The translations under genes and the position numbers were made by a program. The notes beneath the pieces are model-generated. The model worked only from the letters and a program-made list of their open reading frames with translations, ran no database searches and was not told where the DNA came from. This document shows positions 1 to 64,000 of a DNA stretch of 64,000 nt, piece by piece (positions within the stretch are counted from its first letter, which is position 1; every line of letters starts with the position of its first letter). This stretch comes from Gammaproteobacteria bacterium (GTDB lineage: Bacteria > Pseudomonadota > Gammaproteobacteria > Competibacterales > Competibacteraceae): contig JADLEK010000053.1 in assembly GCA_020846135.1 (NCBI GenBank), positions 124,001 through 188,000 on the forward strand, in the 5' to 3' direction.

Positions 1-1365
1 CAGTTGCTCGATAGCGGGCAACACTTCGCCATTCAGGTAGTGGTATTCAGCCATCGTCGCGTGAGTCGCCGCCAGATCGCCGGCCCGTTGCGCAGCCTGA
101 GCGTAAGCCGCATACAGCGCTGGATCGTTAGGTCGGCGGCGCAGGTGCGGTTGCAATAATTTCAGCGCCCGTTTTGGATCGCCCTGGGTAGCCAGCGCTC
201 GCCCATAGCTCATCGCCAGAGTGAAATCATCGGGATACAACTGACGGGCCTCCTCGAACAGCCGCCACGCCTGATCCCGGTCGCCCTTGGCCAGCGCGAT
301 CTCCGCAGCCTCAAGCCGAAACGTCAGCCGATCCGGATCGCTCTTGAGCAGGCGGGTCATCTGCTGCTGCGCCTCGTCGTAACGACCCGCCTGGCGCAGC
401 GCCAGCGCATAGGCATAGCGATCCGCCAGATCATTTGCTGAACCACCTTTGGCCTGCACCGTTTCCAGATTGCGGATCAGGGTTCGATTGTCATCCGTCG
501 CCAGCACCAGCGCCCGGGCCTTGGCCAGTTCATAGGCTTTGCCGTCGCGGGGGACATTGCGGCGCAATACCGGAATCTCAACCCGATCCTGGGTGTCAGC
601 CACCCGGTTCGCTGGGCGGGGATGGGTCAGCAACATTTCAGGAATCTGGTTGCGCGCCTCGCCGCTGCCCTGACGCTCCAGCTTGACGAAGAAATCGCTC
701 ATGCCCCGGGGATCAAAGCCGGCCTTGGCCAGCAACTGGGATCCAACCCGATCCGCTTCCTGCTCATTAACGCGGGTAAAGCTGATCTGATGCTGGGCAC
801 TGGCGGCCAGCGACCCCATCATCGCCGCCTGCCCGGCCTGTTTGCTGGCCGCCGCCAGCGCGGCTCCGGCCAGCATCGCCGCCGCCAGCGGCAGGGTCAT
901 CCGCTTGGAATCGGCAATGGCGCGAACGATGTGCCGCTGCGAAACGTGGGCGATTTCATGAGCCAGCACCCCCGCCAGCTCGTCTTCGCGCTGGGTCGCT
1001 AGCAGCAGACCTACGTTGATGCCGATAAAGTTGTGCGGCAAGGCAAAGGCGTTGATGTCGTTATCGCGAACCATGAAGAAGGTATAGGGAACGCCATTCT
1101 GATCGGCGTAGGTGACAATGCTCTGGCCGATGGAATTGATGTATTCGGTCAACTGGGCGTCATCCAGAATCAGATCCCGCTCACGCAGTTTTCTCATGGT
1201 TTCCAGCCCCAGTTTCTGTTCCTCATCGGGGCCAAAATCGACCTGGGAGGCATCGCCCATGTCGGGCAGGCGGATGGATTGCGCGGTGGCGGGCGCGGCA
1301 GGCGACAGAGCCAGAATCAGGCTGAGGCTGAGGCTGAGGCTGAGGGAAATCAGGCGATAGCGCAT
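1..1365 (-). CDS. bepA: Periplasmic M48 metalloprotease/chaperone BepA (YfgC), 3' end outside window
   Basis: Zinc metalloprotease of the M48 family with a C-terminal TPR domain, which in enterobacteria works with the BAM complex to assemble or degrade outer membrane proteins such as LptD. The visible 455 residues begin with a signal peptide (residues 1-29, ending at AAPATAQ). The zinc motif HEIAH lies at 136-140, with the downstream NEQEADR supplying the third ligand. TPR-like helices fill the second half. The ATG at 1365 is the only sensible start because an in-frame stop lies about 30 bases upstream. E. coli BepA has about 487 residues, so roughly 30 C-terminal residues are missing beyond base 1. 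The signal peptide contains a Ser-Leu run made by a hexanucleotide repeat. lptE and bamD elsewhere in the window belong to the same envelope-assembly theme. Confidence 0.9.
   Translation of the reverse strand, partial: MRYRLISLSLSLSLSLILALSPAAPATAQSIRLPDMGDASQVDFGPDEEQKLGLETMRKLRERDLILDDAQLTEYINSIGQSIVTYADQNGVPYTFFMVRDNDINAFALPHNFIGINVGLLLATQREDELAGVLAHEIAHVSQRHIVRAIADSKRMTLPLAAAMLAGAALAAASKQAGQAAMMGSLAASAQHQISFTRVNEQEADRVGSQLLAKAGFDPRGMSDFFVKLERQGSGEARNQIPEMLLTHPRPANRVADTQDRVEIPVLRRNVPRDGKAYELAKARALVLATDDNRTLIRNLETVQAKGGSANDLADRYAYALALRQAGRYDEAQQQMTRLLKSDPDRLTFRLEAAEIALAKGDRDQAWRLFEEARQLYPDDFTLAMSYGRALATQGDPKRALKLLQPHLRRRPNDPALYAAYAQAAQRAGDLAATHATMAEYHYLNGEVLPAIEQL
1321..1344. repeat. Hexanucleotide tandem repeat GCTGAG x4 inside the bepA signal peptide
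   Basis: Four perfect copies of GCTGAG encode the alternating Ser-Leu core of the BepA signal sequence on the minus strand. Gain or loss of a unit would change the hydrophobic core by two residues without shifting the frame. Confidence 0.85.
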
Positions 1366-1429
1366 GGGATTTTCGCTGAGCGGAATAGTGTTTCTAAGAC
1401 TTGAGATTCTGTGGGGCGTTCCCGCTACG

Positions 1430-1700
1430 ACGGCATCAACCAGAAATGGATCTGCCTACAGCGGGTTCTGATTCAGGGACAAGAACGGGAGCATTACTCC
1501 GTTGCATCAACCATGACATTCTATTCCACGGCTGACTTCCTGCCTCATCGAGGCTGCCCAGGGGTACGGCTTGGTTTTCGCCACTCAAATTCCCCACGGG
1601 TGGGGACCTTTACGCCGATGAGGCGACCGTATGTTCCCCCAGGCCTCACGCCCTCTCTGCAAGCGTTACTTCCCGCCCAACAGACGGTAGGTCCCTGAGA
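1430..1700 (-). ncRNA. Structured non-coding element, possibly an orphan IS605/TnpB-type omega-RNA end
   Basis: This is most of the 446-base gap between bepA and meaB and holds no convincing gene. It is rich in inverted repeats: GCCTCATCG (1542-1550) pairs with CGATGAGGC (1616-1624), CCCCAC (1592-1597) pairs with GTGGGG (1600-1605), and GGTACGG (1563-1569) could pair with CCGTAT (1627-1632), which would form a pseudoknot. It shares a motif order with 58070-58240: a GATTC/CTGA stretch, then a GCATTACT hairpin loop, then GCCTCATCGA followed by CAGGGG. The second copy carries a hairpin that I associate with the right ends of IS605/IS1341-type elements. No tnpB is adjacent. The RNA identity is inference; the structure and the shared motifs are visible. 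Confidence 0.35.
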
Positions 1701-1772
1701 ACGGAGAATGTTTTAGATGAAAAGGCCATGAAAGCCAACAAATTTTTCAGTGGCTGTCAGCCCCATGTCAGC

Positions 1773-1778
1773 TATAAT
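1773..1778 (+). promoter_or_regulatory. Possible -10 element for meaB
   Basis: A perfect TATAAT lies 34 bases upstream of the meaB ATG. I see no good -35 hexamer at the usual spacing, so the assignment is weak. Confidence 0.3.
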
Positions 1779-1811
1779 CCTAGGCATTATTCCAACGCAT
1801 AAAGACGATTC

Positions 1812-2939
1812 ATGAACGACATTAATCAGCGACCCGACTGGGTTCCGGAAAACGCCGGTGCGGAATTCACCACCTCGGTCATGAGCGGCGTCGAAGGCGG
1901 CCATGATGGCCTTCGCGGCCAGGCCAGCATAGCCATGCCGCGTTCTCACACTCCGCGCCGGCGACGGTTGACGGTCGACGAATATGTTGCCGGGGTCCTG
2001 GCGGGCGACCGTAATATCGTCGCGCAAGCCATCACCTTGGTCGAAAGCAACGCCCTGGCCCATTTTGATCAGGGCCAGGAAGTGCTACGGCAACTGCTGC
2101 CTTATACCGGCCGTTCGATCCGGGTCGGCATTACCGGGGTGCCGGGCGTTGGCAAAAGCACGTTCATTGAGGCGCTGGGCCTGCACCTGTGTGAACAGGG
2201 CTGCAAAGTCGCGGTGCTGGCGGTGGACCCCAGCAGCACCGTGACACGCGGCAGCATTCTCGGCGACAAAACCCGCATGGAACTGCTCTCCCGCGACCTG
2301 CGCGCCTTCATCCGGCCCTCCCCTTCCAGCGGCACACTGGGTGGGGTCACCCGCAAGAGCCGCGAAACCATGCTGATTTGCGAGGCGGCCGGCTTCAACG
2401 CGATCCTGGTGGAAACGGTCGGAGTGGGTCAAAGCGAAACGACCGTGCGGTCGATGGTCGATTTCTTCCTGCTACTGATGCTGGCCGGAGCTGGTGATGA
2501 ATTGCAGGGCATTAAAAAGGGCATTATGGAGCTGGCCGATGCGCTGCTGGTGAATAAAGCCGATGGCGATAATAAAATCCGCGCCAACGCTGCCCGCTCT
2601 GATTACAACCGTGCGCTGCATTACATGGCCCCAGCAACGGAAGGTTGGCGCACCCAGGCTTATACCTGCTCGGCGATGAGCGGCGATGGGATTACCGCCA
2701 TCTGGCAAGTAATCAACGACTTCCGCCGACAAACAGCCACCAGTGGTGTGTTTGAACAGCGCCGGCAACGGCAAACCCTGGATTGGGTTTATTCCATGGT
2801 CGAGGAACATCTGCGGGCCAGTTTTTTCAATCACACCGGAGTCGGCAGTATTCGCGCTGATGTCGAAGATGCTGTGGTTCAAGGGCATTTACCGCCTACC
2901 GTCGCAGCGCAAATGCTGATTCGGAAATATGAAAGCTGA
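1812..2939 (+). CDS. meaB: MeaB/ArgK-type P-loop GTPase, methylmalonyl-CoA mutase chaperone
   Basis: G3E-family GTPase that protects and reactivates adenosylcobalamin-dependent acyl-CoA mutases (methylmalonyl-CoA or ethylmalonyl-CoA mutase). The Walker A motif GVPGVGKST is at residues 109-117. The VDPSS segment, the ETVGVGQSE switch region and the NKAD base-recognition motif follow in the order expected of the family. The product has 375 residues against about 330 for E. coli ArgK. The extra length is a basic N-terminal tail of about 40 residues, so translation could instead begin at the internal ATG at 1935. The ATG at 1812 has only a weak ribosome site (AAAGACG). No mutase gene is in the window. 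The next gene is the CoA-ester lyase mcl, which fits one acyl-CoA assimilation route. Confidence 0.9.
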   Translation: MNDINQRPDWVPENAGAEFTTSVMSGVEGGHDGLRGQASIAMPRSHTPRRRRLTVDEYVAGVLAGDRNIVAQAITLVESNALAHFDQGQEVLRQLLPYTGRSIRVGITGVPGVGKSTFIEALGLHLCEQGCKVAVLAVDPSSTVTRGSILGDKTRMELLSRDLRAFIRPSPSSGTLGGVTRKSRETMLICEAAGFNAILVETVGVGQSETTVRSMVDFFLLLMLAGAGDELQGIKKGIMELADALLVNKADGDNKIRANAARSDYNRALHYMAPATEGWRTQAYTCSAMSGDGITAIWQVINDFRRQTATSGVFEQRRQRQTLDWVYSMVEEHLRASFFNHTGVGSIRADVEDAVVQGHLPPTVAAQMLIRKYES

Positions 2940-3057
2940 GAAAAAAGAGAATCTCAAGTTTCACCAAAATGCCGGCATGATCAGCAACAGTGAGCTGGCC
3001 GGTCAATTTCCTCATCAAATTCTGCTTTAACCCAAGCAACCACCGGAGAATAAAACC

Positions 3058-4110
3058 ATGCTACGTAGTCCCCGCGATTTCTTCAAACCCAAGGTGGTCG
3101 GCGCTCCTGAGCCACTGCGCGAAATTCCAGTATTGCCTTCGCGGATGATTCACTTCTTTGATCCCAGTAATCCGAAGATGGCGGTGAAGGTGCCGGATAT
3201 CGCCAAAACCGTCGACATCATGCTCGGCAATCTTGAAGATGCGGTGCCGATTGAACGCAAGGAAGCTGCCCGCGAGGGTCTGGTACAGATTGGTAAAACC
3301 GTCAATTTCGGCGACACTCAGTTCTGGACGCGGATCAACAGTCTCGACAGCCCGTGGTTTCTCGATGATTTAATCCGGCTGGTTGGCGAAATCGGCGACA
3401 AACTGGATGTGATTATGTTGCCCAAAATTCAGGGTGCTTGGGACATTCATTTCGTTGATCAGTTACTGGCGCAACTCGAAGCCAAATATGGGGTGAAAAA
3501 GCCGCTGATGATTCACGCCCTGCTGGAAACCGCACTGGGCGTCGCCAATGTTGACGAGATCGCCAATGCCAGTCCGCGAATGCAGGGGATGAGTCTGGGT
3601 CCTGCTGATCTGGCGGCTTCGCGGCGGATGAAAACCACCCGGGTTGGCGGTGGTCATCCCGATTATGTAGTGCGGACTGACCCCGATCCGGCCAATCCCA
3701 ATGCCCCGCGTCCAACTGCGCAACAGGATTTATGGCATTACACCATGGCGAAAATGGTCGATGCCTGCGCGAGTGTCGGCGCCTTGCCATTTTACGGACC
3801 CTTTGGCGACATCGCTGATTTAACCGCTTGTGAAGATCAGTTCCGCAATGCTTATTTAATGGGCTGTGTAGGAGCCTGGTCGCTGCATCCGAATCAAATC
3901 GCCATTGCCAAACGGGTGTTCAGCCCGAAGCCGGAGGAAGTAATGTGGGCCAAACGGGTGATTGAAGCGATGCCTGATGGCAGCGGCGCGGTGATGATTG
4001 ACGGCAAGATGCAAGATGACGCCACCTGGAAACAATGCAAGGTGGTGTTTAATCTGGCCCAACTGATCGCCAGTCGCGATGCCGAGTACAAGACGCTGTA
4101 CGGGTTCTAA
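3058..4110 (+). CDS. mcl: L-malyl-CoA / beta-methylmalyl-CoA lyase (CitE-like superfamily)
   Basis: Mg-dependent HpcH/HpaI aldolase-superfamily enzyme that cleaves malyl-CoA to acetyl-CoA plus glyoxylate and beta-methylmalyl-CoA to propionyl-CoA plus glyoxylate. Landmarks are the GNLEDAVP segment near residue 57, the metal/CoA region [11 protein letters not shown], the [11 protein letters not shown] stretch and the late VFSPKPEE and MIDGKMQDD motifs. As I remember it, the Chloroflexus aurantiacus trifunctional lyase (348 residues) is similar along the whole chain, more so than the shorter Rhodobacter Mcl1. The ATG at 3058 follows a ribosome site CCGGAG. Together with meaB upstream and the methylsuccinyl-CoA dehydrogenase-like gene at the right edge it suggests the ethylmalonyl-CoA pathway. 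A role in propionyl-CoA/glyoxylate condensation of a 3-hydroxypropionate type cannot be excluded. Confidence 0.9.
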
Positions 4111-4154
4111 AAACCAATCGGGTTCGCCAGAGTCATTTCAGGCGGACCCGGTTT
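4111..4154 (+). terminator. Imperfect inverted repeat after mcl, possible terminator
   Basis: AAACC...CGGGTTCGCC just after the mcl stop pairs imperfectly with GGCGGACCCGGTTT 13 bases further on. No long T run follows, so a terminator role is only possible. Confidence 0.3.
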
Positions 4155-4258
4155 ACCGTTTTAGTAAGGGAAGGGGTTGAATCAGGATGTGGATAAAAAC
4201 TTCCTAGATAAAAACCAGAGCTATTTTGACAACCAGTCAATCCGTTGCGGAGTCCTTG

Positions 4259-5446
4259 ATGATCACTCCCTTCTCTATTTCCCGTTTGCCGCGTATCGAA
4301 TTTGGCGCCGGCGTAATCAGCAAGCTGCCCGAACTGATCGCTCAATATGGCAAACAGGTATTGCTCGTAACCGGACGCCGTTCATTCACCAACTCGCCAC
4401 ACTGGCCCGTACTATTGGCGGCATTGGCCAAAGCTGGCGTTGATTGGGAACAAGCCCGCGTGGACGACGAACCATCGCCACAACTGATTGATAAAATCGT
4501 CCGGCAATTCCACAGCGCAGGCATCGCCGTAGTGGTGGGTATTGGCGGCGGCAGCGTACTGGATGCAGCCAAGGCGGTTACCGGTTTGCTGCCCAGCGGC
4601 GATTCCGTGATGGATTACCTGGAAGGCGTCGGGCCGGAAAAACCCTATCACGGCCCTGCTATGCCCTTTATTGCCGTTCCGACTACTGCGGGCACGGGCA
4701 GCGAGGCGACTAAAAACGCGGTGCTGAGTGTGCGTGGCCATGACGGTTTCAAGAAATCGTTTCGGCATGAATTGCTGGTTCCGGAGTATGCGCTGGTTGA
4801 TCCGGATTTACTGGCGACTTGTCCGCCCTTGCAAATTGCCGCTAATGCCATGGACGCGCTGACTCAATTACTGGAATCGTATGTGTCGATCAAGGCTAAT
4901 CCGTTCACCGACGCCTTGGCGGAAAGCGGGTTGCAAACCGTGCGGGAGGGCTTATTCGCTTGGTATGCGGGGGGAGAACTTGCCGCCCCAGGCCGCGCCA
5001 AAATGGCTTATGCGGCATTATTATCTGGCGTTTGTCTGGCGCAAACCGGACTCGGTTCGGTGCATGGTTTGGCTTCACCGCTGGGTGCGTTTTTCCCGAT
5101 TCCGCATGGCGTGGTGTGTGGCACTCTGATAGGCGCAGCGACTCGCGTCAATCTGTGCGCTTTGCAGGAACGCGACTCCAATAATCCCGCTTGGCGCAAA
5201 TACGCTCAGGCTGGCGCTATTTTACACAGGCGATCCTTCACCAGCATCGAGGAGTCCCATGCTGCCTTACTGGCGCTGCTGGATGAATGGACTGAACGGC
5301 TGGCGCTGCCCCGCCTGAATGCCTACCAGATTCAGGAAAGCGATTTTAAGCATATCATTGCTAATTGCCGGGGTGGCAGCATGAAGACTAATCCATTGAC
5401 ATTAAGCGATGCGGAAATTGCCGATGTACTACGACAACGGCTATAA
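4259..5446 (+). CDS. Iron-containing (type III) alcohol dehydrogenase family protein
   Basis: NAD(P)-dependent oxidoreductase of the Fe-ADH family; the alcohol or aldehyde substrate cannot be read from sequence. The dinucleotide-binding signature GGGSVLDAAK and the PTTAGTGSEATKNAV loop are clear. The metal-ligand region reads MDALTQLLESY, with Gln where classical members have His, while the later pair of histidines (SVHGLASPLG and PIPHG) is present. I recall this Gln variant in some proteobacterial subgroups, so the bound metal may differ. I chose the ATG at 4259, which has a GCGGAG site six bases upstream, giving 395 residues. An in-frame TTG at 4226 would add eleven residues. The gene follows mcl by about 150 bases and may or may not share its transcript. 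Confidence 0.85.
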   Translation: MITPFSISRLPRIEFGAGVISKLPELIAQYGKQVLLVTGRRSFTNSPHWPVLLAALAKAGVDWEQARVDDEPSPQLIDKIVRQFHSAGIAVVVGIGGGSVLDAAKAVTGLLPSGDSVMDYLEGVGPEKPYHGPAMPFIAVPTTAGTGSEATKNAVLSVRGHDGFKKSFRHELLVPEYALVDPDLLATCPPLQIAANAMDALTQLLESYVSIKANPFTDALAESGLQTVREGLFAWYAGGELAAPGRAKMAYAALLSGVCLAQTGLGSVHGLASPLGAFFPIPHGVVCGTLIGAATRVNLCALQERDSNNPAWRKYAQAGAILHRRSFTSIEESHAALLALLDEWTERLALPRLNAYQIQESDFKHIIANCRGGSMKTNPLTLSDAEIADVLRQRL

Positions 5447-5473
5447 CCGGCGCTGCCGCTTGATACTCAAGCC

Positions 5474-5704
5474 ATGACGACTATCGCCGCCGAACTCGAT
5501 ACATCCGGGCTGAATTGTCCATTACCGATTCTGAAAACCAAAAAGGCGCTGGCGGGTTTAAGCAGTGGTCAGGTGCTGAAAGTAATCGCCACCGATCCGG
5601 AATCAGTCAGGGATTTTGAGACCTTCACCCGGCAACTCGGTCATACCCTGTTGGAAGTCCGGGAAGACAGTGGGCAGTTCCATTTTTTGCTGCGCAAGGC
5701 TTGA
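5474..5704 (+). CDS. TusA/SirA-family sulfurtransferase-like protein
   Basis: Small 76-residue protein of the TusA fold, which passes persulfide sulfur through a single cysteine to tRNA thiolation, molybdopterin or other sulfur pathways. The hallmark CPLP motif with the conserved Cys is at residues 16-19, followed by a basic helix (KTKKAL) and the GQVLKVIATDPES strand. The gene lies 27 bases after the alcohol dehydrogenase on the same strand and meets purN tail to tail, with six bases between them. No tusBCDE genes are nearby, so which sulfur relay it serves is unknown. Confidence 0.85.
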   Translation: MTTIAAELDTSGLNCPLPILKTKKALAGLSSGQVLKVIATDPESVRDFETFTRQLGHTLLEVREDSGQFHFLLRKA

Positions 5705-5710
5705 GGTGTT

Positions 5711-6361
5711 TTACTCCAACTGCAACGGCTCCCGCAGTGGTTCCTCATCAAACCACACCTGATCTCCCTCCAGCTTTAACCGCCCTTCGGCGAACCAGCG
5801 GATCGCCTGCGGATATAGCCGATGTTCCTGCGCCAGCACCCGCGCCGCCAGCACCTCGGGATCGTCGCCCGGCAACACCGGAACCCGCGCCTGGACAATC
5901 AGCGGTCCACCATCCAGTTCCGCCGTCACAAAATGAATGGTGGCGCCATGCTCGGTTTCACCGGCGGCAATGGCTCGCTCATGGGTATGCAAGCCCCGGA
6001 ATTTGGGCAGCAGCGACGGATGAATGTTGAGCAGCCGGCCCTGGTAATGCTCGGTGAAGCCGGCGGTCAGCAGCCGCATGAAACCCGCCAGAATCACCAG
6101 ATCCGGCTGATAACGGTCAATCAATTCAATCAACGCCGCTTCAAAACTAGGCCGGTCAACAAAATTCCGATGATTCAGCTCCAGCGCTGGAATCCCGGCT
6201 TGCCGCGCCCGTTCCAGCCCATAAACCCCGGGCTGGTTACTGATCACGGCGACCACTTCGGCAGATAATTCACCGCTGGCAGCTTGATCGAGCAGAGCTT
6301 GCAGATTGCTGCCGCGCCCGGAAATCAGCACCACTAACCGAATTTTCTCCATCACGCTCAC
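5711..6361 (-). CDS. purN: Phosphoribosylglycinamide formyltransferase (10-formyl-THF dependent)
   Basis: Third step of de novo purine synthesis: transfers a formyl group from 10-formyltetrahydrofolate to GAR. The phosphate-binding motif [12 protein letters not shown] is at the N-terminus. The catalytic region [20 protein letters not shown] holds the Asn-His pair, and the [15 protein letters not shown] segment carries the catalytic Asp. The length of 216 residues is normal. The start overlaps the purM stop by four bases, indicating translational coupling in a purMN operon as in E. coli. Confidence 0.97.
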
Positions 6362-7410
6362 GGCAGAAACTCCACGACCGGCTCCTCGTCACCGGCGGCG
6401 ATGTGGCCTAATCGCCAGGCGGTTTCGCCGGCTTCCCGCAATAGCGCTAGCGCCGGTTCGGCGACCTCTTCTGCAACGCACACAACCAGCCCGACGCCGC
6501 AATTGAAGGTGCGCCGCATTTCAGCCTCCACTACACCGCCCTGCTGTTGCAACCACTGGAAAATCGCCGGACGCTCCCAACTGGACAGATTAACGATCGC
6601 CTTGGTCTTTGCCGGCAACACCCGAGGCAGGTTTTCAGTCAGTCCACCGCCGGTGATATGGGCAATGGCGCGGACTTCGACCTGTTCCAGCAGTTTCAGG
6701 ATCGCTTTGACGTAAATGCGGGTTGGCGTCAGCAGGGTTTCACCGAGGGTTTGTGCGGCAAACGGTTGATCCAGCTTCACTCCGCTGACTGCGATAATTT
6801 TGCGAATCAGCGAATAGCCGTTGGAATGCGGGCCGGAGGAAGCCAATCCCAGCAGCGCATCACCGGGCCGGACTTTGGATCCGTCAATAATCCTGGCCTT
6901 CTCCACCACGCCGACGCAAAACCCGGCCAGGTCGTAATCGCCATCGTGGTACAGCCCCGGCATTTCCGCAGTTTCACCGCCGACCAACGCCGCGCCGGCC
7001 AATACGCAGCCATCGGCAATGCCCTTGATCACCGCCGCCGCAACTTCGACCTCCAGTTGACCGGTCGCGTAATAATCGAGAAAAAACAGCGGCTCAGCTC
7101 CAACCACCAGCACGTCATTGACGCACATCGCGATCAAATCAACGCCGATGGTGTCATGCCGGTTCAGTTCGAGCGCCAGCTTCAGCTTGGTGCCGACGCC
7201 GTCAGTCCCGGATACCAGCACCGGTTGCCGATAGCGATCCAGCGGCAGTTCAAACAGGGCGCCGAAACCACCGAGGCCGCCTAATACGCCGGACCGTAAA
7301 GTGCGTTTGGCGTGAGGCTTGATGCGATCCACCAACCGGTTGCCGGCATCGATATCAACGCCAGCATCGCGGTAGCTCAGGGTCGGGGATGGGGGGGAAT
7401 GATCATTCAT
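6358..7410 (-). CDS. purM: Phosphoribosylformylglycinamidine cyclo-ligase (AIR synthetase)
   Basis: Fifth step of purine synthesis: ATP-dependent closure of FGAM to aminoimidazole ribonucleotide. The product has 350 residues, the usual length. It has the [14 protein letters not shown]-terminus, the [13 protein letters not shown] motif, the GGETAEMPG loop and the late [13 protein letters not shown] segment. The ATG at 7410 sits inside the tail of a truncated vapC-like reading frame whose stop codon lies eight bases into purM. purM translation may therefore be coupled to, or read through from, the upstream toxin-antitoxin remnant. Confidence 0.97.
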
Positions 7411-7507
7411 AGCGGGTTGGCCTGGTCACTTTGGCGAATTGCTGACTGACGGGATCGATGTCCCGGAGCAGATAACTGACAATATTGGTATCGAGGACCC
7501 GGTTCAC
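7403..7507 (-). pseudogene. Truncated VapC-type PIN toxin (first 34 codons only)
   Basis: A GTG-started frame overlaps the stop of the upstream antitoxin-like gene by a GTGA overlap and begins with VNRVLDTNIVSYLL, the typical first strand of a PIN domain with its first catalytic Asp. It then runs into a stop codon after 34 codons, inside purM. A complete VapC has about 130 residues, so the nuclease core is missing. The four-base overlap with the upstream gene is the usual vapBC arrangement, which supports a decayed toxin-antitoxin pair. Confidence 0.75.
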
Positions 7508-7797
7508 AAGCAATCCTCAAGCATTCGGAACCGGACGGGATGTTCATGGCGGAAAGCATCGAATTCAGCGAGCGCTTGCATCTCTGCTTCGGGTAGAGGA
7601 TTCCGACGCCAGCTTTCGAGCAGTTCAGCAACGGGCGCCAATCGGGAGCCATTGGGCAAGGCGTTATCTGTCGCCGGCACCGTTTCGGCCCTTACCACAA
7701 TCTCGATGTTTCCCGTTGGAAAATCGGGCGGCAAGGTGAGGTTAAGCGCCAGATGGCGGTCATCGGCCACCGTAGTTTTCAGAGTCAGGGTAGGCAT
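7504..7797 (-). CDS. Antitoxin-like protein upstream of the truncated vapC
   Basis: A 97-residue acidic protein with no domain I can name. It has a beta-rich N-terminus (MPTLTLKTTVADDRHLAL) and a C-terminal part rich in Arg, Glu and Phe. The ATG at 7797 has a GAGG ribosome site eight bases upstream. A longer in-frame start at 7866 exists but lacks support. The stop overlaps the GTG of the vapC remnant, the classic antitoxin-toxin layout, so it is inferred to be the antitoxin partner. It may now be an orphan or serve as a leader cistron for purM. Confidence 0.55.
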   Translation of the reverse strand: MPTLTLKTTVADDRHLALNLTLPPDFPTGNIEIVVRAETVPATDNALPNGSRLAPVAELLESWRRNPLPEAEMQALAEFDAFRHEHPVRFRMLEDCL

Positions 7798-10900
<3,103 letters not shown>

Positions 10901-10901
<1 letters not shown>

Positions 10902-11404
10902 TGCGCCTGATCGCCCTAAGCGGAATCCTGCTGACCCTTCTGCTGGCCGGTTGCGGCTTCCAGTTGCGCGGCCAGGCGGACTTGCCGCCGGAATTGGCGG
11001 TGGTTTATATCCAAAGCATCCAGGGTATCGGGATGCCGCCGGGCATCCTGAGTCGACGGTTGCAGACCGTGCTGGTCGGGAGCGGGGTGAACGTGGTCCG
11101 CGATCCGGCCCAAGCCACCGCTACTATTACCATCCTGAATGAGGGCAGTGGTCGCCGCGCGGTCGCCGCCGACCGCTTCGATATCAAGCGCAGCTATTTC
11201 CTCGTCTATAACGCGACCTATCAGGTCACGCTGGCTAACGGCAAAACCCTGATTTCTGCCGAAGGCATCAGCGCCAACCGTAACCTGCTGTTCGACGAAA
11301 ACCGGGTACTGGGTTTTGAAGCTGCACAGGAATCGCTGATCGACAGCATGGCCGATGAACTGGCCTGGCAAATCATCCGCCGCTTGCAAGCCGTCAAATC
11401 ATGA
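10901..11404 (+). CDS. lptE: LPS assembly outer membrane lipoprotein LptE
   Basis: Lipoprotein plug of the LptD translocon that inserts lipopolysaccharide into the outer leaflet. It has a signal peptide with lipobox LLAGC near residue 19, then GFQLRGQADLPPEL, which is the typical mature N-terminus of the family. The ATG at 10901 overlaps the leuS stop by one base (TGATG), and the stop overlaps holA by four bases. The placement between leuS and holA is the standard gammaproteobacterial order. An in-frame GTG at 10895 would only add two residues. Confidence 0.92.
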
Positions 11405-12426
11405 GACTGCGCCCCGACCAACTCGCCGGCCATTTCCGCAAGAGCCTGGCCTCGATCTATCTGGTTTATGGCGAAGAATGGCTGATCGCCCAGGAAGCGG
11501 CTGATGCGATTCGCACCGCCGCGCGCGCCCGGGGCCATGACGAGCGGGAATGCCTGACTGTGGCGACCGGCTTTGACTGGAGCGCCTTGCGGCAACTGGC
11601 CGCCAGCCCGTCGCTGTTCGCCAATCGCCGCTTGCTGGAACTGCGGCTGGGCGAGGTCAAACCGGGCGAGGCCGGGAGCAAGGCGCTGGTTGACTATATC
11701 GGACATCCCGCCGATGACGCGGTGCTGCTGATCAGCGCCGGCAAACTCGACTGGCAAATGCAGAAAAGCCGCTGGTTCACGGCGCTGGATGAATCCGGAG
11801 TGCTGGTGCCAGCGGCGGCGGTGGAGTTGCGGCAACTGCCGGGCTGGATTGAAAAGCGGTTCCAGGCGCGGGGGCTGAAACCCACCCCGGAGGCCGTAGC
11901 GTTACTCAGTGAGCGGGTGGAAGGCAATCTGCTGGCCGCCGCGCAGGAAATCGACAAGCTCGACTTGAGCGTGAGTGACCGGCAAGTGACCGCCGAAACG
12001 GTGATGGCGGCGGTGGGCGACAGTTCCCGATTCAGCATCTATGATTTTGTTGATGCGGCGCTCTTGGGTCAGCCAGAGCGGACAGTGCGGATTCTGAACG
12101 GCTTGCGCGGCGAAGGCGTCGAGCCGGTGCTGGTCAACTGGGCCTTGCACCGCGAAGTCCGCATCATCAATGCCCTGGCCTTCGCCCGCAGTCAGCGCCA
12201 ATCGCTGGACCCGGTATTCACCGTCCATAAGGTCTGGGACAAACGCAAGCTACCGCTGAACCAGACTTTGCAACGCCTGAGCTTGACCGATTGCCGCTGC
12301 CTGTTGCGCGAGTGCGCCCGGACTGACCGGATCATCAAGGGCATGGAACCGGGATCGCCGTGGGAAGCGCTGCTGGCCAATGGTTTGCGATTGGCGGGGA
12401 TAGAACTGTTTGCCGAGGCGCTGTAA
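11401..12426 (+). CDS. holA: DNA polymerase III delta subunit
   Basis: Subunit of the clamp loader that opens the beta sliding clamp. The product has 341 residues, the normal length. The N-terminal RecA-like fold starts with [25 protein letters not shown]. Conserved features are [13 protein letters not shown], the [14 protein letters not shown] segment that begins the lid/collar region, and the C-terminal [10 protein letters not shown]. Its start overlaps the lptE stop by ATGA, so the two are translationally coupled. Confidence 0.95.
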
Positions 12427-12451
12427 CCCGTATCGGTCAGGAGATCAAGTG

Positions 12452-13735
12452 ATGAACAATAGCAACCATGAAACGACCCTCGCCATCAGTCAGTACATGA
12501 CCGGCGTCGGGCAACGCGCCCGCGCAGCCTCACGGATCGTGGGTCGCGCCGATACCCGCGCCAAGGACGCTGCTCTGCGGGCTATCGCTGCTGTGCTGGA
12601 GGCGGCTGAGGAAGCACTGATCGCGGCGAACCGGCTGGATATGGACGCGGGCAGGGCATCCGGGCTGGAACCGGCGCTGCTGGATCGGCTGGAACTCACG
12701 CCCAAGGGCGTCAAGGCGATGGCGCAGGGCCTGCGTGAAGTCGCCGCCCAGACCGATCCGATTGGCGAAATCACCGATCTCAAATACCGCCCGTCGGGGA
12801 TTCAGGTCGGACGAATGCGGGTCCCGCTGGGGGTGATCGGCATCATTTACGAATCGCGCCCGAACGTGACCGCCGACGCCGCCGCACTGTGTTTGAAAGC
12901 CGGCAACGCGGCGATTTTGCGCGGCGGTTCCGAGGCGCTGCATTCCAACCAGGCCATTGCCGCCTGCATCCAGCAGGGTCTGGCCACCGCCGGGCTGCCT
13001 GCCGATGCGGTGCAAGTGATTGAAACCACTGATCGGGCGGCGGTCGGCGAACTGGTGCGGATGGCTGGATACATCGATGTGCTGGTGCCGCGCGGCGGCA
13101 AAGGCTTGATTGAGCGGATCAGCCGCGAAGCGCGGGTGCCGGTGATCAAGCATCTCGACGGCGTCTGCCATGTCTACATCGACGACCGAGCCGATCTCGA
13201 CAAGGCGATAGCGGTCGCCTACAACGCCAAAACCCAGCGCTACGGCACCTGCAATACCATGGAAACGCTGCTGGTGGCGGAAGGCATCGCTGACCGGGTC
13301 TTGCCAGCGCTGGGCCGGCTGTACCAAAAAGCCGGGGTAGAACTGCGCGGCTGTCCCAAAACTCGCGATCTATTGCCGCAGGCCAAGGTTGCGACAGAAG
13401 AGGACTGGTGCGCCGAATATCTCGCTCCGATTCTGGCGGTGCGGGTGGTCAGGGATATGGACGAGGCGATGCAGCACATTACCGCCTACGGCTCGGCCCA
13501 CACCGACGCGATTATCACGGAGGACTACAGCCGGGCGCGGCGGTTTTTGCGTGAGGTGGATTCGAGTTCGGTGATGGTCAACGCTTCAACCCGCTTTGCC
13601 GACGGCGGCGAATACGGGCTGGGCGCGGAAATCGGCATCAGCACCGACAAGTTGCACGCCCGTGGCCCGGTCGGGGTGGAAGGCTTGACGACGCTGAAAT
13701 TTGTGGTGCTGGGCGATGGCCAGATCCGCCAGTAG
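12452..13735 (+). CDS. proA: Gamma-glutamyl phosphate reductase
   Basis: Second step of proline synthesis: NADPH-dependent reduction of gamma-glutamyl phosphate to glutamate semialdehyde. It belongs to the aldehyde dehydrogenase superfamily, with the catalytic Cys in [14 protein letters not shown] and the [16 protein letters not shown] cofactor region. The ATG at 12452 has an AGGAG site (12440-12444) and gives 427 residues; a frame start at 12410 would overlap holA and is unlikely. No proB is present in the window. Confidence 0.96.
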
Positions 13736-13744
13736 GTCTGTCAG

Positions 13745-14332
13745 ATGAAGCCCCGCAACGTCGCGATTCTGCTGTTTGATGACGTGGAGGTGCTGGATTT
13801 CGCTGGCCCGTTCGAGGTGTTTGCAGTCGCCAGCGAATTGCACGACTACGCCCTGTTCCGGGTGTTCACTGTCGCCGCATCCGCTGGACCGATCCGCGCT
13901 CGCAATGGCCTTTCTGTTCTTCCCGACTATCCGCTGGAAAGCGCCCCTCGTCCCGATGTCCTGATTATTCCCGGCGGCGGCGGCACCCGCGCCCTGATGC
14001 ATAACACGGCAATCTGTGGCTGGATCGCCGCCGCTGCCGGGCAGGCCGAATTGACGCTGTCGGTGTGTTCCGGGGCGCTGCTGCTGGCCAAGGCCGGGTT
14101 ATTGGCGGGATTGCGGGCGACCACCCATCATCAGGCCATTGATCTGCTTCGGGAAGTGGCCCCAGATACCGAAGTTCTCGCCGGCGAACGGTATGTGGAC
14201 AATGGCCGGATCGTGACCGCCGCCGGGATTTCCGCCGGAATTGACGCCAGTTTGTATGTCGTCGGACGATTGTGTGGAGAAGAGGTCAGCACTCGCACGG
14301 CTGCTTATATGGAATATTGCGTTAGTCGGTGA
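13745..14332 (+). CDS. DJ-1/PfpI (GATase1-like) family protein
   Basis: A 195-residue protein of the DJ-1/ThiJ/PfpI superfamily. The nucleophile elbow SVCSGALLLAKAG contains the conserved Cys, and the N-terminus (VAILLFDDVEVLDFAGPFEVF) matches the amidase-like domain found in GlxA-type regulators and isonitrile hydratases. There is no helix-turn-helix extension, so a regulator role is unlikely. The substrate is unknown. It starts nine bases after proA. Confidence 0.85.
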   Translation: MKPRNVAILLFDDVEVLDFAGPFEVFAVASELHDYALFRVFTVAASAGPIRARNGLSVLPDYPLESAPRPDVLIIPGGGGTRALMHNTAICGWIAAAAGQAELTLSVCSGALLLAKAGLLAGLRATTHHQAIDLLREVAPDTEVLAGERYVDNGRIVTAAGISAGIDASLYVVGRLCGEEVSTRTAAYMEYCVSR

Positions 14333-14397
14333 CTCTGCCTACCCATGCCATCCGCCGTATTCCGCCCGGACCGACCGCAATGATGGGAGGCTAGATC

Positions 14398-15072
14398 ATG
14401 ACGTCCATGTCCCCCCATCCCATTGGCATTCTCGGCGGCACCTTTGATCCGATTCATTACGGCCATTTGCGCCCAGCGCTGGATTTACTCGAAGAACTGG
14501 AACTGGCCGAGGTTCGCTTTATTCCTTGCCGGATTCCGGCCCATCGCGGAACCCCGCTGATTACCGCTGAACAACGCCTGGCGCTGGCGCGGCTGGCGAC
14601 CGTTGGTCAACCCGGCTTTGTCACCGACGACCGGGAGCTGCGCCGCGACGGTCTGTCCTATATGTTCGATACTCTGGCGTCATTACGCGAGGAACTTGGC
14701 GACTCAATCCCGCTTTGTCTGATCCTCGGTACCGATGCCTTCCGGGAACTGCACACCTGGCATCGCTGGCAGGAACTGCCAAAACTGGCGCATATCGTAG
14801 TGATGCAGCGACCCGGCCTGCTCAAACCGCTGGTTCCGATCCTGGAAGCCTTCACTACGCCGCGAGTGGTTTATGACCGGTTTGCCTTGCGACAAAAACC
14901 GGCAGGCGGCATCCTGTTTCAGTCGGTGACGCAATTGGGCATTTCCGCCACCCAGATTCGCGCCCTGTTAGCGCGAGGTCAATCGCCACGCTATTTACTG
15001 CCGGATGCGGTCTTAGCCTCTATCCATGCCCAGGCGCTCTACCAGCAGAACAATCAGCCTATTGGCCTTTAG
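14398..15072 (+). CDS. nadD: Nicotinate-nucleotide adenylyltransferase
   Basis: NAD biosynthesis: adenylates nicotinate mononucleotide. The nucleotidyltransferase motif GGTFDPIHYGH is at the N-terminus and the ISATQIR motif is near the C-terminus. The length of 224 residues is standard. A ribosome site GGGAGG precedes the ATG at 14398; a second ATG at 14407 is also possible. The stop codon lies inside a degenerate heptamer repeat. The order nadD-rsfS-rlmH is conserved in gammaproteobacteria. Confidence 0.95.
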   Translation: MTSMSPHPIGILGGTFDPIHYGHLRPALDLLEELELAEVRFIPCRIPAHRGTPLITAEQRLALARLATVGQPGFVTDDRELRRDGLSYMFDTLASLREELGDSIPLCLILGTDAFRELHTWHRWQELPKLAHIVVMQRPGLLKPLVPILEAFTTPRVVYDRFALRQKPAGGILFQSVTQLGISATQIRALLARGQSPRYLLPDAVLASIHAQALYQQNNQPIGL

Positions 15073-15096
15073 CCTTCTTTAGCCTTTAACCTTTAC
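15066..15096. repeat. Degenerate CCTTTAG heptamer repeat over the nadD stop
   Basis: CCTTTAG, CCTT, CTTTAG, CCTTTAA and CCTTTAC follow in series from 15066 to 15096. The first copy contains the nadD stop codon TAG. The same unit occurs as five exact copies at 28648-28682. Confidence 0.6.
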
Positions 15097-15105
15097 TGGA
15101 ACTCC

Positions 15106-15459
15106 ATGCAGCTTGAAACCTTGCAAACCATCGTTGTGAACGCCCTGGAAGAAGTCAAAGCCCAGGATATCAAAGTGCTAGATGTGCGCCGCATCGCTAG
15201 TTTTACCGACCTGATGATCATCGCCAGCGGTAGCTCGACCCGTCAGGTCAAAGCCCTGGCCGACAAAGTCGTTGAAAAATGCACCACCGCCGGGGTTCGC
15301 CCGCTCGGTGTCGAAGGGCAGCAGGAAGCCGAATGGGTGCTGGTCGATCTAGTGGACATTGTGGTTCACGTCATGCTGCCCCAGACCCGCGATTTCTATA
15401 ATCTCGAAAAGCTGTGGACGGTGGATGCCAACCCGGCATTACGCCTCGCGACGGGGTGA
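15106..15459 (+). CDS. rsfS: Ribosomal silencing factor RsfS (RsfA/Iojap family)
   Basis: Binds ribosomal protein uL14 and blocks subunit joining when nutrients are scarce. The product has 117 residues with the family signature DLMIIASGSSTRQVKALADKV and the later DIVVHVMLPQTRDFYNLEKLW. The stop overlaps the rlmH start by GTGA. Confidence 0.96.
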   Translation: MQLETLQTIVVNALEEVKAQDIKVLDVRRIASFTDLMIIASGSSTRQVKALADKVVEKCTTAGVRPLGVEGQQEAEWVLVDLVDIVVHVMLPQTRDFYNLEKLWTVDANPALRLATG

Positions 15460-15926
15460 AAATCCACCTGCTAGCGGTCGGGACCCGGATGCCGGACTGG
15501 ATCAAAGCCGGTTATGCCGACTATGCCGGGCGGCTCACGCGGGACTGCGCGCTGAACCTGATCGAGATTCCTGCCGGGCAACGCGGCGGCAATCCCGATC
15601 TGGCCCGCCTCATTCGCGCTGAAGGCGAACGACTGCTGGCGGCGGTTCCAGCGCACTCCCGCCTGATCGCTCTGGATGAACGCGGTCAGCAATGGAACAC
15701 TGCGGAATTGGCCGCTCAGTTGTCGGGCTGGTTGCGCGAGGGCGGCGATGTCAGTCTGCTGATCGGCGGCCCGGATGGACTGGATTCCGCCTGCCGCGAC
15801 CGCGCCGCTCAACGCTGGTCGCTGTCACGATTGACCTTGCCCCATCCTTTGGTGCGGGTCGTCGTCGCCGAACAGCTTTACCGGGCCTGGAGCCTGCTGC
15901 ATCATCATCCCTACCACCGCGCTTGA
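15456..15926 (+). CDS. rlmH: 23S rRNA pseudouridine-1915 N3-methyltransferase RlmH
   Basis: SPOUT-class methyltransferase acting on helix 69 of 23S rRNA. The product has 156 residues against 155 in E. coli. It has the VKIHLLAVGTRMPDW N-terminus, the SAM-binding trefoil segment LLIGGPDGLD and the C-terminal VVVAEQLYRAWSLLHHHPYH. The start is the GTG at 15456, overlapping the rsfS stop. An ATG upstream at 15414 lies inside rsfS and would add 14 foreign residues. Confidence 0.95.
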   Translation: MKIHLLAVGTRMPDWIKAGYADYAGRLTRDCALNLIEIPAGQRGGNPDLARLIRAEGERLLAAVPAHSRLIALDERGQQWNTAELAAQLSGWLREGGDVSLLIGGPDGLDSACRDRAAQRWSLSRLTLPHPLVRVVVAEQLYRAWSLLHHHPYHRA

Positions 15927-15929
15927 CCG

Positions 15930-16517
15930 ATGCCCGCCTTCGTCTATCTGGCTTCCGCCTCGCCCCGCCGCCGCGAATTGCTCCGCCAAATCGGTGTTTC
16001 CTATCGCCGGTTGCCGGTCGCCGTGGATGAAACCCCGCTCCCCGCCGAAAATCCTCATGCTTATGTGGCCCGACTAGCGCTGCTCAAGGCGCAGACCGGC
16101 TTGCAGAGTCTGAATCCGCATCAACGCCAGCGCCATCCGGTACTGGGCGCCGACACTGCCGTGATTCTGGACGGGGCGATTCTCGGCAAACCGGGCAACC
16201 GCACTGAGGGGCTGGCGATGCTGGCTCGGCTATCCGGGCGCGAACATCAGGTCTTGAGCGCGGTCGCCTTGGCAACCTTGCAGCGTGATGTGGTCAAGGT
16301 TCAGGAAAGCCGGGTCCGTTTTCGTGAACTGTCACCTGCTGAATGCGCCGCTTACTGGGACACCGGCGAACCCGGCGACAAAGCCGGCGGTTACGCGATT
16401 CAGGGTCGGGCGGCAACCTTTATCACCGAATTGCGCGGCAGCTATTCCGGCGTCATGGGGCTGCCGCTGTTTGAAACTGCTGAACTGCTGCGGGAGTTCG
16501 GCCTTCACCTTTTCTGA
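15930..16517 (+). CDS. maf: Maf-family nucleoside triphosphate pyrophosphatase
   Basis: House-cleaning pyrophosphatase that hydrolyses non-canonical or dTTP/UTP nucleotides. Features are the [17 protein letters not shown]-terminus, [12 protein letters not shown], and the C-terminal [16 protein letters not shown]. The 195 residues and the position directly before rng match the YhdE-type Maf of enterobacteria, also located next to rng. It begins three bases after rlmH. Confidence 0.93.
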
Positions 16518-18029
16518 ATGGAATTGAACCGTATGACTACCCGCACTGAAGGCGGCACTGGCGACGACATTCTGATTAATGTCACCCCCCGCGAAACCCG
16601 GGTCGCCGTGGTCGAGAACGGCGTCCTCCAAGAAATCCTCATCGAACGGGCCGGCAAACGCGGCCTGGTCGGCAATATCTACCAAGGGCGAGTCTGCCGG
16701 GTGTTGCCCGGCATGGAGGCGGCTTTCGTCGACATCGGGCTGGAACGCGCCGCGTTTCTGCATGTTTCCGACATTCGCCCTGAAACGCCGCCTGACGTGG
16801 ACGAAACCAACAGCGACCGCACCGAACCGGTGATTACCGATTTGGTGCGCGAGGGCCAGGAACTGGTGGTGCAGGTGATTAAAGATCCTATCGGCACCAA
16901 AGGGGCGCGGCTGACCACCCATATCACCCTGCCCTCCCGCTTTCTGGTGTTTCTGGCCGATGCTGACATGGCCGGAGTGTCGGTCAAGATTGACGGCGAA
17001 CGCGAACGGCAGCGCTTGAAAGAGACGGTCAACGCCTTCCGGGCGGAATTGGGCGGTGGCTACATTGTGCGCACCGCTGCCGAAGGCGCGGAACCGGAGG
17101 CCTTGCGCGCTGATATGCAGTTTCTGCAACGGCTATGGCAGTCGATCCGCGAGCGGATCAGTCAGACTTCCGGTATCGGCGTGTTGTATGAAGATCTGCC
17201 GCTGGTGCTGCGGGTGTTGCGCGATTTCGTCGGCGACAGTGTGGAAAAAGTCCGCATCGACTCCCGCGAGACCTGCCAGCGGATGCTGCAATTCGCCGAT
17301 CAGTTCGTCCCCGATATGGCCCCACGGCTGGAACACTATCCCGGCGAACGGCCGATTTTCGAGCTGTACGGGATTGAAGACGAGATTCAGCGGGCGCTGG
17401 GTAAAAAGGTGCCACTCAAGTCCGGCGGCTATCTGGTGGTCGATCAGACCGAAGCGATGACCACCATTGACGTCAATACCGGCGCGTATGTCGGCCATCG
17501 CAATCTCGAAGAAACCATTTTCAAGACCAATCTGGAAGCCTCAGCCGCTATTGCCCGGCAACTGCGACTGCGGAATCTGGGCGGGATCATCATCCTCGAC
17601 TTCATCGACATGCTCAGTGAAGAACACCGTCAGGCGGTGCTGAAATCACTGGAAAAGCATCTGGAGAAGGATCGGGCCAGAAGCCATATTTCCCAGGTGT
17701 CGCCGCTGGGGCTGGTGGAAATGACCCGCAAGCGCACCCGCGAAAGCCTCGAACAGGTGCTATGCGAGCCGTGTCCGCTCTGCGACGGGCGCGGTACGAT
17801 CAAGACCGCAGAAACCGTGTGTTACGAAATTTTCCGCGAACTGCTGCGCGAAACCCGCCAGTATTCACCGCGCCAGTTCATCGTGCTGGCCGCGCCTGAT
17901 GTAGTCGATGCGATGCTGGATCACGAATCGACCAGCGTGGCGCAACTGGAAGCCTTCATCGGCATCCCGATCAAGTTTCAGGCCGAAACCCTTTACACCC
18001 GCGAGCAATATGACGTGGTGCTGATGTGA
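16518..18029 (+). CDS. rng: Ribonuclease G
   Basis: Endoribonuclease of the RNase E/G family that matures the 16S rRNA 5' end and decays mRNAs. It has an S1-like domain (GNIYQGRVCRVLPGMEAAFVDIG, about residues 50-75), the catalytic region TTIDVNTGAYVG, and the metal site DFIDML. The zinc-link-type motif CEPCPLCDGRG is near the C-terminus. It has 503 residues. The first ATG at 16518 follows the maf stop directly without a strong ribosome site; the ATG at 16533 gives a more typical N-terminus. The stop overlaps yhdP by GTGA. Confidence 0.95.
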   Translation: MELNRMTTRTEGGTGDDILINVTPRETRVAVVENGVLQEILIERAGKRGLVGNIYQGRVCRVLPGMEAAFVDIGLERAAFLHVSDIRPETPPDVDETNSDRTEPVITDLVREGQELVVQVIKDPIGTKGARLTTHITLPSRFLVFLADADMAGVSVKIDGERERQRLKETVNAFRAELGGGYIVRTAAEGAEPEALRADMQFLQRLWQSIRERISQTSGIGVLYEDLPLVLRVLRDFVGDSVEKVRIDSRETCQRMLQFADQFVPDMAPRLEHYPGERPIFELYGIEDEIQRALGKKVPLKSGGYLVVDQTEAMTTIDVNTGAYVGHRNLEETIFKTNLEASAAIARQLRLRNLGGIIILDFIDMLSEEHRQAVLKSLEKHLEKDRARSHISQVSPLGLVEMTRKRTRESLEQVLCEPCPLCDGRGTIKTAETVCYEIFRELLRETRQYSPRQFIVLAAPDVVDAMLDHESTSVAQLEAFIGIPIKFQAETLYTREQYDVVLM

Positions 18030-21000
18030 CCCGACCGCCGTCGGGCGCGCTCCGCCGCGCTTGGCGCTGGACCCGCTGGCTGATTCTGGGGCTGCTATTG
18101 CCGCTATTGCTGCTGGCCGGGTTCGGGCAATGGTGGCTGTTGCCACGGCTGAACGACTACCGCGATTCGCTGGCTGCGATGCTAAGCGAGATGCTCCAGG
18201 TTCCGGTGCAAATCGACACCGTCGCCGGTGGCCAGGATGGGGGGCGACTGGCGCTACGGCTGCGCGGCGTCACCCTCCACCATCCACAAACCGGCGCAAC
18301 GCTGGCGCATTTCAGCCAAGCGACCGCAGCGCTGGACCTGTGGCGTTCGCTACAAGAATGGCGACCGGCGTTCAGCCATATCCGGCTGGAAGGGGCGAAT
18401 CTGACCTTGGAGCAGGGGCCGGATGGCGCGCCACGGTTGCGGACTGACGCCAGCTCGACCGAAACCGCATCGACCTTGCCGGAGATCGCCCGGTGGCTGT
18501 TTACGGTAGGGCGACTGGAAATTTTCGGCGAGCAACTGACCGTGCTGCGCCCGGATGGAACGACGTTCAATCTGCTGCATCCGTGGTTTCAGGTACGCGA
18601 GACCGGGAACGGTCAGCAACTGATCTTTACCACCGAGTTGCCCACCGAACGGGGCGAGCGGCTGCAATTGACCGTCGAGCGCGCGCCCAACCCTCCCGAA
18701 GTCTGGCAATGGCAAGGCCAGGTCCAATTCAACGATGGCAAAAACCAACCCACTTTCGAGTTACGGCAGACCGGGACCGCCTGGCAGGGCCATTTCCGCG
18801 ACTGGCGCGCCGAGGACCTATTGGCCTGGCTCTCGCCGTGGCTCGATGAGTCCGGCCAACACTGGCTGGTTCCGCTCGATCTGCGCGGTGCATTGCCGGA
18901 CATCACGGTTCAGCTCGATCCGGTGGCCGAAAGTTTTACCGCGACGGTGCAGTTCCATGAACTCGCCTCGCGATCGGTACACCGTCTGCCCGGATTCGCC
19001 GGTCTCACCGGAACGCTGACCATCTCCCCGGATGGTGGTCGGCTTGAACTGGATAGCCATCAGCTCAGGATCGATACTGCCGGTCTGCTCCGCGCTCCGA
19101 TCACCCTCGATACCCTGAAGGGCGTCCTGAACGGGCAACGCTCTGCACAAGGCTGGACGCTGGACAGCCCCGGCATCGCACTGGCCAACCCCGATCTAAC
19201 TATGCAGGTCTCAGGCAGCGCGACCCTGCCTGACGAAGGCGAGCTGGCGTTGAACTTGCGCGGCCAGTATCACTTCCAGATTGGGGCGGTGCGGCGTTAT
19301 CTCCCGTTCACGGCGATTCCAGCGGATGGGTTGGCCTGGCTGGATCAGGCGCTGGTGAGTGGCCGGGCGACCGGCGGCGAGTTCATCTTGCGCGGACTGC
19401 CGGGCCAGTTTCCCTTCGATCACGGCGAGGGCCTGCTTGAAACCCGCTTCCAAGTTGAGAACATGGTGCTGGACTACACGCCCGGCTGGCCGCGATTGGA
19501 GAAACTGGAAGCAGCGGTGACATTTCGCAACCGGACCTTGCAGGTCGAAGCGAGCAGTGGCCGGTTACTGGACGCCCAGGTCGAGCGGATCACCGCCCGG
19601 ATTGATGATCTGGCCGAGTCAGTGGTGCAGGTCAAGGGCCGGGTCAAAGGTCCCAGCGCCAGTATGTGGCGGGCATTTCAGGACAGTCCGGCAGGCCGCG
19701 ATCTCAAAGAGGATCTGCCTAATCCACGCTGGACCGGAACCAGTACGCTCGATCTGGAGTTGAGCATTCCTCTGGACCCGCGTCCCAACCAGGTGCGTGG
19801 TCGAGTGGGATTGCTGGACAATGGCTTGACGCTACCGGCTTGGAATCTCGACCTGGAGCGGTTGCGCGGCGAAGCGCGGTTTACCGGCTCCGGTCTGGAG
19901 GCCAAAGACCTGCGGGCCACCTTGCGCGGCGAATCGGTGCGGCTCGATCTCGTATTGGCTGGACGTGAGGGTCGGCGCGAGCTGCAAACCCGGCTGCGTG
20001 GCCGGTTGGAAATATCCGCCCTGCTCGGTGAATCCGCGACGCTGCTGGAGCCGTATCTGAGCGGCAAGGCCGATTGGGAAACCCTGCTGACCATTCCCAC
20101 CGGACGCCGCGACCGGCGCGATGCTGCGCCGGCCTTCGCGCTGGAGATCAACTCGGACTTGCGCGGCATGACAGTTCAATTACCCGAACCGCTCGGCAAA
20201 CCCGCCAGCGAAGCCCGTCCGCTGAAACTGCGGTTGCAACCGCGTGAACGCGAAACCCTGGAATTGACCCTGGGCTATGGCGAAGAAACTCAGGCCGTGC
20301 TGGCGCTGGTCGGCAAGCCGGAGAATCTTCGGCTGGAGCGCGGCGAACTGCGGATTAACGCTGGCGTGGCCAAGGCGCCGGCAACGCCCGGACTGACCGT
20401 CATCGCCAACCTGCCGCGCTGGGCCTTGACCGCCCTGCCGGCCCTGCCGACCACCACGGCTGTCCCGGCGGGCGCACTCCTGAACCGGATCGACGCCAGA
20501 ATTGATCAACTGTTGATTGCCGACCAGGCGTTTCCCAACGTGACCCTGCGAGCCAATTATGAATCCGACGGGTTACGCATTGAACTGGACGGCAAAACGC
20601 TGGCAGGACGGATCACAGCGCCGGATCAGCCCACGCCGCAACAGCCCGTCAATATCGACTTGCAACGGTTGCACTTGCGGCGGGCTGAACCGGGGACTCC
20701 TACGGATCGGTCGGAACCGGGGCCAGAACCCGACCCGCGCCGATTGCCGCCGCTGGTGCTAACCACCGTCGATCTGCGGCTGAATGATGTCGCCCTGGGC
20801 CAATTACGGCTGACCGCGCTGCCCCAGGCGGACGACGCCCGCCGTTTTGAACTGGCGCTGCACGCCGAACAGCAGCAGATCAGCGCCAGCGGCGAATGGC
20901 GACGAACACCCAACGGCCACGCGTCCCGCTTGCAGGCCACCTTGCACAGTCCAGCCATTGGCGAAACCCTGACTGCTTTCGGCTACCCTGGCGCTGGCAT

Positions 21001-21541
21001 CGCCCGAGGTAAAACCGAGGCGGAACTGATTGCCCAATGGCCGGCGGCCTTACCCGATTTCACGCTGGAGCGGATCGAGGGTGTGCTGACTTTCCAAGTC
21101 GGCCCTGGCCAGTTGCTGGACCTTGAGCCGGGCATGGGACGAATGGTCGGGTTGTTCAACGTGCAGAACCTGATCCGCCGCCTGAGCCTGGATTTCAGCG
21201 ATCTGTTTCAACCCGGTATGGGCTTTGATCAAATCAGCGGCGCCATCACCTTCAAACGCGGCCAAGCCTACACCGACCGGTTGATCATGGATGCGCCTGC
21301 AGCGCAAATGCAGATGCAGGGCCGGATCGGTTTGCAAGCCCGCGACTACGATCAGCAAATCACGGTAACGCCACGCCTGGGCGGCGCGTTGCCGTTGGCG
21401 GGCGCATTAGCCGGCGGCCCGGCGGTGGGCGCGGCGGTGTTTTTGGCTGAACGGTTGCTGCAAAAGGGCATCGAAAATATCACCCGCTACCGTTATACCC
21501 TGAAAGGCTCTTGGGATAATCCGGTGCTGGAATCGCTGTAA
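18026..21541 (+). CDS. yhdP: YhdP-family AsmA-like envelope protein
   Basis: Large (1171 residues) inner-membrane-anchored protein with a single N-terminal transmembrane helix (LILGLLLPLLLLAGFGQWW, about residues 13-35). A long periplasmic repeating-beta-groove body follows (DUF3971/AsmA-like C-terminal region, ending in the LGGALPLAGALAGGPAVGAA segment). In E. coli, YhdP and its AsmA-family relatives TamB and YdbH move phospholipid to the outer membrane. The start is the GTG at 18026, coupled to rng. The rng-yhdP-nit order is conserved, but the tldD that often comes next is absent. Confidence 0.9.
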   Translation: MTRPPSGALRRAWRWTRWLILGLLLPLLLLAGFGQWWLLPRLNDYRDSLAAMLSEMLQVPVQIDTVAGGQDGGRLALRLRGVTLHHPQTGATLAHFSQATAALDLWRSLQEWRPAFSHIRLEGANLTLEQGPDGAPRLRTDASSTETASTLPEIARWLFTVGRLEIFGEQLTVLRPDGTTFNLLHPWFQVRETGNGQQLIFTTELPTERGERLQLTVERAPNPPEVWQWQGQVQFNDGKNQPTFELRQTGTAWQGHFRDWRAEDLLAWLSPWLDESGQHWLVPLDLRGALPDITVQLDPVAESFTATVQFHELASRSVHRLPGFAGLTGTLTISPDGGRLELDSHQLRIDTAGLLRAPITLDTLKGVLNGQRSAQGWTLDSPGIALANPDLTMQVSGSATLPDEGELALNLRGQYHFQIGAVRRYLPFTAIPADGLAWLDQALVSGRATGGEFILRGLPGQFPFDHGEGLLETRFQVENMVLDYTPGWPRLEKLEAAVTFRNRTLQVEASSGRLLDAQVERITARIDDLAESVVQVKGRVKGPSASMWRAFQDSPAGRDLKEDLPNPRWTGTSTLDLELSIPLDPRPNQVRGRVGLLDNGLTLPAWNLDLERLRGEARFTGSGLEAKDLRATLRGESVRLDLVLAGREGRRELQTRLRGRLEISALLGESATLLEPYLSGKADWETLLTIPTGRRDRRDAAPAFALEINSDLRGMTVQLPEPLGKPASEARPLKLRLQPRERETLELTLGYGEETQAVLALVGKPENLRLERGELRINAGVAKAPATPGLTVIANLPRWALTALPALPTTTAVPAGALLNRIDARIDQLLIADQAFPNVTLRANYESDGLRIELDGKTLAGRITAPDQPTPQQPVNIDLQRLHLRRAEPGTPTDRSEPGPEPDPRRLPPLVLTTVDLRLNDVALGQLRLTALPQADDARRFELALHAEQQQISASGEWRRTPNGHASRLQATLHSPAIGETLTAFGYPGAGIARGKTEAELIAQWPAALPDFTLERIEGVLTFQVGPGQLLDLEPGMGRMVGLFNVQNLIRRLSLDFSDLFQPGMGFDQISGAITFKRGQAYTDRLIMDAPAAQMQMQGRIGLQARDYDQQITVTPRLGGALPLAGALAGGPAVGAAVFLAERLLQKGIENITRYRYTLKGSWDNPVLESL

Positions 21542-21607
21542 GAACCCACCCCCGCGACCCCAACCAGGGCATTCGGGGGAGACCATTAGGCAAAGGGGAA
21601 CGCCATC

Positions 21608-22432
21608 ATGCCGATCATGGCTGCAATTCAAATGGTGTCCGGTCATAGCGTCGCCGGGAATCTGGCCGAGGCCGCCGAACTGCTGGCGCAAGCCGCTGAT
21701 CGGGGTGCGAAGCTGGCGGTATTGCCGGAAAATTTCGCGCTGATGGGCCGACGGGAGACCGACAAGGTGGCGGTGCGAGAAACTGAAGGCGCTGGACAAA
21801 TTCAGGATTTTCTCGCCGAACAGGCGCTGCGCCATAAACTATGGCTGGTCGGCGGGACGATTCCGCTCCGCTCCGGCGACGACCAAAGCGATCGGGTGCG
21901 AGCAGCCTGTCTGCTGTTTGATGATCAGGGCCGGCAGGTCGCCCGCTACGACAAGGCGCATCTGTTTGACGTGCAGGTGGTCGGCAGCCGGGAACGCTAC
22001 GCCGAATCGGCCACCATCGAGCCAGGAGATCGCTATGTAGTCGCCGATACCCCGTTTGGGCGACTGGGGCTGGCGGTGTGCTACGACCTGCGCTTCCCGG
22101 AGCAATTTCGAGCGATGGCCGATCAGGGGATGGAGATCATGGCGTTGCCGGCGGCTTTCACTGCCACGACCGGCGCGGCGCACTGGGAAGTCCTGCTCCG
22201 CGCCCGGGCCATTGAAAATCAATGCTATGTGATCGCCGCTGGTCAAGGTGGACGACACACCAATGGTCGCGAAACCTTCGGTGATAGTCTGCTGATCGAT
22301 CCGTGGGGGCTGATTCTCGACCGACTGGCGTGGGGGCCGGGGATCGCGCTGGCCACTCTGGATCGGGAGTTTCTGGAGGACATCCGCCGCCAATTTCCAG
22401 TATTGACACATCGAGTGCATGGACAAGGATGA
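21608..22432 (+). CDS. Carbon-nitrogen hydrolase (Nit-type amidase)
   Basis: Nitrilase-superfamily amidase of 274 residues, close to the Nit1/YbeM group that repairs deaminated glutathione. The Glu-Lys-Cys triad is visible in LPENFALMGRRE (Glu), RYDKAHLFDV (Lys) and AVCYDLRFPEQFR (Cys). It follows yhdP after 66 bases with an AGGGGAA-like ribosome site, and its 3' end faces the FliD-like gene 13 bases away. Confidence 0.88.
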   Translation: MPIMAAIQMVSGHSVAGNLAEAAELLAQAADRGAKLAVLPENFALMGRRETDKVAVRETEGAGQIQDFLAEQALRHKLWLVGGTIPLRSGDDQSDRVRAACLLFDDQGRQVARYDKAHLFDVQVVGSRERYAESATIEPGDRYVVADTPFGRLGLAVCYDLRFPEQFRAMADQGMEIMALPAAFTATTGAAHWEVLLRARAIENQCYVIAAGQGGRHTNGRETFGDSLLIDPWGLILDRLAWGPGIALATLDREFLEDIRRQFPVLTHRVHGQG

Positions 22433-22445
22433 GATGACCCTCACT

Positions 22446-24782
22446 TCAGGGAGCGACGCCAGTGACTCCAGCGCCGTCCGGCAAGCCCGACAACCGTTCC
22501 AACTCCTGCCTGAGCCACAACTCGTTGGAAAACAACTGCTGCGCCAAGCGACTGACCGTTTCAAGACGGGTGCGATAGCGCATTTCAACCGCCAGGAGTC
22601 CACCCTCAGCGCGTTGACCATCATCCGAATTCAGCGCCTCTTTCGGGGACTGATCGTCCAGCTGCGAATCCCAAGGTTCTTTACTGTCCCGGATTTCCGA
22701 TAACCAATCATTGAAGGAATCCGCCAGCGCTGTGGTAAGTCCATTCTCACTATCTTCTCCGGCTTCTGGCTCCACGAACAGATCCAGCACCTGCTTCGGG
22801 TGGGTCTCTGTCGCAGTGGACAATCGAACCGGTTCGATCAGCAGTGAACCATCGCGTTGCACCATCACCCCCGCCTGGGCCAGCGCCCGCCCCCGTTCCG
22901 GATTCGCCATCGTCCCGACCAATGATTGCCGCAACGGTCCGGCCAGCGCATCGAGGTTGCCGCTTAGGGAGCCTGCGGCGCTATTTAAACGGTTATAAGC
23001 GCCGACAAAAGATTGCACCGTATTTCGCACTGCATCGGCATCGCGCTGCACGGTAAAACCCAATAGTTGCCCCTCACTGGCAGCAGGAGAATTCGCCGCT
23101 TTGCTGATGTTAACCGCGATGCTGTGCGCCATGGTTTCCCCGGGCAGGCGCATCGCCAGCCGATAGCCGGCGCTATCCTTAACCACCGCCGCGCCGAGAT
23201 CGGGATTGCCGGCTTGAATCGCATCGCGCAGTCCGGGCAAGGTATCGTTACCGTCGCTCAGGGCCACATTGACCGGCGCCTGCTGAGGATCGGCCAGAAA
23301 GCGCTGGGCAACGGCGTCATAATGACCGATCTGAAACTGGAGAGTCATCGGAGCCAGGCGGTCGCTGGATCGCAACAGCGCAGTGGAGATCAAGGTCTCT
23401 TCCTGATTCAGATACAGGCTCTCGGTGGTCTGGGCGCTGGTTGGCGGCGCTGGCCGGGGCATGGCCCGAGCAACTTCGCCAGAGGCCGTTTTGAGCAGCG
23501 GCGCGGTTATCACCGGTTCTGGCGAGCGATCAGCCACTGGCGTCGGATTGGCTAACAGGCGGGCTAATCCGGTCACAACCCGCGTTTTTTCCTGAAAGTC
23601 AGCCAAAGCGGAGTTCAGCACTGTTAGTGGCGAGGGGGTAGCAATCGACCCTGATGGCCGCAATGGCAGGGATGACGGCGACGGTTGCGCCTCATCGGGA
23701 TTAAGATCCATCGTGCTAAATAGCTTGGTAATCGTTCGTGGTTGCGCAGCCATCGCTGCCTGTAGCCTGCCAGCATCCAGTCGCAATTCGCCATTCTGAC
23801 CTGATGTCAGACCAGCCGCTTGCAAGCCAGGCAACCGGGTGGTCACCATCGTCAGAGTGTCGAGCAATCGCCGGGCCTGCTTGCCCAGATCGGCGGCAGC
23901 AACATGACTGGCAAATCCACCATTTCCGCCGGATTGATCGCCGGCTGGTTCGGGGGTGACTGGATCGCTAGTGAATTTAGGTGTCCCCACCAACACTGTA
24001 GGCGTGAGCAGCAACGCCGAGGAATGGCCAGCGTTGGTAGGTACTCCCCCAGCGCGGTTGGCTGGCTGACCGACATCGCGGAAAGGTTGCAACAAAGATG
24101 GCCGGTGTTCGCTATCAGGACTGGTGTGCCGGGCTACTCCAGACTGACCGGATTTCAGCGCTTCTTCGCCGCCAGTGAGTGATTCAGGCGTTGATGCCTC
24201 GCCTGGATCGGCCAACTGCGTCAGGACCGTGACCAACCGGTTATGTGCAGTAACGAAGGTTTGAATCGCCTGGGTCAGCACTGCGGCGGACTGGGATGAG
24301 GTTGCCAGCGGATCGGACGTTGATGCAGTGGGTAAACCAGTTTGCGGACGTGATTGTGGCAAATTAGCGTCGATAAGACTGCTGTCATTCAATAGCAATG
24401 CTGGACGGATCGCCGGATTCTGACCGCTGGCTGGCGCTGGCTTCCCGGTAGCGACAAAAAAACCGGCCTCGTCTGCGGTCTGCGCAGGAGGGGCATCCGG
24501 GTTGGCAGCCTCCGGCACCGATTCGGTAAACAGCGGCTTAAGATTCAGAATCTTGGCCAGTGCTGTCAGGGTCGTTGCGGCATTCCGAAATTCCGCCAGA
24601 GCGCTCTTGAACCCGCCCAGGGTGGATAATTGCGCTGGCTGACTGCTGCTGATCGTCCTGGTGGTTCCAGGAATGCCAGTGGGTGGCTCTTCGCTGGGCG
24701 CGATGGTCACAGTCGCCAGCGGGTTCGTCTGGCGATTCACGTCCGCCAGGACGCTGCGCCCTGAAATCAGCATGTCAACCAT
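22446..24782 (-). CDS. Solitary FliD-like (flagellar hook-associated protein 2-like) protein with internal duplication
   Basis: A 778-residue protein whose C-terminal third resembles the FliD filament cap: an AVRNTVQSFVGAYNRL helix near 584-599 and GVMVQRDGSLLIEP near 638-651. Each of three FliD-like elements appears twice. The helices KSALAEFRNA (59-68) and NSALADFQEK (390-399) are alike, as are VLTQAIQTFVTAHNRL (168-183) and the 584-599 helix. SGQNGELRLDAGRLQAAM (327-344) matches the 638-651 region. Pro/Ser/Thr-rich linkers separate the parts. No signal peptide or flagellar gene is near. The ATG at 24782 was taken because the MVDMLISGRSVLADV start looks natural. Family membership is moderately sure; function is unknown. 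Confidence 0.6.
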   Translation of the reverse strand: MVDMLISGRSVLADVNRQTNPLATVTIAPSEEPPTGIPGTTRTISSSQPAQLSTLGGFKSALAEFRNAATTLTALAKILNLKPLFTESVPEAANPDAPPAQTADEAGFFVATGKPAPASGQNPAIRPALLLNDSSLIDANLPQSRPQTGLPTASTSDPLATSSQSAAVLTQAIQTFVTAHNRLVTVLTQLADPGEASTPESLTGGEEALKSGQSGVARHTSPDSEHRPSLLQPFRDVGQPANRAGGVPTNAGHSSALLLTPTVLVGTPKFTSDPVTPEPAGDQSGGNGGFASHVAAADLGKQARRLLDTLTMVTTRLPGLQAAGLTSGQNGELRLDAGRLQAAMAAQPRTITKLFSTMDLNPDEAQPSPSSLPLRPSGSIATPSPLTVLNSALADFQEKTRVVTGLARLLANPTPVADRSPEPVITAPLLKTASGEVARAMPRPAPPTSAQTTESLYLNQEETLISTALLRSSDRLAPMTLQFQIGHYDAVAQRFLADPQQAPVNVALSDGNDTLPGLRDAIQAGNPDLGAAVVKDSAGYRLAMRLPGETMAHSIAVNISKAANSPAASEGQLLGFTVQRDADAVRNTVQSFVGAYNRLNSAAGSLSGNLDALAGPLRQSLVGTMANPERGRALAQAGVMVQRDGSLLIEPVRLSTATETHPKQVLDLFVEPEAGEDSENGLTTALADSFNDWLSEIRDSKEPWDSQLDDQSPKEALNSDDGQRAEGGLLAVEMRYRTRLETVSRLAQQLFSNELWLRQELERLSGLPDGAGVTGVAP

Positions 24783-24877
24783 GATGGTCTCTCGTCGCTA
24801 ACGGCCTGAATATGAAGTATCGTTGGTTTTCGTAGCATGAAAACCGCCCTTCATTTTATCGCTAATGGAAGCAGCAA

Positions 24878-26056
24878 ATGATTCTTGGCGCTGTTAACGC
24901 TCTCCGCTTTGTCCTTGCCCTGTCTGCCGGCCAGCAGCGGTTTGTGGCAATTACTTTTCTTTTTCAAGCCATGGCTTTTTTTACCAGCTCCGGGTGGGCG
25001 GAGAAGCCGGTTTACCGGGTGGATTGGAGCCAGTCGCAGTTGAGCGTTAGCGCAAACCAGGCGCCGCTGGACAAGGTTCTTGCCGAGGTTATCGCACGAA
25101 CCGGACTGAAGGTGCGTGGCTTACCCGCCTTTTCGGAAGTGGTGAGCGTTGAATTTAAGAGATTGCCGCTACGGGAAGGTTTACAGAAACTGCTTACTGG
25201 GAAAAGCTATTTCATTCTCGACAAGAAATCCGCCAAGGGCGTCACGGAACCCGGCCTTATCCTGTTTCTCAATTCGCCGCCCAACAACGCCTTATTGCCA
25301 ACGGACCCGAATACAGCGCCAGTCGTAGCGTCTGAGAATGGCAACGCCGAAGTCCTGGAGTTCTTTACCCAGCAGGAAGCGGGAGTCGGGGGTGTCGAAT
25401 TCGATGGTTCTCAAACGCTGGAGTCCCTTTCACAGCCGGCGGTAGAAGCGGAGAGTAGCGGTTCTGAAATCCCGGAGTCTTTGCCGCAACCTGGAGCGGT
25501 AACAGAGAGTAGCGGTTCCGAGGCTCCAGACCGTCTTTCACAACTGGAGCAGGCCATTAGCGCCAATGCGCCGGATTTGCAGGATTTGCAGGATAAGCTG
25601 TACGCTGCGACCCAGGATGATGAACCACTGATCCGGGAACTGGCCTACCGGGAACTTTTCCAACGTAACGATGCAACGGTTGTGGATCTGCTGCGGCGCG
25701 ATGCCCGCAGTGAAAATTCAGATGTGCGCCGGATCGCGCTGGATTTGCTCTCTCAATTCACCGGAGAAAATGCAGTTGATGTTTTGACGGAAGCCGCTAG
25801 CGACAGTAATACCGATATCCGGCAGATGGCGATGGAAAATTTAGCTAAAAATGCGCAAGGTGTGGCTATCATCAAAGAGAAACTGCGCGATCCGAACCCG
25901 GAAGTCAGAATGACCGCTCTTGAATCCCTGGCGTCTCTGGGGAATGGATCGGCTGCGGAGGCGGCAGTAGCAGCCTTGCATGATTCTGACGAACAGGTGC
26001 GTTCCCGGGCGGAAGCCATTCGCCAGGAATTGCAAGCGATGCCAGCGGTAGAGTGA
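24878..26056 (+). CDS. Exported protein with STN-like N-terminal domain and HEAT repeats
   Basis: A 392-residue protein not recognised as a named family. After an N-terminal hydrophobic segment (residues about 20-41, ending SSGWAEK) comes an STN/secretin-TonB short domain (LSVSANQAPLDKVLAEVIARTG to KSYFILD, about 52-110). Next is an acidic linker with two imperfect copies of an ESSGSE-P-x-LPQ motif (about 190-222). At least four HEAT/PBS-type repeats fill residues 240-390 (for example IRQMAMENLAKNAQG and VRMTALESLASLG). STN domains occur in secretins and TonB receptors, and HEAT repeats bind proteins, so a periplasmic adaptor role is inferred. The serine protease gene follows 40 bases later on the same strand. 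Confidence 0.6.
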   Translation: MILGAVNALRFVLALSAGQQRFVAITFLFQAMAFFTSSGWAEKPVYRVDWSQSQLSVSANQAPLDKVLAEVIARTGLKVRGLPAFSEVVSVEFKRLPLREGLQKLLTGKSYFILDKKSAKGVTEPGLILFLNSPPNNALLPTDPNTAPVVASENGNAEVLEFFTQQEAGVGGVEFDGSQTLESLSQPAVEAESSGSEIPESLPQPGAVTESSGSEAPDRLSQLEQAISANAPDLQDLQDKLYAATQDDEPLIRELAYRELFQRNDATVVDLLRRDARSENSDVRRIALDLLSQFTGENAVDVLTEAASDSNTDIRQMAMENLAKNAQGVAIIKEKLRDPNPEVRMTALESLASLGNGSAAEAAVAALHDSDEQVRSRAEAIRQELQAMPAVE

Positions 26057-26096
26057 TTGTGTGATGATCAAACAACAAATGGAAGGAGTTTAACTG

Positions 26097-28178
26097 ATGA
26101 GAAAACCGGCTTTTTTCTTTAAAACGACTCTAGCAACGGCGGTCGCCTCTTGTCTGCTGATGGGAAGCGCGGCGCGGGCTGGCGAACTGGGGTTTGGGTT
26201 TAAACCCGGCCTTGTAGCGGGACAGGATTATGTGGCGGGCGAACTCATTGTGGGTTATCGGGAAGGTTCTGAGACCCAGTCAATAGTCAGTGTGGCGCAG
26301 GCGGCAGGCGGCAGGGTGAAAAATACCGTTTCGGGTCCAGGCAGCGCGGCGCTCGTGGACTTTGGGAATGAGGAACGAGCGCTGGCTGCTATCGCCAAAC
26401 TGAGGAATCAGCCGGGTGTGCTGTTTGTGGAAAGGAATGGCATCAAGCGAGTACCGCCGCTACCCCAATTATCGAATTTGCCCAGGAAAGGTTTGCAAGG
26501 CGCTAAAGAGCAGGCCGGAGCGGGCGTTGCGCCCAATGCGGTATCCGCCGATCCGGGTACTGGTTTTCAGTATCACCTGACCGTAATCCGCAAGACGGCA
26601 GCCCTGCCGGCCTTGTCGGCTGTGCCGCCGACAGTTGCGGTCATCGATACCGGCGTGGATTACACCCATCCTGACCTGGCGGGCAAGGTGATCTTGGGCC
26701 AGAACACGGTGGCCGGCAACATGAATCCGTTTGATGACGATGGTCATGGCACCCACGTCGCTGGCATCATCGCCGCCAGGGCCGCTAATGGCCAATACGG
26801 CGAAGGCGTTTGCCCGAATTGCAAGATTTTGGCAGTCAAGGTATTGAATTCAGCAGGATGGGGAACCGATTTTCAAGTAGCCCAGGGCATGGAATACGTT
26901 CGGACTGTAGCTGCTGCTCCGCCGGTCAAGGTGGTCAACATGAGTTTGGGCGGTGGTGCCAGCACCTTAATTGCCGCCAAGGTTCTGGCGTTGAAGAATG
27001 CGGGGAAGGTGCTGGTGGCGGCGGCGGGGAACCAGAACCTACAGACTGGCGCCAGTTTCCCCGGAGCCGATCCGAATACGGCGCTGCGGGTGACGGCCAC
27101 CGAGCAGAACGATTGTCGGGCCTATTTTTCGAACTTCAGCCCCGCAATCAAACCTGCGCTTTACAACATCGCTGCGCCCGGCTGGAAAATTCCTTCGACG
27201 GTTCCGGATTTGGGCTATGCCTATTATTCGGGAACCTCAATGGCCAGTCCGGTCGTAGCGGGCGCAGCCGCTCTGGTGTGGGGGCAGTTTCCCGCGTTGA
27301 CCCGCGATCAACTGGTTACCCGGTTGATCAACAACGGCAAGACGATTAGTTGTGGTTTCGCGGCGAGCACCAAGCGCCTGGATGTCCGCAAGGCGATTAC
27401 TGGCGGGTCGGAAACCGCCTTCATTGGCCGATTGCTGGATCCGTTCACCGGCAAAGCGCCCAGCCTGAATACCAGCCCCGCCAACGCCCGCTTGTTCTCC
27501 GGCGCTGCTCAACTGAAAACCGACTTGACCGACCGGGGCGGTTCTTATGAAATGACCGGTCTTGCCGCAGGTCTCAACCGGATTCTCAAGGGCAACCGCG
27601 CTGGTTATGTCAATGCTCCACTGAGAACCGGCATCCCCATCACCGCCAGCGTAGTGAATGGTCCCTACACCGACGCGCTCCCTGCCTCACGACCAACAGG
27701 CAACGCCACCATTACCCTGGACTGGAAGAATACCCAGCCCTCTGTAGATACGGTCGGTTGTACTTCAGCGTGCAACGGCTGGGAACTTGATCTTTATGTG
27801 AAGCTACCCTCCGGGATTTATGTCTATTGGGGCAATTCAGGCAATCTGCTCACAGCGCCGTTTGTGTTCCATCCGCGTGATTCCTATTACGATCTGGAAC
27901 CGCTTGAAACCGCCGTGATCAGCAGCGCCGCCGCCAATGGGGTTTACAAGGTCTTCGCCCGTAATGAATGGGGCGGCGAGATCTATTGGAATGATTCCTG
28001 GACCAACTCGCTGGCGTCAGTGCAGCTGTATAACGGCGCAACTCCAATCGGCGCGTTCTATCCGATGCCGCCGGCTACTTGTGGAACCAATCAGTACTGG
28101 TATGTCGGCAACTTGGAGAAGACGGGCTTGGCGTATGCCTGGACCTCAGTCAATGCCTGTAGTAACACGAGGCCCTGA
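26097..28178 (+). CDS. Secreted subtilisin-like (S8) serine protease
   Basis: A 693-residue exported protease. The signal peptide is residues 1-28 (ending at AARAGE). A propeptide-like region follows (VAGELIVGYREGSETQ to GVLFVERNG, about 45-112). The catalytic triad is Asp184 (VAVIDTGVDYTHPDL), His217 (DDDGHGTHVAGI) and Ser381 (YYSGTSMASPVVAGA). The oxyanion Asn is in AAAGNQN. Beyond residue 430 is a region of about 260 residues with no domain I can name and several Cys and Trp residues. The ATG has a strong site GGAAGGAG. It probably shares a transcript with the STN/HEAT gene and ends at a clear hairpin at 28205-28230. Confidence 0.92.
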   Translation: MRKPAFFFKTTLATAVASCLLMGSAARAGELGFGFKPGLVAGQDYVAGELIVGYREGSETQSIVSVAQAAGGRVKNTVSGPGSAALVDFGNEERALAAIAKLRNQPGVLFVERNGIKRVPPLPQLSNLPRKGLQGAKEQAGAGVAPNAVSADPGTGFQYHLTVIRKTAALPALSAVPPTVAVIDTGVDYTHPDLAGKVILGQNTVAGNMNPFDDDGHGTHVAGIIAARAANGQYGEGVCPNCKILAVKVLNSAGWGTDFQVAQGMEYVRTVAAAPPVKVVNMSLGGGASTLIAAKVLALKNAGKVLVAAAGNQNLQTGASFPGADPNTALRVTATEQNDCRAYFSNFSPAIKPALYNIAAPGWKIPSTVPDLGYAYYSGTSMASPVVAGAAALVWGQFPALTRDQLVTRLINNGKTISCGFAASTKRLDVRKAITGGSETAFIGRLLDPFTGKAPSLNTSPANARLFSGAAQLKTDLTDRGGSYEMTGLAAGLNRILKGNRAGYVNAPLRTGIPITASVVNGPYTDALPASRPTGNATITLDWKNTQPSVDTVGCTSACNGWELDLYVKLPSGIYVYWGNSGNLLTAPFVFHPRDSYYDLEPLETAVISSAAANGVYKVFARNEWGGEIYWNDSWTNSLASVQLYNGATPIGAFYPMPPATCGTNQYWYVGNLEKTGLAYAWTSVNACSNTRP

Positions 28179-28204
28179 GTAACCACCTTAAGCCCTGCGA
28201 TCAT

Positions 28205-28230
28205 GCCCGGACCATCAGTCAGGTCCGGGC
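28205..28230. terminator. Hairpin between the S8 protease and msrB
   Basis: A perfect 9-base stem GCCCGGACC/GGTCCGGGC with an 8-base loop lies between two convergent genes. T-rich tails are short, so this is a likely but not certain bidirectional terminator. Confidence 0.6.
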
Positions 28231-28241
28231 TTAATGAGGCA

Positions 28242-28640
28242 TCACTGATTTTTATCCAGTTGCAACGCCGCCGAGTTGATGCAATAGCGCAAGCCGGTCG
28301 GCGCGGGGCCGTCATCGAAAACATGACCCAGATGCGCTCCACAATCGGCGCACAACACCTCAGTCCGGCGCATGAACGCGCTTCGATCTTCAGAAGTAAC
28401 CACATGCTCAGCCTGCGCCGGCTGCCAGAAACTCGGCCAGCCGCTACCGGAATCGAACTTGGCGTCGGCATCGAATAACGGAATTCCGCAACAGGCGCAG
28501 CGATAAACGCCCGGTTCATGGCAGTCATGATATTTGCCAGTAAACGCCGGTTCCGTACCCTTCTGACGGCAAATCCGGTATTGCTCCGGGGTCAACTGCG
28601 AACGCCAATCGGCATCGCTTTTCTCAACTTTGCCATTCAT
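28242..28640 (-). CDS. msrB: Peptide-methionine (R)-S-oxide reductase MsrB
   Basis: Repairs R-methionine sulfoxide in proteins with thioredoxin as reductant. The product has 132 residues. Two zinc-binding Cys pairs are visible (YRCACCG and [13 protein letters not shown]), and the catalytic Cys is in [17 protein letters not shown] is the substrate-pocket motif. There is no signal peptide, so it is cytoplasmic. trxB, the source of reduced thioredoxin, lies three genes upstream on the same strand. Confidence 0.95.
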
Positions 28641-28647
28641 GTCAGCA

Positions 28648-28688
28648 CCTTTAGCCTTTAGCCTTTAGCCTTTAGCCTTTAGCCTTTG
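28648..28688. repeat. CCTTTAG heptamer tandem repeat (5 exact copies plus a partial)
   Basis: Five exact CCTTTAG units (28648-28682) followed by CCTTTG. The repeat lies between msrB and the antiporter gene and overlaps the antiporter's last codons and its stop codon, so the C-terminal Ala-Lys-Gly comes from repeat sequence. It resembles the short tandemly repeated heptamers known from filamentous cyanobacteria in form, not necessarily in origin. Confidence 0.85.
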
Positions 28689-30252
28689 ATTTTTCCAACG
28701 CTTCCCAGACATGCTCGGCCAAGCCAACGCCGACTTCATTGAACGCCAGGAAGGTCATATCGGCGCCTGCGGTTTTCAGCGCCGCCGCTTCTTCGGGATG
28801 CGTGCTGATGGCGCTGATCAAGCCCTGAAACCCATGCCACCGTAATTGTCGGCTGGCGATCCGTTTCGCCTCCGGATCGGGCATCGCCAGAATCACGGCT
28901 TTTAACCCGTCCAGTTTGATCCGGTGCCAAAATCCGGGGTCTTCGGCATCGGCATACACCACTCGCCGCCCTTCGTGAATATGCCGCTCCACCTTGCCCA
29001 AGTCGGAATCAATGCCCGACACCATCAGCACCTTGTGATCCACCGACACGTTCTGGCGCTTCTTGAGAAAGTCGTAAGCGGCAGCCCCGGCATGACCCAT
29101 ACCGAGAATCAGAATCTGAGTGCTGCCCAGCGACACCGGCTGTTCGTCGGGATGATGCTCAAGACCTTCAAAGCCGGCCAGTCGCCCCTCCAGCCGCTCA
29201 TACAGGTCATGGGCGAACCGATTGAACGGAGCGGCGATCACGAACGACAGCGCCACGGTGATCGCCAGCAACACCAGCCAGTCGGGGGATAACTGGCCAT
29301 TACCGACCATAAATTCCACCACGATCAGGGCAAACTCGCTGTAGCTGGCCAGCGCCAGCGCGGCCAGAAAAGCAGTGCGGGCGCGCAACCGGAATGCAAC
29401 CAAAACCAGAAAAAACAGCCCGGCCTTGAGCGGCAACAGCAGCGCCAGCAAGGTTGCCCCGCCCAGGCTCGCCAGACTCGGCCAGCCTAGCAGGCCGATT
29501 TGCAGGAAAAACCCGACTAGCAGGACTTCCTTGAGCGACCACAACGATTTCGCCAGTTCCATCGCTTTGGGATGACCAGCCAGCAACGCGCCCAGCAGCA
29601 ACGCGCCCAATTCAGGACTCAGGCCCAGATGCTCGAAACCTAGGCCGCCGACGGTCAACGCCAGCGCCAAGCCGAACAGGACCAGCAATTCATCGTGGCC
29701 GCTCCAGTCCAGCAGCTTCGCCACGAAGGGCCGCAACAACGGCAAGCCCAAGACCAGCAGCGCCCACGGCGACGGCGCTCCGGCTCCTACCAGCGCCATT
29801 AGCGCCAGCGCCGCCAAATCCTGAATAATCAGAATGCCAATCGCCAGCCGGCCATGAAAGGCGCGCAGTTCCGCTTTCTCTTCCAGCGCCTTGGCCGCCA
29901 GCACCGTGCTGGAAAACCCCAGGGTCGCAGCCAGCAGAAACGCCTGCCCCTCGGCCAGTCCGGGAATCGCGCAGAACACCAACCCCAGCAACGCCGTGCT
30001 GATCACCAAATGCAATCCACCACCAGCCCATACTTCCGGCCCAGCCAGGCTCTTGAACCGCAGCTTGAGGCCCACGCTGAACAGCAGCAGCAAAACGCCG
30101 GCATGGGCGATCTGATGTAGGGCTGCGCCGCCGTGCTGACCGAGGCCATTCAGCACAAACCCGGCGACCAGATAGCCAACCAGCGCCGGCAGGCCAAAAT
30201 GCCGGCACAACAACCCTAATCCAAACGCTAATCCCAACCAGAGCGCATCCAT
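28672..30252 (-). CDS. CPA2-family monovalent cation:proton antiporter with RCK domain (KefB/YbaL-like)
   Basis: A 526-residue membrane protein. About twelve hydrophobic segments (residues 1-350) form the Na/H-exchanger fold, including GFSSTVLAAKALEE and the GALLLGALLAGHP region. A cytoplasmic RCK/TrkA-N domain follows (ILILGMGHAGAAAYDFL, about 378-394) that binds a nucleotide. It probably exports K+ or Na+ against protons, possibly gated by NAD(H) or glutathione adducts. The start codon is 9 bases downstream of the glsB-like stop. The specific ion is not deducible. Confidence 0.88.
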   Translation of the reverse strand: MDALWLGLAFGLGLLCRHFGLPALVGYLVAGFVLNGLGQHGGAALHQIAHAGVLLLLFSVGLKLRFKSLAGPEVWAGGGLHLVISTALLGLVFCAIPGLAEGQAFLLAATLGFSSTVLAAKALEEKAELRAFHGRLAIGILIIQDLAALALMALVGAGAPSPWALLVLGLPLLRPFVAKLLDWSGHDELLVLFGLALALTVGGLGFEHLGLSPELGALLLGALLAGHPKAMELAKSLWSLKEVLLVGFFLQIGLLGWPSLASLGGATLLALLLPLKAGLFFLVLVAFRLRARTAFLAALALASYSEFALIVVEFMVGNGQLSPDWLVLLAITVALSFVIAAPFNRFAHDLYERLEGRLAGFEGLEHHPDEQPVSLGSTQILILGMGHAGAAAYDFLKKRQNVSVDHKVLMVSGIDSDLGKVERHIHEGRRVVYADAEDPGFWHRIKLDGLKAVILAMPDPEAKRIASRQLRWHGFQGLISAISTHPEEAAALKTAGADMTFLAFNEVGVGLAEHVWEALEKSKAKG

Positions 30253-30261
30253 GAGTCCGCG

Positions 30262-30504
30262 TTAAGCCTTCTTCAAGACCCGCACCACATACAGCAGCAC
30301 GATGGCGCCAACGATAGCGGTAATCAGGTGGCCGATCAGGCCCACAGCGGCGAAACCGATCAGCCGAAACAGAAAGCCGCCCACATAAGCGCCAATCACG
30401 CCCACAACCAGATTGCCACCCAATCCCAGGCCGCCGCCGCGCATGAAGGTGGTCGCCACCCAACCGGCAATCAGGCCAATCAGCAGAAATCCAATTAAAT
30501 ACAT
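30262..30504 (-). CDS. GlsB/YeaQ/YmgE-family small stress membrane protein
   Basis: An 80-residue hydrophobic protein of the transglycosylase-associated protein family. It has three glycine-rich transmembrane segments: FLLIGLIAGWVATTFM, the GLGGNLVVGVIGAYVGGFL segment, and LIGHLITAIVGAIVLLYVV. Members are induced by general stress, but their biochemical activity is unknown. It sits between trxB and the antiporter on the same strand, in a short stress-flavoured cluster with msrB. Confidence 0.88.
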   Translation of the reverse strand: MYLIGFLLIGLIAGWVATTFMRGGGLGLGGNLVVGVIGAYVGGFLFRLIGFAAVGLIGHLITAIVGAIVLLYVVRVLKKA

Positions 30505-30560
30505 CGTATGTCTCCCAGGTTATCAATGCGTTTGGCGTTAAAAGGTCGCAGCGAGTCAGT

Positions 30561-31590
<1,030 letters not shown>

Positions 31591-31670
31591 CAAATTGCCT
31601 TAAACAAGGCGATTGCGGCGCTTAACCTTGCTGCACCTTAGGGCGAATTGCGCCAATTCAAGAGGACTTA

Positions 31671-32363
31671 ATGAACGCCAAACGCATTCTCATTGTAGAA
31701 GACGAGCAGCCCATCCGGGAAATGGTGATGTTTGCGCTGGCTAATGCCGGCTACGAGGTGCGGGAAGCCGCCGATGCCCGGCAGGCGCAAACCTGCATCG
31801 CCGAACGCCTGCCTGACCTGGTGCTGCTGGACTGGATGCTGCCCGGCATCAGCGGCATTGACTACGCTCGCCGCCTGAAGAAGGACGATCTGACTCGGGA
31901 ATTGCCCATCATCATGTTGACTGCCCGCGCTGAGGAAGAGGACACCGTACAGGGACTGGAAAGCGGTGCGGATGACTACATGACCAAACCGTTTTCACCC
32001 CGCGAACTGGTGGCGCGGATTCGGGCGGTGTTGCGGCGCGGCGGACCTGCCGGGGAAGATGAGATGCTCCGGGCGAATGGGCTGTCTATCGATCTGGCCA
32101 GCCACCGGGTCAGCGCCGGCGATACGCCGCTGGAAATGGGGCCGACCGAATACCGGCTGCTGGAATTTTTTATGTCACACCCGGAGCGGGTCTACAGCCG
32201 GGGGCAACTACTGGACCGGGTGTGGGGCAGCAACGTCTACGTCGAGGAACGAACCGTTGATGTCCATATCCGCCGGCTGCGCAAGGCGCTGGAGCCGCAT
32301 GGGCATGACGCGCTGATTCAGACCGTGCGCGGCGCCGGCTACCGGTTTTCGACGCGGGTCTGA
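31671..32363 (+). CDS. phoB: Phosphate-regulon response regulator PhoB (OmpR family)
   Basis: A 230-residue response regulator. The receiver domain has the acidic pocket VEDE, phospho-acceptor Asp54 ([10 protein letters not shown]) and Lys in MTKPFSP. The winged-helix DNA-binding domain carries the [22 protein letters not shown] helix and the [14 protein letters not shown] recognition segment typical of PhoB. The ATG follows an AGAGGA site. phoR starts two bases after its stop, and a Pho-box-like sequence lies upstream. Confidence 0.95.
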
Positions 32364-32364
32364 C

Positions 32365-33684
32365 GTGTCCCGCTCATGGTGGTTACTCTGGCGACGGCTG
32401 GCGGCGTTATTTCTGAGCGCGGCGCTGCTGGGTGCGATAACCGGAACCCTGCTGCCTTGTCTGCTGGCGGCAGCGCTGGGCGGGCTGGGCTGGCAGTTGT
32501 GGCGCTTAGACCGGCTGGATCGCTGGCTGCGCGGTGACCGCGAAGCTAATCCCCCGCCTACCGGCCCCGTTTGGGACGGTATTCAGGAACACATCGCCCG
32601 GTTGCGTCGGCAAAGTCGCAAACGCAAGCGCAAACTCAGCCGGTTGCTGGCGCAGTTTCAGCAAGCCGCCGCCGCCTTACCCGATGCCGCCGTTCTGATC
32701 GGTGAGGACGACCGGCTGCTGTGGTGCAATGGCGCATCCCAACCGTTGCTGGGACTGGCATCGAGTCGGGATCTGGGCCTGCCGATTACCCATCTGTTGC
32801 GCCATCCCGACTTCGTGGCGTTCCTGAACCAGCGCCGCAACGGCGATAGCGTCGAATTTCCCTCGCCAGTGGACGACGGGTTATCGTTGAGCGCCCGGAT
32901 CGCGCCCTATGGCAAGAAACAGCGACTGTTACTGGCGACCGACATTTCCCGAATCCGGCGACTGGAGCAAATGCGCCGCGAGTTTGTCGCCAACGTCTCG
33001 CACGAACTGCGCACCCCGCTGACCGTGATCGCCGGTTATCTGGAAACCCTGCTGGACTGCGACGATCTGGCGCTGGCGGGCTGGGAGCAACCGCTGCGGC
33101 GGATGCAGCAACAATCCGGGCGGATGTTGCACATTGTGGAAGATTTGCTATTGCTGGCCCGACTGGAATCGCAAAAGGAGCGACCACCGCTCAAACCGGT
33201 GAACATACCGGCGCTGTTGGCGGATATTGTGGAAGACATCACTGCGCTCAGCGGCGATCAAGGGCATCAAATCCAGATCGCCGCCGATGCCGGATTGTGG
33301 CTGCTCGGCTGCGAGAAAGAATTGCATAGCGCTTTCGCTAATCTGGCGTTCAATGCGGTGCGCTATACCCCGGTCGGCGGGCGCATAGAGATTGGCTGGT
33401 TTGCCGATCATCACGGCTTGCATCTGACCGTAGTGGACAATGGCGAAGGCATTGCACCGCACCATCTGCCCCGCCTGACCGAACGGTTCTACCGGGTCAA
33501 CCGTGATCGCTCCCGTAGCAGCGGCGGCACCGGGCTGGGACTGTCCATCGTCAAGCATATTTTAAATAATCACGGTGGCCAGTTGCGGATTGAGAGCCAA
33601 TTAGGCGCAGGCAGCGTATTCACCTGCGATTTTCCCGGCGAACTGCGGGTCAATCCGGCCTGCGGCAAAACAGAAGCCGAGTGA
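32365..33684 (+). CDS. phoR: Phosphate-regulon sensor histidine kinase PhoR
   Basis: Membrane histidine kinase partner of PhoB. Two N-terminal hydrophobic segments (about residues 10-50) with almost no periplasmic loop match PhoR, which senses phosphate status through PstSCAB/PhoU rather than directly. A PAS domain (PDAAVLIGEDDRLLWCN to LLRHPDF) precedes the H-box VANVSHELRTPLTV with His213, the N-box NLAFNAVRYT, and the G-boxes DNGEGI and GGTGLGLSIV. The product has 439 residues. The start is a GTG at 32365. No pst or phoU genes are in the window. Confidence 0.94.
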   Translation: MSRSWWLLWRRLAALFLSAALLGAITGTLLPCLLAAALGGLGWQLWRLDRLDRWLRGDREANPPPTGPVWDGIQEHIARLRRQSRKRKRKLSRLLAQFQQAAAALPDAAVLIGEDDRLLWCNGASQPLLGLASSRDLGLPITHLLRHPDFVAFLNQRRNGDSVEFPSPVDDGLSLSARIAPYGKKQRLLLATDISRIRRLEQMRREFVANVSHELRTPLTVIAGYLETLLDCDDLALAGWEQPLRRMQQQSGRMLHIVEDLLLLARLESQKERPPLKPVNIPALLADIVEDITALSGDQGHQIQIAADAGLWLLGCEKELHSAFANLAFNAVRYTPVGGRIEIGWFADHHGLHLTVVDNGEGIAPHHLPRLTERFYRVNRDRSRSSGGTGLGLSIVKHILNNHGGQLRIESQLGAGSVFTCDFPGELRVNPACGKTEAE

Positions 33685-33716
33685 TAAACTGGAATGAGCG
33701 ATAACGAGGAAATCTG

Positions 33717-34226
33717 ATGAAACTGTTATTGGTTCGCCACGGCATTGCCGAAGAGGCGGAAACCTTTATTGCCGGCGGCGGCTCGGACGCTCAGCGGCCC
33801 TTGACCGAGATCGGGCGCAAGAAAATGCGTAAAGGCGCCAACCGGTTGCGTTCACAAATCAAGCAGATTGACCTGTTGGCCAGCAGCCCGCTGTTGCGCG
33901 CCCGAGAGACCGCCGAGATTATTGCCCAGGTGTTTGGCGGTCTGCCGATTATGGAACGTCCGGAACTGGACTTCGGCTATCCGCCGGAAGCCGTGATGGC
34001 CTGGCTGGCCCAGGCTCCGGTCAACGGGCTGGTGACGGCGGTCGGTCACGAACCGCAACTGAGTCTGCTGGCGGGTTTGCTACTGGCTGACATCGCACAA
34101 CCACTGCTGATCTTCCGCAAGGGCGGCATGGCGCTGATCGAGTTCAATGGGCCGGTTACAGCCGGTGGCGGAGTATTGCTCTGGGCGTTGACGCCGGGAC
34201 AACTCCGTAGCCTCAAGCAGGATTGA
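33717..34226 (+). CDS. sixA: SixA-type phosphohistidine phosphatase
   Basis: Small histidine-phosphatase-superfamily protein (169 residues) with the N-terminal RHG motif (LLLVRHGIAEEA, catalytic His8) and the second catalytic region TAVGHEPQLSLLAG. E. coli SixA dephosphorylates phosphohistidine on the HPt domain of ArcB and on the nitrogen PTS protein NPr. Here it lies between phoR and ppx, 32 and 13 bases from them, so it is likely expressed with the phosphate genes. Confidence 0.88.
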   Translation: MKLLLVRHGIAEEAETFIAGGGSDAQRPLTEIGRKKMRKGANRLRSQIKQIDLLASSPLLRARETAEIIAQVFGGLPIMERPELDFGYPPEAVMAWLAQAPVNGLVTAVGHEPQLSLLAGLLLADIAQPLLIFRKGGMALIEFNGPVTAGGGVLLWALTPGQLRSLKQD

Positions 34227-34239
34227 CCAGGACATCCAG

Positions 34240-35754
34240 ATGCCATCTGACGTTGCCGCCGCGATTGATCTGGGTTCCAACAGCTTCCACATGATCGTGG
34301 CCCGCATCAACAACGGCCATATTCAAGTATTGGATCGGCTACGGGAGATGGTGCAACTGGCCGCCGGGCTGGATGGCCGCAATCGCCTGTCGGAACAGGC
34401 ACAGCAACGGGCGCTGGATTGCCTGGCGCGGTTTGGTCAGCGCCTGCGCCACCTGCCCCCATCGCAACTACGCATCGTTGGCACCAATACCTTGCGGCTG
34501 GCGCGTAACAGCGCGGAATTTCTGGCCCGGGCCGAGGCAGTATTGGGCCATAGCGTCGAAATCATCAGCGGCCCGGAAGAGGCGCGGCTGATTTATCTGG
34601 GGGTCATGCACAGCGTCGCGGCGATTCCAGGGCGGCGACTGGTCATTGATATTGGCGGCGGCAGCACCGAATTGATCATCGGCGAGCAGTTTGAACCGCT
34701 GCATCTGACCAGTTTGAAAATGGGCTGCGTCAGCGTCAGCCGCGCCTGCTTCGACGACGGGCGACTGACCGAGGCCCGGATGCACAAGGCAGACTTGCTA
34801 GTGCAACTACGGCTGGAGCCGGTTGGCGAGGAATATCGGGAGTTGGGCTGGCAGGTCGTCACCGGCGCATCCGGCACGATCAAGGCGATTCAGGATGTGG
34901 TGACCCGCGAAGGCTGGAGCCGCGAAGGCATCACCGTGGAAGCCTTGCGGCGGTTGCGTGGCGCATTGCTGGAAACCGGCAATACCGCTGCTATTGCGAC
35001 TCGCTGGCAACTGGAGCCGGCCCGCGCCAAAGTGTTTGCCGGCGGCTTCGCGGTCTTGCATGGACTCTTCGAAGCGCTGGGCATCACCCGTCTGGAGGTG
35101 TCCGACGGGGCGCTGCGCGAAGGTTTGATCTACGACCTGCAGGGCCGCATCCGCCATGAAGACGTGCGCGACCGCACCATTGCCACGCTCACCCACCGCT
35201 ACGGGCTGGACGATGCCCAGGCGCAACGGGTTCTCGCTACCAGCCGGGAGTTGCTGAAACAGGTCGGCCCGGCCTGGAGTCTGGAAGCCGAGGAGTGCGC
35301 GCAGTTGCTGGACTGGGCGGCCCGGCTGCATGAAATCGGCTTGCTGCTTTCCCACCAGGATTACCACAAGCACGGGGCCTACCTACTGCAATACGCTGAC
35401 TTGCCGGGGTTCTCGCGCAGCGATCAGACGTTGCTGGCGGCGCTGGTGCGGCGGCATCGCCGGTCATTTCCCCCGGACGCCTTCGCCCATCTGCCCAAGG
35501 AGTGGGCGCAGCCGATCCAGCGTTTGGGCGTACTCTTGCGGTTGGCGGTCATGCTGCATCGCAGCCGCAGCCGGCAGGCCTTGCCGCCGCTGAAACCGGA
35601 CGTCAACGGGCAACGGCTGAATTTGGGTTTCCCCAACGGCTGGCTGGATCAGCATCCGCTGACCCGGGCTGATTTGGAAAACGAAGCACGGTATTTGCGA
35701 AAGGCGGGATTTCGGCTGGAAATAGAATGTGATTTAGATAGAAAAAGGCCGTGA
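34240..35754 (+). CDS. ppx: Exopolyphosphatase (Ppx/GppA family)
   Basis: Releases phosphate from polyphosphate chain ends. The ASKHA-fold phosphate loops AIDLGSNSFHM (residue 6 on) and VIDIGGGSTELI are both present. The C-terminal HD-like domain (LLDWAARLHEIGLLLSHQDYHKHGAYLL) is typical of long Ppx proteins, and 504 residues is the usual size. A GppA (pppGpp phosphatase) activity is the main alternative; the genomic link to phoBR favours polyphosphate. A strong inverted repeat begins at the stop codon. Confidence 0.92.
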   Translation: MPSDVAAAIDLGSNSFHMIVARINNGHIQVLDRLREMVQLAAGLDGRNRLSEQAQQRALDCLARFGQRLRHLPPSQLRIVGTNTLRLARNSAEFLARAEAVLGHSVEIISGPEEARLIYLGVMHSVAAIPGRRLVIDIGGGSTELIIGEQFEPLHLTSLKMGCVSVSRACFDDGRLTEARMHKADLLVQLRLEPVGEEYRELGWQVVTGASGTIKAIQDVVTREGWSREGITVEALRRLRGALLETGNTAAIATRWQLEPARAKVFAGGFAVLHGLFEALGITRLEVSDGALREGLIYDLQGRIRHEDVRDRTIATLTHRYGLDDAQAQRVLATSRELLKQVGPAWSLEAEECAQLLDWAARLHEIGLLLSHQDYHKHGAYLLQYADLPGFSRSDQTLLAALVRRHRRSFPPDAFAHLPKEWAQPIQRLGVLLRLAVMLHRSRSRQALPPLKPDVNGQRLNLGFPNGWLDQHPLTRADLENEARYLRKAGFRLEIECDLDRKRP

Positions 35755-35788
35755 TTTTAAGCGCACCATCAAATAAATCACGGCCTTT
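35744..35788. terminator. Bidirectional terminator between ppx and the V8-like protease
   Basis: A perfect 14-base inverted repeat, AAAGGCCGTGATTT (35744-35757) and AAATCACGGCCTTT (35775-35788), separated by 17 bases. It has A/T tracts at both ends as expected of a two-way intrinsic terminator. It overlaps the last codons of ppx. Confidence 0.85.
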
Positions 35789-35808
35789 AAATAAGTTTCA
35801 AATTGCAA

Positions 35809-37041
35809 CTAGTTACAATATCCTAGTTGCTGATAAGTCAAAGTACTACCTGTGGGTTTAGCAGAGCAGACGGTGTAGAGCAAGGATGCAATGTTGCCTG
35901 CGCCAAAGCCGCCATAGTTAGCAAGCGGATACCGAGTATTCTGCCTGAATTGCGATGACCAGTTGTCTTTCCGCACATTTGGATCAGATGCCCCCCAAGA
36001 AGTAACGCCAACAACCACGTTGTTGTTAGAAGCAAGGCCTCCGTTTGCACCTCCGGCAAAAGCAGGGTTCTGGTACCCAAAATTGGCAATCCACGGTCCT
36101 CCACTGGAGCCTCCTGTGAAATTACTGCCTTGATAAATTTGGCCAGCACCACTAATACTGGTCAGATAGCTTGGGCCGTCAGATCTTTCCAGAATTCGAC
36201 CTGCATCCAGTAGAAATGGATACCCCAAAGTAGTAAGAGCAGCCGTCCATAAGTTACCCGTGAGGTTGGACTTAACAAAGGAATAGTTATTCCAGCCATA
36301 ACTCAGTTGACCGGTTATATTGCCAATGAACTGACCTTGGGCATTCTTCCTGAGGATGATAACAGCCAAGTCATTATCCCTGGCAGATCCACTGCCAATA
36401 TCAGTCCCATTTATCCAAGAGGCGGGTCTTACTAATGCTTGCCAACCCCAACTACCATACGGAGCAGAACCATTATAAGAAGCTGGTGTAAATGTCCAGC
36501 CTGAAAAGGTATTCGATCCAGAGCCAAAATCTTGGATACAGTGTGCAGCCGTGACAATCACACTTTTGCGGATCAAGCTAGCAGAACAAAAACCAGCATT
36601 GAATGTAAGCCTACCTATTGCCCTATAGGGATAAGTAGCGCTGAGATAATTGCCAGAACTAGAGGCCACAACAGAAACTGGCTGATGCGTCACTCTTTTG
36701 GAAGTGAATGGCACTCCAAATGATCCATACGCTCTCGGGCCAGTAGTTTGTTGGCCTTTTGCGCCTGGCACCGATGCCGGCTGATCCTCTACAGCAGAAA
36801 ATCCATTAGCCGGTTCCACCAAAATGGTGTCTGGTGCCGGTAAAGGATTGATGAATGGTTTGGCATTCTCAATTTCACCTTTACTCAGGCTACGAGTTGG
36901 CAAAGGGTCAGGGTTGTTGACAGCCATATCAACATTATTAGACTGAGCCAATGCTGGCAGTGGTAATGCGAACGCCGTAGCTAACAACCCAATGCCAGCA
37001 ACGGAACCACTTAGAAAGTTAAAAGAGTTGGTTTTCATCAC
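35809..37041 (-). CDS. Secreted trypsin/V8-like serine protease
   Basis: A 410-residue exported protein with an N-terminal signal peptide (to about residue 33, ALPALAQ) and a chymotrypsin-fold domain. The catalytic His is in VIVTAAHCIQDFG, the Asp in SARDNDLAVIIL, and the Ser in FTGGSSGGPWI. A Pro-rich pro-region of about 110 residues precedes it. Base composition is visibly AT-richer and codon use differs from the neighbouring genes, which suggests recent acquisition. The AT-rich gap upstream of its start has the same character. Confidence 0.85.
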   Translation of the reverse strand: MMKTNSFNFLSGSVAGIGLLATAFALPLPALAQSNNVDMAVNNPDPLPTRSLSKGEIENAKPFINPLPAPDTILVEPANGFSAVEDQPASVPGAKGQQTTGPRAYGSFGVPFTSKRVTHQPVSVVASSSGNYLSATYPYRAIGRLTFNAGFCSASLIRKSVIVTAAHCIQDFGSGSNTFSGWTFTPASYNGSAPYGSWGWQALVRPASWINGTDIGSGSARDNDLAVIILRKNAQGQFIGNITGQLSYGWNNYSFVKSNLTGNLWTAALTTLGYPFLLDAGRILERSDGPSYLTSISGAGQIYQGSNFTGGSSGGPWIANFGYQNPAFAGGANGGLASNNNVVVGVTSWGASDPNVRKDNWSSQFRQNTRYPLANYGGFGAGNIASLLYTVCSAKPTGSTLTYQQLGYCN

Positions 37042-37448
37042 AGTAACCTCGACAGAAAGAAGTTGTTTACGATTAAAAGAAACTCCTGACCAAGACCCTT
37101 AGATCAGTAATGCGCGTTTTCAAGCAAACAGGATGCCAAGCATTGATTGATTTCTTATTTTTTCACCGCTCTCCCTCTTAGCCTACATACAATATATAGA
37201 TATAGATATAGTGTATCGATGGAGTTCCTAAAATTGCAAGATTTTCACCACTTGGTAGCACAAAAATATCTAATTGTCAATATAAAATGTGGTAAAACGC
37301 ATCTCAAGATTAACTCAAAGAACCGCTCATTTTGAACCGCTCATTTTGACGTGAACCAGTCATTCTGAAATGGTTGTGGCGCAGCGCACAAAAATCAGCT
37401 ACACAATAAGGTCACACAATAACTCAAGACTACCTTTTGCCCGCTTGG
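37042..37448. other. AT-rich intergenic region with a 14-base tandem repeat
   Basis: About 400 bases with no convincing gene; a 62-codon frame at 37147-37335 looks random. It contains a TATAGATATAGATATAG microsatellite near 37196 and two exact copies of GAACCGCTCATTTT (37320-37347), with a weaker third version starting at 37350. Promoters for the protease (minus) and the Nudix gene (plus) must lie here but cannot be placed. Confidence 0.5.
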
Positions 37449-38075
37449 ATGAAAACGCTAATGAACTATCAGCTTGAGATACTCGAAAAATCCATCGGCT
37501 ACCGTGGCTTTTTCAGCATGGAAAAATACCGGCTGCGCCATGAACTGTTTGCTGGCGGCTGGAGTGCGGAGATCGATCGTGAGTGTCTGGAGCGCGGCCA
37601 TGCGGTTGCGGTACTGCTCTATGACCCTGATACCGATCAGATCGTTTTACTGGAGCAGTTCCGAATTGGTGCGCTCGACTTTCCAGGCGGTCCTTGGCTG
37701 TTGGAGATCGTCGCCGGGATTATTGACCATCCCGGCGAAACGACTGTGGAGGTGGCGCAACGCGAAACTGCCGAGGAAGCCGGCTGCGCATTGCTCGATT
37801 TGCTGCCGATCTGTCATTACCTGGTCAGTCCGGGCGGAACTTCCGAAAGCATCACGCTGTTCTGCGGGCGGGTCGATGCTTCCACGATCGGTAGCGAAGT
37901 GCGCGGCATCGCCTCCGAACATGAAGATATCCGGCTACAGGTCGTTTCCCGCGCCGAAGCGCTGGCCCTGCTCCATTCTGGCCGGATCAATTCCGCCGCG
38001 CCGATTATCGCGCTGCAATGGCTGGAGCTGAACCGGCTGAAACTGCTGGAACAGTGGGGAATGACGCCGGCCTAA
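37449..38075 (+). CDS. nudF: Nudix hydrolase, ADP-ribose pyrophosphatase type
   Basis: Hydrolyses ADP-ribose to AMP and ribose 5-phosphate. The complete Nudix box (GIIDHPGE...QRETAEEAGC) is near residue 93, preceded by DFPGGPWLLEIVAG and followed by PGGTSESITLFCGRV. These are features of the NudF/YqiE type. I chose the ATG at 37449 (208 residues); the ATG at 37461 is nearly as likely and an upstream TTG frame is not needed. Neither start has a strong ribosome site. Confidence 0.87.
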   Translation: MKTLMNYQLEILEKSIGYRGFFSMEKYRLRHELFAGGWSAEIDRECLERGHAVAVLLYDPDTDQIVLLEQFRIGALDFPGGPWLLEIVAGIIDHPGETTVEVAQRETAEEAGCALLDLLPICHYLVSPGGTSESITLFCGRVDASTIGSEVRGIASEHEDIRLQVVSRAEALALLHSGRINSAAPIIALQWLELNRLKLLEQWGMTPA

Positions 38076-38283
38076 ATGCCCAGTCGCCCCAGATCAGGAT
38101 CTGGTTGCGACCCCTCGGCTATTGGCGGAATCAGCATGGTCAGTTTGCTGGCGGGCGCTGGGGTGTGGCTGTTGACCCGATGGCTTCCGGCGCTGGCGAC
38201 TGCGCCGCAGGTCGAGCTATTGCTGGGGATTCTGCTGATTTTCGGCTTCGCAGAGGCAAAGCCGTTCAGCGATGGACGGCGGA
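38076..38283 (+). other. Possible membrane-protein gene fragment
   Basis: The frame directly after nudF encodes a hydrophobic stretch (VSLLAGAGVWLLTRWLPAL and LLLGILLIFGFAEA) that breaks off where the convergent vapC ends. It looks like a remnant of a membrane protein interrupted by the toxin-antitoxin module, but no family is recognised. Confidence 0.2.
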
Positions 38284-38694
38284 CTACTCCACGGCCAGCC
38301 AGTTTTCGACCTGCAACCCCGGAACCCGCCCAAATTCCCGCAGGTTGTTGGTCACCAGCACCGCGTTTTCCGCCAAGGCATGAGTGGCGATCAGCAAGTT
38401 CATACTACCGATGGGCGTACCTTGACGCTCCAGCAAAGTTCGTAGCCGACTGTACTCATCAGCAGCTTTTGCACTCCAGGGCAGGATCGCCAGCCGACTC
38501 ATCATATCGTCAATATCCTGGCAAATAGCAACGCTCCGGGTGGGATGCCTGGCCGCGCCGAACCACAGTTCCGCTAAGACCATGGTCGAGACCGCCAGGT
38601 TATCCGACCCAATCTGATCAAATCGGGCTTTTACTGTGAGCGGATGGCGGCGCAGCACATAGCTGCAGATGTTGGTGTCAAGCATCCAGATCAT
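38284..38694 (-). CDS. vapC: VapC-type PIN-domain toxin with a substituted acidic residue
   Basis: A 136-residue PIN-domain ribonuclease-like toxin. Visible are the first catalytic Asp6 (MLDTNICSYVLR), Glu42 (VLAELWFGA) and the C-terminal LVTNNLREF. At the position where VapC proteins normally read (N/Y)DLLIAxHA, this one has GSMNLLIATHAL, with Asn99 in place of the conserved metal-binding Asp (codon AAC). That may make it inactive or weak. The ATG at 38694 was chosen over more distal starts because the PIN fold begins there and vapB ends four bases upstream. Confidence 0.88.
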   Translation of the reverse strand: MIWMLDTNICSYVLRRHPLTVKARFDQIGSDNLAVSTMVLAELWFGAARHPTRSVAICQDIDDMMSRLAILPWSAKAADEYSRLRTLLERQGTPIGSMNLLIATHALAENAVLVTNNLREFGRVPGLQVENWLAVE

Positions 38695-38698
38695 GAAA

Positions 38699-38923
38699 TC
38701 ACTCCCGATCCTGAGGGGGTTCGTCATTGCGGTCCGCCAGAAAATCATCCGGGACCTGGGGTGTGCGGGCGAAAAAATCATCCCAACCCTGTGGCTTGGG
38801 CCGCAAAATCACCGCCTGGCCCTGTTTTTCAATAAACACTTCCGGGCAGTTGAAACGGAACTCGACCGGCAACCGCACTGCCTGGCTACGGCCATTCATA
38901 AACACTTTGGCGGTTTTTGGCAT
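38699..38923 (-). CDS. vapB: VapB-type AbrB/SpoVT-fold antitoxin
   Basis: A 74-residue protein with an N-terminal swapped-hairpin DNA-binding domain (KTAKVFMNGRSQAVRLPVEFRF) and an acidic C-terminal tail that would cover the toxin active site. The ATG at 38923 has an AAGGAAA ribosome site. It is transcribed with vapC and presumably autoregulates the operon. The promoter region overlaps that of the divergent kinase gene. Confidence 0.9.
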   Translation of the reverse strand: MPKTAKVFMNGRSQAVRLPVEFRFNCPEVFIEKQGQAVILRPKPQGWDDFFARTPQVPDDFLADRNDEPPQDRE

Positions 38924-39054
38924 GATATTTTCCTTATTGGCGAGTGGCAAACCGGGGCAATAGCAGCAATGACGCTCCCGCCTTGCCGTTTTACCTGATC
39001 TGAACCATGATCGAAGCTCAGGTCTTCCCAACCCCTCGCGCAAGGCTCCGCACT

Positions 39055-40017
39055 ATGGAAACCCCGGAATTGCCGCAAATCCCCGGCTACCGGCTTGAAA
39101 AAGTTCTCGGCAAGGGCGCTATGGCTACGGTCTATCTGGCCGTTCAGGAATCACTGGATCGGCAGATAGCCCTCAAGCTGCTGTCCGCAAAACTGGGCAA
39201 CGATCCCATATTTAACAAGCGGTTCATCAAGGAAGGGAAGACCGTGGCCCGGCTGACTCATCCGCACATCGTCACCATCTACGATACCGGTAGCCACCAA
39301 GAACAGTTCTATATCGCCATGGAATATCTGGAGGGTGGCTCGCTCAAGGAGCGGATTAAGGCGGGATTGAGTCCGGATCATGCGGCGCATTGTCTATGCC
39401 AGATCGCCCATGCGCTTGGTTACGCGCATCGCCAACACTGCATCCATCGCGACATCAAGCCCGCCAACATCCTGTTCCGCAATGTAGAAACGGCAGTGCT
39501 GTCGGATTTTGGCATCGCCAAGAACCTGGAAGACAAGACCCAGTTGACTGCCGCCGGCTGGCGAATCGGGACGCCGAATTACATGAGTCCCGAGCAGGCG
39601 CTGGCCAAACCGGTCGATGCCCGTTCCGACCTGTACAGCCTGGGCGTCCTGTTTTACGAAATGCTGACCGGAACTCGTCCATACAAGGGCGCTGATGCCT
39701 TTGAAACCGCGCTGCTGCATGTTAAAGCGCCGATTCCCGTCCTGCCGGAGCCGCTCAAGCGCTTTCAGCCGGTCATTAACCGGCTGCTGGCCAAGGACCC
39801 GGAGGCGCGATTCGCTAGCGCCGATGAGCTGATTCAAGCCATTCAGGCGGCGCAGACGCCCAATGCCGGCGCATCCCGGTCCTTGGCGCAAGGATGGCGA
39901 ATCTGGTTGCTGGCGGGGTTGCTGGCCCTGCTGGCGGCGGCGCTGACCTACGAGTTCTGGCCCGTCGCCGGCAACGGATCGTTGCCGCCGCCAGCTCCGC
40001 CTGCCGCCGGTCAATAG
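39055..40017 (+). CDS. Membrane-anchored Hanks-type serine/threonine protein kinase
   Basis: A 320-residue kinase. The glycine loop GKGAMATVYLA, ATP-binding Lys41 (IALKLL), catalytic Asp133 in HRDIKPANI, Asp151 in DFG and the MSPEQA activation-segment end are all present. After the kinase domain (to about residue 265) comes one transmembrane helix (281-302) and a short Pro-rich periplasmic tail, with no PASTA or other sensor domain. An earlier in-frame ATG at 39007 would add 16 residues. It is divergent from vapBC and its 3' end overlaps the DUF350 gene by seven bases. The substrate is unknown. Confidence 0.9.
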   Translation: METPELPQIPGYRLEKVLGKGAMATVYLAVQESLDRQIALKLLSAKLGNDPIFNKRFIKEGKTVARLTHPHIVTIYDTGSHQEQFYIAMEYLEGGSLKERIKAGLSPDHAAHCLCQIAHALGYAHRQHCIHRDIKPANILFRNVETAVLSDFGIAKNLEDKTQLTAAGWRIGTPNYMSPEQALAKPVDARSDLYSLGVLFYEMLTGTRPYKGADAFETALLHVKAPIPVLPEPLKRFQPVINRLLAKDPEARFASADELIQAIQAAQTPNAGASRSLAQGWRIWLLAGLLALLAAALTYEFWPVAGNGSLPPPAPPAAGQ

Positions 40018-40415
40018 GTCATGCAGGCCGCATTGAGCAGGCCAATCGCCAGCGACAACGCGCCGAGAAATACCCCGGAGGCGACCTGTCCAGCCGGGAT
40101 GTCGCGGGCCAGGCTCGGTAACAACAGGCGACCCACGCCATAAACCAGCAACTGGATGATCAGGGCGATCAGGCCCCAGATCGCCATATCAAGCAGGCTG
40201 ACGCTGTGGGTAATCGCGCTGGCCAGCGGCAACATGAAACCCACCATCGCCCCGCTTAAACTGGCTGCAGCCGCCGCGTTGCCCTCACGGATCAGGCTAA
40301 TTTCACGGTAGGGGGTGATCCACAGATACAGCAGCAGAAAGACCGCCAGCAGGCCGATCCCGGTGGCGAAGTAGGACAGAAACGCCGGCAGACCGGCCAG
40401 GGATTGAGTCAGCAT
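40011..40415 (-). CDS. DUF350-family membrane protein
   Basis: A 134-residue protein with four hydrophobic segments: FATGIGLLAVFLLLYLWIT, a segment over GAMVGFMLPLASAI, MAIWGLIALIIQLLVYGVG, and GVFLGALSLAIGLLNAA. This matches DUF350 (YjfL-like) proteins, whose function is unknown. The ATG at 40415 has a GAGGAAA site; the frame extends upstream to 40448 without support. It is convergent with the kinase gene. Confidence 0.75.
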   Translation of the reverse strand: MLTQSLAGLPAFLSYFATGIGLLAVFLLLYLWITPYREISLIREGNAAAAASLSGAMVGFMLPLASAITHSVSLLDMAIWGLIALIIQLLVYGVGRLLLPSLARDIPAGQVASGVFLGALSLAIGLLNAACMTY

Positions 40416-40469
40416 CGGAGTTTCCTCGGGTGGTCGGATACGCGCCAAGCATAGCCTACGTCGGGTTGC

Positions 40470-41252
40470 TTAGTCGGCGATGATCAACCGCCCGGCCATC
40501 AGCAACACGACAATCAGAAACACCGGGCGAATAAACGGCGCTCCGTACCGAATCGCGCTATGGGCGCCGATGAACGATCCAATCATCAGCAACAGGCCCA
40601 TGCTCAGTCCAACCGCGTAGTTGATAGTGCCGAGCGCCATAAACGTCAGCAGGGCGGTGAGATTGCTGATGAAGTTCATGAAGCGGGCCACGCCGGCGGC
40701 CGCAACCAAATCCAGCCGGAACAGCTTCATCGCTGCCGCCATCCAGAATGCGCCGGTGCCCGGACCAATAAAGCCATCGTAAAAACCGATTAAGCCACCA
40801 GTCAGCCATTTGACGCCGCGCCGAATCGCATCGGGTGGTAAGGGCGGTTCCAGGGAAATCGTCGCGGATCGGGCGCGGCGCGGCCAGGCCAGATAAGCCG
40901 CCGCCAGTAAAATCGCCAAGGGCAACAGCTTTTTCAGCACGCCCGGACTCATCAGATAAATCAGCACCGCCCCGATGAATGCGCCGACGCAGGTGGCAAA
41001 GCTCATTGCCCACCACAATCCCGGCTGAAACAGGCCTTTGCGAATGAACGTCAGCGAGGCGCTGAAGGTGCCAAAAGTGCCGACCAGCTTATTGGTGCCG
41101 ACCACCAGATGCGGCGGCATTCCGATACTGAGCAGCGCCGGCATCACCAGCATTCCGCCGCCGCCGGCAATCGCGTCAATAAACCCGGCTAATAGCGCGA
41201 CTCCACCCAGGAGCAGCAGGGTAGCGAAATCCAGAGCGATGGCGGTTTCCAT
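40470..41252 (-). CDS. TauE/SafE-family (YfcA-like) membrane permease
   Basis: A 260-residue protein with about eight transmembrane segments. The family's N-terminal GGVALLAGFIDAIAGGGGMLVMPALL motif is split here by short loops, and the internal repeat GGLIGFYDGFIGPGTGAFW is clear. Members export sulfite, sulfoacetate or related organosulfur anions; the substrate here is unknown. Its start overlaps the dapE stop by one base, so it is co-translated with dapE. Confidence 0.88.
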   Translation of the reverse strand: METAIALDFATLLLLGGVALLAGFIDAIAGGGGMLVMPALLSIGMPPHLVVGTNKLVGTFGTFSASLTFIRKGLFQPGLWWAMSFATCVGAFIGAVLIYLMSPGVLKKLLPLAILLAAAYLAWPRRARSATISLEPPLPPDAIRRGVKWLTGGLIGFYDGFIGPGTGAFWMAAAMKLFRLDLVAAAGVARFMNFISNLTALLTFMALGTINYAVGLSMGLLLMIGSFIGAHSAIRYGAPFIRPVFLIVVLLMAGRLIIAD

Positions 41253-42409
41253 CAGCCCAGCAACCGCTCCAGCACACCCTGATAAATCCGGCTGAGTCGT
41301 TCCAAATCCGCCACCGCCACCCGTTCATTGATCTGGTGAATGGTGGCATTGATCGGACCCAGTTCGATCACTTGCGCGCCGGTCGGGGCAATAAAGCGGC
41401 CATCGGACGTGCCGCCGCTAGTGGATAGTTCTGGCTCCTGCCCGGTTTCAGCGCGGATGGCCGCAACCGTAGCCGCGACCAGTTCGCCCGGCGCGGTAAA
41501 AAACGGCAATCCCGACAGACTCCATTCCAGGTCATATTGAAAAACCTGGCCGGTTTTGACTTCCTCATTCAGCAGCCCGGTATCAATGATCAGCCTGACA
41601 CGCTCCTGCAACTGTGCAACCGTAATGGCTGGCAAAAAGCGGAAGTTGAACAGCAATTCCAGATCGCCGGGAATCACATTAACCGCGCCGGTCCCGGAAT
41701 GCAGGTTGGAGATCTGGAACGAGGTAGGCGGGAAAAACTCGTCGCCCTGATCCCAGACTTCATCGGCCAGCACGGTCAGAATTGGGCCAATCGCGTGCAG
41801 CGGGTTCTGGGCCAGATGCGGATAGGCGACATGGCCTTGCATCCCGCGCAATCGCAACCGGCCATTGAGCGACCCGCGCCGGCCATTTTTAATGACATCG
41901 CCAAATTGGGCGGAACTGGATGGTTCGCCGACCAGGCACCAGGTCATTTTTTCGCCACGCGCCTCCAACCGCTCCACCACCTTGACCGTGCCCTCGACCG
42001 CTGCGCCTTCCTCATCGCTGGTGATCAGAAACGCGATGGAGCCACGCGGCTGCGGCTGGACGGCGAGAAAGGCTTCACAGGCGGTGGTCATCGCCGCCAG
42101 ACTGCTTTTCATGTCCGCTGCGCCGCGCCCATACAACCAGCCATCGCGGATTTCCGGGGCAAACGGCGGCGAGGCCCATTGCCCCAGCGGACCGGGCGGA
42201 ACCACATCGGTATGGCCGGCAAACACGAACAGCGGCTCGGACTGGCCTAGCCGCGCCCAGAGATTGTCCACCTCGCCATAGCGCAGCCGTTCCACCCGGA
42301 AACCCAGCGCTGACAACCGGGCCGCCAGCAGCTCCTGACAACCGGCATCGACGGGCGTGACCGAAGGGCGGCGAATTAACTCCAGAGCAAGGTCCAGGGT
42401 AGCGGACAT
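41252..42409 (-). CDS. dapE: Succinyl-diaminopimelate desuccinylase
   Basis: Zinc aminopeptidase-fold enzyme of the lysine/peptidoglycan pathway that removes succinate from N-succinyl-LL-diaminopimelate. Metal ligands are visible in [11 protein letters not shown] (His, then the catalytic Asp), GAADMKS and [10 protein letters not shown] (catalytic Glu and ligand Glu). The late His is in [14 protein letters not shown]. The length of 385 residues is typical. It is the first gene of a dapE-tauE pair. Confidence 0.95.
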
Positions 42410-42427
42410 GGGACGGCGCCAGCCGGT

Positions 42428-43384
42428 TTACCCGCGCCCCGCGGCCTGGCGCAGGGCGTCATAGCGGCGGCGCTGGCTCTGGTTGGCGAAATAACGCGGC
42501 ATGATGCTCTCCACCGAATGCGGGGTCATGCCGAGTTCAGCGAACCCCGGGCTATTGCCGCTGCACACGCTGTCCACTTGCAGGGAAAGATAGTTATCGG
42601 TGGTGAACACCTTGACCGGCAACAGTCCCATGATCTTGCCTTGCAATTGCGCCAGCCCGTCAGGCAAGCCCACCACCAGCCGCTTCAGGCCCAGCATCCG
42701 GGCGATGCCCTCCACCAGTTCCTTGAAGGCATAGATCTTAGGCCCGCACAGCTCATAGCTTTTGCCGATGGTCGCGTCGTTTTCCAGCGCGATCTCGAAC
42801 GCCTGCGCCACATCGCCGACATAGACCGGCGCGAACCGGGTATTAGGACACGCCACCGGCAACACTGGACTGATCCTGAGCAAGTTGGCGAACTGGTTAT
42901 AAAAATTGTCTTTGGGTCCGAAAATGATCGAGGGCTTGAAACAGGTGACGGCCAAATCCTGGACTGCCATCACCGCCTGCTCGCCCGCGCCCTTGGTAAA
43001 CAGGTACTGGCTCGGCCCCTTGGCGGCGTCAGCGCCCAAGGCGCTCATATGCAGCAACCGCTTAATACCGCTGGCCCGGCAGGCATCCACAACCTTGGCC
43101 GGCAATTCGGCATGAACCGCGCCGAAGCGCTGGTTGGAATACTCATGCAGAACGCCAACCAGATTGATAACCGCATCGCAGCCGCTGAACTGCTGCTGCA
43201 AAATTTGGGGATCGTGAACGTCCGCTTCGAGGAGTTCCAGACCCGGCAGCACTTCCAGTTCGCGATGTCGTTCCGGGCGTCGGGTCAACACCTTGAGCGC
43301 ATAGCCCTGGTTAGCCAAGCGGGTTGCCAAGTGCCGGCCCACGAAACCGGTACCGCCCAATACGCCAATTTTCTTGATTTTCAT
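42428..43384 (-). CDS. NDUFA9-like NAD(P)-binding sugar-epimerase-fold oxidoreductase
   Basis: A 318-residue atypical short-chain dehydrogenase. The Rossmann motif GGTGFVGRHLATRLANQGY is at the N-terminus, with NLVGVLHEYSNQRF and MSALGADAAKGPSQYLFTKG further in. These fit the group related to mitochondrial complex I subunit NDUFA9. The bacterial members are thought to bind NAD(P)H and act on quinone- or lipid-linked substrates, but no activity is assigned. It lies 18 bases upstream of dapE on the same strand. Confidence 0.85.
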   Translation of the reverse strand: MKIKKIGVLGGTGFVGRHLATRLANQGYALKVLTRRPERHRELEVLPGLELLEADVHDPQILQQQFSGCDAVINLVGVLHEYSNQRFGAVHAELPAKVVDACRASGIKRLLHMSALGADAAKGPSQYLFTKGAGEQAVMAVQDLAVTCFKPSIIFGPKDNFYNQFANLLRISPVLPVACPNTRFAPVYVGDVAQAFEIALENDATIGKSYELCGPKIYAFKELVEGIARMLGLKRLVVGLPDGLAQLQGKIMGLLPVKVFTTDNYLSLQVDSVCSGNSPGFAELGMTPHSVESIMPRYFANQSQRRRYDALRQAAGRG

Positions 43385-43897
43385 AGGTACGTCTGTTCCT
43401 CGCTAGTTCTTGGGTCGCCCGTGGCCGAGTGAGCGCCATGGCGTCATTAATTTATGGGACATCAATTCATGGTGACAGAGACGCGCCCGGCAATCTCTCT
43501 GACATAAACTCGACCGGGGTGTGTACGCGCACAACGATATTCACCGTGAAATCTACCATATCTCACCCGTTCTGGCTGTTGTCCGCCGCCAGTGCTGGGG
43601 CGCACCCCGTATCGAACGGGAGCACAGACATCAAGACGATGCGTTTTCACCCGGCCAGCATCGCCTGAAACGCCGCTGGTTCCAGGTTTTCGACCTCGCC
43701 GCTGTTCGAGGCGGCCATGGCGCGATTCAGTCTGGCGACCGGGCTGCGGGAATGGTGCTACGCTATGCTCACCACTTAGGCACGGAACCCTTGGCCGAAC
43801 ACGCCGAACGGATTAACGAGCCAAGGCTGGTCCGCACAAATCCCGGCGGAGTCCCAGAGAAAATCGCTGCAACCGGTTAAGCTGATTGGAGTTTTTT
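43385..43897. other. Intergenic region without a recognisable gene
   Basis: About 510 bases between divergent genes. Overlapping frames of 60-119 codons are present in two phases, but none has a family motif, a good ribosome site or consistent third-position bias. It may hold the decayed end of an older gene (for example a frame ending at 43780), but this cannot be shown. Confidence 0.4.
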
Positions 43898-45085
43898 ATG
43901 ATGACCGACTTTTTTTTCAAACTGCGCAAGGCCGGCATTCCCGTCACACTCACCGAGTTTTTGACGCTGCTGGAGGCGCTCAGCCAGCATGTCACCGCTC
44001 ACAACATCGAGGAGTTCTATTACTTGGCCCGGACAGCGCTAGTGAAAGACGAGCGCCATTATGACCGCTTTGATCAGGTGTTCGGTTCGCACTTCAAGGG
44101 ACTGGCGACCCGGTTTGACGAGCTGGCCGGGGCCACAGTGCCGCTGGAATGGCTGCACAAACTGGCGGAATTGACCCTCAGCGACGAGGACAAGGAACTG
44201 ATTGAAGCGATGGGCGGCTGGGAAAAGCTGATGGAAACCTTCGCGCAGCGGATGGCCGAACAGGAAGGCCGCCATCAGGGAGGCAATAAATGGATCGGCA
44301 CGGCAGGGACTTCGCCGTTTGGCGCTTACGGCTACAACCCGGAAGGCATCCGCATCGGTCAGGATGCCTCCCGCCACCGCCGGGCGGTCAAGGTCTGGGA
44401 TCGCCGCGAGTTCCGCAATCTGGACGATACTGTGGACCTCGGCACCCGCAACATCAAGATTGCATTGCGGCGACTGCGGCGTTTCGCCCGCGAAGGCGCA
44501 GCGCAGGAACTCGATCTCGACGATACCATTCGCTCAACTGCCCGCAACGCCGGTTATCTCGATCTCAAAATGGTCCCGGAACGACATAACGCGGTGAAGG
44601 TGCTGTTGTTTCTGGACGCCGGCGGCTCGATGGACGATCACGTTCAGGCCTGCGAGGAGCTGTTCTCGGCGGCTCGGAGTGAATTCAAGCATCTAGAATA
44701 TTTCTACTTTCATAACATGGTTTATGAAGGTTTATGGAAAGATAACCGCCGCCGCTATACCGAAAAAACCGATACCCTGATGGCGTTGCGCACCTTCGGC
44801 CCGGATTACAAGCTGATTCTGGTCGGCGACGCCACCATGAGTCCCTATGAAGTTACCTATCCGGGCGGCAGTGTTGAACATTTCAATCCTGAAGCCGGCG
44901 ATGTGTGGCTAAATCGGTTACTGACCTCCTGGCCGCATGCCATCTGGTTGAATCCGCAGCCCCAGAACCGCTGGAGCTACGTCCCTTCGATTCAGATGGT
45001 GCGGGAATTGATGAGCGAGCGCATGTATCCGCTGACCCTGGAAGGTCTGGAGCAGGGAATCCGCGCCTTGCAACGGGCGCGGTGA
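43898..45085 (+). CDS. CoxE-like VWA-domain protein
   Basis: A 395-residue protein with an N-terminal CoxE-type region (FFFKLRKAGIPVTLTEFLTLLEAL) and a C-terminal von Willebrand A domain. The metal site reads VLLFLDAGGSMDDHV, with Gly where the classic DxSxS has Ser, as often seen in this subgroup. These proteins usually work with a MoxR AAA+ ATPase as a metal-insertion chaperone pair, but no MoxR gene lies in the window. The ATG at 43898 is six bases after a GGAG site; the upstream in-frame TTG at 43886 is less likely. Confidence 0.85.
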   Translation: MMTDFFFKLRKAGIPVTLTEFLTLLEALSQHVTAHNIEEFYYLARTALVKDERHYDRFDQVFGSHFKGLATRFDELAGATVPLEWLHKLAELTLSDEDKELIEAMGGWEKLMETFAQRMAEQEGRHQGGNKWIGTAGTSPFGAYGYNPEGIRIGQDASRHRRAVKVWDRREFRNLDDTVDLGTRNIKIALRRLRRFAREGAAQELDLDDTIRSTARNAGYLDLKMVPERHNAVKVLLFLDAGGSMDDHVQACEELFSAARSEFKHLEYFYFHNMVYEGLWKDNRRRYTEKTDTLMALRTFGPDYKLILVGDATMSPYEVTYPGGSVEHFNPEAGDVWLNRLLTSWPHAIWLNPQPQNRWSYVPSIQMVRELMSERMYPLTLEGLEQGIRALQRAR

Positions 45086-45124
45086 GTCTCTATTCGGACG
45101 ATAATCACGCCGAAAAATAGTTAT

Positions 45125-45538
45125 TTGATCAAGACGATCGGCGTCGAGGCGCGGGTCCATCACGAGGACGACCCGCACAGCCGGCTGCGCCACTGCCCTG
45201 TATTTCATCGCCGCTCGGCGAGCGGCAGTTGCCGGCGGCAGTTGCCGGAAGGGAGCGGTTTCATTCAGCACTGGCCGGGAGCCGTGAGTTTGCAGGTTTC
45301 GCACTGGCATGGCGGCTTCACTGGAGAAAGTTTGGGCTATCTGGAATTTGCGCCCGACGCCCGCCCGCTGGCCAGCGACCCGCCGGGATAGAGTTATACC
45401 GCGTTGCAAGAGGGAGAGAGTCTGTGCTGGGAGCGCAGTTGGCAAAACATCGCCTGCTTTGAATTGCGCCATCCCGCACTGGAGGGAGCGCCGCTACGAC
45501 ATCGCGTTGCCGGAGGCGGTGTAGGTGCGATTCGTTGA
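45125..45538 (+). pseudogene. Degraded gene of unknown family with an in-frame stop
   Basis: A single frame of 137 codons interrupted by TAG at 45389-45391 reads as protein-like on both sides of the stop (SGFIQHWPGAVSLQVSHWHG before, GESLCWERSWQNIACFELRH after), with a repeated Ser/Arg/Gly-rich part near 45225. It has no start codon with a ribosome site. I do not recognise the family. A strong GC hairpin (stem GGGCCGG/CCGGCCC, 45559-45589) follows. The rest of the gap to 45719 shows nothing. Confidence 0.35.
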
Positions 45539-45719
45539 TGCAGCAACCGTGGCGCAGAGGGCCGGCCAGGCGGGGTTTTCCGCCGGCCCCGACCTGAGAG
45601 ATTCAACCGGTAGGCGTCCTGGTTCCGGCCTGGTGTGATGCCCCAACCCTGTGGCTGGAAAACAGGGTTCCGTGTTTGAGTACCATGGCGACTCTGGTCA
45701 AGGTATTGACCCATACTAC

Positions 45720-46241
45720 TCACCGCCACGTCACGACTTCATCCAGTCGCCGGCGCGAACTGGGTTCGGGCAATTCCGCCGGATAACCCAGACTGAGCAG
45801 CGCCAGCGGAATCAGGCCCGGCTCCAGCCCCAGCGCCTCCCGGACCTTATTTTCCTCGAAATAGCCGACCCAGGTGGATCCCATCCCGGCGGCGACCACG
45901 GCCAGTTGTGCGTAGGCGGCGGCGATGGTGGTGTCCTGGACTGAATACAGCTTCGCGCCGCGTTCGCCAAAGGCGGTTTCGGAACGGGCCGGATCGGCGC
46001 AGAACACCAGGCAGACCGGCGCTTCGGCGATAAAGGTCTGCTGATGAGCGGCATAAACCAGCGCCTCCCGTTCAGCCCGATCGCGCACCACAATGATTCG
46101 GTAAGACTGCAAATCACCGGCGGATGGCGCGGCGCACGCCATTTCGAGAATGGCGTGCAACTTGGTCGGATCAACCGGCATGTCCGGCTGATATTTACGA
46201 ATGGAATGACGGTGACGAACCGTCGTAAAAAAATCCCACAT
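45720..46241 (-). CDS. Nitroreductase-family flavoprotein
   Basis: FMN-dependent oxidoreductase of 173 residues. The N-terminal RHSIRKYQPDMPVDPTKL and AACAAPSAGDLQSYRIIVV regions bind FMN phosphate. IAAAYAQLAVVAAGMGSTWVG and LLSLGYPAELP are the usual core and C-terminal motifs. Physiological substrates of such small members are mostly unknown. It lies 28 bases downstream of bamD on the same strand. Confidence 0.9.
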   Translation of the reverse strand: MWDFFTTVRHRHSIRKYQPDMPVDPTKLHAILEMACAAPSAGDLQSYRIIVVRDRAEREALVYAAHQQTFIAEAPVCLVFCADPARSETAFGERGAKLYSVQDTTIAAAYAQLAVVAAGMGSTWVGYFEENKVREALGLEPGLIPLALLSLGYPAELPEPSSRRRLDEVVTWR

Positions 46242-46269
46242 GGCGCGGTCCTCGAAGTGAGTGGATCGC

Positions 46270-47058
46270 TCAGCCTGCGCCCTTGACCAGTGCGTTCAGC
46301 TTGGGCAGGTCCGGGGATTGCGGATAGTTGCGCTCCAACACCCGCAAGCTGTCCGCCGCCAGTTGCGGCATCCCCATTTTGACGTAGGCCTCGGTCATAA
46401 TGGTGAGCGCATTTTGGGCGGAGGGGGTGCGGGCATAGGTCTCCAGCACATAAACGGCGCGGTTGACCGCAGCAACATAGGCGCCCCGTTTGAGGTAATA
46501 GTCGGCGACGTTGATTTCATAAGCCGCTAGGCTGTTGTGCAGGAACAGCATGCGCTGCCGAGCGTCTTCAGCGTATTTGCTGTCGGGGAATTTGCGCACC
46601 AACTCGGCAAAATCGTTGTAGGACTGCCGGGCAGTGTTGGTGTCGGTCTTGGAACGGTCGCTGGGCGCCAACCGTTCCAGGATGGTGTTGATGCGCTGGA
46701 AATTGACCAATCCTTTCATGTAGTAGGCATAATCCACATAGGGATGACGGGGGTTGGCCTTGATGAAGCGGTCGGCGGCGGCAATCGCAGCGTCCGGTTC
46801 GCTGTCCCGGTACTGGATGAAAATGGTGTCGAGCTGGGCCTGTTGGGCATAGCGGCCAAACGGATAGCGCGCCTGGATTTTATCCAGATATTCAAGAGCG
46901 GTTTGATAGTTGCCCTCGTTGATCGATTCCTTGGCCTCGCTGTACAGCCGTTGGGCTGACCAGCCTTTGGTCTCGTCAATTTTATCCGGGAGCAGGGAAC
47001 AACCCGCCAGCAGTACGGCGATGAGCGGGCCAAGCAAAAGTTTGGGTATGCGGCGCAT
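46270..47058 (-). CDS. bamD: Outer membrane assembly lipoprotein BamD
   Basis: Essential TPR lipoprotein of the BAM complex that folds outer-membrane beta-barrels. The lipobox VLLAGC is near residue 19, followed by five TPR-like units starting with AQRLYSEAKESINEGNYQTA and including DRFIKANPRHPYVDYAYYMKG. The ATG at 47058 gives 262 residues. The frame continues upstream to 47349 but that part has no lipoprotein signal and is rejected. Confidence 0.95.
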   Translation of the reverse strand: MRRIPKLLLGPLIAVLLAGCSLLPDKIDETKGWSAQRLYSEAKESINEGNYQTALEYLDKIQARYPFGRYAQQAQLDTIFIQYRDSEPDAAIAAADRFIKANPRHPYVDYAYYMKGLVNFQRINTILERLAPSDRSKTDTNTARQSYNDFAELVRKFPDSKYAEDARQRMLFLHNSLAAYEINVADYYLKRGAYVAAVNRAVYVLETYARTPSAQNALTIMTEAYVKMGMPQLAADSLRVLERNYPQSPDLPKLNALVKGAG

Positions 47059-47218
47059 GATAGAGAACAGTGAACGGGGATTGTCGGAAGTCGCGAGGGC
47101 AACAGGGATCATGAAATCCAGTATAACGCCCGAGCCATTAAAAACCATCCTGCCGGGTTGCTGAACCCTGGAGAATCCCCATGAAGTCGGTCGGGAACCG
47201 CCCATCCGGTCAGCATCC

Positions 47219-48655
47219 ATGACCGAACATTTCATTCCGCTATTGTCGCTGGGCTGGCTGCTATGGATTGTGCTGGTCGGGATCGGGCTGATTCTGGAGC
47301 GGCGCTCGCCGACCGCTACCCTGGCCTGGTTGCTGGCGCTGCTGTTCATGCCCTACTTCGGCTTTATTGTTTACCTGCTGCTCGGGCCGCGCCGCTTGCG
47401 CCGCCGCCGCCTGCGCTATGGCCGCGCCCGCGACCGGCTGATTCAATCCACGCACCGGCTGGATCGCGCCCGCGCCATCGCGTCTGGCTTTCCCGCCGCT
47501 GGTCTGGAGCGACAACTGGCAACCCTGCTGGAGCGAACCGGCCAAGGCGCACCGACACCGGCGGTCAGCGCAACCCTGCTGGAAAGCGGCGATGCTTGTT
47601 ATTCAGCGCTGGAAACGGCCATCACTGCCGCTCGCCACCACGTTCATCTCGAATACTATCTCTGGCAGCCAGATGCCGTTGGAATCCGGCTGCGTGATGT
47701 ATTGATCGAAAAGGCTCGGGCCGGCGTCCAAGTGCGGCTGTTGCTGGACGCTATCGGCTCGGACCGGATCAGTAATCGCTTTCTGCAACCTGTGCGTGAT
47801 GCGGGCGGCGAGACCGCCTGGTTCAATCCGCTCAGCCTGCGCCGGTTGCGGCCCAACCACATCAATTTTCGCACTCACCGCAAAATCGTGGTCTGCGATG
47901 GCCGGATCGGCTTCACCGGCGGCATTAATATCAGCGCCGAACACAGCGCGACCGCCAGTGGCCCATCCGCCTGGCGCGACACCCATCTGCGCATTGAAGG
48001 CGAACCGGTCCATCGGCTGCAATTCATCTTTCTAGAAGACTGGTACTTCGCCACGGATCAAGCGCCGTTCACTCCAGAATTTTTCCCGCAGTTCCCGGAG
48101 TCGTCCACCGGCCCGTGGGTGCAAATCGTGGAATCAGGTCCAGACAACACCCGCCAGGCCATCGCCCGGCTCTACTTTGCTGCGATTGCCGGCGCTCAGC
48201 AACGGGTTTTATTGGCGACACCTTATTTTGTGCCCAGTGAAGCCCTGACCGCCGCGTTGATCAGCGCAGCTTTACGCGGAGTCGAGGTGCGGATTTTGGT
48301 CCCGAAGCAGAGTGATTCGCGACTGGTGACCGCCGCCGCCCGGAGTTATTACGACGAACTGACCAGCGCGGGCGTTCGCATTGATCAATACGGTCCGGGG
48401 ATGCTGCACGCCAAACTGCTGGTGGTCGATGAGCGGGTGGCGGCGATGGGCAGCGCCAATTTCGACAACCGCAGTCTGGCGCTGAATTTCGAGGTGATGG
48501 CGGTCAGTTATGACGCTGGACTGGCCGAACGCCTGACCAGCAGTTTTGAAGCTGACCTGCACCAGGCCAGCCGCTATGTCAAACCGGGTCGCCGCGCCAC
48601 CTTCAGTCAGCGCTTGGGCGAATCCATGGCCCGCCTGCTGTCGCCGCTGTTATAA
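47219..48655 (+). CDS. cls: Cardiolipin synthase (phospholipase D family)
   Basis: Makes cardiolipin from phosphatidylglycerol. Two N-terminal membrane helices (LSLGWLLWIVLVGIGLIL and TLAWLLALLFMPYFGFIVYLL) precede two HKD catalytic motifs: HRKIVVCDGRIGFTGGIN, and HAKLLVVDERVAAMGSANFD near the C-terminus. The length of 478 residues matches ClsA. It is divergent from bamD and convergent with the permease gene. Confidence 0.95.
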   Translation: MTEHFIPLLSLGWLLWIVLVGIGLILERRSPTATLAWLLALLFMPYFGFIVYLLLGPRRLRRRRLRYGRARDRLIQSTHRLDRARAIASGFPAAGLERQLATLLERTGQGAPTPAVSATLLESGDACYSALETAITAARHHVHLEYYLWQPDAVGIRLRDVLIEKARAGVQVRLLLDAIGSDRISNRFLQPVRDAGGETAWFNPLSLRRLRPNHINFRTHRKIVVCDGRIGFTGGINISAEHSATASGPSAWRDTHLRIEGEPVHRLQFIFLEDWYFATDQAPFTPEFFPQFPESSTGPWVQIVESGPDNTRQAIARLYFAAIAGAQQRVLLATPYFVPSEALTAALISAALRGVEVRILVPKQSDSRLVTAAARSYYDELTSAGVRIDQYGPGMLHAKLLVVDERVAAMGSANFDNRSLALNFEVMAVSYDAGLAERLTSSFEADLHQASRYVKPGRRATFSQRLGESMARLLSPLL

Positions 48656-48672
48656 GCCGGCTTCTGCTGCTC

Positions 48673-49734
48673 TTAATATTCGGCTATCGCTGCCGGACGC
48701 GGCCAGGCTTTAAGAATCGACTGCACCACGGTGGCCAGCGGAATGGCGAAAAACACCCCCCAGAACCCCCACAGTCCGCCAAAGACCAGTACCGCGGCGA
48801 TAATGGCGATGGGATGCAGATCAACGACTTCCGAGAACAGCAGCGGCACCAGGATATTACCATCCAGCCCCTGCACGATCAGATAGACGCCCATCAACCA
48901 CAGAAACTCGGAACTCCAGCCCCACTGGAAGAACGCCACCAGCGCCACCGGCACCGTCACCACTACCGCGCCGATATACGGCACGATCACCGACAGCCCG
49001 ACCATCAGCGCCAGCAGCATGGCGAATTGCAGGCCCATGTAGACGAAGGCGACGAAGGTAGCGATCCAGACCACCAGCACTTCCAGAAACTTGCCGCGCA
49101 CATAATTGCCCATCTGTCGGTCTACTTCCCGCCATATCTGCTGTCCCAAGGTGTGATCGCGAGGCAGAAACCCATGCAGCCAGTTGAGAATCAGATCCTT
49201 GTCCTTGAGGAAAAAGAACACCAGCAAAGGGACCAGGACCAGATAAATCGCGATGGTGATGAAGCCGATGCCCGCCGCCAGTGACCACGACAGCGCTTTT
49301 TGGCCCCATGTGCCGATTTCGGCGCGGATCGCGTTGATGACTTCGAGAATCTGCGCTTCGGTAATGAATTCAGGATAGAGAGCGGGCAGGCTAAGCAGCA
49401 GATTCTGGCCTTTGACGATCATGTTGGGCAATTGCTGCACCAGTTGGGTCATCTGCTGCGAAGCCAGCGGCAACAGCCCGAACAGCAGAAACAGCACAAA
49501 AGCGATGAACAGCACGAAGACCACGACCACCGCCAGCCAGCGTGGCAAGCGCCGGCGTTGCAAAAGTTGCACAACGCCCTCCAGCAAATAGGCGATGACC
49601 ATGCTGGCCAGCAGCGGCGCCAAATCCTGGCCCATGACCAGCACCACGCTGACGCCCAGCACCAGCATGATGGTTAAAATGACCGCTTGCGGATCATTGA
49701 AAAGCCGCTGAAACCAGTCGTTGATGATTTTCAT
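48673..49734 (-). CDS. AI-2E/PerM-family transporter
   Basis: A polytopic membrane protein of about 353 residues. It has two N-terminal helices, a periplasmic segment (PNMIVKGQNLLLSLPALYPEF) and C-terminal hydrophobic segments including MLLALMVGLSVIVPYIGAVVVTVP and IIAAVLVFGGLWGFWGVFFAIPLA. This is the PerM/YdiK family, which includes AI-2 exporter TqsA and Na/H antiporter members; the substrate is not predictable. The start could be 49734 or 49743. Confidence 0.88.
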   Translation of the reverse strand: MKIINDWFQRLFNDPQAVILTIMLVLGVSVVLVMGQDLAPLLASMVIAYLLEGVVQLLQRRRLPRWLAVVVVFVLFIAFVLFLLFGLLPLASQQMTQLVQQLPNMIVKGQNLLLSLPALYPEFITEAQILEVINAIRAEIGTWGQKALSWSLAAGIGFITIAIYLVLVPLLVFFFLKDKDLILNWLHGFLPRDHTLGQQIWREVDRQMGNYVRGKFLEVLVVWIATFVAFVYMGLQFAMLLALMVGLSVIVPYIGAVVVTVPVALVAFFQWGWSSEFLWLMGVYLIVQGLDGNILVPLLFSEVVDLHPIAIIAAVLVFGGLWGFWGVFFAIPLATVVQSILKAWPRPAAIAEY

Positions 49735-49868
49735 GACTACCATTGTCCTATTGAATCGTCTTCATCATCTTAGCCTAAAGCCGCCGCGCTCCTAACCACA
49801 CACCCGGCGCTGTCTGAACCGCTCTCGCCCGGCGCGGTCTATTGCCACCGGAACCGCTTTAGTGCATC

Positions 49869-49883
49869 GCACCAGAATAGTGC
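49869..49883. promoter_or_regulatory. NtrC-binding-like dyad upstream of prkA
   Basis: GCACCAGAATAGTGC (on the other strand GCACTATTCTGGTGC) closely matches the NtrC enhancer pattern GCAC-N7-GTGC and differs by one base from the E. coli glnA site as I recall it (GCACTATTTTGGTGC). A second AGTGCATCGCAC dyad overlaps its left side. It lies about 170 bases upstream of a -24/-12-like element in the otherwise empty 382-base gap between the permease gene and prkA. Confidence 0.5.
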
Positions 49884-50038
49884 ATCGAAGTAGCCTGCTG
49901 CACGGCCAGCCGGTCTAATCAACCAGGCGCTTCCCGGGATCACCCATTCATTAGCATTGGTTTAACCAAGTCTATTTTGAAGTCCAGTCGCGTCCAACGG
50001 AAAAACCGGCTGTAGTAGCCGCACACAGAAATCGAGGC

Positions 50039-50053
50039 TGGTCTATTAATTGC
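50039..50053 (+). promoter_or_regulatory. Sigma-54 (-24/-12) type promoter candidate for prkA
   Basis: TGGTCTATTAATTGC has the invariant GG and GC doublets at the exact sigma-54 spacing (GG-N10-GC) and the preferred TTGC at -12. The CAC after GG is not conserved. The expected start site would be about 50 bases before the prkA ATG. Confidence 0.45.
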
Positions 50054-50116
50054 TTTCCACCTGATCACCGTGAATCGGAAGCCCGCCCTGCTTCCGTGAC
50101 CAAACCGAGGTGTAAC

Positions 50117-52039
50117 ATGACCATTTTCCAGCGTTACCTGTCGCGCTACGAAGAGAGCCGCGAAGAGACCCTATCGCTCCAGCAATATCTGGAACTCTGC
50201 AAGAAAGATCCATTAGCCTATGCCAGCGCTGCGGAACGGTTGCTGAAAGCCATCGGCGAACCGGTAATGATGGATACTCGCAACGATCAGCGCCTGTCGC
50301 GGATCTTTCAGAACAAGGTGCTGAAAATCTATCCCGCCTTCGAGGAATTTTACGGAATGGAGGACGCGATTGAGCAAATCGTGTCTTATCTCCGTCATGC
50401 CGCGCAGGGGTTGGAGGAAAGAAAGCAGATTTTGTATCTGCTCGGTCCGGTGGGCGGCGGTAAATCGTCACTGGCGGAACGGCTGAAACAGCTCATGGAG
50501 CGGGTGTCGTTTTACGCGATCCAAGGGTCGCCGGTATTCGAGTCGCCGCTGGGACTGTTCAATCCTGACGAGGACGGTCCGATCCTGGAAGAAGATTACG
50601 GCATTCCCCGTCGTTATCTCAGCCACATCATGTCGCCGTGGGCGGCCAAGCGCTTGCAGGAGTACAACGGCGACATTACCCAATTTCGGATGGTTAAATT
50701 GCGGCCCTCGGTATTGCACCAGATCGCGGTGGCTAAAACCGAGCCGGGCGATGAAAACAATCAGGACATTTCATCGCTGGTCGGCAAGGTTGATATTCGC
50801 CAGTTGGAGCATTTCGCCCAGAATGACCCGGATGCCTACAGCTTCTCCGGCGCGTTATGCCGCGCTAATCGAGGACTGATGGAATTTGTCGAGATGTTCA
50901 AGGCCCCTATTAAAGTCCTGCATCCGTTGCTGACCGCCACTCAGGAAGGCAATTACAACAGTACCGAGGGACTGTCGGCGATTCCGTTTGAAGGGATTAT
51001 CCTCGCTCACTCTAATGAGTCGGAATGGCAGTCATTCCGCAATAATAAAAACAATGAGGCGTTTCTGGATCGGGTTTATATTGTCAAGGTGCCTTATTGC
51101 CTGCGGGTGTCGGACGAAGTCAGGATTTATCAGAAATTGCTGACCCACAGTTCGTTATCCGCCGCACCCTGTGCACCCGGCACCCTGGAAATGCTGGCGC
51201 AGTTTTCGACGCTCACCCGGATTAAGGAACCGGAAAACTCCAGCATTTTCTCCAAGATGCGGGTTTACGACGGCGAGAATCTCAAGGATACCGATCCTAA
51301 AGCCAAGTCGATGCAGGAGTACCGCGACTACGCTGGCGTAGATGAGGGCATGACCGGGATTTCCACCCGCTTTGCCTTCAAGATTCTGTCGCAGGTCTTT
51401 AACTTCGATCATACCGAAGTAGCAGCTAATCCGGTTCATTTGCTCTATGTGCTGGAACGGCAAATCGAACGGGAGCAGTTTCCAGCGGAAGTGGAAGAGA
51501 AGTATCTGTCCTATCTAAAGGGCTTTCTGGCGACCCGCTATGCGGAATTTATCGGCAAGGAATTGCAGCAGGCTTATCTGGAGTCCTATTCCGAGTATGG
51601 ACAGAACATCTTCGACCGTTATGTCACCTACGCTGATTTCTGGATTCAGGATCAGGAGTATCGCGATCCCGACACGGGCGAATCATTCGACCGGTCAGCG
51701 CTGAATACCGAATTGGAGAAAATTGAAAAGCCGGCGGGAATCAGCAATCCCAAGGACTTCCGCAATGAGATCGTGAATTTTGTGCTGCGGGCGCGCGCCA
51801 ACAACGCTGGTAAAAATCCAGCTTGGACCAGTTATGAAAAGCTGCGGGCGGTGATTGAGAAAAAGATGTTCTCGAATACCGAAGATCTGCTGCCGGTCAT
51901 CAGTTTCAATACTAAGGCCAGTGGTGAGGAGCAGAAGAAACACGCTGAATTTGTGGATCGGATGGTCGCCAAAGGCTATACCGCCAAGCAGGTTCGGCTG
52001 TTGTCGGACTGGTATCTGCGGGTTCGCAAAGCGTCCTGA
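50117..52039 (+). CDS. prkA: PrkA/YeaG serine protein kinase
   Basis: A 640-residue member of the PrkA family: an AAA-like ATPase core with Walker A GPVGGGKSSL at about residue 110, then a C-terminal kinase-like region. E. coli YeaG (644 residues) is needed for survival of long nitrogen starvation and is under NtrC control. The N-terminus FQRYLSRYEESREETLSLQQYL is typical. The ATG at 50117 has a GAGGTG site; an in-frame GTG at 50096 is less likely. It heads a three-gene operon with yeaH (15-base gap) and spoVR. Confidence 0.95.
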   Translation: MTIFQRYLSRYEESREETLSLQQYLELCKKDPLAYASAAERLLKAIGEPVMMDTRNDQRLSRIFQNKVLKIYPAFEEFYGMEDAIEQIVSYLRHAAQGLEERKQILYLLGPVGGGKSSLAERLKQLMERVSFYAIQGSPVFESPLGLFNPDEDGPILEEDYGIPRRYLSHIMSPWAAKRLQEYNGDITQFRMVKLRPSVLHQIAVAKTEPGDENNQDISSLVGKVDIRQLEHFAQNDPDAYSFSGALCRANRGLMEFVEMFKAPIKVLHPLLTATQEGNYNSTEGLSAIPFEGIILAHSNESEWQSFRNNKNNEAFLDRVYIVKVPYCLRVSDEVRIYQKLLTHSSLSAAPCAPGTLEMLAQFSTLTRIKEPENSSIFSKMRVYDGENLKDTDPKAKSMQEYRDYAGVDEGMTGISTRFAFKILSQVFNFDHTEVAANPVHLLYVLERQIEREQFPAEVEEKYLSYLKGFLATRYAEFIGKELQQAYLESYSEYGQNIFDRYVTYADFWIQDQEYRDPDTGESFDRSALNTELEKIEKPAGISNPKDFRNEIVNFVLRARANNAGKNPAWTSYEKLRAVIEKKMFSNTEDLLPVISFNTKASGEEQKKHAEFVDRMVAKGYTAKQVRLLSDWYLRVRKAS

Positions 52040-52054
52040 TCGAGGAAAAAACTG

Positions 52055-53326
52055 ATGGCCACGTTCATTGACCGGCGGCTGGATGGCAAAAACAAAAGTT
52101 CGGTCAACCGCCAGCGCTTTATCCGGCGCTTCAAGGGTCAGATTAAAAAGGCTGTGACCGAGGCTATGAACGGTCGCAGCATTACCGACATGGACAGTGG
52201 CGAGAAGGTCAACATCCCGGCCCGCGATCTGTCCGAACCGGTATTTGGCCACGGATCGGGCGGGCGGCGGGAAGCAATTCATCCCGGCAATCGGGAATTT
52301 ACCCCCGGCGACCGGATCGCCCGCCCCCCGCCGGGTGGCGGCGGCGGCGGTTCCGGCAAAGGCCAGGCCAGTGATGCCGGCGAAGGCGAGGATGATTTCG
52401 TCTTTGAACTGTCGCGGGAAGAATTCCTGGAGCTGTTCTTTGAAGATTTGGAACTGCCCAACCTGGTGCGGACCCAGCTCGCCAAAATCACTGAATTCAA
52501 GTCGGTGCGGGCCGGTTTCACCAGCGCTGGCGCCCCCGCCAACATCGACATCGTTCGCTCGCTTAAAGGCGCACTGGCCCGGCGGATGGCCTTGGCTGCG
52601 CCTTACACCCGCCGGTTGCGTGAAGCGGAAGAGGAACTACGGCGCTTGTTGGCGGAAACACCGGTCGATGCAGTCCGGGTCCAGGCGCTAGTGGAGGAGA
52701 TTGAACATCTGCGGGCGCGAGCGCGGGCGGTGCCGTTTATTGATAACTTCGACTTGCGCTACGCCAACCGGGTCAAGCAAGCGCAACCGACTACTCAGGC
52801 GGTGATGTTTTGCGTGATGGACGTTTCCGGTTCGATGGATCGGGCGCGTAAAGACCTGGCCAAGCGGTTTTTTACCCTGCTGTATCTGTTTCTCAAGCGC
52901 AATTACGAGAAAATTGAGGTGGTGTTTATTCGTCATCACACCGTTGCCAAGGAAGTCGATGAGCAGGAGTTTTTCTACTCGCGGGAAACCGGCGGGACGG
53001 TGGTTTCCAGCGCTCTGCAATTGATGGGCGACATCATGGCCGAGCGTTATCCGGTGTCCAGCTGGAATCTGTATGTCGCTCAAGCCTCGGATGGCGATAA
53101 CTGGCACCATGATTCGCCAGCCTGCCGGGATATTCTATTGCAGCGAATCATGCCCTATGTCCGTTATTACTCGTACATCGAAATCACGCCCGACCGTCAT
53201 CAAAGCCTGTGGGAAGCCTATGAGGAAGTGCGGGAAACTCATCCCCATTTTGCCATGCGGCAGATTGATGGACTGGCCGACATTTATCCGGTATTCCGGG
53301 ACCTGTTCAAGAGGCGCGTCACATGA
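52055..53326 (+). CDS. yeaH: YeaH/YhbH-family protein (DUF444)
   Basis: A 423-residue DUF444 protein. The N-terminus [23 protein letters not shown] is typical, a Gly-rich linker follows near residue 95, and the C-terminal half is a VWA-like domain with [18 protein letters not shown]. It is the constant partner of PrkA in proteobacteria and related to the sporulation-linked YhbH of Bacillus. Its biochemical role is unknown. Its stop overlaps spoVR by ATGA. Confidence 0.94.
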
Positions 53327-54834
53327 GTTCGTCGTCGCTGATTACTGATTCATCCGAATGGACCTTCCCGATGCTGGATCGCTTTAATGAAGTGATCGGG
53401 GGGATCGCTGCGGAACAGTTCGGGCTGGACACTTATCCCAACCAGATCGAAATTATTACCGCTGAACAGATGCTGGATGCTTATTCTTCGGTGGGAATGC
53501 CGCTGGGCTACAAGCACTGGTCGTATGGCAAGCAGTTCGTACTGAATGAAAAGAATTACCGACGCGGGCAAATGGGATTGGCTTATGAGATCGTGATTAA
53601 CTCCGATCCCTGTATTGCCTATCTCATGGAAGAAAACACCGCAATGATGCAGGCGCTGGTGATCGCCCATGCCGCTTATGGGCATAATTCGTTTTTCAAG
53701 GGTAATTATCTGTTCCGCACTTGGACCAGCGCCGATGCGATTATTGATTATCTGCTGTTCGCCCGTAATTATGTGACTGAGTGTGAAGAACGGCACGGCG
53801 AGGCCGAGGTTGAGCTATTTCTGGACTCCTGCCATGCGCTGATGAATTACGGCGTGGATCGCTATAAACATCCAGCCCCGTTATCACTCAGTGAAGAGAA
53901 ACAGCGCCAGCATGAACGGGAAGATTATCTGCAATCGCAAATCAATGAGTTGTGGCGGACCATTCCGATCAAGCCGGTAGAAGCCGCTGCTGAACGGGCT
54001 AAACGCTTTCCTTCGGAACCGCAGGAAAACCTGCTGTATTTCATTGAAAAGAACGCGCCGTTACTGGAACCATGGCAGCGGGAACTGGTGCGGATTGTCC
54101 GCAAGCTGGGTCAGTATTTCTACCCGCAACGCCAGACACAGGTAATGAATGAAGGGCACGCAACATTCTGGCATTACACGTTGATGAACCGGCTGTACGA
54201 TGAGAATTATGTCAACGACAGCTTCATGATTGAATTTCTGCAATCGCATACTAGCGTCATCCAGCAGTTGCCATTCGATCATCCTTATTACTCCGGGATT
54301 AATCCCTATGCGCTGGGTTTTGCGATCTTTACCGATATTAAGCGCATTTGTGAAACGCCCACCGACGAAGATCGCTACTGGTTCCCGGATATCGCCGGAC
54401 AGGACTGGATTAAGACGTTAGATTTCGCAATGCGTAATTTCAAAGACGAGAGTTTTATCGCCCAGTTTTTATCGCCAAAAGTCATGCGTGATTTTAAGCT
54501 GTTCGCGGTGCTGGATGATGAAGTGCAGGATGAACTGGAAATTACCGCCATTCACGATGACGCGGGTTATCGTAAGCTACGGCTGGCGCTGGCTGATCAA
54601 TACAATCTTGGCAGCCGCGAACCGAACATTCAGGTCTGGAATGTCGCCTATCGCAAGGATCGATCATTAACTCTACGCCACACTCGTTATCACTGTCGTC
54701 CGCTGCATCCTGAAACCACTCAGGAAGTCCTCAAACATCTGCACCGGCTATGGGGCTTTACCGTGCGGATGGAAGCGGTGGATGAAAACGGTAAGGTGGA
54801 ACTGGTGGGAGAATGCCCGTCGGCGCGGAGATAG
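53323..54834 (+). CDS. spoVR: SpoVR-family protein (YcgB-like)
   Basis: A 503-residue protein of the SpoVR family, with [29 protein letters not shown] and [16 protein letters not shown] as family landmarks. In Bacillus, SpoVR affects the spore cortex; in proteobacteria it co-occurs with prkA-yeaH in a stress or starvation module. It is translationally coupled to yeaH. The livF frame lies directly downstream and an extended version would overlap its end. Confidence 0.94.
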
Positions 54835-54953
54835 CTGACGACTGCTCAACAACCGATACGATCATCTCTATCATCAATCAGCCATTTCCTTACGCCAGGC
54901 TTCCGGCGACAATGACCATTTTCCAAAATGGCCTGATCCTGGAAAATGCTCCG

Positions 54954-55676
54954 ATGTTGTTGGAAATCGAAAATCTGCATGTGCGCTATGGCAATGTTGA
55001 AGCGTTGCATGGCATCAATCTGTCCGTCCGTCAGGGCGAAATCGTTACTCTGCTCGGCGCGAACGGCGCCGGCAAAACCACGACGCTGAGCGCCATTAGT
55101 GGTCTGGTGCGTCCGGCGGAAGGAGAAATCCGTTTCGAGGGCCGTTCGATCCACCAGACGCCGGCGCATCGACTGGTCGAAATGGGAATTGCCCAAGCCC
55201 CGGAAGGTCGTCGCATTTTCAGTACGCTCACGGTGCGGGAGAATCTTAATCTGGGCGCATTTACTCGCCATGACCCAACGCAGAAGGCTAAGACCCTGCG
55301 CTGGATTCATGAATTATTCCCCGTGCTGGAGCAACGTCATGGACAGTTAGCCGGGACGCTGAGTGGTGGCGAACAGCAAATGCTGGCGATTGGCCGGGCG
55401 TTAATGGCGCATCCTCGGATTCTGTTGCTGGATGAGCCAAGTCTGGGATTAGCGCCACTACTGGTTAAGGCTATTTTTCAAACCCTGTGGGAAATTAATA
55501 CGACCGGCGTAACGATTGTTCTGGTTGAGCAGAATGCCCGCGCCGCATTAAAACTGGCGCATCGTGGCTATGTGATGGAAGTCGGGCGGATCGTGCTGGA
55601 TGATCAGGCAGACGCATTATTGGCGAATCCCCAAGTGCGCGAGGCTTATCTTGGTGGTCAGGCCACCGGGGAATAG
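54954..55676 (+). CDS. livF: LivF-type ABC transporter ATP-binding protein, orphan
   Basis: A 240-residue ATPase of the branched-chain amino acid/amide ABC family. Walker A GANGAGKTT, signature LSGGEQQMLAIGRAL, Walker B ILLLDEPSLGLAP and the LivF-type C-terminus (GRIVLDDQADALLANPQVREAYLGG) are clear. I chose the ATG at 54954, where LLEIENLHVRYG begins. The frame extends upstream into spoVR, and another ATG at 54912 lies in a palindromic CCATTTTCCAAAATGG. No LivG, permease or binding-protein gene is adjacent, which is unusual. Confidence 0.88.
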   Translation: MLLEIENLHVRYGNVEALHGINLSVRQGEIVTLLGANGAGKTTTLSAISGLVRPAEGEIRFEGRSIHQTPAHRLVEMGIAQAPEGRRIFSTLTVRENLNLGAFTRHDPTQKAKTLRWIHELFPVLEQRHGQLAGTLSGGEQQMLAIGRALMAHPRILLLDEPSLGLAPLLVKAIFQTLWEINTTGVTIVLVEQNARAALKLAHRGYVMEVGRIVLDDQADALLANPQVREAYLGGQATGE

Positions 55677-55679
55677 CCA

Positions 55680-56519
55680 TTGTCTGACTTATCGGTAGCG
55701 TCTACTGCTGTGCATCGTCGCGCCCTGCTGTTATTGTTGCTGACTGCCGTGCTGTGGAGTCTCGGCGGAGTGCTGATTAAATGGGTGGATTGGAACCCGG
55801 TCGCGATTGCTGGAACCCGAAGTCTGATTGGCGCAGCCTTGATCTGGATCGTCTTCCGCCGCGAATTGCGCTTTACCTGGACTTTTGATCAGATTGGCGG
55901 GGCAGTCGCCTATGCGGGAACGGTGGTGCTGTTTGTCATTGCCAATAAGCTGACGACTGCCGCTAATGCCATTTTGCTGCAATACACCGCGCCGGTTTAT
56001 GTGGCCCTGTTCAGTCCGTGGTTTCTCGGGGAGCGGGCCGATCGCCGCGACTGGTTGAGCATGCTAGTAATGCTGTGCGGCATGGCGTTGTTCTTCATGG
56101 ATGAATTGAATTTTGACGGCTATCTGGGCAATGTGATAGCCCTGATTAGCGGGCTGTGTTTCGCCTGGCTGACGCTGTTTTTACGCCGACAAAAGGATAG
56201 TTCCTCGCTGCCGTCGCTATTGCTCGGCAACCTGTTGGCGGGCGCGATTGGCCTGCCGTTTATGTTCCAGTCCATGCCGGATTTATCCAGTTGCACCGGA
56301 TTATTACTGTTGGGCGTGGTGCAACTGGGATTGCCGTACATTCTCTATGCGCTGGCATTGCGTCACGTTCGTGCGGTCGATGGCATTCTGATTCCGATGA
56401 TTGAGCCAGTGCTAAATCCGGTCTGGGTGTTTTTGATGATGGGTGAACAGCCCAGTCCGTGGGCATTAGTGGGTGGAGCGATCATTATTGGCGCGGTAAT
56501 TTTCCGGGCGCGGCAATAA
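55680..56519 (+). CDS. EamA/DMT-superfamily transporter
   Basis: A 279-residue drug/metabolite transporter with ten hydrophobic helices in two EamA repeats. Examples are LLLLLLTAVLWSLGGVLIKW at the start, ANAILLQYTAPVYVALFSPW at the end of the first half and GILIPMIEPVLNPVWVFLMM in the second. Substrates of such exporters (amino acids, metabolites) are not predictable. It begins with TTG at 55680, three bases after the livF stop; a GTG at 55710 is the alternative. Confidence 0.85.
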   Translation: MSDLSVASTAVHRRALLLLLLTAVLWSLGGVLIKWVDWNPVAIAGTRSLIGAALIWIVFRRELRFTWTFDQIGGAVAYAGTVVLFVIANKLTTAANAILLQYTAPVYVALFSPWFLGERADRRDWLSMLVMLCGMALFFMDELNFDGYLGNVIALISGLCFAWLTLFLRRQKDSSSLPSLLLGNLLAGAIGLPFMFQSMPDLSSCTGLLLLGVVQLGLPYILYALALRHVRAVDGILIPMIEPVLNPVWVFLMMGEQPSPWALVGGAIIIGAVIFRARQ

Positions 56520-56533
56520 TCGGCAGTTTTTAA

Positions 56534-57934
<1,401 letters not shown>

Positions 57935-58069
57935 GCAGTACTGGTGAACAGCGTACTTGGCGGTAAAAAACCCTAGGAACCGGTAGCGGGTCCCCGAGCG
58001 GGCGATCAGGTCAACTTCACCGACGGTGACTCCCGGATCGTGCTGGTCGCCGGCGAGGGTTTTGAGCAA

Positions 58070-58240
58070 GCTCTTGACATCCTCCCCGCCCTGAAGGACG
58101 GGGATTCCTGACTCACTGTCGGGTAAGGAAGTGGCATTACTGCCACTCCCTCCCCTGAGAACCGTACTTGAAAGTTTCCATTCATACGGCTCAAGCCTCA
58201 TCGAAGCCCTCTTTCACAGGGGCCGGTTTCGTAGTCTTGC
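58070..58240 (-). ncRNA. Orphan structured element: IS605-type end hairpin plus group II intron domain V-like stem
   Basis: The gap after purB (57935-58345) has no gene. Read on the minus strand it contains a perfect 34-base domain-V-like hairpin (58159-58192): arms GAGCCGTA/TACGGTTC with a GAAA tetraloop. Next comes a hairpin with stem AGTGGC/GCCACT (58133-58150), then the arms CCCCGTCC/GGGCGGGG (58077-58098) followed by AGGATGTCAA. That last hairpin is what I remember from the right ends of IS605/IS1341 (TnpB) elements. Several motifs recur in the same order at 1430-1700. No tnpB or intron reverse transcriptase is adjacent. Whether this is an intron tail, an omega-RNA remnant, or a composite is undecided. 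Confidence 0.4.
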
Positions 58241-58345
58241 TAATAATAATCCCCATATTTTTATAATTAAACTAAGTCTGAGTTTAGTTGTCTGAATGTT
58301 ATAAAGACCCATTGAGATAATGCACTATATTGGAGGAGTGCTGCT

Positions 58346-59395
58346 ATGAACGCTGAGTGGATGTCTGATGCCCGTAAAATTCCAGATGAAGTCATGAATT
58401 ACATCCGGAGAATTGCAGTTAGCGCCATAGAAGAAAAGGGATTTAGCCCAGAGTTAGTCGCTAAATTATTCGGTATTGATCGAACCAGCATTTATGACTG
58501 GCTCCGCAAGTATCGTCATAAGGGAGAAGTCGCACTGGATACCGGCAAAGCCCCAGGGGCTGATTGGGTGATCACCCCGAAGATTGATCAATGGCTGAAA
58601 GAAACGATCTTAAATACGACACCTGCCGATCATGGTTACGATACCGTTTTATGGACGTTGGAAATTATCGTTAATTTATTAAAGGAGCGCTTTAATCTAT
58701 GGGTATCAGATGCCACAGTACGAATCCATTTACATCACTTAGGATTAAGCTGCCAGAAACCATGTTACCAAGCGTTAGAACAGGATCAGGAGCGAGTTAA
58801 AAATTTTGTCAATAAAGAATTCAAAGATATTCAGAAACTTGCACAGGAATTAGGGGCAGATATTGCGTTCGAAGATGAGTCTTGGGTCCAAGGCAACACT
58901 CGTTCGGGACGAACATGGGGTTTAGTCGGTCAGTCACCACCCGTTAAAGTATGTGATGACCGTGGAGGCTTTCATGTTTTATCCATGGTGACCGCTACTG
59001 GAGAATTGATATTTGAGGTCACCACTGAAAAACTCGTCAGTGAAGTCTTCACTCGATTTTTAGAACATGCATTATCTGGACGAACCCGCCCATTAATCGT
59101 CGTTACCGATAATGGGTCTTTTCATACCTCGAATGCGGTGAAAAAGTTTATAGCAGATCATCAGCAAAAAATCCGCTTATTCTTTTTTCCGCCTCATTCA
59201 CCGAAATTAAATCCTGATGAACAAGTTTGGAATGAAATTAAAAATCGTCAACTAGAAAAGCAGCCTATTAAAAACCGGGTTGATTTTGAGCATCGAGTCT
59301 GCTCTGCTTTAGTGAAGCTAAAGGTTTTTAAGGAAAGAATTATGGTTCATCGTGGTTTGTTGTGGAACCAGTCCCACCTCAGCGAGGCGATCTAG
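58346..59395 (+). mobile_element. IS630-family transposase
   Basis: A 349-residue transposase of the IS630/Tc1-mariner group. An N-terminal helix-turn-helix (LVAKLFGIDRTSIYDWLRKY) is followed by the DDE catalytic core: Asp177 (IAFEDESW), Asp255 (VVTDNGSF) and Glu292 (LNPDEQVWNEI). The ATG at 58346 has a GGAGGA site. The AT-rich composition differs from the chromosome. The last 17 residues (from MVHRGLLWN) look like flanking DNA read into the frame, because the same sequence recurs inverted 100 bases downstream. I could not identify clean terminal repeats with TA duplications, so the element's ends are not defined. Confidence 0.88.
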
Positions 59396-59496
59396 CTAAC
59401 CTATTGATTGGCAATGTCCCAGTGTAAATTTCAACCCTCTTGATGGGGTAAAACCGGCTTTACAGGACAAATTCCACAACAACCCGCGATGAACCA
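59343..59496. repeat. Inverted repeat pair flanking the IS630 3' end
   Basis: The 25 bases at 59343-59367 and at 59472-59496 are inverted copies matching at 23 of 25 positions. Both lie in reading frames that translate as VHRGLLWN. They may be insertion-sequence ends or the remains of a second, oppositely placed copy. Confidence 0.6.
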
Positions 59497-59611
59497 AAAT
59501 AGAACCACAGTAAATATGAAGATTTTGATCTTGCCATTCAACTCGATCCACTTGGATTTCATTAATCCCTAAAATCGACTCAAAAACTTCTGATTCTGTC
59601 ATTGGAGTCAC
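59396..59611 (-). pseudogene. ISL3-like transposase fragment (N-terminus only)
   Basis: A 71-codon frame beginning MTESEVFESILGINEIQV and EWQDQNLHIYCGS resembles the first 35 residues of ISL3-family transposases. The zinc finger that should follow is missing, replaced by the inverted-repeat sequence shared with the IS630 end. It is therefore a truncated remnant. The 246 bases after it, up to 59857, hold nothing I recognise. Confidence 0.5.
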
Positions 59612-59857
59612 CCTCTCATTTCACTTTGACTTTAACAACAAAACAGATCAAAGAAGATTTGATGCACTTAAATGATACATGCCCGCACTCGACTCCACAA
59701 GAACTCTCGAAGAACCTCTTGGGAGCAAATGTTGAAAATTCAAAGCCTACCCTCATTTGAGATCTCGTTTAAAGATCAGTAAGTTGGAGAACAATTGGAC
59801 TGAACCAGTACCCACCAGCGAAAATGGCCTCGAAACCCCGATCATGCGTCACCCGAA

Positions 59858-61471
59858 ATGACTGACCAAACCTCCCAAACCCAACGTCGCAAACCCGCCC
59901 GCCTTGGCCCACGCAAGCGTCTGTTCCGTGACCTGTTGCTGCTCTTGTTCCTGACCATCGGCAGCTTGCTGGCGGCGGTATTTATCGCCGGCGAGACTCT
60001 GCGCGACCGGTTGGCCCAGGAACAATTGCAAAGCCTAGCCCAGCAAACCAGCAAAAATCTGAGCGGATTCCTGCAACTCCCGGAGAACAGCCTGCGCATG
60101 GCCCAAGGCTGGGGCAAAGCCGGCGATCTGGATTTGGCCGATACCTCTGCTTTGGTCAGCCGCTTTATTCCCGTCCTGGAGAATCTCGCCAAGGTCTCTT
60201 CGCTGGCGCTGGCGGATTCCGATGGGCGATCCTTCTACCTCGCCCGCGAATCGCTGGGCTGGCTTTCCCGCCGGCTCGACCCCTTGGGCCATGCGGTCTG
60301 GCAACGCTGGAGCGGCCCGGGTGCGCCACTGGAGGAACGCCAAGGACGGGAAGATGACGATCCCCGCACCCGTTCCTGGTTCAAGGGCGCACTGGCGATG
60401 GCTGATCCCAGCCAGGTGTTCTGGACTCATCCCTACCTGCTATTTACCGAACACACCCCCGGCATCACCGGCGCCCTGCGCTTTCAACGTCAGGGCGAAC
60501 CTGGCCGTGATTATGTCCTTCGCCTCGATCTGCCCTTAAAAGACCTCCTGCAAGCGCTGGCCCAGTTAGAAATCGGCGAGCGCGGCGCGGCCTTCATGAC
60601 CGAGGCGAACGGGGCGGTGCTGCTGCCGCCAATCATGACGGAAGGAGGCGAGTCCACGGTCCCGGCCAGCCTGTCGCCCGAGCAACTCGACGCTGGGCCG
60701 GTGTTCGACGCCATCAAGGCGTGGTTGGCGTCTGGACGACCGGCGCGCCAACCCGTGACCTTGCGCGAGGGAACCTGGTGGGCCTGGCTGCAACCGTTGA
60801 ACAATCCGGAAAAAGGACTCTGGCTGGGCATCGTGATCCCGGAATGGGACTTTATCGGCGCTTTGCAAAGCGGGTGGATACTGGTGATCACGGTCGGCAT
60901 TCTGGCGCTGGCCGGCGGGCTGATCGCGACCCTGCTGCTCACCCGCCATTACGGCCGCCACTTCAAGGCGCTGCCTTCACTGACCGATCATCCGGCTGAA
61001 TTTGAGGAGAAAGTGCTGGCCCTGGTGCGCTATGGCGAGAGTCCCAATCTGGAGTTCAAATCGACCTTGCGCACCAACCTCAAAACCGGCAAGCCTGGCA
61101 AGGAAATCGAGCTGGCCTGGCTCAAAAGCGTGGTGGGCTTCATGAACACCGACGGCGGCATTCTGCTGATCGGGGTCAACGATGCGGGCGAAGTGATCGG
61201 CATTGCCGCAGATGAGTTTGAAAACGACGACAAGTGCCTGCTGCATTTCAAGAATCTGATTAACCAGCACATCGGCGCGGAGTTCAGCAAATACCTCCAC
61301 GCCGAAATTCGTCCGGTGACCGGTAAAACCCTGATTGCGGTGGTCTGCGCAAAGGCCCGAGAGCCGGTGTTTTTACTGACGGGCGGCAACGAGGAATTTT
61401 ATATTCGCAGCGGCCCCTCCAGCATCAAGCTGACGCCGCGCCAGATGTTGCAGTATCTCAGCGCGCATTGA
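59858..61471 (+). CDS. Membrane sensor protein with C-terminal AlbA/Schlafen-type domain
   Basis: A 537-residue protein with an unusual layout. A first transmembrane helix (23-45) leads into a periplasmic dCache-like sensor region of about 290 residues (for example VSSLALADSDGRSFYLARES and GLWLGIVIPEWDF). A second transmembrane helix follows (338-362). The cytoplasmic domain of the AlbA_2/Schlafen type (about 394-510) has ESPNLEFKSTL, VVGFMNTDGGILLIGVND and the closing EEFYIRSGPSSIKL. AlbA_2 domains bind nucleic acid or nucleotides and are common in regulators and defence proteins. Signal transduction from an outside ligand to a nucleic-acid-binding domain is inferred. The ATG at 59858 gives the full first helix. 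Confidence 0.75.
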   Translation: MTDQTSQTQRRKPARLGPRKRLFRDLLLLLFLTIGSLLAAVFIAGETLRDRLAQEQLQSLAQQTSKNLSGFLQLPENSLRMAQGWGKAGDLDLADTSALVSRFIPVLENLAKVSSLALADSDGRSFYLARESLGWLSRRLDPLGHAVWQRWSGPGAPLEERQGREDDDPRTRSWFKGALAMADPSQVFWTHPYLLFTEHTPGITGALRFQRQGEPGRDYVLRLDLPLKDLLQALAQLEIGERGAAFMTEANGAVLLPPIMTEGGESTVPASLSPEQLDAGPVFDAIKAWLASGRPARQPVTLREGTWWAWLQPLNNPEKGLWLGIVIPEWDFIGALQSGWILVITVGILALAGGLIATLLLTRHYGRHFKALPSLTDHPAEFEEKVLALVRYGESPNLEFKSTLRTNLKTGKPGKEIELAWLKSVVGFMNTDGGILLIGVNDAGEVIGIAADEFENDDKCLLHFKNLINQHIGAEFSKYLHAEIRPVTGKTLIAVVCAKAREPVFLLTGGNEEFYIRSGPSSIKLTPRQMLQYLSAH

Positions 61472-61547
61472 AGCCAAGGGCTGCAGCGAAGCCAAGTAGG
61501 GTGGGCACGGCCTACCCTACGCTTGGGGTGTCGTTATGTTGCCGTTA

Positions 61548-62813
61548 TTAATGCCCCTCGGCACCCGTTGCCGCCCGCAGATTCCGCCCGCTTTCCGAAT
61601 ACAGCAGCCGGCCCGGATGCAACACTTGCCGCTCAGTTCCCTGTTCAGCGCAGCGCTGCACCAACCGGTCAATAATCACCTTCAAGCCTTCTGCTTGCAG
61701 CGGGTAGTGATGCTCCAGCCGCAACAGCTCGCCGGCGGCGTCCTGTGTCATCACCGTATAGGCCAGCGTCCCCAATTCCGGGTCGGCATGGCAGGTCACC
61801 ATCATCTGATGCTCCGGGGCCTCGCGGTCATTCTGGAACATGGCTTCAATCAGATAATCCCCGGACAGGCAGGGAATCTCGCGCATCGCCGCTTTGGCGG
61901 TTTCGCCATCGGCGGTCGCTAGAATTTCCTCCAGTTGTGGATTCGCCAGCACCCAACGGACTTCCAACCCATAGGCGGCCAACGCTGATGTGTATTGTCG
62001 TTGTTGCCATACCCAGCGTTGATAACCCACGCCCAGTTCCGCCGCCGGCAACGCCCGGCCCGGCCCGAACTGCGCCCAGTCGTCGAAGGTGTAAAACAGG
62101 GTATGCGCATGATCGCCGGTCACCAGCAAGCGGTTGCCGCTCTCCAGTGTGACGGGCCGGACGCCGGGCCGTTCAAACCAGGCGTGTTCGAGCAAATCCC
62201 ATAATGGCAATAAGCCATTGCCTTCCAGTTGCACCCGCAGCAAGGCGCACAAATCGCCCAGGGTAGCGAACGACAGGTTCAGCGCACTCAGCCCAAACGC
62301 CTGTTGCACCGCCTCGCGGGTAGCGGGCGAAACTTCGCCGTTTTGCAACAAATCATCCTCCATACGCCGCGCCAGCCGACTGATGTCATCCGGCGTTCCG
62401 ACGAAGCAGAACGGCAACAGCAGCAAAGGACCCGAACCGGGCCGGCGCTGCGGGTTAATCTCGGCCATCGGCAATAACCCGCGATCCGCACCCAAGGCGA
62501 TCAACTGCGGGACAAAGCCGCCTTGCAAACTGCCGGCATAGACATCAGCCAGCGCGATGGGCAAAGGCAGGCCCGGCTGCAAAATTTCGGTCTGATCGTA
62601 GAGCGCGCCAGGCAGAATCAGCCCCAGATGGTCGATGCCGCCGAGAATGTGATCTAGGTCTTTGGCTAGGTGACCGGCCAGCGCCGAGGCAGCGCCGACG
62701 CTCAGCGGTGCGGGCGGGACACCGGTCGGATCGGCGTGGTGCGGATCGAGTTCGATCACCAGCAGCCCGGGGTAATGGCGGAGTTCGTTCGACAGGAGAG
62801 AGGTCTTGGCCAC
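61548..62813 (-). CDS. Conserved-looking hypothetical protein
   Basis: A 421-residue protein that I do not recognise. It is soluble, acidic and leucine-rich, starts with GTG at 62813, and shows strong third-position GC bias, so it is a real gene. Recognisable parts are an N-terminal GLLVIELDPHHADP, a central LLLLPFCFVGTPDDISRLARRMED and a late CLSGDYLIEAMFQND. No signal peptide, membrane helix, Walker or metal motif is seen. Its 3' end faces the sensor/AlbA gene; its 5' end is divergent from the acyl-CoA dehydrogenase gene. Confidence 0.7.
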   Translation of the reverse strand: MAKTSLLSNELRHYPGLLVIELDPHHADPTGVPPAPLSVGAASALAGHLAKDLDHILGGIDHLGLILPGALYDQTEILQPGLPLPIALADVYAGSLQGGFVPQLIALGADRGLLPMAEINPQRRPGSGPLLLLPFCFVGTPDDISRLARRMEDDLLQNGEVSPATREAVQQAFGLSALNLSFATLGDLCALLRVQLEGNGLLPLWDLLEHAWFERPGVRPVTLESGNRLLVTGDHAHTLFYTFDDWAQFGPGRALPAAELGVGYQRWVWQQRQYTSALAAYGLEVRWVLANPQLEEILATADGETAKAAMREIPCLSGDYLIEAMFQNDREAPEHQMMVTCHADPELGTLAYTVMTQDAAGELLRLEHHYPLQAEGLKVIIDRLVQRCAEQGTERQVLHPGRLLYSESGRNLRAATGAEGH

Positions 62814-63067
62814 AACGGATCTCTTGCAGTGCAGGGATTCGGCGAGATAAACAGCGCCGCTAGGAAGGTCGACGCACGGAACCTGCCGACCCGGAAAATG
62901 ACCATTATAACGGCTACCTTGGCGCTGAATTTCCGGCGCCGGATTTTTTGCCGTTGCTTCAAACCAAACAGTATGTTCCTGACGGCTTTGCGCTTAAACT
63001 TTGCCTCGAGAGCTTACTAAATTTATGGTTTTCGCCATCACCTGTTACTACCCTACGAGGCGCCCCG

Positions 63068-64000
63068 ATGTCCCAGTCCATTCCAACTCCGGCAGACCAG
63101 TTGCAGCAGGCTACTCTGGCGCTCGCTGCGATCCAGAAAATCCTTGATTACTCCGTTGCCGATTTGAAAGAACGTTCGCAGCAGGCTGACGGCAAAATTT
63201 CCGCCGCGCTACTCGATCAGCATCAACTGGTTAGCTACGACCTGGCGTTGTCCTGCGCTGAAGCGACCGGCGCTCGGTTTGCGCTCGACTACGCCAACCG
63301 GGCGCGGGCGGCAGGCGGCGGTTCCGCCAGTGAATTGACCCTGGAAGAACGCTTCGCCCTGCTGTTTACCGCCGAGGCGGCGCAGGCGATTCGCAACCGC
63401 TTGACGACCCGCCCGGCTGATTTCGGCCTCAATGACCAATGGCTAGGCGCAACTGTCGATCATCCGGCGGTGCGGCAGTTCTGCCTGAGCCAGTTGCCGG
63501 CGGCGCGGGTGGCCGAACTGGGGCAATTGATGCGGGCCGAGAATGGCGTGACCGGCGCCTATCTACTTGATGATCACCACGAGATGATGCGGGAAACCTT
63601 CCGCCGGGTGGCTGAAGAAGTAGTCATGCCGCTGGCTGAGGAGATTCACCGCCACGATCTCGACATTCCCGCCCCCATCATCGATCAGATCAAGGATTTA
63701 GGCTGCTTCGGCATTTCGATTCCGGAGCGGTTCGGCGGCATCCAGAGCGATGAGCAAGAAGACAATCTGGGGATGATCGTGGTCACGGAAGAGTTGACGC
63801 GAGGTTCGCTGGGCGCGGCGGGCAGCTTGATCACCCGACCCGAGATTCTCTCCAAAGCCTTGCTCAAGGGCGGCACCGAGGAACAGAAAAACAAGTGGCT
63901 GCCGCAACTGGCCTCGGGCGATCTGTTGTGCGCGGTGGCGGTGACTGAGCCGAATTACGGTTCCGATGTCGCCAACATGCGGCTGAAAGCGACCAAGACC
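63068..64000 (+). CDS. mcd: Acyl-CoA dehydrogenase-like protein, probable (2S)-methylsuccinyl-CoA dehydrogenase (5' part)
   Basis: The first 311 residues of a flavin-dependent acyl-CoA dehydrogenase. It has an extra N-terminal domain of about 165 residues before the usual fold, which starts at MMRETFRRVAEEVVMPLAEEIH. LGCFGISIPERFGG and AVAVTEPNYGSDVANMR are the FAD and substrate landmarks. This long N-terminal extension is characteristic of Mcd from the ethylmalonyl-CoA pathway, which oxidises methylsuccinyl-CoA to mesaconyl-CoA. The assignment agrees with mcl and meaB at the other end of the window. The ATG has a GAGG site. The gene runs off the window. Confidence 0.8.
   Translation, partial: MSQSIPTPADQLQQATLALAAIQKILDYSVADLKERSQQADGKISAALLDQHQLVSYDLALSCAEATGARFALDYANRARAAGGGSASELTLEERFALLFTAEAAQAIRNRLTTRPADFGLNDQWLGATVDHPAVRQFCLSQLPAARVAELGQLMRAENGVTGAYLLDDHHEMMRETFRRVAEEVVMPLAEEIHRHDLDIPAPIIDQIKDLGCFGISIPERFGGIQSDEQEDNLGMIVVTEELTRGSLGAAGSLITRPEILSKALLKGGTEEQKNKWLPQLASGDLLCAVAVTEPNYGSDVANMRLKATKT

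What the first reader, a model, noticed from the sequence alone, without database searches (positions are those of the whole stretch)
58159..58192. Perfect 34-base group II intron domain V-like hairpin without an intron
On the minus strand the hairpin has the domain V length, an 8-base lower stem (with a G-U pair), a GAAA-capped upper stem and an adjacent domain VI-like stem ending in ACCCGAC. It sits directly beside an IS605/TnpB-type end hairpin. No reverse transcriptase frame or upstream intron domains are visible. A retained catalytic-core piece fused to a transposon end would be unusual; alternatively this is how a class of omega-RNA folds.
Basis: partly seen in the sequence, partly recalled or inferred. 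Interest (0 to 1): 0.5.

Follow-up and report, generated by a model that had tools for sequence, protein, structure and literature searches.

The report
Truncated group II intron in transposon remnant
The hairpin is the leftover 3' end of an ordinary mobile group II intron that once inserted into a TnpB transposon and was later cut off by another insertion sequence, so it is most likely a genomic relic and not a new kind of RNA.

Summary
In detail: window 58118-58194 (-) matches Rfam RF00029 (group II intron D5-D6) end to end, 61.2 bits, cut-off 40. It resolves into two ordinary parts. (1) 58118-58231 (-) is the 3' end of a mobile group II intron: last 12 codons and stop of its reverse transcriptase, D5, D6. 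A same-genus genome holds the full intron, with RT-maturase-HNH protein and D1-D4, 93% identical over the shared stretch. (2) From 58117 downwards lies the 3' end of a tnpB element. Five loci in four related genomes have the uninterrupted site ...CTGGCTCTRA^AGTGAGYCAGGAATCC, placing the insertion inside the last sense codon of tnpB. Upstream, the intron is cut at 58231/58232 by the left end of an IS630-family element. The draft genome shows no RVT_1 match, no match to the rest of the relative's intron (no positive control) and no close copy of this tnpB. D5 is not quite 'perfect': its upper stem holds a U-U mismatch. No support for an omega-RNA fold or a functional fusion. Low interest.

The parts
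58118..58231 (-). 3' end of a group II intron (truncated copy)
   Evidence: 93% identical to same-genus G026 over query 30-144 = window 58231-58117 (alignment); RF00029 61.2 bits over 58118-58194
58191..58229 (-). last 12 codons and stop of the intron RT ORF (KPAPVKEGFDEA*)
   Evidence: read from the sequence; equivalent to the end of the G026 RT ORF ...KPVPVKRGFAEA*
58159..58192 (-). domain V (34 nt), with one U-U mismatch in the upper stem
   Evidence: RF00029, fold
58118..58158 (-). linker, domain VI and the intron 3' terminus ACCCGAC
   Evidence: RF00029, fold, shared 3' boundary in relatives
58073..58117 (-). 3' exon: end of a tnpB element (rest of the last sense codon, stop, right-end hairpin)
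   Evidence: five loci in four related genomes read through ...LALK* of TnpB into this stretch at 95-98% identity; the TnpB of L038 matches NF040570 at 227 bits
58232..59338 (+). IS630-family element, left end at 58232 (TA); transposase ORF starts at 58346; right end not found
   Evidence: NF033545 206.7 bits; L052 aligns from 58232; nine places in G019 and G037 match query 1/2/3 to 29/30 (one to 36), i.e. stop at 58232/58231; protein homology of L053 stops at residue 331, about 59338
59339..59500 (.). ~160-bp MITE-like repeat with 36-nt inverted ends, overlapping the 3' end of the transposase ORF (which runs to 59395)
   Evidence: inverted arms; 22 other places in the genome at 94-100% identity, several cut by contig ends

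Best explanation
This is a nested mobile-element relic. A retrohoming group II intron (RT-maturase-HNH type) inserted in sense orientation into the last sense codon of an IS200/IS605-type tnpB gene (CTG A^AG TGA), just before the right-end hairpin. An IS630-family element then inserted near the 3' end of the intron's RT ORF, at a TA. The 5' part of the intron and nearly all of tnpB were lost. What remains (end of the RT ORF, D5, D6, 3' exon hairpin) should not splice in cis because D1-D4 are gone. Shown: intron identity, 3' boundary, empty site in relatives, left end of the IS630 element, no RT found in the draft genome. Inferred: the order of events, the deletion, and the lack of function.
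For: RF00029 over its full model. Full intron with RT, D1-D4 (RF02012) and D5-D6 in same-genus G026. In one search the window and four relatives share the sequence up to ...CTTACCCGAC plus one A and then diverge. Five of the eight relative loci given to one search have an uninterrupted tnpB 3' end at exactly this point. The IS630 homologue L052 begins to match at 58232, and nine short matches in G019 and G037 stop at that point, eight of them at query 29 or 30. No RVT_1 match in G000; the control rang in 3 of 14 genomes. One RF00029 match in G000. No D1-D4 family over cut-off in the window, although RF02012 finds D1-D4 in G026.
Against: The 5' exon and the 5' end of the intron are missing, so the insertion is inferred from one boundary. 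In one search the base after the intron end is A in 9 of 14 places (counting the window once) and not A in 5, so the boundary is not uniform in all look-alikes; several of those 5 look like decayed or partial copies. One IS630 relative, L055, aligns from 58226, six bases beyond the proposed end, and L053, L054 and L056 gave no alignment at the left end. The genome is a draft of 83 contigs, so parts could lie in gaps. The DNA search for the remaining intron in G000 had no positive control. Three of the eight loci carry the hairpin without the tnpB end.
Confidence: 0.95

Rival explanations
1. The D5-like hairpin is part of an omega-RNA scaffold of a TnpB class.
For: It abuts a tnpB right-end hairpin. 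A below-cut-off match to RF02656 sot0042 (21 bits, cut-off 88) covers 58083-58129.
Against: The five uninterrupted tnpB ends found lack the D5-D6 stretch. D5-D6 relatives occur with other 3' exons, and 9 of 30 loci examined have an RT match.
Confidence: 0.01
2. It is part of a circularly permuted or trans-splicing group II intron whose D1-D4 lie elsewhere.
For: Circularly permuted bacterial group II introns have been described (PMC8637638; only the start of the abstract seen, in the listing).
Against: No D1-D4 family reaches cut-off in the 64-kb window, and none appears at E up to 1 in 57900-59800; RF02012 does match the intact relative. The relative's 5' part and RT gave no match in G000 (no positive control), nor did RVT_1.
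Confidence: 0.02
3. The D5-D6 remnant has been kept for a new role, for example to stabilise or terminate a neighbouring transcript.
For: It still folds well (z -6.95).
Against: Strong folding is inherited from the intron (the intact copy folds alike). It carries a U-U mismatch in D5 where four relatives have G, and it lies among other mobile-element remains. Conservation at this place was not tested beyond (0 matches to the junction pattern).
Confidence: 0.03

Closest known systems
Group II intron, Rfam RF00029 (D5-D6) with RT of NCBIfam TIGR04416
   Same: D5-D6 sequence and fold, end of the RT ORF overlapping D5, 3' terminus ACCCGAC
   Different: 5' truncated: no D1-D4, no RT, no 5' exon; one U-U mismatch in D5
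IS200/IS605-type tnpB element (NF040570 guided_TnpB)
   Same: right-end hairpin and the end of the tnpB gene 95-98% identical to relatives over 44-45 nt
   Different: only the last bases of tnpB and the right end remain

Membership tests
Group II intron (RF00029) | D5 34-nt hairpin and D6, model score over the cut-off | tested here: met
   61.2 bits, cut-off 40, model 1-77/77
Group II intron | D1-D4 upstream of D5 | tested here: not met
   no D1-D4 family over cut-off in the window; the intact relative matches RF02012 at 99.9 bits. So this is a fragment, not an intron.
Group II intron | RT-maturase ORF (optional) | tested here: not met
   only the last 12 codons remain; no RVT_1 match in G000
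Group II intron | splicing activity | not testable with these tools
   no RNA data
IS200/IS605-type tnpB element | tnpB gene | tested here: not met
   only its last bases are here; the TnpB of L038 found 3 matches elsewhere in G000: 36% identity over residues 175-368, 43% over 287-369, 73% over 274-299, so no close copy
IS200/IS605-type tnpB element | right-end hairpin matching intact relatives | tested here: met
   95-98% identity over 44-45 nt in the five loci with an uninterrupted tnpB end
Omega-RNA containing D5-D6 | D5-D6 present in intact tnpB relatives | tested here: not met
   absent from the five uninterrupted tnpB ends
IS630 family (upstream neighbour) | DDE transposase of the IS630 family | tested here: met
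   NF033545 206.7 bits, cut-off 100

The most novel reading that the evidence does not exclude
The intron lineage may have used the tnpB 3' end, within the omega-RNA region, as a homing site, so that intact copies would have to splice out before a functional TnpB end and omega-RNA could form, coupling two RNA-based mobile systems.
Probability: 0.04. Interest if true: 0.5.

Novelty: new member of a known kind. Interest (0 to 1): 0.1.

Why it matters
It matters little by itself. It shows that a strong D5 hairpin without a visible RT is readily explained by truncation and nesting of mobile elements. [quoted passage not shown]

Tried and rejected
Omega-RNA reading: rejected on the empty sites. Circularly permuted intron: no D1-D4 over cut-off in the window and no match of the relative's 5' part and RT in G000 (no positive control). 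The same junction in other species: a pattern scan of genome contigs found 0. A looser pattern found 1, in a Mycobacterium record, where no RF00029 match reached cut-off; I take it as chance. The tool notes that very near genomes may be left out of those scans. Below-cut-off Rfam matches near the site (two plastid group II D5 families, HgcC, Sso133, two mir families, sot0042) were not counted as membership. A search for papers with omega RNA, TnpB and group II intron together gave one (listing only); its title is about circular forms of omega-RNAs in archaea. An alignment of the IS630 transposases failed and was dropped.

Full report
Observation. The hairpin at 58159-58192 (-) is a group II intron domain V. 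RF00029 covers D5 and D6 together at 58118-58194 (-), model positions 1-77 of 77, 61.2 bits against a cut-off of 40, and is the only Rfam match above cut-off in the 64-kb window. In the draft genome (G000, 3.7 Mb, 83 contigs) it is the only RF00029 match found (150 of 160 first-look candidates scored). Folding supports it (77 nt, z -6.95). The D5 upper stem holds a U-U mismatch; the four relatives aligned have G there, and the intact copy pairs.

The intron. A DNA search of 39 genomes of the family with window 58060-58260 (-) matched 25 of 39. The matches fall into three stretches: the intron end (up to query 143-145, window 58118-58116; other than the window itself in G026, G013, G028, G016, G037 and G001), the hairpin side (from about query 137-148 on; 22 of the 38 other genomes, some matches only 23-30 nt), and the IS630 left end (query 1-30; nine places in G019 and G037). 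The best intron-side match, 93%, is in same-genus G026. There the stretch is preceded by an RT ORF. The 512-aa part of it that was scanned matches RVT_1, GIIM and HNH in Pfam and TIGR04416 at 377.8 bits; D1-D4 (RF02012, 99.9 bits) and D5-D6 (66.7 bits) flank it. The G026 RT ends ...KPVPVKRGFAEA*. The window keeps the equivalent KPAPVKEGFDEA* at 58229-58191, whose stop overlaps the first bases of D5. The window and the four relatives share the 3' end ...CTTACCCGAC plus one A and then diverge, as expected of an intron boundary. In the wider set the next base is A in 9 of 14 places.

The 3' exon. In five of the eight relative loci given to (L038 and L041 of G028, L042 of G038, L043 of G027, L045 of G030) the sequence that begins at window 58117 directly continues a tnpB gene ending ...LALK*. 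The uninterrupted site reads ...CTGGCTCTGA^AGTGAGYCAGGAATCC in four of them and ...CTGGCTCTAA^AGTGAG... in L041. The other three loci (L039, L040, L044) have the hairpin without that tnpB end. The L038 protein (376 aa) matches NF040570 (guided TnpB) at 227 bits; the other TnpB proteins were not scanned. So the intron inserted in the sense direction inside the last sense codon of tnpB, shortly before the right-end hairpin.

The upstream cut. A homologue of the neighbouring IS630-family element (transposase ORF 58346-59395, NF033545 206.7 bits) aligns with the window from 58232 (L052), and L052 and L055 share the end motif TAGTC...CTAATA. L055 aligns from 58226, six bases further; L053, L054 and L056 did not align at this end. 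Of the nine places in G019 and G037 that match this end, eight stop at query 29 or 30 (58232 or 58231) and one at 36. The intron homology ends at 58231. That IS630 elements insert at TA is recalled; the end here begins with TA. The rest of the intron is not on the other side: transposase homology runs to about 59338 (L053), where a ~160-bp repeat begins. G000 has no RVT_1 match, no match to L046:2100-4333, the RT and 5' part of the G026 intron (no positive control), and no close copy of the L038 TnpB.

Context. RF00029 matches at E 0.001 or better occur in 16 of 39 family genomes, 59 places in all (in most genomes only 90 first-look candidates were scored, so these are lower bounds). Of the 30 loci returned, the window's own included, 9 had a tblastn match to the G026 RT; for several of the others less than 150 nt of upstream sequence was held, and unlike intron lineages may have an RT too distant for this query. 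Truncation and nesting are normal for bacterial group II introns (PMC4424553, passages seen).

Verdict. This is a truncated group II intron in a decayed tnpB element, cut by an IS630-family element. There is no support for an omega-RNA fold and no sign of a functional fusion; lack of function is inferred, not tested.

Noticed in passing
window 59339-59500: A ~160-bp MITE-like repeat with 36-nt inverted ends; 22 other places in the own draft genome at 94-100% identity and one at 77%, several cut by contig ends. It overlaps the 3' end of the IS630-family transposase ORF.
   Followed up: partly
window 59589-59700: A second repeated stretch: five other places in the own genome at 96-97%, plus one copy (98%) that spans both repeats. 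The small ORF 59396-59611 (-) beside it looks like a transposase N-terminus cut by the 160-bp repeat (impression only; no Pfam match).
   Followed up: no
L094 (G028 C25) positions 554 and 1334, minus strand; L093 (G028 C71) positions 2016 and 1985, minus strand: Introns of the same lineage apparently nested in domain VI of other copies at one point (GGGGAGG^): L094 has two 5' ends, each preceded by the end of D5 and the start of D6; L093 has a complete intron end followed at once by a D6 tail. They look like twintrons; nested introns are described in Methanosarcina acetivorans (PMC4424553, passage).
   Followed up: partly
L099 (G016 C17) 1199-2010, minus strand: An 812-nt copy of the same intron lineage with D1-D4 (RF02012, 129.5 bits) and D5-D6 (61.6 bits) but no RT match, i.e. 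an ORF-less form.
   Followed up: partly
L039, L040, L044: Copies of the tnpB right-end hairpin that are preceded not by the tnpB end but by other sequence, partly alike between them by eye; possibly non-autonomous derivatives.
   Followed up: no

What the first reader, a model, noticed from the sequence alone, without database searches (positions are those of the whole stretch)
59858..61471. Two-helix membrane sensor fused to an AlbA/Schlafen-type domain
dCache-like sensors normally end in kinase, cyclase or chemotaxis domains. Here the cytoplasmic output is an AlbA_2-type domain, which suggests direct coupling of an external signal to a nucleic-acid- or nucleotide-binding activity. The neighbouring 421-residue gene is unknown and mobile-element debris lies just upstream, a typical setting for accessory or defence genes.
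Basis: partly seen in the sequence, partly recalled or inferred. Interest (0 to 1): 0.6.

Follow-up and report, generated by a model that had tools for sequence, protein, structure and literature searches.

The report
Membrane receptor ending in Schlafen-type nuclease
This bacterial gene encodes a membrane receptor whose outside part resembles amino-acid sensors and whose inside part is related to the tRNA-cutting Schlafen enzymes, so an outside chemical may switch on RNA cutting inside the cell; the domain order is conserved in dozens of genomes, but neither binding nor cutting has been tested.

Summary
ORF 59858-61471 (+), 537 aa, is TM1 - periplasmic dCache - TM2 - SLFN_AlbA_2. It is a conserved family, not a chance fusion: at least 33 full-length copies were seen, in Competibacteraceae (the host; 8 copies), Chromatiales, another gammaproteobacterial family (16 of 24 genomes) and three further phyla. 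dN/dS is about 0.04 over the cytoplasmic domain.

The cytoplasmic domain is better described than 'nucleic-acid or nucleotide binding'. Its model matches the catalytic lobe of vertebrate Schlafens and the SAMD9 tRNase domain, and it keeps their catalytic E-EhK motif (E394, E399, F400, K401) plus D442, invariant in every aligned member. The sensor keeps PctA-type pocket residues R172, W174, Y193 and D224, invariant in the 18 aligned members; the pocket's D146 is missing.

Best model: a one-protein receptor in which an external amino-acid-like ligand rearranges the receptor dimer and so gates a metal-dependent RNase acting on tRNA or rRNA. Ligand, substrate and direction of control are inferred.

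The defence setting is not supported: neighbours are mostly housekeeping genes and none recurs across lineages. I found no published dCache-Schlafen receptor, but the key bacterial Schlafen preprint could not be read.

The parts
59858..61471 (+). dCache-TM-SLFN_AlbA_2 receptor gene, 537 aa
   Evidence: at least 33 full-length homologues with the same architecture
59927..59995 (+). TM helix 1 (about residues 24-46), continuing into the long first helix of the dCache domain
   Evidence: hydropathy; model helix 18-87
59996..60868 (+). periplasmic dCache sensor domain (residues 47-337)
   Evidence: Pfam, PDB profile match, model Z about 17 to dCache structures
60371..60529 (+). ligand-pocket signature R172, W174, Y193, D224 (PctA R126, W128, Y144, D173)
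   Evidence: alignment; invariant in 18 sequences; PctA residues from PMC7584622 and PMC10104139
60869..60943 (+). TM helix 2 (about residues 338-362)
   Evidence: hydropathy; model helix 330-366
60995..61468 (+). cytoplasmic SLFN_AlbA_2 domain (residues 380-537), predicted endoribonuclease
   Evidence: Pfam E 1.4e-17; fold match to SLFN C-lobe and SAMD9 tRNase domain
61037..61060 (+). E-EhK catalytic motif E394-S-P-N-L-E399-F400-K401
   Evidence: invariant in 18 fusions and in other AlbA_2 modules; essential in SLFN13 and SLFN14 (PMC5862951, PMC12215978)
61181..61183 (+). D442, counterpart of SLFN13 D248
   Evidence: profile alignment to 5yd0; invariant
61406..61408 (+). R517, candidate counterpart of SLFN13 R134 / SLFN14 R133
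   Evidence: weak in-register alignment; invariant in all 19 AlbA_2 modules aligned

Best explanation
A single-protein transmembrane receptor. Outside the inner membrane a dCache domain of the PctA type binds a small ligand, most likely an amino acid or a similar molecule. Ligand binding changes the geometry of a receptor dimer, passed through TM2 to two cytoplasmic SLFN_AlbA_2 domains. These form a metal-dependent endoribonuclease of the Schlafen/SAMD9 kind, using E394, E399 and K401 with D442 nearby, that cuts tRNA or rRNA and so tunes translation. An arginine (R517), whose counterpart in vertebrate Schlafens comes from the other half of a fused pseudo-dimer, would here come from the partner protomer, so the enzyme would be complete only in the right dimer. 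Shown by computation: architecture, topology, both folds, conserved catalytic and pocket residues, wide conservation. Inferred: RNase activity, RNA substrate, ligand class, dimer, and whether the ligand turns it on or off.
For: Architecture and two TMs. dCache fold, Z about 17. Counterparts of PctA R126, W128, Y144 and D173 invariant in 18 fusions; a Y-x-P-x-x-R-P-W form of the signature was also found in 7 of 12 copies of another family by pattern search. AlbA_2 fold matches 3lmm, the SAMD9 tRNase domain and SLFN catalytic lobes (residues about 192-351 of SLFN14) at Z about 9-13. E-EhK and D442 invariant; E205/E210 mutants of SLFN13 and E206/E211/K213 mutants of SLFN14 are inactive. AlbA_2 dN/dS 0.03-0.07. 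In the AlbA_2 tree the dCache fusions need only 1-2 label changes. Related AlbA_2 modules cap GmrSD-like and HsdS-like proteins, consistent with a portable effector.
Against: No activity, ligand or dimer was tested. The E-EhK motif was also present in the other AlbA_2 modules examined, so its presence does not single this protein out. The domain is one lobe, whereas vertebrate SLFNs use two plus a zinc finger that is absent here. PctA D146 is replaced by L or F, and Y121 by D in this copy, so an amino-acid ligand is not assured. The R517-R134 correspondence rests on a -1.5 bit alignment. The arrangement of the domains relative to each other is poorly determined (pTM 0.51).
Confidence: 0.57

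Rival explanations
1. The AlbA_2 domain only binds nucleic acid. The protein is a membrane-tethered regulator that holds or releases RNA or DNA in response to the ligand, without cutting.
For: AlbA_2 is treated as a DNA-binding domain in older annotation (PMC6299218); the SAMD9 AlbA_2 domain was solved with DNA (7ksp). Membrane-bound one-component regulators are known in general (own knowledge).
Against: The catalytic glutamates and lysine are invariant across four phyla and the domain evolves at dN/dS about 0.04; no HTH was found.
Confidence: 0.22
2. A defence device: envelope damage or a phage-associated signal activates a suicidal tRNase (abortive infection).
For: Schlafen RNases occur in BREX-linked loci and are reported in anti-phage defence (PMC12839542 and the preprint it cites). 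Related AlbA_2 modules sit on GmrSD-like and HsdS-like proteins. A cas3-like gene lies near the Marichromatium copy.
Against: No defence-gene neighbourhood in most loci; fixed synteny among housekeeping genes in 8 genomes; slow, apparently mainly vertical evolution in Competibacteraceae (78-86% against 83-91% for purB); no viral-contig relative and no plasmid or phage carrying the fusion; only a marginal PADLOC match.
Confidence: 0.12
3. The domain acts on another nucleic acid or nucleotide, for example as a DNase or an enzyme of a nucleotide signal.
For: SLFN active sites resemble restriction nuclease sites (PMC12215978); several vertebrate relatives also bind DNA.
Against: The closest characterised relatives by fold (SLFN catalytic lobes, SAMD9) act on tRNA or rRNA.
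Confidence: 0.09

Closest known systems
Vertebrate Schlafen RNases (SLFN11/12/13/14), catalytic C-lobe
   Same: AlbA_2 fold (Z about 9-10), E-EhK motif, Asp at the D248 position
   Different: one lobe not two, no CCCH zinc finger, no C-terminal helicase-like part, membrane-anchored under a sensor
SAMD9/SAMD9L tRNase (AlbA_2) domain
   Same: fold (Z 12.4-12.7); single AlbA_2 domain with an E/E/D triad that depletes tRNA-Phe (PMC12331169, PMC11221667)
   Different: SAMD9 is a cytoplasmic multidomain protein; its glutamates are spaced E184...E196, not E-x4-E
dCache_1 receptors of the PctA type (chemoreceptors, kinases, cyclases, RsbU-like phosphatases)
   Same: TM-dCache-TM layout, PctA pocket residues R126, W128, Y144 and D173
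   Different: usual outputs are MCP, kinase, GGDEF/EAL, cyclase, phosphatase or HTH (PMC4822843), not a Schlafen-type nuclease
GmrSD-like (DUF262) proteins with C-terminal AlbA_2
   Same: related AlbA_2 module at the C-terminus (32-44% identical)
   Different: fused to a GmrSD_N-like domain instead of a membrane sensor; one matches the candidate defence family HEC-05
Short two-TM AlbA_2 proteins (L023, L024, L025, L067)
   Same: membrane-tethered AlbA_2 with the same motif
   Different: no periplasmic sensor domain, about 260-300 aa, separate clade

Membership tests
dCache_1 sensor receptors | double Cache fold between two TM helices with a long N-terminal helix | tested here: met
   (Z about 17); Pfam score 36.6 is below the curated cut-off of 45
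dCache_1AA amino-acid sensors | pocket residues PctA Y121, R126, W128, Y129, Y144, D173 | tested here: inconclusive
   R126, W128, Y144 and D173 invariant; Y129 is F/Y/H; Y121 is Y in most but D in this copy; the additional pocket residue D146 is replaced by L/F
dCache_1AA amino-acid sensors | binds L-amino acids | not testable with these tools
   needs calorimetry or thermal shift
SLFN_AlbA_2 domain family | Pfam PF04326 above its cut-off and AlbA_2 fold | tested here: met
   64.8 bits against 25.3; Z 12.8 to 3lmm
Schlafen-type endoribonuclease | ExxxxExK (E-EhK) motif | tested here: met
   E394, E399, F400, K401 invariant
Schlafen-type endoribonuclease | Asp at the SLFN13 D248 position | tested here: met
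   D442 by profile alignment, invariant
Schlafen-type endoribonuclease | Arg of the partner half (SLFN13 R134, SLFN14 R133) | tested here: inconclusive
   R517 invariant, aligned in register but at -1.5 bits
Schlafen-type endoribonuclease | metal-dependent RNA cleavage | not testable with these tools
   no assay available
Vertebrate Schlafen proteins proper | two-lobed N-domain with CCCH zinc finger | tested here: not met
   one AlbA_2 domain; only two cysteines (C460, C497) in residues 381-537 and no H-x-C...CC pattern (zinc ligands in PMC12215978)
Anti-phage Schlafen defence systems | defence-island location or linkage to defence genes | tested here: not met
   mostly housekeeping neighbours, no recurrent partner across lineages
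Anti-phage Schlafen defence systems | protects against phage | not testable with these tools
   needs phage plating on an expression strain
Membrane-bound one-component transcription regulators | cytoplasmic HTH DNA-binding domain | tested here: not met
   no HTH match in the protein

The most novel reading that the evidence does not exclude
A new class of bacterial receptor: an external amino-acid-type ligand directly gates a membrane-anchored Schlafen-type tRNase through receptor dimer geometry, with R517 completing the active site in trans, linking nutrient sensing to translation in one polypeptide without phosphorelay or second messenger.
Probability: 0.27. Interest if true: 0.82.

Novelty: new variant of a known kind. 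Interest (0 to 1): 0.57.

Why it matters
If right, dCache receptors have an output class not listed in the surveys I read (PMC4822843, PMC7584622): direct RNA cleavage. It would show how a single-lobe Schlafen-type domain can be regulated, and offer a compact system for testing whether Schlafen activity depends on dimer geometry. The reading is directly testable with point mutants and a soluble sensor domain, and at least one strain-collection carrier exists (Marichromatium gracile DSM 203).

Tried and rejected
Chance fusion or frameshift artefact: rejected by orthologues and dN/dS. Operon with the 421-aa gene or the transposase: rejected (convergent gene, genus-only; no IS630 match near the other copies). 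Fixed partner gene across lineages: none found; only within one family is there synteny, with hpnC and hpnD, and in the Competibacteraceae genomes where hpnD was found, and in G379, it lies elsewhere. Phage, plasmid or viral origin: no fusion in phages, plasmids or IMG/VR (the viral scan was pattern-limited). Defence annotation: PADLOC gives only a marginal pAgo-profile match from the AlbA_2 part (E 0.002). Centring genome searches on locus ids failed. [quoted passage not shown] 'CbCash' (PDB 9ylu), a weak AlbA_2 relative, could not be traced to a paper. Foldseek against viral models gave no match with convincing similarity over the whole architecture.

Full report
WHAT IS THERE. The ORF at 59858-61471 (+) encodes 537 aa. 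The window lies in a Competibacteraceae genome (G000:C53), judged from its named orthologues. Pfam gives SLFN_AlbA_2 at residues 394-525 (E 1.4e-17) and a sub-threshold dCache_1 at 52-258 (E 4.7e-9). A profile of eight orthologues matches chemoreceptor dCache structures (6mni, PctA 5ltx; E down to 2.3e-7) and Schlafens in the C-terminal part. Hydropathy gives two TM segments, 21-48 and 331-364, and a +7 N-terminus.

STRUCTURE. The full-length AlphaFold model (18-row alignment A3, pLDDT 80.8, pTM 0.51) has the long first helix, dCache strands and TM2 helix expected of a dCache receptor. Residues 41-338 align with dCache structures at Z about 17, rmsd 3.5-4 A. The cytoplasmic domain folded alone (pLDDT 84.3, pTM 0.81) aligns with the bacterial AlbA_2 protein 3lmm (Z 12.8), SAMD9 tRNase structures 7ksp and 9o0d (Z 12.7 and 12.4) and the catalytic lobes of SLFN5/11/12/13/14 (Z about 9-10); unrelated rows are at 5.4 or below.

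CONSERVATION. In the family, 7 orthologues at 78-86% are full length, while purB of the same genomes is 83-91% identical, so inheritance looks mainly vertical, with absence from some relatives. A scan of 84,980 species genomes with two peptide patterns gave 17 loci: seven are the Competibacteraceae orthologues, and ten more distant full-length fusions (33-41%) come from Chromatiales and other Gammaproteobacteria (Marichromatium gracile DSM 203, Thiocapsa, Thiosymbion), Desulfobacterales, a record titled Deltaproteobacteria (Myxococcota in the tree label) and Kiritimatiellota (Pontiellaceae). In another gammaproteobacterial family 16 of 24 genomes carry the AlbA_2 part, one as a contig-edge fragment; 12 were checked for two TMs and the motif and two more for length and motif. 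L062 adds one more. dN/dS against the window copy is 0.09-0.16 overall and 0.03-0.07 for AlbA_2.

CATALYTIC SITE. SLFN13 needs E205 and E210, with D248 contributing (PMC5862951). SLFN14 needs the ExxxxExK (E-EhK) motif E206, E211, K213, and also R133 (PMC12215978). The profile alignment to SLFN13 (5yd0, E 2.6e-9) places E394, E399 and K401 on E205, E210 and K212, and D442 on D248. All are invariant in the 18 fusions and in the 19-member set that includes other AlbA_2 modules. In SLFN13, E210 bonds R134 of the bridging domain. The same profile aligns R517 with R134 in register but at -1.5 bits; R517 is invariant. Because a single lobe lacks the second half, this suggests a homodimer with the arginine supplied in trans. 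That step is inference. The vertebrate CCCH zinc finger is absent.

SENSOR POCKET. PctA pocket residues R126, W128, Y144 and D173 (PMC7584622 and PMC10104139) correspond to R172, W174, Y193 and D224, invariant in 18 fusions. D146 is L or F, Y129 is F/Y/H, and Y121 is Y in most but D in this copy. An amino acid or a related ligand is therefore likely but not certain.

RELATED MODULES. The same AlbA_2 subfamily caps GmrSD-like proteins (L063, L064, L068, and by sequence likeness L073, L076), HsdS-like proteins (L065, L066) and short two-TM proteins (L023-L025, L067). In a tree of AlbA_2 domains the dCache fusions need only one or two changes of label, consistent with a single fusion followed by descent and spread (one origin is not proven).

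CONTEXT. The 421-aa neighbour is convergent and shared only with the same genus. No IS630 transposase match was found near the other copies. Across the other loci no neighbour recurs between lineages, and neighbours with Pfam matches are mostly housekeeping genes. In the family with 16 of 24 carriers, eight genomes examined keep the same genes on both sides; in the one annotated, the gene lies between hpnC and hpnD, followed by hpnE, with ubiG and a phosphoglycolate-phosphatase-like gene upstream. In the Competibacteraceae genomes where hpnD was found it lies on another contig, so the hopanoid link is not general. No viral, plasmid or phage copy of the fusion was found.

MECHANISM. Shown by computation: receptor topology, both folds, conserved catalytic and pocket residues, wide conservation. 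Inferred from the named families: metal-dependent cleavage of tRNA or rRNA, dimer-based gating, amino-acid-like ligand. Unknown: direction of control and physiological trigger.

NOVELTY. dCache output surveys list MCPs, kinases, GGDEF/EAL/HD, phosphatases, cyclases, transcription factors and ion channels (PMC4822843; PMC7584622). Paper searches found no dCache-Schlafen receptor. The cited bacterial Schlafen preprint was not available, so priority is uncertain. I file it as a new variant: a known sensor module on a known nuclease module, in a combination I could not find described.

Noticed in passing
L048:3636, L049:1921, L051:5968, L052:4429, L056:5959, L057:5959, L061:346: TATAAT or TATACT ends 6-8 nt before the receptor's ATG in 7 of 8 loci tested; among 2132 ATGs in those loci these 7 were the only such cases. 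This suggests leaderless mRNA in those copies; the window copy and most copies of the other family do not show it.
   Followed up: partly
L092:7237-12677 and the same place in L093-L099: The receptor gene sits between hpnC and hpnD (squalene/hopanoid genes, named in L092) with the same flanking genes in eight genomes of one gammaproteobacterial family, perhaps co-expressed; unexplained.
   Followed up: partly
window 61548-62813 (-): 421-aa ORF without Pfam, NCBIfam or PADLOC match; an 88% identical copy next to the receptor only in the same genus.
   Followed up: partly
L065:253-1968, L066:1495-3300 (-): Proteins with a type I specificity-like (HsdS) domain fused to a C-terminal AlbA_2 module with the same catalytic motif.
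   Followed up: no
L023, L024, L025, L067: Short two-TM proteins with a cytoplasmic AlbA_2 module and no sensor domain form their own clade.
   Followed up: partly
window 61235-61348 (residues C460, H463, H471, C497): Two Cys and two His are invariant in the 18 dCache fusions, but position 460 is not Cys in the other AlbA_2 modules aligned; a metal site distinct from the Schlafen zinc finger is possible.
   Followed up: no
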